The notes beneath the pieces are model-generated. The model was not told the origin of the DNA. It was given only the letters and a program-made list of their open reading frames with translations, and did not search any database. A stretch of 33,324 bases of DNA from an uncultured Alphaproteobacteria bacterium (GTDB lineage: Bacteria > Pseudomonadota > Alphaproteobacteria > RF32 > CAG-239): positions 1 to 33,324 of the forward strand of contig UQFU01000011.1 in NCBI GenBank assembly GCA_900540425.1. The letters run 5' to 3'. The translations under genes and the position numbers were made by a program. Shown here one piece after another: positions 1 through 33,324 of this stretch; positions within the stretch are counted from its first letter, which is position 1; each line of letters opens with the position of its first letter.

Positions 1-248
1 TTATCGGTACTGCTGCCGGCAAAGGCGGCGTTTTTTCATTTGATTTGAACGGCATTCATGCCCAGGACGTTGCCTTTATTCTGGATAAGGAAGGAGTGGC
101 GATTCGCACCGGGCACCATTGCGCCGAACCGTTGGTCAAACGCATGGGCTATACCTCGCTGGCCAGAGCCTCAATCGGCCTTTATACCTCTCGTCAGGAT
201 ATTGACCGCTTTGCGGCGGCTTTGCTCAAGGCCCGGAGCTTTTTCTGA
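1..248 (+). CDS. sufS: Cysteine desulfurase SufS, C-terminal end (partial)
   Basis: The reading frame is open from base 3 and runs off the left edge, so only about the last 81 residues are present. SufS is a PLP-dependent class V aminotransferase that takes sulfur from cysteine for Fe-S cluster assembly in the cytoplasm. The visible part carries the active-site cysteine segment RTGHHCAEP, whose Cys carries the persulfide, followed by ARASIGLYTSRQDID, the usual C-terminal helix region of SufS/CsdA. The sufT and sufE genes downstream support SufS over IscS. The gene is intact at its 3' end and stops at TGA 246-248. Identity as a group II desulfurase is confident; SufS rather than a CsdA paralogue is inferred from the neighbours. 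Confidence 0.93.
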   Translation, partial: IGTAAGKGGVFSFDLNGIHAQDVAFILDKEGVAIRTGHHCAEPLVKRMGYTSLARASIGLYTSRQDIDRFAAALLKARSFF

Positions 249-339
249 TTCTCGGAATCTGTATAAGCAGGGCGAAACGCTTGCAATTAAATCCTCAGAG
301 ATGTATATAGGAATTCAGAAAAATCTGAAAGGTAAACTA

Positions 340-774
340 ATGTCCGAGGAACAAAAAACAGACGGCGGAATTTCATCTTTGGAAGCGGGGCTGCTTGATG
401 CCATGACCCAGCCGCTGCCCGATACGGAATATCAGGTAACCGCGGGAGAACCCTTGTCCCCCGGATTAAAGAAAACAAGCCGCGAAGCAATTGTCGAGGC
501 TTTGAAAACCGTTTCTGATCCTGAAATTATGGTCAATATCTGGGATTTGGGACTGGTTTATGATATCCGCCAGGCCGAAAACGGCGATGTTGAAATCGAT
601 ATGACTGTCACCGCTCCGAATTGTCCGGTTGCCGGTGTTCTTCCCGCCCAGGCCGCCGAAGCTGTTGCCGCGATTGACGGTGTCGGTATGGTAACCGTAA
701 AATTGGTTTGGGAGCCGGAATGGACGTTTGAGCGCATGAGCGATGACGCCAAAATGATGTTTGAACTTTTTTAG
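340..774 (+). CDS. sufT: Fe-S assembly protein SufT (MIP18/DUF59 family)
   Basis: A 144-residue protein with a variable N-terminus of about 45 residues and then a MIP18/DUF59 domain. The domain shows SDPEIMVNIWDLGLVYDI, a central APNCPVAG with the family cysteine, and a C-terminal WEPEWTFERMSDDAK; the layout matches SufT proteins of SUF operons. SufT acts as an accessory factor in Fe-S cluster maturation, and its exact chemistry is not settled. I chose ATG 340 because AAAGG lies just upstream. An in-frame ATG at 301 would add 13 residues but lacks a clear ribosome site. The gap of 91 bases after sufS is the largest in this operon and may hold a weak internal signal. Confidence 0.9.
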   Translation: MSEEQKTDGGISSLEAGLLDAMTQPLPDTEYQVTAGEPLSPGLKKTSREAIVEALKTVSDPEIMVNIWDLGLVYDIRQAENGDVEIDMTVTAPNCPVAGVLPAQAAEAVAAIDGVGMVTVKLVWEPEWTFERMSDDAKMMFELF

Positions 775-782
775 GAGCGGCA

Positions 783-1655
783 ATGGACGGGCGTGTTTTT
801 TTGCAGCGTTTTCGTTTCCCTGGGAGAGATGTTGATTCTTTTGTAATTCCGACATCAGAATTGCAAAGCCGTCCGGAGGCGGAAATCTGCCTGCCGGATG
901 GTGAACCAAACGGGATTCGAACTGACGGACCGCAGATTAAAATCGGCCTGCTTTTGGCGCTTGAAAGCGGTTATGACGGCTATGTGATTGACGAACCGTA
1001 TGTGCAGGCGCTGGCTGCTCCCGATGTTGAACTGCGTTTTGTCGGCTATAAAAATGTGGCCGACACGCTTCGGAAGCTGGGTTTGGACGGTTTGCTGCTG
1101 ATTGGCGGAAATTTTGATTCGCCGGCAGATTATTATCTTTTCCCCGAAAAGCTTCCCGCCGGCCATCGTCTGTCCGAACGCTCTGCCGCCTATCTTGAAG
1201 CCATTGCTTTTGCTGCCGGACACAAGCTTCCGGTTTTGGGAATTTGCGCCGGGTTTCAAATGCTGGCCGGTTTCTTCGGTGCCAAAATGTACACGAATGT
1301 GACGGCGGAATTAGGCGGCGGTCTTGCTCATAAGTCGGATAAATATCAAGATGCCCATGCCGTCCGGCTCACGCCGGGAACCAGGCTGTTTGAACTCTGC
1401 GGCAAAAAAAATGAAATTATGGTCAATTCGGTGCATACCGAAGGCGTTGCCGAACTGGCGGGTAGTTCGGAACTTGTCGTTTCTGCCCGTTCGGCAGATG
1501 GTAATGTTGAAGCGGTTGAAGCACGGGAGAATTGGTTTGCTTTGGGGGTGCAGTGGCATCCGGAATATTTGCGGCATCGTTCGCCGGAAGCAGCGGCGCT
1601 GTTTGCCGCTTTGTCTGCCGCTGCCCGAAAATATCGCCAGGAGAAAATAAAATGA
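783..1655 (+). CDS. Class I glutamine amidotransferase-like / peptidase C26 hydrolase
   Basis: A 290-residue protein of the C26/PuuD-type class I amidotransferase fold. The nucleophile elbow is GICAGFQML with Cys155. The rest of the triad is VQWHPE, with His259 and Glu261. Conserved NSVHTEGV precedes it, as in gamma-glutamyl-GABA hydrolases. The first 55 or so residues do not resemble the family and may be a separate extension. Family members hydrolyse gamma-glutamyl bonds, and no synthase partner subunit is visible here. Translation is coupled to sufE: the stop TGA 1653-1655 overlaps the sufE ATG, and AGGAG at 773-777 serves this gene. Its place inside a SUF operon is unusual. The fold is certain but the substrate is unknown. 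Confidence 0.85.
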   Translation: MDGRVFLQRFRFPGRDVDSFVIPTSELQSRPEAEICLPDGEPNGIRTDGPQIKIGLLLALESGYDGYVIDEPYVQALAAPDVELRFVGYKNVADTLRKLGLDGLLLIGGNFDSPADYYLFPEKLPAGHRLSERSAAYLEAIAFAAGHKLPVLGICAGFQMLAGFFGAKMYTNVTAELGGGLAHKSDKYQDAHAVRLTPGTRLFELCGKKNEIMVNSVHTEGVAELAGSSELVVSARSADGNVEAVEARENWFALGVQWHPEYLRHRSPEAAALFAALSAAARKYRQEKIK

Positions 1656-2062
1656 AAATCGATGAGTTGATTGAAAATTTTGAACTTCTTGATGACTGGG
1701 AAGACAAATACCGCTATCTGATAGACTTGGGCGCGGCCTTGCCGCCGTTTCCGCCCGAACTGCAAACCGAAGAATGGAAAGTCAGCGGCTGCCAGTCTCA
1801 GGTTTGGCTGGTTCCGGAAGTGGCCTCCGAAAACGGACACAAGGTGTTGAATTTCAAAGGCAGCAGCGACGCCGCCATCGTCAAAGGGATTGTTGCGGTT
1901 GTCTTGAGCATTTTTGCACATAAAACGCCGCAGCAGATTAAAGAAATTGCAGTTGAAAATATTTTTGCTAAACTGGGTCTATCGGAACACCTGAGCCCCA
2001 GCCGTCGCAACGGTCTGGCGGCAATGACCGATAAAATCCGCTATTATGCGGCAGTATTGTGA
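1652..2062 (+). CDS. sufE: Cysteine desulfuration protein SufE
   Basis: A 136-residue SufE, the usual family length. SufE accepts the persulfide from SufS on its own cysteine and passes it to the scaffold. The motif SGCQSQVWL contains the acceptor Cys47, close to Cys51 of E. coli SufE. The N-terminus FELLDDWEDKYRYLIDLG and the later LGLSEHLSPSRRNGL are typical. The ATG overlaps the previous stop (ATGA), so translation is coupled. The ATG further upstream in the same frame lies inside the preceding gene and is rejected. Confidence 0.95.
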   Translation: MKIDELIENFELLDDWEDKYRYLIDLGAALPPFPPELQTEEWKVSGCQSQVWLVPEVASENGHKVLNFKGSSDAAIVKGIVAVVLSIFAHKTPQQIKEIAVENIFAKLGLSEHLSPSRRNGLAAMTDKIRYYAAVL

Positions 2063-2072
2063 AGGACAGTTG

Positions 2073-3275
2073 ATGAATATTCACGAGTATCAGGCCAAAA
2101 AGATTCTCAGCCAGTACGGGATAGAGATTCCCCGCGGTGGTATTGCCTATACTCCGGGAGAGGCGAAAAGGGTGGCGGCGGAAGTTTCCAAACGCGGGCC
2201 GTGGATGCTTAAGTCCCAAATTCAGTCCGGCGCCCGCAAACGCGGTTATTTTCTGGAAAAAGAAGCCGGACGCGGCGGCGGTATCAGGCTGGTCAAAAGC
2301 CGCCGGGATATTTTGCCCGAAGCGGAACAAATGCTGGGATCTACTTTGGTTACCGTCCAAACTGGCCCAAAAGGCAAACAGGTCAGCCGTATCTATGTAG
2401 AAGCTTATAACAAAGTCAAACAAATTTTTTATGCCGGATTGGTGATTGACCGGATGCTGCCGGCCTTAACTCTGCTGATTGCCGAAGTCGGAACCGAAGA
2501 CATTGCTTCCATGGCCTTAAGTACGCCGGAGAAAATACTCAAAGTCCGGCTTGACTGGGAAATTGGTGCCACTCCCGAACAGATTCAGGAGATTATGAGC
2601 TTTTTAAAACTTCCGGTCAGAAGCGCCGCCAGCCTGGAAACGCTGGTCAACGGGCTGCACCGGGCTTTTATTGACTATGACGCCACCATGATCGAAATCA
2701 ATCCGGTTGGTGTGCAGCGCAACGGCAGTCTGGTTGCTTTGGACGCCAAAATGTCCTTTGATGAAAATGCCCTTTACCGCCACCCCGAAATTACCCGGCT
2801 GGAAGATGAATATGAAGAAGACGACCATGAAATTCAGGCCAAGAAATTCGGTTTTACCTATTGCGATTTCGATGGCAGCATCGGTTGTATTGTTAACGGC
2901 GACGGGATTGCCATGGCCGCGCTCGACCTGTTGCGCAGCAAAGGCAGCGGCATGGCCTGTTTTCTGAACGTCAAAGGCGGTGTTGACAAGGATAAGATCG
3001 CCTCGGGAATAAAAATTATCATGACCAATCCCCGGGTGGAAGGGATTCTGATTAATATTCTCGGTGGTTTCCTGCGTTGTAACCTGATTGCCGAAGGCAT
3101 TATTTCCGCTGCGGCCGAAGTAGGGCTGAATGTTCCGCTGGTTGTCCGTTTTGAAGGAACCAATAAAGACGAAGCCAAAGATATTCTGGAACATTCCAAA
3201 CTTCCGATTGTTATTGCCGAAGACATGGAAAGCGCCGTGGATATTCTGATTAAGGCGGTGGAGGAAAGCGACTGA
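2073..3275 (+). CDS. Divergent succinyl-CoA synthetase beta subunit-like protein (SucC paralogue)
   Basis: A 400-residue ATP-grasp protein aligned end to end with SucC (MNIHEYQAKKILSQYGI). Kept features are IEINPV with Glu208, equivalent to E. coli Glu197, then LDAKMSFDENALYRHPE, an NGDGIAMA CoA-ligase region and VRFEGTN near the end. The nucleotide loop is not canonical: where SucC has HAGGRGKAGG, residues 52-70 read SGARKRGYFLEKEAGRGGG, with an insertion of about eight residues. Acidic residues at about 249-258 also look added. It overlaps the next gene by one base (TGATG) and follows sufE by 10 bases, so it belongs to the SUF operon. By family it would bind nucleotide and CoA, but because of the changes in its partner I do not assign succinyl-CoA synthetase activity. 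Confidence 0.85.
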   Translation: MNIHEYQAKKILSQYGIEIPRGGIAYTPGEAKRVAAEVSKRGPWMLKSQIQSGARKRGYFLEKEAGRGGGIRLVKSRRDILPEAEQMLGSTLVTVQTGPKGKQVSRIYVEAYNKVKQIFYAGLVIDRMLPALTLLIAEVGTEDIASMALSTPEKILKVRLDWEIGATPEQIQEIMSFLKLPVRSAASLETLVNGLHRAFIDYDATMIEINPVGVQRNGSLVALDAKMSFDENALYRHPEITRLEDEYEEDDHEIQAKKFGFTYCDFDGSIGCIVNGDGIAMAALDLLRSKGSGMACFLNVKGGVDKDKIASGIKIIMTNPRVEGILINILGGFLRCNLIAEGIISAAAEVGLNVPLVVRFEGTNKDEAKDILEHSKLPIVIAEDMESAVDILIKAVEESD

Positions 3276-4147
3276 TGTCAATTCTGGTCGATAAAAATAC
3301 CAAAGTGCTCTGCCAGGGTATTACCGGTACCCAGGCAACATTTCATGTCCGCCGTTCTTTGGATTACGGCACGCAGGTTGTTGCCGGCGTAACGCCGGGA
3401 AAAGGCGGTAATCAGCATTTGGGGCTGCCGGTGTTTAACACGGTTAAAGAAGCCGTCGCCGAAACCGGCGCCAATGCCAGCGTAATGTATGTGCCGGCGC
3501 GTTCGGTACGCGATGCCGTCCGCGAAGTTGTGGAGGCCGAGCTTGATTTGGCGGTTTGCATCGCCAATGGGGTTCCCCTGCGCGACATGATGGAAATCAA
3601 AGCCATGTTAAAGGGCAGCAAAACCAAATTAATCGGACCCAATACGCCGGGAATTATCACCCCCGGCGCCGCCCGGCTGGGGATTTTCCCTGAGAATATC
3701 CACAACCCCGGACGGATCGGGATTGTTTCCCGCTCGTCTACGCTGACTTATGAAGCAGTAATCGAAACCAAAAAAGCCGGGCAGGGACAGTCGACGGTTA
3801 TCGGTCTTGGCGACGATATGCTTATCGGAATAGACTTTGTAGATACAATGGAGGCCTTTATGAACGATGACGCAACCGACGCTGTCGTCCTGATTGGCCA
3901 GCTTGGAGGCAGTTTTGAAGAATATGCCGCCAAATACTACAAAGCTTTGGAACGCAAAAAGCCGGTCATTTGTTTTGTGGCCGGAGATGCCGTTCCGTTT
4001 GGGCATAAAATGGGCTATGCCGGGGATATTATCACCAAGGGGCATATTTCGGTTCAGGATAAAAAGGACGCCATGATTGATGCCGGCATGGTTGTTGTCG
4101 ACCGTATCAGCAAAATTCATGAGGCGTTGCAGGGACTGGCCGGATAG
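3275..4147 (+). CDS. Divergent succinyl-CoA synthetase alpha subunit-like protein lacking the catalytic histidine
   Basis: A 290-residue protein closely following SucD from the start (MSILVDKNTKVLCQGITG) to the C-terminus, with the CoA-binding Rossmann part GVTPGKGGNQHLGLPVF intact. In SucD the phosphorylated histidine sits in RMGHAG; here the segment is KMGYAG, so Tyr248 replaces it. The glutamate that stabilises phospho-His (GEIGGS in E. coli, Glu208) is Gln209 in GQLGGS. GPNCPG reads GPNTPG and SRSGTLTYE reads SRSSTLTYE. Loss of the histidine should block the normal phosphoryl relay. A histidine three codons earlier (GHKMGY, His244) is present but shifted. This is probably a pseudoenzyme or an enzyme with changed chemistry, acting with the SucC-like protein upstream. 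Confidence 0.87.
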   Translation: MSILVDKNTKVLCQGITGTQATFHVRRSLDYGTQVVAGVTPGKGGNQHLGLPVFNTVKEAVAETGANASVMYVPARSVRDAVREVVEAELDLAVCIANGVPLRDMMEIKAMLKGSKTKLIGPNTPGIITPGAARLGIFPENIHNPGRIGIVSRSSTLTYEAVIETKKAGQGQSTVIGLGDDMLIGIDFVDTMEAFMNDDATDAVVLIGQLGGSFEEYAAKYYKALERKKPVICFVAGDAVPFGHKMGYAGDIITKGHISVQDKKDAMIDAGMVVVDRISKIHEALQGLAG

Positions 4148-4149
4148 AA

Positions 4150-4869
4150 ATGGGAATCTGGACTTCCGTTTTAAGCGTATTTCTGCCGCCGCGCTGCATC
4201 AAATGCGGCAGAGTTTTGCCCGGCGGTGATGATGGCCTCTGTCCGGATTGCTTTAATGAAGTCAGTTTTATCAGCCGCCCCTATTGCGAAAAATGCGGAC
4301 ACCCTCTGGACGAAGAACCCGCTAATCGCAAGCTCTATTGTGCTTCCTGCCTGCAGAATCATCGCTCGCCGTTTCGTCTGAGCCGCTCTGCTTTTCGCTA
4401 TGATGACGGTTCAAAAAATCTGATTCTGAGTTTCAAGTTTATGGATAAGACCGAAAACGCCAAAGTCCTCGGCCGCTGGCTGTTTAACGCCGGAAAAGAT
4501 ATTTGGAACCAAGGCGCCGATGTTTTGATTCCGATTCCCCTGCATTATACCCGTCTGCTCAGAAGGCGCTATAATCAATCGGCGCTGCTTTGTCATGAGT
4601 TAAGCCGTTTATGCGGGCTTCCTGTTGAATATACCGCCGTCGAACGCCACCGGAAAACCCGGCCTCAGGTTGAATTTTCCGGACATGCCCGGATTAAAAA
4701 CGTCAAAAATGCCTTCCGGATCCGACACCCGGAACGGATTCGCGGCAAACATGTCGTACTGGTTGATGACGTCATGACCACCGGTTCAACGCTCAAAGAA
4801 TGTGCCCTGGTACTGCATAAAGCCGGTGCCGCTTCCGTTGATACCCTGACGGTGGCCAGAGTTTGCTGA
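4150..4869 (+). CDS. comF: ComF family phosphoribosyltransferase-like protein
   Basis: A 239-residue ComF/GntX-type protein. The N-terminal zinc-ribbon part has paired cysteines (CIKC, CPDC, CEKC, CASC). The C-terminal phosphoribosyltransferase fold carries the PRPP-binding loop VLVDDVMTTGSTLKECA at about residues 198-214. An RRRYNQSALL segment in the middle is the usual family signature. ComF proteins are needed for DNA uptake in naturally competent bacteria, probably by helping single-stranded DNA enter the cytoplasm. The gene starts two bases after the sucD-like stop and is the last member of the operon. Alphaproteobacteria commonly carry it as an isolated gene, so a competence role is not shown by this context. 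Confidence 0.92.
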   Translation: MGIWTSVLSVFLPPRCIKCGRVLPGGDDGLCPDCFNEVSFISRPYCEKCGHPLDEEPANRKLYCASCLQNHRSPFRLSRSAFRYDDGSKNLILSFKFMDKTENAKVLGRWLFNAGKDIWNQGADVLIPIPLHYTRLLRRRYNQSALLCHELSRLCGLPVEYTAVERHRKTRPQVEFSGHARIKNVKNAFRIRHPERIRGKHVVLVDDVMTTGSTLKECALVLHKAGAASVDTLTVARVC

Positions 4870-4929
4870 TTCATAAATAATTAAAAACTCTCCGTTAAAG
4901 TGTAATAAATTCAAAAAGAGGAGCGGCGT

Positions 4930-6198
4930 ATGAAAAAATACCTGTTTAGTCTGATTTTAACCGGTGTCTTGGGCATATATTCGGAAGTATTGGCAGATGC
5001 AGAAAAAGAAACCGCCGGTATCGTTGATGATGGTTATGTTGCCAGCTTGCGGGAATGCAAGCCGGCCGTATATGAAAACAAGATTCGCATTATCGGCCGC
5101 GAAGTTACTGTTCGTCAGGAAATCAAAGGTATTGAAGATGGTTTTTGCCGTCTGATTATTGGCAGCGATTCCGAACGAAAGTCCGATTGCCGGATTCCTC
5201 TGGAAAAAATGAAAGTTCTTGCCGATTCTTTTCAAAATCCGGAACCCGCCGATAACGATCTTCTTAACGATGATAAATATTGCCAGGATTTGCCGACAGA
5301 TAAAGTCAATTCTTTTAATGATGTCAACGGTGTGGCCTATGATTGTGATACGGTGCTGAATGTCCAGTTGGTCAGCGTCGAAGAATGCAGTAAATGTCCC
5401 AATCGCAAAATGGTTGAAAATTCAAAATTAAAGTTTAACGGCAAACCGCTGAATTATTGCGTGTTGAAACAATGTCCGGCAGAGTACCGCCGCGATGGAA
5501 ACGGTGGTTGCCAGCCGGATAAGGTTGCCGCCCAAGAAAAAGTGCAAATGCAGCAATACTTCATCGATAACGGCAGCAAAAAGCTAATAGTCTTTTTTGC
5601 CGGCTGGGGCTGTGACGAACATCAGTTTGCCAATTTGAGGGATCATAATTATGATGTTCTGATGCTGTTTGATTATAATGGTTTGGGGCTGAATTTTGAT
5701 TTTTCGAAATATGAAGAAATTCATGTTATCGGCTATTCCGCCGGCGTTTTCGTCGCTTCTCTCGTCGCCGACCGCCTGCCTAATCTGAAACAGAAAATCG
5801 CCGTTAACGGCAATCCGTATTTGTTTGATGCCCAAAAGGGGCTGTCTCCGGAGATGATAAATGTGCTAAATCAGGTTTTACAGGGCGGTCCAATAGATTT
5901 TCAGCGCGATTATCTTGTTTTTTCTCCCGAAGAATATGAACTGTCCGAACGTTTCCCCTCCAAGCGCAGCCTTGAAAGCAGCCGCCTTGAACTGGAAAAG
6001 CTGCAGGAGTTCTATCAGCGTTACCGAGATCAGATTAATCCGGAATTTAATCGGGCGATTATTTCCGATAATGATAAGATTTTCAATCTTAACGAACAGA
6101 AAAATTTTTACGGCGATAAATTGGTTCTTCTCCCCGAAACCCGCCACCATGTGTTTTTCAAGTTCAAATCTTTTGAAGATATTTTAAGATATAAATAG
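4930..6198 (+). CDS. Secreted Cys-rich protein with C-terminal BioG-like (DUF452) esterase domain
   Basis: A 422-residue protein in two parts. Residues 1-23 form a Sec signal peptide (basic KK, hydrophobic core, cut near LADA). Residues 25 to about 205 are rich in cysteine (CRLIIG, ECSKCPNRK, YCVLKQCPAEYRRDGNGGC) and I do not recognise them. From about residue 210 the sequence follows the DUF452/BioG alpha/beta-hydrolase family: VFFAGWGCDEHQF (Gly225-Trp226-Gly227), the nucleophile elbow IGYSAG with Ser270, an acid likely at Asp380 or Asp382, and His406 or His407 in ETRHHVFF. BioG cleaves pimeloyl-ACP methyl ester in the cytoplasm, but this copy appears exported and no biotin genes are near. 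AAGAGGAG precedes ATG 4930. An exported esterase is the best description; the substrate is unknown. Confidence 0.75.
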   Translation: MKKYLFSLILTGVLGIYSEVLADAEKETAGIVDDGYVASLRECKPAVYENKIRIIGREVTVRQEIKGIEDGFCRLIIGSDSERKSDCRIPLEKMKVLADSFQNPEPADNDLLNDDKYCQDLPTDKVNSFNDVNGVAYDCDTVLNVQLVSVEECSKCPNRKMVENSKLKFNGKPLNYCVLKQCPAEYRRDGNGGCQPDKVAAQEKVQMQQYFIDNGSKKLIVFFAGWGCDEHQFANLRDHNYDVLMLFDYNGLGLNFDFSKYEEIHVIGYSAGVFVASLVADRLPNLKQKIAVNGNPYLFDAQKGLSPEMINVLNQVLQGGPIDFQRDYLVFSPEEYELSERFPSKRSLESSRLELEKLQEFYQRYRDQINPEFNRAIISDNDKIFNLNEQKNFYGDKLVLLPETRHHVFFKFKSFEDILRYK

Positions 6199-6216
6199 TC
6201 CCGAAATTATATCTGT

Positions 6217-6756
6217 CTATAAAGCGGTTCCTTTTTTCGGACGAAACAAACGCGACATGTCAACGCCTTCCAATTCCAGAAGTTTAATCTTGGTATCAAG
6301 GCCGCCGGCATAACCGGTCAGGCTGCCGTTTGTTCCGACGACCCGGTGGCAGGGAATAATGATTGAAATCGGATTATGCCCGACAGCTCCGCCGACGGCT
6401 TGGGCGGACATGCTCTTTTTGCCGGTTTGCCGGGCAATTATTTTGGCAATCTCTCCATAGCTCAAAACCTGCCCTTGCGGGATTTGGCACAAAATCTTCC
6501 ATACCGCCTGCCGAAATTTTCCACCGCGGGGAGCCAGCGGCAGCTCGGAAACAGCCGGATTTTTACCCTGAAAATATTTATCAAGCCATTCGCGCGTCTT
6601 AATGAAAATCGGCAAGTCCGCCTGTTCCTGAATGTCATCCGGCACGGTATCTGCATAGTATTTTTGTTTCTCAATCCATAATCCGGTCAGATTCTTTCCG
6701 TCGCTGGCAAGCAGCAGCCTGCCGATTGGCGAATTGTAATAAGCGGAATAAAGCAT
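6217..6756 (-). CDS. ogt: Methylated-DNA--protein-cysteine methyltransferase
   Basis: A 179-residue Ogt/AGT-type suicide DNA repair protein that moves the alkyl group from O6-alkylguanine to its own cysteine. The acceptor motif IIPCHRVVG has Cys136. The helix-turn-helix part includes QAVWKILCQIPQGQVLSYGEIAK, and AQAVGGAVGHNP carries the asparagine hinge. The N-terminal Ogt domain (LYSAYYNSPIGRLLLASDG) is present, while the Ada-type regulatory zinc domain is absent. It runs opposite to its neighbours, convergent with the BioG-like gene. The stop lies 18 bases from that gene's stop with no clear terminator between them. Confidence 0.95.
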   Translation of the reverse strand: MLYSAYYNSPIGRLLLASDGKNLTGLWIEKQKYYADTVPDDIQEQADLPIFIKTREWLDKYFQGKNPAVSELPLAPRGGKFRQAVWKILCQIPQGQVLSYGEIAKIIARQTGKKSMSAQAVGGAVGHNPISIIIPCHRVVGTNGSLTGYAGGLDTKIKLLELEGVDMSRLFRPKKGTAL

Positions 6757-6844
6757 TATAATGCTCCTTAAAATGCAAAGATTCGATTATTGGTTGAAAC
6801 TTAATTTCGTAACAAAAGTTTAAAACGATTTCCCTTAATATTGG

Positions 6845-6873
6845 TTGTTTATGGCCTGAATTTATGATATATT
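6845..6873 (+). promoter_or_regulatory. Possible sigma70 promoter for the DUF218-like gene
   Basis: TTGTTT at 6845-6850 and TATATT at 6868-6873 are 17 bases apart, 46 bases before the start codon at 6919. The region is so AT-rich that chance matches are likely. No ribosome site is evident before ATG 6919, only an A-rich leader. Confidence 0.35.
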
Positions 6874-6918
6874 CTAAATAATATATTTTAAGTTGTTAAT
6901 TATTAAAATAAAAAAATT

Positions 6919-7719
6919 ATGAAAAAAAAGTTTTACGAAGCCGCAAACCTGCTTCACTCTGTTCTGAAAGCAGAAACAAACTGTTTTCAAAATGGCAGTA
7001 TCATAGCGGCAACACATGTTGTTGCTATTGATGATGATGCTACGTCAGCAATGTATGCCGCCAAATTATATCATCAAATACATAAAAAGCATGGATATTA
7101 TCCTACAGTCCTTTGTGTTGGTGGTAAGGGTCTTATGAGCAGGCATACTCACCAAAAAAGTGAGGCTGAGCTTCTGGCTTATACCGCTCAGAAACTTGGT
7201 GTGGCTTGTGAGCATATTGTAATATTGGGAGAAGGGAAAAACAGCGGCGATAACGTTTTGGCGGTTGCTTTCGAGCTCAAAGGTAAAAATGCTGTGGTCA
7301 TCTGGTGTGCGACACAGAGGTTAAGTTTGCGGCTGGAGAGAACACAGGCCAAACAGGCGCCCGAAATAAAATCATATTACTTTGTTATTTGTCAGACAAT
7401 TGATGAAGTAATGCGATTATATAACGGAAAGGGTTTGTGCGGCGGACAAATGCTTTTGCATGAATTGGCCAGTATTTTGAACAGATGCGAAGCATATGCC
7501 GGAACATTTCAGCAGCCGTTAGAATTTAAGATTTCCGACGATGTTCGTAAAGCGGCAAAATTGCTGGAGAACAATTATCGGCTGAAGCTGCCCCAAAAAA
7601 ACGTTAGGTCTTATATGCAATTAATTAAACTGTACTTATCTGTTCTGAAAAACAAGAAACATATGAAAGACGATTTAGAATTCGCTATAACGGCTTTCAG
7701 AAAACAGTTGGATTGCTGA
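6919..7719 (+). CDS. DUF218-like (YdcF/ElyC/SanA family) protein
   Basis: A 266-residue cytoplasmic-looking protein with no signal peptide or membrane segment. Residues 30-150 resemble the DUF218 fold: hydrophobic strand AATHVVAIDDD, then TVLCVGGKGLMSRHTHQKSE, then KSEAELLAYTAQKLGV and a GEGKNSGDNVL motif that matches the family's S-x-N-T-x-E-N region. The C-terminal 110 residues are helical and unfamiliar. DUF218 proteins are linked to envelope maintenance and vancomycin sensitivity in E. coli (SanA, ElyC), although those are membrane-anchored and this one is not. Base use is more AT-rich than the flanking operons, which fits a recently acquired gene. A strong terminator follows. The family call is moderate and the function unknown. 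Confidence 0.65.
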   Translation: MKKKFYEAANLLHSVLKAETNCFQNGSIIAATHVVAIDDDATSAMYAAKLYHQIHKKHGYYPTVLCVGGKGLMSRHTHQKSEAELLAYTAQKLGVACEHIVILGEGKNSGDNVLAVAFELKGKNAVVIWCATQRLSLRLERTQAKQAPEIKSYYFVICQTIDEVMRLYNGKGLCGGQMLLHELASILNRCEAYAGTFQQPLEFKISDDVRKAAKLLENNYRLKLPQKNVRSYMQLIKLYLSVLKNKKHMKDDLEFAITAFRKQLDC

Positions 7720-7728
7720 TTAATAAAA

Positions 7729-7768
7729 AAACATCCTTAACCGTTAAAAATGGTTAGGGGTGTTTTTT
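7729..7768 (+). terminator. Rho-independent terminator after the DUF218-like gene
   Basis: A stem of about 14 base pairs (two G-U), with arms around TCCTTAACC and GGTTAGGGG and a 9-base AT-rich loop at 7743-7751, is followed by a T-run at 7763-7768. It lies 10 bases after the stop codon. Confidence 0.85.
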
Positions 7769-7793
7769 GTTTGTATCAAAACTTTAACCTTTG

Positions 7794-7841
7794 CGCACCA
7801 TCTAAAAAAGCTCCCCGAAGGGAGCTTTTTTAGATGGTGCG
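7794..7841. repeat. Perfect palindrome, 22-bp arms with a 4-base CGAA loop
   Basis: Bases 7794-7815 are exactly complementary to 7820-7841. The inner arm AAAAAAGCTCCC / GGGAGCTTTTTT is a symmetrical terminator able to act on both strands, and the outer CGCACCATCT / AGATGGTGCG extends it. The inner part recurs, inverted, in the terminator at 8605-8622 and, with one loop change, at 11347-11364. The preceding gene already has its own terminator at 7729, so the plus-strand need for this one is unclear. It could bound the AT-rich region, stop minus-strand transcription, or be a remnant of a palindromic element. Confidence 0.75.
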
Positions 7842-8053
7842 TGATACTATGCAATTATCGGACTAATTTCTATGATGATTTTAAGCTTTTGAGTAGAAAT
7901 TTACAAGACACTCATCGACACTAACTTTTACCTTATTAAATGTATCACCCAAATAAGTTCATAATACATACAAAAATGTCTATCTGCACAATCGTTCATA
8001 AGATACTTCTTTGTAAAAAACAAGTTTAACTAAAAATTCGGAAATTTTGTCTA
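7842..8053. other. AT-rich non-coding stretch upstream of the RNA promoter
   Basis: No reading frame of any length is visible on either strand. The stretch has its own pairing potential: AATTTCTA (7865-7872) with TAGAAATT (7894-7901), and ATCGTTCATAA (7991-8001), which is an exact 11-bp match to the complement of 8102-8112 beyond the promoter. This could mean that the structured RNA begins further upstream, or that the arms are a binding site around the promoter. Short helices are expected by chance at this base composition. Confidence 0.5.
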
Positions 8054-8086
8054 TTGACAGATGTTTGAATATATGATATGTATAAT
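8054..8086 (+). promoter_or_regulatory. Sigma70-like promoter of the putative large RNA
   Basis: A perfect -35 TTGACA lies at 8054-8059. The -10 is TATGTA at 8077-8082 (17-base spacer) or TATAAT at 8081-8086 (21-base spacer). No protein gene follows; the next features are serial hairpins and a terminator. Transcription would start near 8089-8093. Confidence 0.6.
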
Positions 8087-8089
8087 ACT

Positions 8090-8628
8090 GTTATTTAATT
8101 ATTATGAACGATCAGGAACGCAAAAAACTGATTCTTTTTATATAAGGCATTAACATCATCACGCAACACCTGAAACACCCATGGGAAACGTGAAAAAAAG
8201 ACTATTATGGTCGTGCTGTGATAGTCAGATGTTAATTTTGTGGTAATTATTTGGAGGACTTTTTTATTCCAAAGAGTAATTGATTTTTATAGGTTAAACT
8301 AAGCATTGAGACATATGCTAATGAAAGAGTTTAAGTATAAAGGTCGGGCTGCCTTATTATAGAATGAATTAAGCTTTGTCGCGAATGGGGATACGCAGTA
8401 ACACAGTAACACACTACGAAATGAAGACTAAAATTTGTGTGCTTGCCGGTTTTAGTTCGAGTTTTGATAGTATGTGTTAGCGGAGAAATTTATTATGTAT
8501 ACAAGCACTGCCTCGTAACTGGTTCTGCAAACTTCTAGTTCTGGTGTTGGAATTAGAACCTAGTAGGACAAAAGAGCGAGAGAGAGAAATTCCTTGTGAA
8601 TTTTAGCTCCCTTCGGGGAGCTTTTTTT
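8090..8628 (+). ncRNA. Putative large structured non-coding RNA (about 540 nt), unassigned
   Basis: The unit is bounded by a promoter (8054-8086) and a UUCG-loop terminator (8605-8628) and has no convincing reading frame. Local helices follow one another: 8111-8115 with 8128-8132; 8150-8157 with 8228-8235, enclosing 8159-8163/8189-8193 and 8200-8205/8221-8226; 8250-8255 with 8268-8273; 8286-8291/8336-8341, 8294-8300/8328-8334 and 8302-8306/8315-8319 stacked as one long hairpin; 8394-8396 plus 8399-8405 with 8473-8482, enclosing 8426-8433/8450-8457; 8518-8526 with 8555-8564; and 8587-8591 with 8599-8603. I find no tmRNA tag and acceptor arm, RNase P core, 6S bubble or SRP motif. A 13-codon frame (ATG 8104 to TAA 8145) lies near the 5' end and may be chance. 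By size it resembles large ornate RNAs such as ROOL, but I cannot show relationship. Confidence 0.55.
8605..8628 (+). terminator. Terminator with UUCG tetraloop
   Basis: AGCTCCC (8605-8611) pairs with GGGAGCT (8616-8622) around a TTCG loop closed by C-G, the extra-stable UUCG tetraloop, followed by seven T (8622-8628). No T-run is present on the opposite strand, so this is a plus-strand terminator. Confidence 0.9.
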
Positions 8629-8632
8629 ATGT

Positions 8633-8842
8633 TTAAATTTTATTATATCTAAGTTCGGATGTTTTTTTTAATTCTTCAACATTACTGATTTTATTTTCAT
8701 TTTCATAGGATCCATACATTTTAGACTTAGAATATAAATATCTTGTTATTAAAAAGTCCGATAATTCTTTTAAAACCTTCAAATTAAAAACATCTAAAAT
8801 CGGACTAACCGAAAGCCTTGAAATACATACAAAAAAAGCACC
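8633..8842 (-). pseudogene. Possible C-terminal remnant of an unknown gene
   Basis: On the minus strand a frame is open for about 69 codons and ends at TAA 8635-8633. The peptide is protein-like: LSVSPILDVFNLKVLKEL, then FLITRYLYSKSKMYGSYENE and EELKKTSELRYNKI. There is no ATG near its start (the first in-frame ATG is at 8718) and the frame opens inside the tRNA terminator, so an intact gene is unlikely. It may be the stump of a gene lost by deletion, or a chance frame in AT-rich DNA. I do not recognise the family. Confidence 0.3.
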
Positions 8843-8853
8843 TCAAAAGGTGC
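8831..8853 (-). terminator. Terminator of the tRNA-Thr transcript
   Basis: On the minus strand GCACC (8853-8849) pairs with GGTGC (8842-8838) around a six-base loop, followed by seven T (8837-8831). It starts 12 bases after the tRNA 3' end. Confidence 0.85.
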
Positions 8854-8864
8854 ATTCTAAAAAA

Positions 8865-8939
8865 TGGTGCCGCCAGTAAGAATCGGACTTACGACCCCGT
8901 CATTACCAATGACGTGCTCTACCACTGAGCTATGGCGGC
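8865..8939 (-). tRNA. tRNA-Thr (anticodon GGT)
   Basis: A 75-base cloverleaf with encoded CCA (8867-8865). The acceptor is GCCGCCA / TGGCGGC plus discriminator A. The D arm GCTC...GAGC has a GG in its loop. The anticodon stem CGTCA/TGACG holds loop TTGGTAA, so the anticodon is GGT and the tRNA decodes ACC and ACU. The T stem is GTAAG/CTTAC, and its loop reads TCCGATT rather than the usual TTC-R-A, so position 55 is C instead of the near-universal U. The rest of the gene is intact and it has its own terminator. Confidence 0.95.
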
Positions 8940-9041
8940 ATAATAATGTTTATCTGTGTGTGAAACATACATAAACATTTAAATAAAATCAAGTCTGTTT
9001 TACAATTATTTTAAAAATATTTTATATTTGTGGAGAAAATG

Positions 9042-9200
9042 ATGAATAAAGAGGCAGTTAGCAGCGAAAAAAAATCCCGTCCCCGAGCCGAAGCACGTTT
9101 TGAACGCGAGGCGGCAGCTCTCCGTAAAAACTTGGAAAAGCGCAAAAAACAGCAACAGGCTCGCAAGCAGCTGAAAAAACAGACCGATTCTGAAAAATAA
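9042..9200 (+). CDS. Small basic coiled-coil-like protein, 52 residues
   Basis: A short frame with good codon use and a ribosome site GGAG at 9032-9035, six bases before ATG 9042 (ATG 9039 is also possible but closer). The product is MNKEAVSSEKKSRPRAEARF followed by a run of Lys, Arg, Glu, Gln and Ala that should form one charged helix (REAAALRKNLEKRKKQQQ). Small charged proteins of this sort are common and unannotated in Alphaproteobacteria. There is no membrane segment and no known domain. Nucleic-acid binding is possible from the charge but not shown. It lies alone between the tRNA and the lipoprotein gene. Confidence 0.6.
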   Translation: MNKEAVSSEKKSRPRAEARFEREAAALRKNLEKRKKQQQARKQLKKQTDSEK

Positions 9201-9299
9201 TTTGGCGGTTTCTTATCCGCAATAAGCAATATTAGGGTTGCCAGTCTGCCGGATTAGGCTTATTTATGAAAGCATAACTTAAAAACGAGGAGATACATA

Positions 9300-9761
9300 A
9301 TGAAAAAACTTTTAAGCCTGTTACTGATGTTGTTTGCGCTTGGTGCCTGCCATAAAACCGAAACGCCCGGCAGTTTTGTAGACAAAGAGTATATCTTGCG
9401 CAATGTTCCGGATAATGTCCACATAACGTTGGGTTTTGAAGGAAAAAGCAATCGCTTCTTCGGAAAGTCGGCAGTTAACCGCTATTTTGGAATTTATACG
9501 CTTGACGGTAACAATCTGACGTTCAGCCCGGCCGGTTCAACCATGATGATGGGGCCGCGGGATTTGATGGAAGCCGAACAAAATTACCTTAAAGAACTGC
9601 CCAAGGTCAAAACATTCAAATTGGAAGGCAACAAGTTAAAACTTTATACCGAAGATGACAAAGAGTTGGTCTTTGACGAGATGACGTCGTTGGACGAAGA
9701 GAATGCTCCGGCTAATAATCGCTATACCCGAAAGGCAATGGAAAACCGCAAGGAGAAATAA
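9300..9761 (+). CDS. META-domain (HslJ-like) lipoprotein
   Basis: A 153-residue protein with a lipoprotein signal: MKKLLSLLLMLFALGAC has a lipobox LGAC with the lipidated Cys17. The mature part matches the META/HslJ domain: NRYFGIYTLDGNNLTFSPAG, then an M-rich strand and a helix EAEQNYLKELPKVKTFKLEG. Members are envelope proteins; HslJ is linked to novobiocin tolerance in E. coli, and the biochemical role is unknown. AACGAGGAGA just upstream gives a strong ribosome site. A bidirectional terminator follows at 9820-9854. The tail after residue 125 is charged and probably disordered. Confidence 0.8.
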   Translation: MKKLLSLLLMLFALGACHKTETPGSFVDKEYILRNVPDNVHITLGFEGKSNRFFGKSAVNRYFGIYTLDGNNLTFSPAGSTMMMGPRDLMEAEQNYLKELPKVKTFKLEGNKLKLYTEDDKELVFDEMTSLDEENAPANNRYTRKAMENRKEK

Positions 9762-9819
9762 TAAAAAAGCACTATTTTCGGAAACGCGGATATTGCAAAT
9801 GTCTGCCGGGATTGAATAA

Positions 9820-9854
9820 TAAAAAAAGCCTTCCTGATTGGGAGGCTTTTTTTT
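9820..9854. terminator. Bidirectional terminator
   Basis: GCCTTCC (9828-9834) pairs with GGGAGGC (9840-9846) with one G-T pair. There is an A-run before it and eight T after it, so it serves both the lipoprotein gene and the convergent DEAD-box-like gene. Confidence 0.88.
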
Positions 9855-9864
9855 GCGGAAAGGG

Positions 9865-10689
9865 CTATTCCCCCTCGGCCAGATTGCCTTGAATTAATAA
9901 AAATTCCGGCGTTTTGCCCTGAAAACTGTTGTATTTTTTGCTCAACTCTACGGCCTGACGATCTTTTTGCGGTGTCCGAAAGCGCGGTGCCGCCGGTTGA
10001 GCGGCAGCATTTTCAGAACGGACCCGGGACGACGGTGCTGGTTGATGGTTCTGACTCCCGGCATTAATTGCCGCTTCCCGTTCTTTGGTTTTGTCAACCT
10101 TGATTTCTTCCGGAGCCTTCAAAATCTTTTCCAAAATTGACTGGGTTTCTTTGGAGCGGCGATTGGTATAAACAATATTCTGTTTGTTGGCCGGCAGAAT
10201 GTCCAAAATTTTCTCCAGATTTCCCAGCTGTTTGTTTTTCTTAATCAGGTTAATATCGTCAACAACCAGGATTGTAACGTTGGACAGATCAATTTTGTTT
10301 TCTTCAACCAAATCGACCAGCAAATCCGGCGAACCGATAATGACGTTGGCCTCGTCGCTGATCTCCTCGTCTTTGTTTTTAATGGTTGCTTCGTTAATCT
10401 CATGATATTTGTTAAAAATCGCCAGCCGGTCGGAGGCAACGACGGCTTGTTCGGAATCCGGCGTAATAATCAAAATATTGTCATTGGGCTTTTTACGGCT
10501 GATGATGTCAATCAGCGGAAACACATAAGAGGTTGTTTTGCCGCAGCCGCCCGGCGCAATAGTGAAAACGTCCTTGCCCTGCAAAATCGACGGGATTACG
10601 TCGCTCTGCACGGTTGTCGGTTCTTTGATGCCAAACTCGTCAATTGCCTTAATAGTCTTTTCGCTCAATCCTAAATCATAAAAATTCAT
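9865..10689 (-). CDS. Degenerate one-domain DEAD-box RNA helicase-like protein
   Basis: A 274-residue protein that matches only RecA domain 1 of DEAD-box helicases. The Q motif region is F3-Y-D-L-G with T26-V-Q28. Motif I is APGGCGKT (45-52), keeping the Walker A GKT. The Walker B site where DEAD is expected reads DDIN (144-147). Motif III, normally SAT, reads TNR in VYTNRRSKE. Domain 2, with motifs IV-VI needed for unwinding, is absent; the last 70 residues are a low-complexity Pro/Ala/Arg/Gln-rich tail. It may bind ATP but should not act as a helicase. A regulator, assembly factor or decaying paralogue are all possible. The tail is intact to a clean stop and no frameshift is visible, which argues for a maintained protein. 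Confidence 0.8.
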   Translation of the reverse strand: MNFYDLGLSEKTIKAIDEFGIKEPTTVQSDVIPSILQGKDVFTIAPGGCGKTTSYVFPLIDIISRKKPNDNILIITPDSEQAVVASDRLAIFNKYHEINEATIKNKDEEISDEANVIIGSPDLLVDLVEENKIDLSNVTILVVDDINLIKKNKQLGNLEKILDILPANKQNIVYTNRRSKETQSILEKILKAPEEIKVDKTKEREAAINAGSQNHQPAPSSRVRSENAAAQPAAPRFRTPQKDRQAVELSKKYNSFQGKTPEFLLIQGNLAEGE

Positions 10690-10785
10690 GGTATTTCTTC
10701 TTTAAATTTGTGGTTAAATAATGTTTTGTAAGATATTATTTATTTTATAAACTTTAGTCAACTTCTAAATATTGGGAAAATTTCA

Positions 10786-11334
10786 ATGTTAATGAAAAAA
10801 AACGATTCTCTGCTCTTGGTGATTGATGTTCAGGAACGGTTGGCGCCGGCTATGGATAATCCCCGGGAAGTTATCAACGGTTGCGCAGCCTTGCTCGGCG
10901 TAGCCCGGGAACTTGACGTCCCTTGCATCATTACTGAACAATACCCACAGGGATTGGGGCAAACCATGGTGGATTTGCGTAACGAAGCGGGAGAAAAAAC
11001 GCTTTATCTGCCCAAACTCGAATTTTCCTGCCTGCGCAATGATGATGTTTTTGCCGCTGTCAAAAAGAGCGGTAAAAAGCAGATTGTCATCGCCGGGGTC
11101 GAAACGCATATTTGTATTATTCAAACCGCCTTTGAGCTGAAAGAAGCCGGATATGAGGTGTTTGTTGTTTCCAATGCCTGCTCTTCGCGCAAGCAAATAC
11201 AGCATGTGCTCGGCCTCCAACGCCTGATGCATGGCGGTATCGAGGTTGTAACCATCGAGATGGTTATTTTTGAATGGCTCGAAAAAGCCGGATCTCAACA
11301 GTTCAAAGACATTACCCGCAAGTATGTCATCTGA
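10786..11334 (+). CDS. Isochorismatase-family cysteine hydrolase
   Basis: A 182-residue member of the isochorismatase-like (YcaC-type) hydrolases. The catalytic triad is Asp14 in LLLVIDVQERL, Lys77 in LPKLEFSC, and Cys110 in AGVETHICIIQT. The SSRKQIQHVLGLQRLMHGG segment near residues 141-159 is typical of the YcaC branch, whose natural substrate is unknown. A GGGA ribosome site lies eight bases before ATG 10786. It is a single-gene unit with a terminator 15 bases after the stop. Hydrolysis of an amide or similar bond is expected. Confidence 0.88.
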   Translation: MLMKKNDSLLLVIDVQERLAPAMDNPREVINGCAALLGVARELDVPCIITEQYPQGLGQTMVDLRNEAGEKTLYLPKLEFSCLRNDDVFAAVKKSGKKQIVIAGVETHICIIQTAFELKEAGYEVFVVSNACSSRKQIQHVLGLQRLMHGGIEVVTIEMVIFEWLEKAGSQQFKDITRKYVI

Positions 11335-11340
11335 AATATA

Positions 11341-11369
11341 AAAAAAAGCTCCCCAAAGGGAGCTTTTTG
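11341..11369. terminator. Bidirectional terminator
   Basis: AGCTCCC (11347-11353) and GGGAGCT (11358-11364) pair around a CAAA loop, with seven A before and five T after. It separates the convergent isochorismatase and cupin genes. The stem is the same as in the 7794 palindrome and the 8605 terminator. Confidence 0.88.
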
Positions 11370-11384
11370 CATTTGAGCCGGAAT

Positions 11385-11750
11385 CTATTTTACCCGGCCA
11401 TAACTGTCTTCATAACGAACAATATCATTCTCGTCAAGAATGGCTCCGGTCTGAACTTCAATAAATTCCATGTTTTCGCGGCTGTCGTTTTGAATGCGGT
11501 GTTTGGTTCCTGCCGGAATATAAACCGATTCGTCAGCCTTTTTAACCAGCTTTTCTTCACCGAGCGTAACCACAGCTTCGCCCTTGACGATAATCCAATG
11601 TTCCGAACGGTGATGATGCGACTGCAAAGACAAAATGTTCCCCGGCGTAACGCAGATTCTCTTAACGCAAAATCCGTCTCCCGCGTCCAAAACTTCCCAG
11701 GTGCCCCAGGGGCGGTTGTCTTTGTCTCCTCTTTTGTATGCATTGGCCAT
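11385..11750 (-). CDS. Stand-alone cupin resembling the mannose-6-phosphate isomerase domain of ManC
   Basis: A 121-residue single cupin domain. It follows the C-terminal domain of bifunctional GDP-mannose pyrophosphorylase/phosphomannose isomerase: RPWGTWEVLDAGDGFCVKRI, then SLQSHHHRSEHWIIVKGEA with the metal-binding histidines, then a YIPAGTKHRIQN strand and a final YEDSYGRVK. In the family this domain isomerises mannose-6-phosphate and fructose-6-phosphate. No nucleotidyltransferase partner is present nearby. I set the start at ATG 11750, preceded by GGGAG; a TTG at 11765 would add five residues. Sugar isomerase is likely by family, though single-domain versions may have other substrates. 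Confidence 0.83.
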   Translation of the reverse strand: MANAYKRGDKDNRPWGTWEVLDAGDGFCVKRICVTPGNILSLQSHHHRSEHWIIVKGEAVVTLGEEKLVKKADESVYIPAGTKHRIQNDSRENMEFIEVQTGAILDENDIVRYEDSYGRVK

Positions 11751-11779
11751 TTTTTTTGCTCCCAATTAAAAAATTGTAC

Positions 11780-11808
11780 TTGATGAAAAGTAATATAGGC
11801 AATATAAC
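11780..11808 (+). promoter_or_regulatory. Likely ptsP promoter
   Basis: TTGATG (11780-11785) and TATAAC (11803-11808) are separated by 17 bases, about 50 bases ahead of the ptsP start. Confidence 0.55.
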
Positions 11809-11857
11809 TAAAAGCGCAAGAATAAAAAAGTTATCACCTTAACAGTTGGGAAAAATA

Positions 11858-14122
11858 ATGCAGTCACCGGCCGTCAATCAGGCGATGGAAATTTTAAGGG
11901 AAATGCGCCAAATTACCGGAGGTCAGGCTTCCGTACAGGAGAAGCTGGAACAGATTGTTGCCCTGATTGCCGTTAAAATGTCCGCCGATGCCGCCAACTG
12001 CTATGTGGCCGTTGATGATTATACGCTGGAGCTGTTTGCCTCTTATGGCTTTAAGCCCGGTGTCGCCCATAAGGTTTATATGCGCTTTGGCGAAGGGTTG
12101 GTCGGAGAAGTGGCCCAAAACAACCGTTCGCTGGCAATTGCCGATGCTTGGTCTCACCCCAAGTTTTCTTACAAGCCGGATTTGGGCGAAGAAAATTATA
12201 AATCGTTTTTAGGCGTGCCGCTGATCCGCTGGAGCCGTTCCATCGGTGTGCTGACAGTCCAAAATCATGAGCAGCATGAATATACCCGGCAGGAAATTGA
12301 GAGCTTGGAAACCGTGGCCATGGTTTTGAGCGAATTGGTCGCCTCCGATGAGATGAATGAGTACAAAAAGACCCTGATTAAGGAACGCGGCGTTGCCGAT
12401 CGTGAAAAAGTCCGGGGACTGAGTCTGAGCAAAGGCTATGGGCTAGGCAATGCCGTCGTCCATCGCCGCCGTCAGGTTGTTACCAAAATTTTTGCCGAAG
12501 ACAAACAACAGGAATTACAGCGTTTGGAAACGGCGCACCGCCGGATGAACGACGACTTGGAAAAAAAGTTCAACTCAACCAAACTCGGTATTGGCGAACA
12601 TGTTGAAATTTTAGATGCCTATCGGATGTTTGCCCAAGATAAAGGGTGGTATAAAAAGATTGCCGACAATGTCATGGGCGGCCTCACCGCGGAGGCTGCG
12701 GTCGAACGGGCGTATGAAGACATGTGGAACCGGCTTTCCGGAACCACGGACAATTACCTCAAAGAGCGCCTGCATGATTTGCGTGATGTCGCCGATCGGC
12801 TGCAATCTTACCTGAGCGGCGATTTCGGCGCCGTCCATAATATTGACAGCCCGGATATTATCGTTGTGGCCATGACGATGGGGCCGGCCGATTTAATGGA
12901 TTATGACTATACCAAAATTCGCGGTCTGATTATTGAAGACGGTACTCCGACAATGCATGTGGCGATTGTTGCTAAGGCTCTGGGGATACCGGTCATCGCC
13001 AAGATTAAAGGCATTTTTGACGAGATTAAAACCGGAGAGCTGGTAGCGCTTGACGGAAACGAAGGCTATGTTTACCAAAACCCCAATCCGGTTGTCCAGG
13101 CGCGCTTCCGCGAAAAGATTGCCGAAAAACAACGCCTCCAGGCCAAGCTGGAAGAGCTGCGCGACAAGCCTTCCGTAACCCGGGATAACGTCAAAATCAA
13201 TCTCTATATTAACGTCGGACTGGCGTTTGATTTGGATTACATTGCTTCCACCAACTGCGACGGGGTCGGGCTTTACCGAACCGAAATTCCGTTTATGGCT
13301 TCCGAAGTTATGCCTGATGTTGATCGCCAGCAGGTCTATTATAAAGAGTTGATGGACAAGGCCGGAGACCGCCGTGTCATTTTCCGCAGCCTCGATGTCG
13401 GCTCTGACAAACTGCTGCCCTACTGGAGCAACAGCGGCGAAGAAAACCCGGCCATCGGCTGGCGTTCAATCCGCATTACTCTGGACCGGAGGGCGATTCT
13501 TCGCAAACAGGTGCGGGCTTTTCTGCGCGCTGCCGCCGGCAAGGAGCTTAATGTTATGTTCCCGATGATTTCCAATCTGAGCGAGTTTGAAGAAGCCAAA
13601 GAAACGCTGATGATTGAGCTGGAAAAGGAAAAACGCCGCGGCCGCGAGGTTCCGGAAAAAGTCAATGTCGGCCTGATGATTGAAGTTCCGGCGCTGATTT
13701 TTCAGCTGGACGCAATTTTGGAGCAGGCAGACTTTATTTCCATCGGCACGAATGACCTGGCCCAGTTTTTATTTGCCTGCGACCGTGGCAATCCCCGCCT
13801 GGCCGAGCGCTATGACGTTTTGTCTTCGCCGTTTCTGAAGATGATGGGCGAAATCGTCGAAAAAGCGGATAAACACGGGGTGTATTGTTCGGTTTGCGGA
13901 GAAATGGCCGGCAATCCGATCGAAGCAATGGCTCTGATCGGGCTCGGTTTTCGCAACCTTTCCATGTCGGGGTCTTCTTTCGGACGGGTCAAAAGCATGG
14001 TGCGCAGCGCCAATGTCGGCGAGCTTTCCGATTATATTCACACGTTGCTCAAATCGCAAAAAAAGAGCCTCCGGCCCCAATTAATTTCCTATGCCTATGA
14101 CCATGGTATTGAAATTTACTAA
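11858..14122 (+). CDS. ptsP: Phosphoenolpyruvate-protein phosphotransferase PtsP (nitrogen PTS enzyme I)
   Basis: A 754-residue PtsP. The N-terminal GAF domain (about 10-165) has the GEGLVGEVAQNNR and LGVPLIRWSRSIGVLTVQNH strands. The enzyme I part follows, with the phosphorylated His367 in DGTPTMHVAIVAKALGIPVI. The PEP-binding barrel shows GVGLYRTEIPFM, FRSLDVGSDKLLPYW, MIEVPALIFQ, SIGTNDLAQFLFACDRGNP and the catalytic CSVCGEMAGNP. It passes phosphate from PEP to NPr and EIIA-Ntr and links metabolism to nitrogen and potassium control rather than to sugar import; the GAF domain is a likely glutamine sensor, as described in Caulobacter and Sinorhizobium. ATG 11858 has GGGA six bases upstream; TTG 11846 is less likely. 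Confidence 0.96.
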   Translation: MQSPAVNQAMEILREMRQITGGQASVQEKLEQIVALIAVKMSADAANCYVAVDDYTLELFASYGFKPGVAHKVYMRFGEGLVGEVAQNNRSLAIADAWSHPKFSYKPDLGEENYKSFLGVPLIRWSRSIGVLTVQNHEQHEYTRQEIESLETVAMVLSELVASDEMNEYKKTLIKERGVADREKVRGLSLSKGYGLGNAVVHRRRQVVTKIFAEDKQQELQRLETAHRRMNDDLEKKFNSTKLGIGEHVEILDAYRMFAQDKGWYKKIADNVMGGLTAEAAVERAYEDMWNRLSGTTDNYLKERLHDLRDVADRLQSYLSGDFGAVHNIDSPDIIVVAMTMGPADLMDYDYTKIRGLIIEDGTPTMHVAIVAKALGIPVIAKIKGIFDEIKTGELVALDGNEGYVYQNPNPVVQARFREKIAEKQRLQAKLEELRDKPSVTRDNVKINLYINVGLAFDLDYIASTNCDGVGLYRTEIPFMASEVMPDVDRQQVYYKELMDKAGDRRVIFRSLDVGSDKLLPYWSNSGEENPAIGWRSIRITLDRRAILRKQVRAFLRAAAGKELNVMFPMISNLSEFEEAKETLMIELEKEKRRGREVPEKVNVGLMIEVPALIFQLDAILEQADFISIGTNDLAQFLFACDRGNPRLAERYDVLSSPFLKMMGEIVEKADKHGVYCSVCGEMAGNPIEAMALIGLGFRNLSMSGSSFGRVKSMVRSANVGELSDYIHTLLKSQKKSLRPQLISYAYDHGIEIY

Positions 14123-14169
14123 AAAGTGTGTACAATCAAAACAAATTTGACAATCAAAAGGGTAAAACA

Positions 14170-15240
14170 GTGAAGAAATCAGAAAAGAAAACCGAAGAAG
14201 TTATTGAAAAACAGTCCCCGGCACCTGCAGCTTCCCCAGAAACGGAAATTTTGCTGGAAAATGAAGGTAAAGCCGGCGGAATTCTGAAGCAGGCTCGTTT
14301 GCGTCAGGGAAAAAAACTGCCGGATATTGCCCAAAGCCTCTGTATCCGCAAAGCGTATCTGGAAGCGATTGAAGAAAGCCGCTATGACGCGATTCCCGAA
14401 TTCCCTTATGGGTTGGGTTTTATCCGCTCCTATGCCGACTTCCTGGGCGAAGATAGTGCCCGGATTGTCCGGATGTATAAAGACGAAACCGATGCCAAAT
14501 TCAACGGCGAAAATAAAATTTATGTGCTGGAACCGCAGGTCGAAGCAACCGTTCCTAACAAAAAATATCTGCTGATCAGCCTGCTTGCTATCATCGTGGT
14601 TTATTTTTTGTGGCTGACCTTTAATAACTACCATAATAATTCCGAGACGGATAATCAGGAAGCCTCCGTTACGGAAACTGCCGCCGATGAAGCGCAGTTC
14701 CCGCTGGTTGTTGAAGATTATGCGCCGGTAGAAGAGGCTTCTTCCGCTGCGGAAAGCGAAACCATGCTGATCTCCGAACCGGAAGCCGAACCTGATGTTA
14801 TTACGGCGGCACCGGTAGAAGAAGTTGAAAACAGCCAGGTCGTCGTAAGTGAGGGAAGCTTCCCCGGCGTAACGGCCGAAACTTCTGAAGCTGGCTCGGC
14901 CGCTCTGGTGCCGGTTGCCGAAACTGCAGTTGTTCCGCCGTCGGTTCCGGTTGAAACGGCGGTGCCGACTGCGGCTCCGGCACCCGGAAAATCAAATATT
15001 GTTCTCAAAATCAAAAAAGAAACTTGGGTTGAAGTCAAAAACAACGAAAAACTATATCTTAGCAAAGTACTGCAACCCGGTGCAACTTATGCGTTGCCCA
15101 AAGCAGAGGGGCTGATTTTGTCGGTCGGCCGGGTGGACGGCGTCGATATTTTTGTCGGTGACAAACAGGTTGATATTGTAAAACCCAACAAAAAAACCAA
15201 TATCGTTCTGGAAGATGCGTTGAAGTCTGTCAACCATTAG
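14170..15240 (+). CDS. rodZ: RodZ-like cell-shape protein (Xre HTH, one membrane span, DUF4115)
   Basis: About 356 residues. Order: a charged N-terminus; an Xre-type helix-turn-helix (GGILKQARLRQGKKLPDIAQ to LGFIRSYADFLGED, about 35-93); one membrane span near 132-152 (YLLISLLAIIVVYFLWLTF); a low-complexity Glu/Ala/Val/Pro linker to about 275; and a C-terminal DUF4115-like strand domain (IVLKIKKETWVEVKNN). RodZ connects MreB filaments in the cytoplasm to the cell-wall elongation machinery. I prefer GTG 14170, which has AAAAGGG seven bases upstream; GTG 14128 is in frame but only six bases after the ptsP stop and has no clear site. The rodZ-ispG-hisS order is the same as in E. coli and supports the call. 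Confidence 0.88.
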   Translation: MKKSEKKTEEVIEKQSPAPAASPETEILLENEGKAGGILKQARLRQGKKLPDIAQSLCIRKAYLEAIEESRYDAIPEFPYGLGFIRSYADFLGEDSARIVRMYKDETDAKFNGENKIYVLEPQVEATVPNKKYLLISLLAIIVVYFLWLTFNNYHNNSETDNQEASVTETAADEAQFPLVVEDYAPVEEASSAAESETMLISEPEAEPDVITAAPVEEVENSQVVVSEGSFPGVTAETSEAGSAALVPVAETAVVPPSVPVETAVPTAAPAPGKSNIVLKIKKETWVEVKNNEKLYLSKVLQPGATYALPKAEGLILSVGRVDGVDIFVGDKQVDIVKPNKKTNIVLEDALKSVNH

Positions 15241-15259
15241 CTGGAATTTGATAATCAGA

Positions 15260-15291
15260 GAAAATAGCAGGTTCGCTTGCTATTTTCTTTT
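15260..15291 (+). terminator. Hairpin with T-run between rodZ and ispG
   Basis: GAAAATAGCA (15260-15269) pairs perfectly with TGCTATTTTC (15278-15287) around an 8-base loop, followed by TTTT. It may fully or partly stop rodZ transcripts before ispG, which starts 24 bases later. Confidence 0.7.
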
Positions 15292-15314
15292 GTTGTTTAC
15301 AAGGGACTAAAAGC

Positions 15315-16376
15315 ATGATAAACAGGCGAAAAACTCGTAAAATTATGGTTGGTGGCGTAGCAGTCGGCGGCGATGCTCCGATTACGGTGCAATCAATGAC
15401 CAATACGCCTACCGCGGATATCAAAGCGACAATCGCACAAATCCGTCGTCAGGAGGCTGTGGGCTGCGATATTACCCGTTGTTCCTGCCCGGATGAAGAG
15501 TCGGCATTGGCTCTGAAAGAAATTACGCGTTCAGTTAAGATTCCGGTGGTTGCCGATATCCATTTTGACTATCGCCTGGGCATTTTGGCAGCCGAAAACG
15601 GTGCGGCCTGCCTGCGGATAAATCCCGGCAATATTGGCGGTTCCGAACGGGTAAGGGAGGTTGTCAAAGCGGCCAAAGCCAACAACTGTTCGATTCGTAT
15701 CGGCGTTAACGGCGGTTCGCTTGATAAAAAACTGTTGGAAAAATATGGCGAACCTTGTGCCGACGCTTTGGTCGAAAGCGCTTTGGAACAGGCAAAGATG
15801 CTGGAAGACAACGATTTCAGGGAATTCAAAATCAGCGTCAAGTCTTCCGATACGCCAATGATGATTGACGCCTACCGCAAATTGTCCGCCGCCTGCGACT
15901 ATCCGCTGCATCTTGGTGTGACCGAAGCCGGGGGGCTGCGCGCCGGAACCGTCAAGTCGGCTTTGGGGATTGGGTCTTTGCTGATGCAGGGGATCGGAGA
16001 TACGCTCCGGGTTTCTCTGACGGCAGATGTCGAGGAAGAAGTCAAAGCCGGTTATGAAATACTGAAAGCGTTGGACATCAGGCACCGCGGCGTGCGGATT
16101 ATCTCCTGCCCGACTTGCGCCCGCCGGGGATATGACGTTCAAAAAACCGTGGAAGAACTGGAAAAGCGCCTGTCGCATATTAGTCAGAACCTGACTTTGG
16201 CGGTTATGGGCTGCGTGGTGAACGGCCCCGGCGAAGCGGCGCACGCCGATTTCGGCGTTTGTGGCGGAAAAGGTGATGAAAACATGATCTTTATTGGCGG
16301 CAGCCCTGCCTATAAAGTCAAAAATGAACAGATTATAGACGAGTTGGTCAAACTCGTTGAAAATAAAATTGCATAA
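15315..16376 (+). CDS. ispG: 4-hydroxy-3-methylbut-2-enyl diphosphate synthase IspG (GcpE)
   Basis: A 353-residue IspG, the 4Fe-4S enzyme of the penultimate step of the MEP isoprenoid pathway, converting MEcPP to HMBPP. The N-terminal barrel has [29 protein letters not shown] and RINPGNIG. The cluster cysteines are Cys265 and Cys268 (SCPTCAR) and Cys300 ([10 protein letters not shown]), with the catalytic Glu in GPGE. It is the short bacterial form without the plant and Chlamydia insertion. Together with the Suf genes at the left edge this is a visible Fe-S client enzyme of the window. Confidence 0.97.
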
Positions 16377-16393
16377 AGAAACAGGAAAAGCAA

Positions 16394-17629
16394 ATGAGCA
16401 AAATGCAAAATGTCCGCGGAACTTATGACCTGTATGGTGAAGCCAAGCGGAAGATGAAAAAAGTTGTCGCCACGGCCGGAGCCGTGGTCGAACGTTACGG
16501 ATTCGAGGAAATCGAAACCCCGATATTTGAGTTTACCGAAGTTTTTGCCCGCAATCTGGGAGACACGTCGGATATCGTAACCAAGGAAATGTATTGTTTT
16601 GAGGATCGCGGCGGCGAAAGCCTGACCCTGCGTCCGGAAGGGACGGCCGGGGTTGTCCGTTCTTTTGTTTCCGAAGGCATGCAGCAAAATCTGCCGGTCA
16701 AGTTATATTACGCCGGGCCGATGTTCCGTTATGAACGTCCGCAAAAGGGGCGCCAGCGCCAGTTTACCCAGTTTGGGGTCGAACTCTTGGGCGTTGAAAC
16801 CCCGCAAGCCGATATTGAAGTTATTGCCATGGCCTATGAATTTATCGAAAGTTTGGGGCTTGAGGGAAATGTAACGGTAGAAATCAATTCGCTCGGCGAT
16901 GCCGAAAGCCGTACCGCTTATCGGGAAAAACTGGTTGCCTATTTGCAGGCGCACTATAATGAGTTGTCCGAAGACAGCAAAAACCGCCTGGAACGCAATC
17001 CGCTGCGGGTTTTGGATTCCAAAGAAGAATGCGATAAGGAGGTTGTTGCCGGAGCGCCGTTGTATCAAGACAGCCTGAATCCGGCATCCAAAGATTTTTT
17101 TGCGGCCGTCTTGAAAGGCTTGGATCTGCTGGGCATCAAATACCGGGTCAACAACCGGTTGGTTCGTGGCCTGGACTACTATTCTCATACCGTATTTGAG
17201 TTGGTAACCGACAAGCTCGGCGCTCAGGGTACGGTTTTGGCCGGCGGCCGCTATGACGGGCTGGTCGAGCAGATGGGCGGCGGAAAAGTTGCCGGTATTG
17301 GTTGGGCCTGCGGGGTTGAACGCTTATCAATGCTGTTGGAAGCAGATGTTTCGCTGCCGCGTCCGGTTGCGGTTATTCCGGTCGGCGAAGATGTGGCGGA
17401 CCGGGCTTTGGAAATTTCCTGCCGGCTGCGTCGCGCCGGTTTCCGGGTTGAGCACAGCTATTCCGGAAATCTGAAAAAACGCATGGTTAAGGCCAACAAG
17501 GCCAATGCCGTTAAGGCGGTTATTCTGGGTTCCGACGAACTGGCGCAAAATGTGGCTACCTTAAAGGATTTGGACAGCGGCGAACAGAAAACCGTTTCTT
17601 TAAGCAATCTGATTGAGGAATTGAAATAA
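16394..17629 (+). CDS. hisS: Histidyl-tRNA synthetase
   Basis: A 411-residue class II aminoacyl-tRNA synthetase. Motif 1 region FEEIETPIFEFTEVFARNLG, motif 2 PMFRYERPQKGRQRQFTQFG, the histidine-specific RGLDYYSHTVFEL and motif 3 area AGIGWACGVERL are all present, as is AGGRYDGL. The C-terminal anticodon-binding domain starts near residue 318 (PVAVIPVGEDVADRALEI). It charges tRNA-His in the cytoplasm. The start follows ispG by 17 bases; its stop overlaps the prfA start by one base (TAATG), so hisS and prfA are co-translated. Confidence 0.97.
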   Translation: MSKMQNVRGTYDLYGEAKRKMKKVVATAGAVVERYGFEEIETPIFEFTEVFARNLGDTSDIVTKEMYCFEDRGGESLTLRPEGTAGVVRSFVSEGMQQNLPVKLYYAGPMFRYERPQKGRQRQFTQFGVELLGVETPQADIEVIAMAYEFIESLGLEGNVTVEINSLGDAESRTAYREKLVAYLQAHYNELSEDSKNRLERNPLRVLDSKEECDKEVVAGAPLYQDSLNPASKDFFAAVLKGLDLLGIKYRVNNRLVRGLDYYSHTVFELVTDKLGAQGTVLAGGRYDGLVEQMGGGKVAGIGWACGVERLSMLLEADVSLPRPVAVIPVGEDVADRALEISCRLRRAGFRVEHSYSGNLKKRMVKANKANAVKAVILGSDELAQNVATLKDLDSGEQKTVSLSNLIEELK

Positions 17630-18702
17630 TGAGTATCAATGAAAAACTGGCCAATGTCGTCAACCGCTATGATGAGTTGGAAGCGCTGATCTCGGCGCCC
17701 GGCGTTGCCGCAGAAGATTTGGTCAAAATGAATAAGGAAATCTCCCAGCTGGCTCCGGTTGTTGAGGCGGTCAAAAATTTTAACCGCCTGCAGGGCAATA
17801 TGGAAGACGCCAAATCCATGATGGATGACAGTTCCCTGGATAAGGAAATGCGTGAAATGGCCGAGACGGAGTATTATGAATTAAAAGAAAAGCTGCCGGA
17901 GCTTGAAAAAGAAATCAAAATCCTGCTGCTGCCCAAAGACGAAGACGACGAGAAAAATGCGATTCTCGAAGTCCGTGCCGGTACCGGCGGCGACGAAGCC
18001 GCTTTGTTTGCCGCGGTGCTGTTTGAAATGTATCAGCGCTATTCGGGGTTGCAGGGATGGAAATTTGAAATCCTTGATGCCGATGAAAACGGCCTTGGCG
18101 GCTATAAGCAGGCTTCGGCCAAAATTACCGGCAAAGACGTTTTTGCCAAACTCAAATTTGAATCCGGCGCCCACCGGGTGCAGCGGGTTCCTGTCACCGA
18201 GTCACAGGGGCGGGTGCATACTTCGGCGGCGACAGTTGCCGTTCTGCCCGAAATTGAAGAAGTGGATATGTATATTAACCCTGCCGATCTGAAAATTGAT
18301 GTTTACCGCGCTTCCGGAGCTGGCGGACAACATGTTAACCGTACGGAATCCGCAGTACGGATTACCCATATTCCGACCGGCGTTGTCGTGCAGTGCCAAG
18401 ATGACCGCTCGCAGTTTAAGAATAAGGAAAAGGCCATGAACCACCTGCGGGCCAAATTATATGACCAGCAGAAAGAAAGCATCGATTCGGCCTACTCCGA
18501 AAAGCGCAAACTGCAAATCGGCAGCGGCGACCGCAGCGAGCGGATTCGCACCTATAATTACCCGCAGGGGAGAGTAACCGACCACCGGATTAACCTGACC
18601 CTGTATAAGCTTGACGATGTTGTCTCCGGCGATGCCCTGGGTGAAATTATTGATGCCCTGATATCCGAAGATCAGGCGCAGCGTTTGGCCGAATTGGATT
18701 AA
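17629..18702 (+). CDS. prfA: Peptide chain release factor 1
   Basis: A 357-residue RF1. The GGQ motif that enters the peptidyl-transferase centre is at 232-234 (YRASGAGGQHVNRTESAVRI). A domain-2 PVTESQGRVHTSAATVAV segment precedes it. RF1 releases chains at UAA and UAG. The length and layout are standard. The usual alphaproteobacterial neighbour prmC (the methylase of the GGQ glutamine) is not next to it; a nicotianamine-synthase-like gene converges instead. Confidence 0.97.
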   Translation: MSINEKLANVVNRYDELEALISAPGVAAEDLVKMNKEISQLAPVVEAVKNFNRLQGNMEDAKSMMDDSSLDKEMREMAETEYYELKEKLPELEKEIKILLLPKDEDDEKNAILEVRAGTGGDEAALFAAVLFEMYQRYSGLQGWKFEILDADENGLGGYKQASAKITGKDVFAKLKFESGAHRVQRVPVTESQGRVHTSAATVAVLPEIEEVDMYINPADLKIDVYRASGAGGQHVNRTESAVRITHIPTGVVVQCQDDRSQFKNKEKAMNHLRAKLYDQQKESIDSAYSEKRKLQIGSGDRSERIRTYNYPQGRVTDHRINLTLYKLDDVVSGDALGEIIDALISEDQAQRLAELD

Positions 18703-18729
18703 AAAAAACCTCCTTTGGGAGGTTTTTTT
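18701..18729. terminator. Bidirectional terminator between prfA and the nicotianamine-synthase-like gene
   Basis: ACCTCC (18708-18713) pairs with GGAGGT (18718-18723) around TTTG, with an A-run before and seven T after. Confidence 0.88.
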
Positions 18730-18730
18730 G

Positions 18731-19519
18731 TCATTGCACCTCCAAAAGCAGAGAAGAATTGAGCGTCAGGTTGTCTCCCGGCATATAGCTCCGGATCTTG
18801 TATCGGCTGAAAATTTCCGGTTCCAGTTTTTGATAGAAAAGCTGTGAAAACTTTTCCGCATCCCGGACAATCAGAAATTTTATGCCGTCTTGGCGCAGCT
18901 TGTCAATAAGAGGGACTTTTTCTTCAATCATGCTGGCGACAAAAACTGCATCATATTTTTGATAACAGACTTCTTCGGCGACGCTGCAAATAAAGTTCAT
19001 CGAAATGCCGAGATTGCTGCATAAACGGCGGGAAATATCCAAAGCTTTGGCGTCCCGGTCGATTAAATCAATTTCATAGCCGCCCATCTGCCGGAGCAAA
19101 ATGGCCGTCATCGGCAAAGAACCGGATCCGGCAAAAGCGACTTTTTTAACATCACTCAGATTTTTAACCAGCTCATATTCGTTCTGCGTAATTTGCAGAT
19201 ATTGTTTGAAATACCAAAAAGCGCTTAACTGGCTGATGCTGCTGATGCGGGAAGCGACAAATCTTTCGGCCCAGAATTTTTCCATTTCGCATTCTGCCTT
19301 ATATGAAATTTTCCGGATTCTTTCCACTATTTTTTTGAGGGCGCGACTGCCCAGAAGCCGATTGCAGAAATCGCTGCTGCACGTGTTTTGTTCAATCAGC
19401 CGCAAAACCAGCTGGTTTAATGTCTGGTTGACGGTTTCGTTCCGGGGAGACAAGTCTTTCTGGCTTTTCAGTTGTTCATAAGACTTTTGAATAAATTTGA
19501 TGATTTCTGGTTCACTCAT
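18731..19519 (-). CDS. Nicotianamine synthase-like aminobutyrate transferase
   Basis: A 262-residue protein that resembles nicotianamine synthases (NAS, and bacterial CntL-type relatives). The SAM-binding Rossmann strand KKVAFAGSGSLPMTAILLRQ (about 127-146) matches the NAS signature G-S-G-x-L-P-x-T. An acidic strand YEIDLIDRDAKALDISRRL and KYDAVFVASMIEEKVPLIDKL follow, then FLIVRDAEKF where NAS has the L-x-V-R-S/D strand. NAS-type enzymes move aminobutyrate from S-adenosylmethionine to an amino acid or amine to make metal-binding opine metallophores such as staphylopine, or nicotianamine. Divergent to a Fur-family gene, with a Fur box at its apparent transcription start. No opine dehydrogenase or exporter is in the window. 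A plain SAM methyltransferase is the alternative. Confidence 0.72.
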   Translation of the reverse strand: MSEPEIIKFIQKSYEQLKSQKDLSPRNETVNQTLNQLVLRLIEQNTCSSDFCNRLLGSRALKKIVERIRKISYKAECEMEKFWAERFVASRISSISQLSAFWYFKQYLQITQNEYELVKNLSDVKKVAFAGSGSLPMTAILLRQMGGYEIDLIDRDAKALDISRRLCSNLGISMNFICSVAEEVCYQKYDAVFVASMIEEKVPLIDKLRQDGIKFLIVRDAEKFSQLFYQKLEPEIFSRYKIRSYMPGDNLTLNSSLLLEVQ

Positions 19520-19551
19520 TGAATAATTCCGTTTTTCTGTTGACTTCTAAA

Positions 19552-19574
19552 TTGAGAATGATAATCTTTCTCAA
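19552..19574. promoter_or_regulatory. Fur box
   Basis: The imperfect palindrome has arms TTGAGAA (19552-19558) and TTCTCAA (19568-19574). The 19-base core at 19554-19572 matches the classical Fur consensus GATAATGATAATCATTATC at 16 of 19 positions by eye. It lies between the divergent NAS-like and Fur/Mur genes, 32 bases from the NAS-like start and 57 from the regulator start. Confidence 0.82.
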
Positions 19575-19583
19575 ACAGAAGAG

Positions 19584-19612
19584 GGTATAATCCTCTGTGC
19601 CCATCTTGTCAA
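19584..19612 (-). promoter_or_regulatory. Likely promoter of the NAS-like gene; a plus-strand -10 overlaps it
   Basis: On the minus strand TTGACA (19612-19607) and TATACC (19589-19584) are 17 bases apart, placing the start near 19577, next to the Fur box. On the plus strand TATAAT (19586-19591) is a good -10 for the regulator gene, and its -35 zone (about 19563-19568) falls inside the Fur box. One bound dimer could therefore affect both directions. Confidence 0.55.
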
Positions 19613-19631
19613 CCCTATTTGGGAGAAGGCT

Positions 19632-20042
19632 ATGACCGATTTTGAACAGGCATTTAAAGAACGCGGTATTAACTTGACCTCATCACGCCTGGCTTTGTTT
19701 AGAGTTTTGGAAACGGCCGAAACGCATCTGACGGTTATGGACATTTTCAGCCGGGCCAAAGAAATTGACAAGAGCCTGGGGCTGGCAACCGTCTATCGGA
19801 CTCTCAATACGTTGTGTGAAACTGGATTGGTTGAGAAACACGAGTTTCCCCATCAGGAGCCGGTTTATGAAAAGGCCGTAAACAAAGGGCACCACCACCA
19901 TATTGTCGACCTGTCCGACGGCAGCGTGGTTGAATTTCCGGCTGATGAACTGGATGCCGTATTGGAAGAGATTGCCCGCAAACACGGTTATCGAATGTTG
20001 GGGCATAAAATAGAAATTTACGGAGAAAAAATAAAAGCATGA
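19632..20042 (+). CDS. fur: Fur/Mur-family metal-responsive regulator
   Basis: A 136-residue Fur-family protein. The winged helix includes LTSSRLALFRVLETAETHLT and SLGLATVYRTLNTLCETGLV. The metal segment is KGHHHHIVDLSDGSVVEF with four histidines at 87-90, and the C-terminus EEIARKHGYRMLGHKIEIYG is typical of alphaproteobacterial Fur/Mur. The CxxC zinc pairs of E. coli Fur are absent, as in rhizobial Mur. It represses or activates genes according to iron or manganese. Its own promoter overlaps a Fur box, so autoregulation is likely. GGGAGAAGG just before ATG 19632 is the ribosome site. Mur (manganese) versus Fur (iron) cannot be decided from sequence alone. Confidence 0.88.
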   Translation: MTDFEQAFKERGINLTSSRLALFRVLETAETHLTVMDIFSRAKEIDKSLGLATVYRTLNTLCETGLVEKHEFPHQEPVYEKAVNKGHHHHIVDLSDGSVVEFPADELDAVLEEIARKHGYRMLGHKIEIYGEKIKA

Positions 20043-21358
20043 CCGATGTTGTTGATTTGGTAAGCGAACTGGTAAGGATACCTTCCGTTTCTCCGTTTGG
20101 AAAAAATGAACGGGAACGCCGCGAACGCTTTCGGGCTTGCAAAGAAGCTATAGACGGCCTGGCCGGTATTTTGGAGCAAAACGGCGCCCGGACGGAAAAG
20201 CTGGTCTTTGAGGGTGGTCATGCCCGATGGGGATATCCGGTGCCTAATTTATATGCCGAGATTAAAATCGGCGATGCTGCCGCGCCCGGTCATAAGTTTC
20301 TTTGTTATATGGGGCATATTGATGTTGTTCCTCCCGGTGATGAAAAGTTGTGGAGCGATTCTCCGTTTTCCGGAAAAAAGGCCGAAGGATTTGTCTGGGG
20401 GCGCGGTGCAACGGATATGAAAGGAAGCGTCGGAGCTTGGATCGGCGCCTTGGAGCAGTTGCGGGAAAATAAAATGCCCGGTCTGAACCTGACAATCGGA
20501 ACCCTGATTACGGCCGATGAGGAATGGGCGGCCGTCAACGGCAGCGACAAGGTTCTGTCTTGGATGAAACAAAACGGCAAGAATCCCGATTCTTTTATTA
20601 TCGGCGAACCTTCTTCGCAAGATTATCTTGGTACCCATGTCAAAGTCGGCCGCCGCGGATCCTTAGTCGGTTATTTGGAGGCCGGCGGTGTCCAGGGACA
20701 CCGGGCTTATGAGGAGCTTTTTGAAAATCCCAACCGCGCCTTGGCATATGCGATGATTATCTTAAACGCCAAAAGGTGGAAGGACGGCAGCCGCTATTTT
20801 CCGAATACGACTTTTGAAGCGGTTGCGGTGCGTTCCGGTGATTTTAACGCCAGCGCGGTTATTCCCGAAACTGCTTCCGCTTTGTGGAATGTCCGGTTTA
20901 CCCATAAGCAGAAAAAGGAAAAAATTTTGGCCGATTTGCAGGACATTATCCTCAATCCGCCGCCTTTTTTGAAGAAGCACCCCGATTATTCCCGAGCCCG
21001 GGAGGTTATTCTCCGGGCCAATATGGATACCGCATCGGAACCTTATTATTCCGAACCGTCAACATTGGCTGCCGGCGTTATTGCCGCAATCAGGGAGACG
21101 TTGAACGTCGATGCCCGCCTCGATGCCGGCGGCGGAACGACAGATGGGCGTTTTGTACATAAATATTTTCCCGAGGCACAGATTATCGAATTGGGAACGC
21201 CCGAAAAAGGCGGCATTGTTAATAACAAACGCCGTTCCGATTATGGGCAAAGGGGCGGAATGCATCAGGTTGACGAACGGGTCTCCCGGGAGGATTTGCT
21301 GAAAGTTAAGGATATTTATGCTTTGGCGTTAAAAAAATATGCCGTTAAGGAGCGTTAA
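20039..21358 (+). CDS. dapE: Succinyl-diaminopimelate desuccinylase-like M20 peptidase
   Basis: A 439-residue M20 metallopeptidase most like DapE, which releases diaminopimelate from its succinyl form in lysine and cell-wall synthesis. Zinc ligands are His93 (MGHIDVVPPG), Asp126 (RGATDMKG) and Glu162, with the catalytic Glu161 in TADEEWAAVNG. HVKVGRRGSLVGYLEAGG and GGGTTDGRFVHKYFPEAQ match DapE signatures. It is longer than the usual 375-380 residues, with extra sequence near residues 25-70 and 375-420. Its ATG overlaps the regulator stop (ATGA), so the two are translationally coupled. A related M20 dipeptidase is the alternative. Confidence 0.78.
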   Translation: MTDVVDLVSELVRIPSVSPFGKNERERRERFRACKEAIDGLAGILEQNGARTEKLVFEGGHARWGYPVPNLYAEIKIGDAAAPGHKFLCYMGHIDVVPPGDEKLWSDSPFSGKKAEGFVWGRGATDMKGSVGAWIGALEQLRENKMPGLNLTIGTLITADEEWAAVNGSDKVLSWMKQNGKNPDSFIIGEPSSQDYLGTHVKVGRRGSLVGYLEAGGVQGHRAYEELFENPNRALAYAMIILNAKRWKDGSRYFPNTTFEAVAVRSGDFNASAVIPETASALWNVRFTHKQKKEKILADLQDIILNPPPFLKKHPDYSRAREVILRANMDTASEPYYSEPSTLAAGVIAAIRETLNVDARLDAGGGTTDGRFVHKYFPEAQIIELGTPEKGGIVNNKRRSDYGQRGGMHQVDERVSREDLLKVKDIYALALKKYAVKER

Positions 21359-21360
21359 CA

Positions 21361-21846
21361 ATGTTTGAAATACGAAAAATATCTGAAAAAGATTTGCCGG
21401 AAGTCGAAGAAATGTACACCGCTTCCGTCCGCGATAATCCCCGGGGATTCATTCAACAGCTGCACCTGTTTCCCAATATCCGGGATTTTATCCGCCGGAC
21501 CGAAACCGAAGGGGGTGCGTTCATCGGCGTTTTTCAAGACGGCCGTGTCATTGGCATGGGCGGCTTGGTTAATCAGGGCGGCGGGCTGGCGGAAGTCTGC
21601 AAACTTCACGTTAAAAAAGAATACAAAGGCAAAAAATATGGCGAAAAACTCCTTAGTGCCATTGAAAAAACAGCCCGCAGCCTTAATTTTGAAAAACTCT
21701 CCCTCCATGTGACAACTACTCAGACCCCGGCAATCTGCCTGTATCGAAAATTTAAGTTCCGTCCGACGAAGAATGAGGTTTACCGGATTGAAATAGAACG
21801 CAGGCTTTATGAGTATGACACCCTGTATATGGAAAAAGATTTATAA
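21361..21846 (+). CDS. GNAT-family N-acetyltransferase
   Basis: A 161-residue GNAT protein. It has an N-terminal strand and helix (MFEIRKISEKDLPEVEEMYT), a central strand VIGMGGLVNQGGGLAEVCKL leading into VKKEYKGKKYGEKLLSAIE, which is the acetyl-CoA pyrophosphate loop (motif A), and the C-terminal TTQTPAICLYRKFKFRPT region. The acceptor substrate is unknown. AAGGAG lies eight bases before ATG 21361 inside the end of the dapE-like gene, so it belongs to the same operon. Confidence 0.88.
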   Translation: MFEIRKISEKDLPEVEEMYTASVRDNPRGFIQQLHLFPNIRDFIRRTETEGGAFIGVFQDGRVIGMGGLVNQGGGLAEVCKLHVKKEYKGKKYGEKLLSAIEKTARSLNFEKLSLHVTTTQTPAICLYRKFKFRPTKNEVYRIEIERRLYEYDTLYMEKDL

Positions 21847-21963
21847 TCCGGCCGGGAAAAGGTGTTTTTTCGATTCCCGCTTTTCACAGCTTTGATTTTT
21901 TGATTGTGCCCGGCGCCAAAAGTTTCTATAATCACCGACAGATTAATCTGAGGACTATAAGGA

Positions 21964-24900
21964 ATGGCCGAACCAAAATTTATACATTTGCGGGTACATA
22001 CCGCCTATTCGCTTTCCGAGGGGGCAATGCCGGTTCCCAAATTGATACACCGGCTGCATGATCAGGGCGTTCCGGCAATCGCCATTACCGATACCGCCAA
22101 CTTGTTCGGCGGCAAGGCCTTTTCAAAATATGCTTCCGATGAGGGGATTAAGCCGATTCTCGGCAGCCAGTTCTATCTCCGCAATCCCGATTCTCAAGAC
22201 ATGCTCAAATCTAAGGGGCGGATTATTGAACCCGATAAAATCGTTATTTTGGTAATGGATGCCGAAGGTTATGCCAATATAATGCACCTGATGAAAGTAG
22301 CCTACCTGGACGGAGCGACGGCACAGGAAAAAGCCCAGATTTCCTTGGCTGACTTGGAAGGGTACAGCAACGGCCTGATTTGTCTGACCGGCGGCGTGGA
22401 AGGGCCGATAGGGCGCCTGCTTCTGGAGAACCGCAAAGCGGAAGCCGAACAGACTTTGCAGCAGCTGCAACGGCTCTTTGGTGACCGTTTGTATATGGAA
22501 ATTGCCCGCATCGGCCTGGAAGAGGAACACAAAACCGAAGATACCTTTATTGATATGGCTTATAAATATAATATTCCGCTGGTGGCCACCAATGAGGCCT
22601 TTTTCTTTGATGCCGATATGTACGAAGCGCACGATGCGCTGATTTGCATTGCCGCCGGCGAATACCTGAGCAATGCCAACCGCAAACACTATTCGCCCAA
22701 TAACCGCCTGCGTTCGGAAGACGAAATGGTCGAATTGTTCAAGGATTTGCCCGAAGCGGTGATGAATACGGTACAAATTGCCAAACGCTGCAATTACCTG
22801 TCGCAAAAAGTTCAGCCGCTGTTGCCGATTTTTGAATGTCCGGGCGGCAAAACCCAGGACGAGTTTATTACCGAGCAGGCCTATCTGGGGTTAAAGGCGC
22901 GTATGGAAGCAACTGTCTATACGCCCGAAATGACGCCGGAAGAACGCCAAAAAACCGACCGGTTGTATTATGAACGTCTGGAATATGAACTGAGTGTTAT
23001 CAAAAAAATGGGTTTTCCGGGATATTTCCTGATCGTGGCGGACTTTATCCAGTGGTCCAAAGGGCACGGCGTGCCTGTCGGGCCGGGGCGCGGTTCCGGC
23101 GCCGGTTCGATTGTGGCTTGGTCGCTGCGGATCACCGACCTGGATCCGCTGAAATTAAATTTGCTGTTTGAGCGTTTTCTGAATCCTGAACGTATTAACA
23201 TGCCGGACTTTGACGTCGACTTTTGTCAGGAAAATCGCTACAAGACCATTGAATATGTACAAAACAAATATGGTTTTGACCATGTAGCGCAGATTATCAC
23301 CTACGGCAAGCTGCAGAGCAAAAACGTGATTCGCGATGTGGCGCGCGTGCTGCAAATGCCGTATTCTCAGGCCGACCGTATCAGCAAGATGATACCGCCC
23401 GGCGTTCAGGGCAAAAACCCGACCCTTCAGGAATCTCTGGATCAGGTGCCGGAACTGGAAGAAATGCGCCAGAACGATCCGCAGATTAACAAACTGTTTG
23501 ATATCGGCATGAAGCTTGAAGGTCTATACCGCCAGTCCGGTATGCATGCCGCCGGCGTGGTAATCGGCGACCGCCCGCTGGAACAGCTGGTGCCGTTGTA
23601 CAAGGATCCCAAGGCGGATATGCCGGTAACGCAGTATGACATGAAATATGTTGAAGAAACCGGGCTGATTAAGTTTGACTTTTTGGGGCTTAAAACCCTG
23701 ACAGTTATCCAGCGGGCGGTGGATTTGGTCAAAAAGCACCGCGGCATTGAGCTGATAATGAGCGATATCCCCTTGGATGACAAAGCGACTTATGAGTTGT
23801 TGCAGCGCGGCGATACCGCCGGCGTGTTCCAGTTTGAATCGGCGGGCATGAAAGACGTTCACAAACAAATCAAACCCGACCGTTTCGAGGATCTGATCGC
23901 TATCGTGTCGTTGTACCGGCCCGGACCGATGGACAATATCCCGAGCTATATCAAACGCAAACACGGCGAAGAAGAAATTACCTATCTGCATCCGTCGTTG
24001 GCGCCGATAATCGGCGAGACATACGGAATTATGATTTATCAGGAACAGGTTATGAAAATTGCCCAGGAACTTGCCGGTTATACGCTCGGCGGCGCCGATA
24101 AGCTGCGTAAGGCAATGGGTAAAAAAATTAAGGAGGAAATGGTCAAGCACCGCGTTATCTTTACCGAAGGCGCGGTTAAAAACGGCATTGAAGAGGCGAC
24201 CGCTACCAGCATTTTTGACCAGATGGAAAAGTTTGCTTCCTATGGGTTCAACAAATCCCATGCGGCTGCCTATTCGCTGATTTCTTACCAAACCGCCTAT
24301 CTTAAGGCACACTATCCCGAAGAATTTATGTGTGCGACCATGTCTTTTGAAATGACCAATACTGAAAAACTGCTCTTCTTTAAGGAAGAGTGCAAAAAAA
24401 TGGGGATTCAGGTTTTGCAGCCGGATATTAACAAGTCCGGAGCCGATTTTGCAGTCGAAGGGCATAATATCCGCTATGCCCTGAGCGCCATAAAGGGTGT
24501 GGGTGTGGCCAATATGAAGGCGATTGAACAGTTGCGCGAAGAAGGCGGCCCGTTCAAGGACATGTCTGACTTTATTCACCGTATGCCGCTGCAAAATCAT
24601 AACCGTCGCCAGTTTGAAAATATGATTAAGGCCGGCGTGTTCGACAGCCTTGAAAAAAGCCGCGGCAAACTTTTTGCCAATGTCGAGGCAATCAGCCAGC
24701 ATATCAGCGCCGCTACCGAGCTTAAAACCAGTACCCAGTCTTCGCTGTTTGGCGATGAAGAACTTAAATCGACGGTGAAACTCGCCGATAAGCCGGATTG
24801 GCCGGAACTTGAAAAATTAAAGCTTGAGGCCGAAGCCATCGGCTTTTACCTTTCGGCCCACCCATTGGATACATACCGCAATGGGATGGAAAAATTGGGA

Positions 24901-25434
24901 GTCAAAAGCTGGGTAGAGGTTTCTCAGGGAATACGCACCGGCGATACGATCCGCGCCAAACTGGCCGGTTGTGTCAATTCTTTTCAAAAACGGATTTCCA
25001 AAAACGGCAACAAATATGCCTTTTTGGAATTGTCCGACGCCTCCAGCAATTTTGAAGGTCTGCTGTTTTCCGAAACCTTGGCCAAATATGAAGACGTCAT
25101 CAATAGCGGCCAGCCGCTGATGGTCAGCATAACTATTGATAAACAGACGGAAGAAGCCAGCCCCCGGGTAATGATAAACCTGGTGGAGACGCTGGATCAG
25201 GCTATTGCCGGAGTTTCTAACGGCCTGGAGATAGACGTCGGCAATATTGAGGCCGTTCCGCAGCTCAAAAATATTCTGAGCAAAGATATGAACGGCAAAA
25301 ATAAGATTTATATTAAACCCGAGCACAATGAATGGGATGTCAGGATTGAACTTCCCGGAGGCTATGCTCTGGCTTCAGACATTTTAAACCGGATTCGCAA
25401 TGTTCCGGGAGTTACTTCGGTAAGGGAGATATAA
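21964..25434 (+). CDS. dnaE: DNA polymerase III alpha subunit
   Basis: A 1156-residue replicative polymerase of the DnaE class. The N-terminal PHP domain begins FIHLRVHTAYSLSEGAMPVP. The palm has GVPVGPGRGSGAGSIVAWSL and the catalytic aspartates in MPDFDVDFCQENR near residues 413-425. The fingers and thumb follow (YRPGPMDNIPSYIKRKHG, SYGFNKSHAAAYSLISYQTA). A tandem HhH region and an OB-fold near 950-1060 (FQKRISKNGNKYAFLELSDA) come next, then a short C-terminal domain. Length is normal. The N-terminal PHP motif lacks some of the usual metal ligands, as in other proteobacterial DnaE that use a separate DnaQ proofreader. Initiation is at ATG 21964 after an AAGGA site. Confidence 0.97.
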   Translation: MAEPKFIHLRVHTAYSLSEGAMPVPKLIHRLHDQGVPAIAITDTANLFGGKAFSKYASDEGIKPILGSQFYLRNPDSQDMLKSKGRIIEPDKIVILVMDAEGYANIMHLMKVAYLDGATAQEKAQISLADLEGYSNGLICLTGGVEGPIGRLLLENRKAEAEQTLQQLQRLFGDRLYMEIARIGLEEEHKTEDTFIDMAYKYNIPLVATNEAFFFDADMYEAHDALICIAAGEYLSNANRKHYSPNNRLRSEDEMVELFKDLPEAVMNTVQIAKRCNYLSQKVQPLLPIFECPGGKTQDEFITEQAYLGLKARMEATVYTPEMTPEERQKTDRLYYERLEYELSVIKKMGFPGYFLIVADFIQWSKGHGVPVGPGRGSGAGSIVAWSLRITDLDPLKLNLLFERFLNPERINMPDFDVDFCQENRYKTIEYVQNKYGFDHVAQIITYGKLQSKNVIRDVARVLQMPYSQADRISKMIPPGVQGKNPTLQESLDQVPELEEMRQNDPQINKLFDIGMKLEGLYRQSGMHAAGVVIGDRPLEQLVPLYKDPKADMPVTQYDMKYVEETGLIKFDFLGLKTLTVIQRAVDLVKKHRGIELIMSDIPLDDKATYELLQRGDTAGVFQFESAGMKDVHKQIKPDRFEDLIAIVSLYRPGPMDNIPSYIKRKHGEEEITYLHPSLAPIIGETYGIMIYQEQVMKIAQELAGYTLGGADKLRKAMGKKIKEEMVKHRVIFTEGAVKNGIEEATATSIFDQMEKFASYGFNKSHAAAYSLISYQTAYLKAHYPEEFMCATMSFEMTNTEKLLFFKEECKKMGIQVLQPDINKSGADFAVEGHNIRYALSAIKGVGVANMKAIEQLREEGGPFKDMSDFIHRMPLQNHNRRQFENMIKAGVFDSLEKSRGKLFANVEAISQHISAATELKTSTQSSLFGDEELKSTVKLADKPDWPELEKLKLEAEAIGFYLSAHPLDTYRNGMEKLGVKSWVEVSQGIRTGDTIRAKLAGCVNSFQKRISKNGNKYAFLELSDASSNFEGLLFSETLAKYEDVINSGQPLMVSITIDKQTEEASPRVMINLVETLDQAIAGVSNGLEIDVGNIEAVPQLKNILSKDMNGKNKIYIKPEHNEWDVRIELPGGYALASDILNRIRNVPGVTSVREI

Positions 25435-25435
25435 C

Positions 25436-26305
25436 ATGTCAGACTGGTTTGAAAATGCCTGCTGCCGGATGAGCGGCAGGCCGGCGGAAACGGCTTCCTT
25501 CGGACAACGTTTTACCGCCGCGGGCGGACGCTGGCTGCGAATGATATTTATGCCTTTTGCTTTTCTGATTGACCATTTTGGGTTATGGCTGCGGCTGTCG
25601 TTGCTTTATGCCTTGGTGTTGAGCTTGCTTTCCTGGGGGCTCGGATATCTTTACGTTTGTGCGGGAACGGCCGAAACCGCCGGTTTCTATTGCCGTAATT
25701 CGGTTCCGGTTTATTTGCTTTACCTGTTTTTGCGGGTTGCGTTTTTGGGCTTGTTTTGCGCCAAGTGGATTGAGGCTGCTGCCGGAAAAGAAATTTTTTC
25801 GTGGCGGCAGATTGTCCTGCCGGATGTTCGGTCTTGGCGCACGGCCGGATTGCTGCTGGCTTTGGCCGGATTAATGGTCTTCCCTGCCGGTTCTTTTGAA
25901 CTGTTGGCCGCGCGTGTGCCCAATCCCGATTGGCGTATTGAAATAGCTTATTTTGCAGTTGTTTCTACCGGTTTTCTGGTGCCGCTTCTGGCTATGCGTT
26001 ATTATTCCTGGCTGGCTTTTGCCGCTTTGGGGGAGGCTTTGCCGTCTTTCGGAAAAACCTGGTGCCGGACGCGTTGTCAGATGTTCAAAATTTTGACCGC
26101 CTTGTTTGTCATAATGCTGTTGGTCATTTTTGTTTTCGGTAATTATTTTATTGCCTTCCGATATCCGGGAGAGGGAAGCTTGGCCTTTTTTGCCGCGGTT
26201 TCGGAATATGTTTTTAATCTGCTGTCTTTGTTGTTTATGGCCCTGTTTGCCGGTCATTGCCTGGTGCAGAAACAGATGATGTTTGGAGAAAATGAACATG
26301 AATAA
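25436..26305 (+). CDS. Predicted polytopic membrane protein, unknown
   Basis: A 289-residue protein with about six hydrophobic spans: two between residues 35 and 80, one near 90-112, and others near 140-156, 170-195, 220-240 and 255-280. The N-terminal 25 residues are soluble and include paired cysteines (CCRMSG). I see no catalytic motif and do not recognise the family. It starts one base after the dnaE stop, so it shares that operon. The next gene, also a membrane protein of similar size, overlaps its end. The two may form a complex or be distant paralogues. Confidence 0.7.
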   Translation: MSDWFENACCRMSGRPAETASFGQRFTAAGGRWLRMIFMPFAFLIDHFGLWLRLSLLYALVLSLLSWGLGYLYVCAGTAETAGFYCRNSVPVYLLYLFLRVAFLGLFCAKWIEAAAGKEIFSWRQIVLPDVRSWRTAGLLLALAGLMVFPAGSFELLAARVPNPDWRIEIAYFAVVSTGFLVPLLAMRYYSWLAFAALGEALPSFGKTWCRTRCQMFKILTALFVIMLLVIFVFGNYFIAFRYPGEGSLAFFAAVSEYVFNLLSLLFMALFAGHCLVQKQMMFGENEHE

Positions 26306-27140
26306 CCCCAAAATTGTTATCCCTTTTTGGGAAGTGATAAAACGCAGTTTTAATTATGTTTTTCTCAATTTTTCATCAGTTTCCCGACTTATTGCAGTTC
26401 CGGTTTTGGTGATGGCGGGAGGGCAAATGCTGTTCAAATCGCAGGGCATGCTTTTGCAGCTGGTTTTGCTGCTGCTGACCGCTTTTGTCGGTGTCAGCTG
26501 GAGCCGGTTGGTTATCCTGAATGAACAGCCCCGTTTTTCAAAAGTGCTTGTCGGGTGCATTTTCCGCTATCTGCTCAATTATTTGGGAATAGCCTTGCTT
26601 CTGTTGTGTCCGGGAATATTGGTGTTAATGGGAATGTATGTGTTTGGCGATGCGGCGCAGCAGGAACAGTTTGCGTTGTTGGCCGCCGGAAAAGGCAGTC
26701 TGGAAGGTTCCGCCCGAATATTGATTTGGCCGCTTGTCACGGTTATTGTTTCCAGCCTGATTTGCGCGCGTTTGCGTTTGAGCTTAGCCGCAGCGGCAGT
26801 TGAAGACCGTGAAATCGGCCTGATAAACGCTTTTCGGATAAGCCGCGGAAACACGTGGCGGATTTACGGCGGCCTGATTATTATTGGTCTGCCCGTACAG
26901 ATTCTTTATGTGCTGGTTGTTCAAATGGTTGTGGTTATGCCGCAGGGAAATCAGTTTTTTTCCGCGGTCGGCATTATTGCCGGTGCGGCGCTAAGCCTTG
27001 TTGATATTTGTCTTAAGGCTTCTTTTGATGCTCATGCTTATCAGTATTTTACATATTTTTATCATAAACGGACCGAAGACGAAGAAGCCATGGCCGCCCG
27101 CACGTTGGTTGAAGAAGAAATCAAGCACCGCCGCGATTAA
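26298..27140 (+). CDS. Predicted polytopic membrane protein, unknown (pair with the preceding gene)
   Basis: A 280-residue protein starting at ATG 26298, which has GGAGAA seven bases upstream and overlaps the previous stop by eight bases. It has a short N-terminal amphipathic helix (VIKRSFNYVFLNF), spans near 28-45, 50-68, 95-115, 140-160 and 205-245, and a charged C-terminus (KRTEDEEAMAARTLVEEEIK). A central arginine-rich loop RLRLSLAAAAVEDREIGLI resembles the YIP/DUF-type transporters and glycerophosphoryl-diesterase membrane domains in layout only. Function unknown. Confidence 0.68.
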   Translation: MNNPKIVIPFWEVIKRSFNYVFLNFSSVSRLIAVPVLVMAGGQMLFKSQGMLLQLVLLLLTAFVGVSWSRLVILNEQPRFSKVLVGCIFRYLLNYLGIALLLLCPGILVLMGMYVFGDAAQQEQFALLAAGKGSLEGSARILIWPLVTVIVSSLICARLRLSLAAAAVEDREIGLINAFRISRGNTWRIYGGLIIIGLPVQILYVLVVQMVVVMPQGNQFFSAVGIIAGAALSLVDICLKASFDAHAYQYFTYFYHKRTEDEEAMAARTLVEEEIKHRRD

Positions 27141-27144
27141 AAAA

Positions 27145-27198
27145 CCCCCTTTGAGCATTTATTTCAAAAGGGATTTTATTGGCCTGCTGCTCAAAGGC
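27145..27198. terminator. Hairpin region after the membrane-protein pair
   Basis: CCTTTGAGC (27148-27156) is complementary to GCTCAAAGG (27190-27198). A shorter alternative, CCCTTT with AAAGGG (27147-27152 and 27167-27172), is followed by the T-rich ATTTTATT. It lies between convergent genes; as a terminator it is weaker than the others in this window. Confidence 0.45.
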
Positions 27199-27211
27199 AG
27201 AAAGGCCGGTT

Positions 27212-29287
27212 TTAGATTTTCTTGAGCAGCTCCTGAACAATGTCCAAGCGGTAATAGTCTTTGAGATTATCCGCGGGCGGATAAGATTCTTGAGCCCCTA
27301 AAGCCAGAATGTTCGCCTGCTGGTTAAGGAAGTCGCGCCCCATTGAAATGCTTTCCCGGTTGTTTTTCAGATATTCCTGATATCTGGCCGCCTCGGCAAT
27401 ATTAGCCTTGACCAAACCGCTGCGCCGGGTGTAAAGCTTGGTAAAAATCATGATTGTCAGGCAGGAGGCCAAAAAGAACAATGCTCCCCACATCGAGCTT
27501 AAGCCGCTGAGCATCACAAAATTCAGGGCAATCAGCAATACGGTCCCGGCCTTGACTGCCCGGCGTACGGCTTTTTTCTTCCAGTTCAGGTTAAACAGCA
27601 GCAAATAGGCCGCAATATTCAAATCCACAAAAAACAATCCGGAAAACACCGCCCAGCCGTCGGGAACCAAATATGCCGTAAAAGCCTGTGCCAAAAGCAG
27701 CATTCCGCAGCTGAAAAACAAATATCCGCCGTTAAGCTTGAAGCTGAAAATGCGGAACTTGGTGTAAACTTCTTCGGCCGCAGATTCCATTGCTTTTTTG
27801 AAACGCGGCAGAGTTGAAGAATTGACGGTCATGACGGCATCGGTTCCGAACAGACTCTTGACGGCCGCCTGTTCCTTGCGCGGCAAGGAACGGATATTGT
27901 CCGTGCGTTTCACCAGCAAAATGCTGTCACCGTTTTTTTGAATGTCAATAATGTTTTTGCGGAACAAATCGAGCAAAAATGCGCCAAACGCCGTCTTATC
28001 GAATTTTCCGGTCAGCAGATAACGCAGCATCTGCGGAGTCTTGGCCAGTTTGACCGGTTGTTTTTTGTTGCTTCGCTGAATATATTTCCACGATGCCAGA
28101 TAAGAAACCAGAATAGCCAGGAAGCCCAGCGCCGGGAAGATGGTTCCGCCATAATCGGCAATCAGCCAATTCAGCGATTTTGCAAAATCCGGTTCGCTGA
28201 CAACGCCTTTGGGAATAGTAACCGTAATCGGCATTCCCTCGGCAATGAACAGCGGTTCTTTAGACGCAAATCCCAAGATGTTTTTGGAGATCCGGGTAAT
28301 AACCGCTTTTTCGGGAGAATAATGGAACGGATAGCCAACCAAAACCTGCTGCCCCACGGCTTCGGCGTTGGGCGGCAGCGTAACCGAGGCGCCGGCTCGG
28401 CTGATAACCAAATTCCAGTTACCGCCGCTGACGTCCCAGCGCAGTTCGTCAAAGTTGTCATATCTGGCAATCTGCCGGTCAATAACATAGCTGAATACAT
28501 ATTTATATACGCCCGATTCCAGCGGAAAAACCGTTTCCGGCATAATCAGGGTGTCGCCGCCCCGTTCCGAAATTTTATACGCCACCGGCTGGTCATTAAT
28601 CGTAACGCCGATCAGGCTGGCTTCAATCTTATGCCCGTTGCCGTTGCGGTCGACCATATAAGTCGGCAGGGCTTTGGCTAAAGGATAACGGAGTTTTTGA
28701 TTGTTCGCAACCACCATGATTGTTTCGTCAAACTTAACCAGCCCGTCGGGAAGAACTTCGATTCTGGTAAACAAATAAGGAATGTGCTCAAAAGGCGGCA
28801 CGCTGACTTTTTCGTCAAACGGCGGCAGCAAAATGCTGAGCATTGGCAGCTGATCCGTCTCTTCCTGCTGTTTTTGGCGCAGTTCAGGCTGCAAGATGCG
28901 GGGATCCAGTTGTTCTGACGCCGGCTCGGTCGAAATTTCTGCCGAACGTTTGATTGCTTCTTCGTAAATCCGGTCAAAAAATGGCTTTTCAACCGTCACG
29001 CCGGGAATTTTGTCTTCCACCACGCTGGTGGCGCTGCCGCCGAAAGAACCGCTGTTCTTGTCATATTTGGTAATGGCAACCGATTTGAGCCGCTCAATAA
29101 GATAGCGCTTGAAGTCGGATTCGGTTTCAAAACGATCCAAGGGGGAAGAAACCGTTACGGAAGGCGCCGGAATATTGTTGCTTTCAATGGTTGCGCTTTC
29201 CGGGCTGGAAACTTCGCGGACCGCGGCTGAAGCCGGAGACTGGCAGCAAAAGAAAAGCCCCAGGCAGGCAATCAGAAGTTTTTTCAT
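27212..29287 (-). CDS. DUF2207-family membrane protein with signal peptide
   Basis: About 691 residues. A signal peptide (MKKLLIACLGLFFCCQSPAS) is followed by a long periplasmic region. This includes a DUF2207-type beta domain (FTRIEVLPDGLVKFDETIMV, then YKYVFSYVIDRQIARYDNFD and LRWDVSGGNWNLVISRAGAS). A span near 400-420 (PALGFLAILVSYLASW) leads to a cytoplasmic part, and paired hydrophobic spans lie near 530-600. The C-terminal cytoplasmic segment is short and lacks the glycine-rich tail common in the family. DUF2207 proteins are widespread envelope proteins of unknown function. I start at ATG 29287 because the earlier ATG at 29341 would add 18 residues that spoil the signal peptide. It runs divergently from the GlmU-like gene. 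Confidence 0.78.
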   Translation of the reverse strand: MKKLLIACLGLFFCCQSPASAAVREVSSPESATIESNNIPAPSVTVSSPLDRFETESDFKRYLIERLKSVAITKYDKNSGSFGGSATSVVEDKIPGVTVEKPFFDRIYEEAIKRSAEISTEPASEQLDPRILQPELRQKQQEETDQLPMLSILLPPFDEKVSVPPFEHIPYLFTRIEVLPDGLVKFDETIMVVANNQKLRYPLAKALPTYMVDRNGNGHKIEASLIGVTINDQPVAYKISERGGDTLIMPETVFPLESGVYKYVFSYVIDRQIARYDNFDELRWDVSGGNWNLVISRAGASVTLPPNAEAVGQQVLVGYPFHYSPEKAVITRISKNILGFASKEPLFIAEGMPITVTIPKGVVSEPDFAKSLNWLIADYGGTIFPALGFLAILVSYLASWKYIQRSNKKQPVKLAKTPQMLRYLLTGKFDKTAFGAFLLDLFRKNIIDIQKNGDSILLVKRTDNIRSLPRKEQAAVKSLFGTDAVMTVNSSTLPRFKKAMESAAEEVYTKFRIFSFKLNGGYLFFSCGMLLLAQAFTAYLVPDGWAVFSGLFFVDLNIAAYLLLFNLNWKKKAVRRAVKAGTVLLIALNFVMLSGLSSMWGALFFLASCLTIMIFTKLYTRRSGLVKANIAEAARYQEYLKNNRESISMGRDFLNQQANILALGAQESYPPADNLKDYYRLDIVQELLKKI

Positions 29288-29376
29288 AAAATCTCTCTTT
29301 GTTAACGAAATAAACATAGTTGTATCATAATATGCAAACATTAAAAAAGAATTAGAATCAAAATGGAGACTTTAAA

Positions 29377-30120
29377 ATGACAGAAAATCGAAAAGTTGCG
29401 GTAATTGTTTTGGCCGCCGGCAAAGGAACCAGAATGAAGTCCGATTTGCCCAAAGTAATGATGCCCCTGTGCGGCAAGCCGATGATCCGCCATATTATCG
29501 AAACGCTGGAAGCCATGCATGTCGACAAGATTGTGCCGGTTGTTTCCGCAGACGGCGCCATGATTGCCAAAGAGGTTGCTCCTTATGAAACCGCTTTGCA
29601 GGAAAAACAGCTCGGCACCGGGCATGCCGCAATCTGCGCCCGGCAAAAGCTCTGCGGTTTTGAAGGCGACATTATCGTCATGTTCGGCGACCACCCGGTC
29701 ATTACCAAAGAAACCCTCAAAAAAGCTCTGAAGAAAAAACGCGACGGATATTCCGTTGTCGTGTTGGGATTCCATCCCCAAGACGCTCTCCGCTACGGGC
29801 GCTTGATTATGAAAGGGGACGAACTGGTCAAAATCGTCGAATACAAAGATGCCACCGAAGAAGAAAAAGCCATAGACTTCTGCAATTCCGGCGTCATGGT
29901 TTTTGACAGCGACACCATGTTTGAAATTTTGTCTTCTGTCAGCAATGAAAATGCCGCCGGCGAGTATTATCTGACAGATGCGGTTGCCATTGCCCGTCGT
30001 CTCGGCTTAAAATGCGGCGCCGTCGAATGTGACCCCGATGAACTGGCCGGAGCCAATACGCAGGAAGAACTGGCCGCTCTGGAAAAATATCTGACCGCCC
30101 GCAACAAAAAAGGAAAATAA
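29377..30120 (+). CDS. GlmU-like single-domain nucleotidyltransferase (UDP-GlcNAc pyrophosphorylase domain only)
   Basis: A 247-residue protein matching the N-terminal uridyltransferase half of GlmU. It has LAAGKGTRMKSDLPKVMMPL (signature loop and Lys), QLGTGHAAICA, MFGDHPVITKETL (Asp for metal), YGRLIMKGDELVKIVEYKDA, CNSGVMVF, NAAGEYYLTDAV and GANTQEELAALE. The left-handed beta-helix acetyltransferase half found in normal GlmU is absent: after Ala-Asn-Thr at about 231 only a short tail follows. It would join UTP and GlcNAc-1-P, or a similar sugar phosphate. A second gene elsewhere must supply the acetyltransferase if this is the cell-wall enzyme. The stop overlaps the next gene's start by one base. 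Confidence 0.83.
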   Translation: MTENRKVAVIVLAAGKGTRMKSDLPKVMMPLCGKPMIRHIIETLEAMHVDKIVPVVSADGAMIAKEVAPYETALQEKQLGTGHAAICARQKLCGFEGDIIVMFGDHPVITKETLKKALKKKRDGYSVVVLGFHPQDALRYGRLIMKGDELVKIVEYKDATEEEKAIDFCNSGVMVFDSDTMFEILSSVSNENAAGEYYLTDAVAIARRLGLKCGAVECDPDELAGANTQEELAALEKYLTARNKKGK

Positions 30121-30560
30121 TGCGCTGGTTAAAAGATCATTGGTTTGGTTTGTTGATGAGTATTTTTTTGCTCTTGGCTGCCGTGTATTTTATCCTGATA
30201 TTCATTTCGCCGCGTTATGACTTGCAGCGCCGCGGCTTTATCCCCTGTACTGAACGGCTGGCGGAAGCGGTGGCTGATTGCCGCGAAAACAAGATTGTCT
30301 GCACCATGGGAGCTATTTGGGATAACAACCTGTGCGACCTCGGCGTCATTTATGACGGTTTAAGGGATTGGGCCGGCGGAAAACAAAAATACCCCTGGAG
30401 CAACTATCTCTTTGAGCCGGAACTGTTCAGCGACCGGCGAGGCGGCGATGACCCCGAATTGGAGGAGTTCTATCAACAATACCCCGATTTGCAAGGGGAA
30501 ATGGCAAAACTGAAAAAATTGAATGAGGAGCAAAATAAAGATGAATATACCGAAAAATGA
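30120..30560 (+). CDS. Small membrane-anchored protein, unknown
   Basis: A 146-residue protein with one N-terminal span (WFGLLMSIFLLLAAVYFILIF, about 9-29) and a soluble remainder, probably outside the membrane. Four cysteines (CTERLAEAVADC and CTMGAIWDNNLC) could pair. The tail DLQGEMAKLKKLNEEQNKDE is charged and helical. The start ATG overlaps the preceding stop (TAATG) and its end overlaps the next gene by 20 bases, so it is translated with both neighbours. I do not recognise the family. Confidence 0.68.
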   Translation: MRWLKDHWFGLLMSIFLLLAAVYFILIFISPRYDLQRRGFIPCTERLAEAVADCRENKIVCTMGAIWDNNLCDLGVIYDGLRDWAGGKQKYPWSNYLFEPELFSDRRGGDDPELEEFYQQYPDLQGEMAKLKKLNEEQNKDEYTEK

Positions 30561-32331
30561 ACTCCCGGGTTGGGATTTGAGCGATTTGTATGCAAGTATC
30601 GACGATCCGAAAGTCAAAGCGGATATCGCCCATATTAAAGAATTGTCAGCTTCTTTTGCTCGGGATTACAAAGGCCGGATTTCCGGTTTGGATGAGGCGG
30701 CATTTTTGGAATCTGTCCGCCGCTATGAAGAAATTGACATCATCAGCGGCCGCCTGATGGAATATGCTTTCCTGCAAATGTGTACCCGTATGGAAAACAA
30801 AGCCGCTACGGCTTTTTACCAGAATACCAACGAGCAGGTTGTCGAGGCCAATAAGCCGACGATTTTTTATACGCTGGAGCTTAATAAACTGAGCGATGAA
30901 CAACTGGAAAAACACCTCAAAAATCCGGAAATCGCCCATTATCGGCCTTGGCTCAACATGGTTCGCCTGTTTAAGAAACATGAGCTTTCCGAAGAAATGG
31001 AAGAATTGCTGGCCGATAAGGCTATGACCTCCTCCGCCGCTTGGGAACGCCTGTATGTCGAAACCTCTTCCAAACAACGTTTTAATGTTGACGGCAAAGA
31101 ATACAACGAAGCCGAAATGGCGCTTCTGCTGCAGGACAAAGACCCCGAAACCAGAGCTAAAGCCGGTCGGGAGCTGAACCGTGTCGCCAAAGAAAACGCC
31201 GACTTGTATGCCATGATATACAATATGCTGATAAAGGATAAGGCGATTGAAGACGATAAACGCGGATTTGCACGTTCCGATTCAGCAATGAACCTGTCCA
31301 GCCAGGTCGATGACAGCGTCGTTGACGCTCTGGCTGCCGCCGTCAAACGTCGTTACGGTGATTTGGCGCACCGTTTTTATAAATTAAAAGCGCGTTGGCT
31401 CGGTGTTGATAAAATCCAGTATTGGGATCGCAATGCGCCGCTGCCTTTTGCCAAAGACGAGAGCATCAGCTGGGAGCAGTCGGTAAAAACGGTTTTGGAC
31501 GCTTATGGCTCTTTTTCCAAGGAATTTCAGGAAATCGGCCGCCGCTTTTTTGAAAATCCCTGGATTGACGTGCCGCCGCGCCCGGGCAAACAAAGCGGCG
31601 CTTTTTGTGCCGGAACCGGCGGCATGCCGCATCCTTACCTGTTGTTGAATTTTAACGGCAAAGAACGCGATGTCCTGACCCTGGCGCACGAACTGGGACA
31701 CGGCTGCCACCACATCTTGTGCTATCCCCGCGGCGATTTGAATGACCAAACCCCAAAAGTTTTGGCGGAAGTGGCTTCTGTCTTTGCCGAAATGGTTACT
31801 TTTCAGAATCTGGTTCGGGGGCTGGAAGACAATGAAGCCAAATTGAGCCTGATTGCCGGCAAAGTCAGCGATATGATTAATACCGTTTCCCGTCAGATTG
31901 CTTTTCATTTTTATGAAAGCCGCATGCACAGGGAACGCAAAAAAGGCGAAGTTCCGGTTGAACGAATTCGCGAAATCTGGGTCGAAGAAATGCGCGATTA
32001 TCTGGGCGAATACGTTAATGTCGATGAGCACAGCAGTTATCTCTGGGCGCATTTGAGCCATGTTTTTGAACAGCCTTTCTATGTTTATGCCTATGCTTTT
32101 GCCGATTGTCTGGTCAATTCTCTGTATCAGGTCTATCGCGACAAATCTGTTTCCGGATTTGAAAAGAAATATCTTGAAATGTTGTCCGAAACCGGCATCA
32201 AACGCTATGACGAATTGCTCAAACCGTTTGGGTTAGATGCCCGCAGCCCGGAATTCTGGGATAAGGGCATGAACCTGATTGCCGAATATATCGGGGAACT
32301 GGAACGCCTGAGCGCCAAACTCGGATTATAA
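30541..32331 (+). CDS. pepF: M3 family oligoendopeptidase F
   Basis: A 596-residue zinc peptidase of the M3B/PepF group that cleaves oligopeptides in the cytoplasm. The zinc motif is LAHELGHGCHH with His383, Glu384 and His387; the third ligand is likely the glutamate in EVASVFAEMVTF. Helical N-terminal domain and C-terminal YLWAHLSHVFEQPFYVYAYA are typical. I chose ATG 30541, nine bases after GAGGAG at 30526-30531; an ATG at 30523 would add six residues without a site. The gene closes the short operon with the GlmU-like and anchored proteins and has a strong terminator after it. Confidence 0.95.
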   Translation: MNIPKNELPGWDLSDLYASIDDPKVKADIAHIKELSASFARDYKGRISGLDEAAFLESVRRYEEIDIISGRLMEYAFLQMCTRMENKAATAFYQNTNEQVVEANKPTIFYTLELNKLSDEQLEKHLKNPEIAHYRPWLNMVRLFKKHELSEEMEELLADKAMTSSAAWERLYVETSSKQRFNVDGKEYNEAEMALLLQDKDPETRAKAGRELNRVAKENADLYAMIYNMLIKDKAIEDDKRGFARSDSAMNLSSQVDDSVVDALAAAVKRRYGDLAHRFYKLKARWLGVDKIQYWDRNAPLPFAKDESISWEQSVKTVLDAYGSFSKEFQEIGRRFFENPWIDVPPRPGKQSGAFCAGTGGMPHPYLLLNFNGKERDVLTLAHELGHGCHHILCYPRGDLNDQTPKVLAEVASVFAEMVTFQNLVRGLEDNEAKLSLIAGKVSDMINTVSRQIAFHFYESRMHRERKKGEVPVERIREIWVEEMRDYLGEYVNVDEHSSYLWAHLSHVFEQPFYVYAYAFADCLVNSLYQVYRDKSVSGFEKKYLEMLSETGIKRYDELLKPFGLDARSPEFWDKGMNLIAEYIGELERLSAKLGL

Positions 32332-32338
32332 AATTCTT

Positions 32339-32368
32339 AAAGCCCGGAAAACCTCTCCGGGCTTTAAT
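32339..32368 (+). terminator. Terminator after pepF
   Basis: AAAGCCCGG (32339-32347) pairs perfectly over nine bases with CCGGGCTTT (32357-32365). The T-run is short (TTT then AATG), so it is also usable in reverse. Confidence 0.85.
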
Positions 32369-32470
32369 GTATCCCAAAGACGGGGTTTAAAAAGCCGGAG
32401 AATTAACTAAATTTTCAGTATGCCCGAACTATAATTGAAAAAGCGATAAGAGGTTTGAGACATAAAAAGG

Positions 32471-32491
32471 GCTTGCCGGGCAAGCTTTTTT
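32471..32491 (+). terminator. Second hairpin with T-run upstream of flagellin
   Basis: GCTTGC and GCAAGC pair around CGG, followed by six T. A TATAAT lies at 32430-32435 but has no good -35, so a short RNA ending here is possible but weakly supported. Confidence 0.55.
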
Positions 32492-32578
32492 ATGATAGAA
32501 TAAACCTTGTATTGTTAGTAGAACAATCACATGTTTTAACGTAAAACACTATGTGTTCCCAGTATCAGGAGAAAAACA

Positions 32579-33324
32579 ATGGCAGATATTTCATTAACGG
32601 CAAGCATGCGTTCCAACTTGCTATCCTTACAGCAGACACAGTCGCTGATGGACACCACTCAGGAACGCCTTTCCACAGGTAAAAAAGTAAACTCGGCAAT
32701 TGACAACCCGTCATCATATTATGCGGCGCAGTCATTGACGAACCGCGCCAGCGACCTGAGCGCCCTGTTAGACAGCATGGGTCAGGCAATTCAGACGATT
32801 AAAGCGGCTGACGAAGGTATTTCCACAATTACAGAATTTGCTTCCCAGGCCAAGGCTATTGCCAATTCCGCACGCGACGAAGCGGCAGAAGCAACCAGCG
32901 TTTCTACCGCTATTGATATTAAAGATAAAGCCGCGGCCGAAAGTACCATCAAAATTGAAATTACCGGCCCGGACGGCAAAGCCGGAACCGCTACCACGGT
33001 AAGCATTGCGCAAGACACAACGGCCGAGGTCGCCAAAAATAAAATTCTTGAAGGACTGAATGCTGACGGCACCGGGGTTAAGGCCTCTTTTGATGATGCC
33101 GGAAAATTGGTTATTACCGCTAAAGATGGCAATACGGCAAAAGTTACCGGTACTGGAGACTATGCGGCGGTAACTGGAACTTCCGCCCCGGCAGCGAACG
33201 AATCCCGAGCCAAATTGGCCGCACAGTTTGACAGCATTCTGGATCAGATTGACAAGGTTGCCAACGATGCCAGCTACAAAGGCGTTAACCTGCTGCAAGG
33301 CAACGACCTGAAAGTCGTCTTCAA
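32579..33324 (+). CDS. fliC: Flagellin, N-terminal part (runs off the window)
   Basis: The frame begins at ATG 32579, with AGGAG at 32567-32571, and is still open at the right edge, giving 248 complete codons. The first 90 residues are the conserved D0/D1 helix: MADISLTASMRSNLLSLQQT, then ERLSTGKKVNSAIDNPSSYY and IKAADEGISTITEFASQAKA. This start resembles Azospirillum and Magnetospirillum flagellins. Residues of about 105-195 are a threonine- and alanine-rich beta insertion (IKIEITGPDGKAGTATTVSI) of flagellin-IN type. Conserved SILDQIDKVANDASYKGVNL then returns to D1. It forms the filament outside the cell. The C-terminal helix is out of view. Confidence 0.94.
   Translation, partial: MADISLTASMRSNLLSLQQTQSLMDTTQERLSTGKKVNSAIDNPSSYYAAQSLTNRASDLSALLDSMGQAIQTIKAADEGISTITEFASQAKAIANSARDEAAEATSVSTAIDIKDKAAAESTIKIEITGPDGKAGTATTVSIAQDTTAEVAKNKILEGLNADGTGVKASFDDAGKLVITAKDGNTAKVTGTGDYAAVTGTSAPAANESRAKLAAQFDSILDQIDKVANDASYKGVNLLQGNDLKVVF

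Follow-up and report, generated by a model that had tools for sequence, protein, structure and literature searches.

A candidate gene for a structured non-coding RNA, about 535 nt in length, lies at positions 8093–8628 of the window, i.e., the whole 33,324-nt stretch of DNA that was analyzed. We put the probability at roughly two in three that this interval encodes such an RNA and that a small mobile cassette carries it as its only cargo. The first-pass annotation had described an interval that combines the absence of a protein gene with promoter-like hexamers, a terminator, and nested helices, and this description was confirmed. Its interpretation as a new large structured RNA gene is supported as the best reading of the interval, because no Rfam family reaches its cut-off there, no open reading frame (ORF) is present, and a distant species has a full-length homologue with near-invariant blocks, stems of variable length, and compensatory changes. 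The evidence for the candidate, which comes from two sequences, is good, not final. The sequence comparisons also show defined cassette ends, their repeated use at tRNA-Thr in the order, presence of the cassette in a distant host, and a core fold that is kept. If the reading is correct, this RNA represents a new class of large bacterial RNA, and its setting offers a way to approach its role: the sister cassettes include defence-type genes, the RNA cassette appears to have moved between distant hosts, and it could be removed or added as one unit.

Table 1. Features of the candidate RNA cassette and its surroundings (positions are those of the window).
Feature	Position	Strand	Basis or remark
Candidate structured RNA gene	8093–8628	+	Start placed from the −10; fold statistics, homologue, alignment
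Promoter-like hexamers TTGACA (8054–8059) and TATAAT (8081–8086)	8054–8086	+	21-nt spacing
Intrinsic terminator with TTCG loop, AGCTCCC-TTCG-GGGAGCT-T7	8605–8628	+	Terminator scan
Upstream region within cassette, probable regulatory region	7964–8053	+	86/90 alignment columns identical in L111
Mobile cassette (1.03 kb) at tRNA-Thr 3' end	7841–8870	.	Ends recur in relatives; junction sequences; 84% in L111
Left-end att motif ATACTATGCAATTATCGGACTAATTT	7844–7869	+	40/153 genomes of the order
Right-end motif	8751–8806	+	Resembles large serine recombinase gene 3' end; L028, L013
tRNA-Thr(GGT), integration target	8865–8939	−	tRNA prediction, Rfam
Probable native tRNA-Thr terminator with ATGGTGC core	7797–7840	−	Terminator abuts tRNA end in L012
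P1, long closing helix 8129–8148/8351–8371, encloses P2, P3, P4	8129–8371	+	Mean pair probability 0.92
P2, invariant 9-bp helix ATTAACATC/GATGTTAAT	8149–8236	+	Inner hairpins unlike between homologues
P3	8244–8282	+	8 pairs: 3 one-sided consistent changes, 0 broken; tip lost
P4, 19-bp helix 8280–8300/8328–8347	8280–8347	+	L111 tip has other length and pairing
P5, closing CGC/GCG, outer helix 8399–8405/8473–8479	8394–8482	+	4/7 pairs doubly changed in L111
Conserved 3' domain (P6, P7)	8508–8604	+	119/121 columns identical over 8508–8628

The candidate RNA locus is located between a DUF218-domain gene (6919–7719) and the tRNA-Thr gene. Among 80 loci, the closest ptsP relatives are those of metagenome-assembled Alphaproteobacteria (93% for L001). 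Of the promoter elements, the perfect TTGACA −35 named by the first-pass annotation is present, but the sole good −10 lies 21 nt away, and this poor spacing accounts for the lack of the promoter in the consensus-scan list. The homologous locus L111 (genome G039) has TTGACT and TATAAT with the same spacing. The terminator with its UUCG loop was also recovered, and the base use is indeed unlike that of the flanks, with a GC skew of +0.24 in 8001–8500 vs. +0.02 in 7751–8250. The ORF listing shows no ORF longer than 49 aa in the entire cassette (7844–8864), which agrees with the claim that no protein gene is present, and the longest ORF with a start codon within the RNA is 37 aa. A GGAG, an ATG, and then a frame of seven codons lie within 8480–8518 (six codons in L111); these may be a tiny ORF or a coincidence.

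The position of the RNA beside a tRNA gene is explained by the cassette that carries it, which was inserted at the 3' end of tRNA-Thr. Direct repeats of ATGGTGC bound this cassette (7834–7840 and 8864–8870). The terminator outside the left end is similar to the one that abuts the tRNA in L012, as expected if the terminator of the tRNA itself had been displaced by the insertion, and it is probably the displaced native one. In G039, the whole cassette and the tRNA can be aligned to the window at 84% identity, with the alignment ending at the far end of the tRNA. The two hosts are distant, with ptsP only 58% identical between them. Despite this distance, the flanks of the RNA within the cassette contain 29 mismatches in 444 aligned columns (92.3% and 94.5% identical). 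The cassette therefore probably moved between distant hosts recently.

For homologues in related genomes, 152 genomes of one family and then 153 of the order were searched. One full-length homologue was found, in G039 (1/153 genomes of the order), and is 76% identical with gaps. In the family, order, class, and phylum searches, at most two to four candidates per genome were scored, so weak homologues could be missed. With L111 as the query, 10 of the 153 genomes have matches at E ≤ 0.001, namely G039 and nine others with weak matches (E 1e-4 to 9.5e-4). These nine matches are all short; L113, L118, and L119 were inspected, and the L119 match was rejected as a homologue because it falls within a long coding frame. 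In samples of the class (385 genomes) and the phylum (398 genomes), which partly overlap, matches were found only in G039. When 22 genomes were searched at E ≤ 0.1, 17 of them had matches, often to the terminator and otherwise short (up to about 55 bases); among them, L092 is a short match among coding frames and was rejected. Two covariance models (R1 and R2) applied to 46 loci, and R1 applied with stricter filters to the 153 genomes, gave good scores only for the two known copies. The first protein query had no match in the genome contigs, and blastn had none in plasmids. In a phage collection, blastn gave a single 56-base chance match, to a Vibrio phage present as two records. Finally, three exact RNA patterns and one cassette-end pattern were all absent from viral contigs.

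The pattern of change between the two copies appears RNA-like, with three nearly invariant blocks and rewritten stems between them. The conserved blocks (8120–8172, 8329–8387, and 8508–8628) contain 6 mismatches in 230 aligned columns (Fisher p 0.029 vs. the flanks), and the variable stems (8173–8328 and 8397–8507) contain 47 mismatches in 202 columns plus eight gap events (p 5e-9). Both p-values are optimistic, as the block limits were drawn once the alignment was known. Per aligned column, mismatches are 3.6 times as frequent in the variable stems as in the flanks; columns 8054–8119 and 8388–8396 were assigned to neither class. The fast change of the stems may have resulted from selection for change or from exchange with unseen alleles.

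Within the helices, the clearest compensation is in the outer helix of P5, which reads TAACACA/TGTGTTA in the window vs. CAATCAA/TTGATTG in L111, such that four of its seven pairs have changed on both sides and none is broken. The other listed helices together have eight one-sided consistent changes, including two in the inner eight pairs of P1, again with no broken pairs. This tally leaves out two basal positions of the P1 register that are unpaired in the window too, and is biased towards kept pairing because the helices were chosen for pairing in both homologues. Between these two sequences, pairing is kept through sequence change, as expected of a structured non-coding RNA gene, except in some peripheral hairpins. 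The 10-bp helix proposed by the first-pass annotation can be formed (CGC-AG-TAACACA/TGTGTTA-GCG at 8394–8405/8473–8482), but the minimum-energy fold of the window favours a shifted register with 8407–8422, and the compensated P5 helix differs from that register. The inner hairpin of P5 is conserved and has the loop GUGCUUGCC. The annotated hairpin at 8286–8341 exists as part of P4 (mean pair probability 0.93). As for the series of nested hairpins, those named earlier exist, but four helices of the window have no counterpart in the predicted fold of L111. These are the 12-bp hairpin 8200–8211/8215–8226 and the helices 8250–8256/8267–8273, 8304–8310/8318–8323, and 8169–8172/8180–8184.

Folding of the alignment gave z −4.96 for the RNA (0/60 shuffles as good) and no signal for the left flank (+0.64). 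These shuffles preserve column classes, not dinucleotides, and the result is not pure covariation because they also destroy single-sequence stability. By region, P1–P4 beats 150/150 shuffles and the 3' domain 200/200. P5 alone is weak on the sequence-only alignment (z −1.97, 8/200 as good), and values for the right flank and the left extension (7844–8200) are −2.05 (4/200) and +1.55, respectively. Arm shuffles gave 152/3000 in the window and 157/3000 in L111 for the P5 outer arm, 512/3000 and 2/3000, respectively, for the P3 arm, and 0/3000 for the window hairpin 8194–8227. Shuffled 3' segments pair with the 5' arm of P5 in 1.1% of cases for L111 and 3.1% for the window, where the segment is one base short. 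Two loop–loop pairings (8164–8170/8543–8549 and 8439–8445/8502–8508, the second with one consistent change) were considered and dropped, and are not relied on here because 380 of 2000 shuffles also contain a 7-bp match between the loops, which is near chance.

Taken singly, the RNA of the window has a fold z of −2.96 and that of L111 −4.22, with none of 100 dinucleotide shuffles equally stable in either case; the antisense strand of the RNA gave −2.13 (1/100). A rougher scan covered the central 319–400 nt of 48 cassette segments, with 16 shuffles each. On the forward strand, the window ranks 10th of 48 (z −2.07) and L111 third (−3.01), the reverse strand of the window has −3.3, and some coding cassettes are as low as −3.7. 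Stability alone is thus not distinctive among the cassettes, and the case rests on the homologue.

These comparisons bear on an unlikely alternative, in which the interval is a decayed protein gene (e.g., a broken recombinase or other cargo) in a normal cassette and its hairpins are incidental. The AT-rich composition, the lack of an ORF, the loss of several window hairpins in L111, and the equally low fold z of coding cassettes are all consistent with decay, as is the resemblance of the cassette right end to a recombinase 3' end. In addition, 8155–8253 weakly resembles a recombinase zinc ribbon at the peptide level (best E 0.006; z 5.96, the best of 18 tests). However, this recombinase similarity is missing from L111, and a decayed recombinase was tested as the origin and found unsupported. 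None of 109 cassette proteins matches both homologues at E < 0.1. The conserved blocks also change less than the flanks (with limits set post hoc, as above), and the changes within the listed helices keep the pairs. Peptides from all six frames of the two homologues show resemblance in more than one frame of each strand, most strongly on the minus strand, and no reading frame is outstanding among them.

A structured RNA may instead belong to a known family. In the Rfam scan at the gathering score, no family other than tRNA reaches the cut-off in the window and none does so in the interval, in line with the first-pass annotation. Its claim that the landmarks of tmRNA, RNase P, 6S, and SRP RNA are lacking also agrees with the scans (no tmRNA by ARAGORN or Rfam, and no Rfam match for the others), and the models of group I and group II introns have no Rfam match either. 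Sub-cut-off matches in the RNA are mostly at the terminator hairpin, for example PyrG_leader (cut-off 65 bits; scores of 22.1 for the window and 24.4 for L111) and CRISPR-DR46 (far below its cut-off in both homologues). The likeness to ROOL, GOLLD, and OLE noted earlier stands for size and setting, but the covariance models are unmatched. ROOL and GOLLD are the nearest kinds in size, complexity, and setting, with the candidate falling outside their models.

ROOL is a non-coding RNA of large size and elaborate structure that is found in mobile DNA, in many cases close to tRNAs, and ROOL and GOLLD are still without known function (PMC12286853). The candidate shares with ROOL the large size, the mobile DNA, and the tRNA vicinity, with the ROOL studied in PMC12286853 being 659 nt and the candidate about 535 nt. 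Unlike ROOL, the candidate is seen as the only cargo that a 1-kb cassette carries, outside a prophage, and it has no Rfam match. Similarly, GOLLD is found in mobile DNA near tRNAs and has a conserved 3' part and a less conserved 5' part, whereas many GOLLD RNAs exceed 800 nt (PMC12286853) and the candidate, at about 535 nt, has no Rfam match. OLE is also a large structured bacterial RNA of similar size; however, it is described from Gram-positive, mostly extremophilic or anaerobic species unlike the host here, and the candidate has no Rfam match to it. It is improbable that the candidate is a divergent member of one of these classes beyond the reach of the Rfam models. Size, tRNA vicinity, mobile setting, and the GOLLD-like division into conserved 3' and variable 5' parts (PMC12286853) would fit, but ROOL, GOLLD, and OLE are absent from the matches up to E 10 of both homologues (7720–9050 of the window and 120–1040 of L111).

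The location in a mobile cassette could also mean that the cassette uses the RNA, or the DNA strand in folded form, for its own mobility, such as a folded att site or a guide RNA of the recombinase. Guide RNAs of recombinases do exist, as described for bridge RNAs (PMC11208160). However, a DNA search and the two covariance models found no clear copy in other loci with the same ends (R2 gave five weak hits elsewhere, E 0.24 to 4.8). Since no clear copy of the RNA was found in the other cassettes examined, it is probably not their mobility signal, and we regard such a role as very unlikely. The least credible alternative, that a ribosome-site-like GGAG and the seven-codon frame (8495–8518) are the functional part as a small-peptide gene or leader, is consistent with the survival of the GGAG, the ATG, and the frame (six codons in L111) through a 3-nt length change, but it explains little of the conserved RNA, the last codons fall in a conserved helix region, and no gene lies between this frame and the terminator; the RNA is also probably not a leader because the cassette has no gene downstream of the terminator.

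The structured RNA cassette belongs to a system of cassette arrays at tRNA-Thr in the order. Of the 153 genomes of the order, 40 have the left-end motif (up to three mismatches), and its reversed control gave 0 hits. Among the 385 genomes sampled from the class, the motif is present in two (G039 and G002), both of which belong to the order. From 40 regions, the window, and five further loci, 74 segments were delimited, each running from one left end to the next or to the tRNA end. Some loci gave no segment, L001 and L182 are one place, and a few long segments (e.g., 6.6 kb in L165) probably comprise something other than a single cassette. Of the 74 segments, 70 have an ORF of 100 aa or longer, with the exceptions being the window, L111, L169, and a 436-bp segment of L158; the two RNA cassettes (window and L111) have no ORF longer than 49 aa. 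The 900-bp cassette of L169 (6672–7571, minus strand) has no ORF longer than 72 aa and fold z values of −2.7 and −2.8 on the two strands, and it has no match to the window RNA.

Arrays with an integron-like layout at tRNA-Thr were observed in L028 (1506–6540), L153, L157, L167, L170, L183, L184, and others. Integrons are characterized by the tyrosine recombinase IntI and attC sites. Both systems have small cassettes, shared recombination ends, and shuffled order, whereas the arrays described here, which are likened to integrons by layout, involve the end of tRNA-Thr and a recombinase of the large serine type. Such a recombinase is encoded next to att sites of the array system at L171:10457–11986, not in the cassette of the window itself, and its domains are Resolvase, Recombinase, and zinc ribbon. 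Recombinase pieces are present in L005, L028, L162, and L173, and a recombinase C-terminus abuts tRNA-Thr in L013. The remnants in L005 (6094–6816) and L028 (5522–6298) are 5'-truncated serine recombinases, the first codons of which run on from other sequence.

The cargo of the arrays includes restriction-modification and Fic genes. A 769-bp Fic cassette occurs in differing company in L028, L157, L167, and L179 (96.7–99.9% identical). Among 20 segment proteins (including the recombinase) scanned with Pfam, 10 are above the curated cut-off, and PADLOC matched 8 of 10 proteins, including restriction enzymes, methyltransferases, and the candidate families PDC-S04 and PDC-S01; these proteins were hand-picked from the ORFs, not sampled at random, and one PADLOC match is through ankyrin repeats only. 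In the published work covered by our search, with subscription journals mostly outside it, no description was found of the RNA cassette or of an array in gut Alphaproteobacteria. The analysis brings this array system to light, and the tRNA-Thr cassette arrays may interest more readers than the RNA does.

In the structured RNA reading, the candidate would be transcribed from its own promoter, the transcript would end at the TTCG terminator, and the RNA may act in trans as a folded molecule, alone or with a host protein. The large serine recombinase of some arrays would move the cassettes, joining them at the tRNA-Thr end. Within the accessory array, the RNA may serve as a trait gene that the host can do without, perhaps for phage defence or competition. 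Such an accessory trait is the most likely role, which we infer from the association with the other cargo. A more specific proposal, which we consider doubtful, is that the RNA is an RNA-only trait gene, most likely for phage defence or interference, in a tRNA-anchored defence array built by the serine recombinase; the fast stems and the kept core would then reflect an arms race or repeated recombination.

Elsewhere in the window, 18731–19519 (minus strand) encodes a nicotianamine synthase-like protein (Pfam NAS, E 1.4e-25) beside a Fur-family gene, and such a gene is unexpected in a gut alphaproteobacterium. Moreover, two adjacent ORFs (289 and 285 aa) at 25436–27140 have no Pfam match, and the AT skew there is as low as −0.48.
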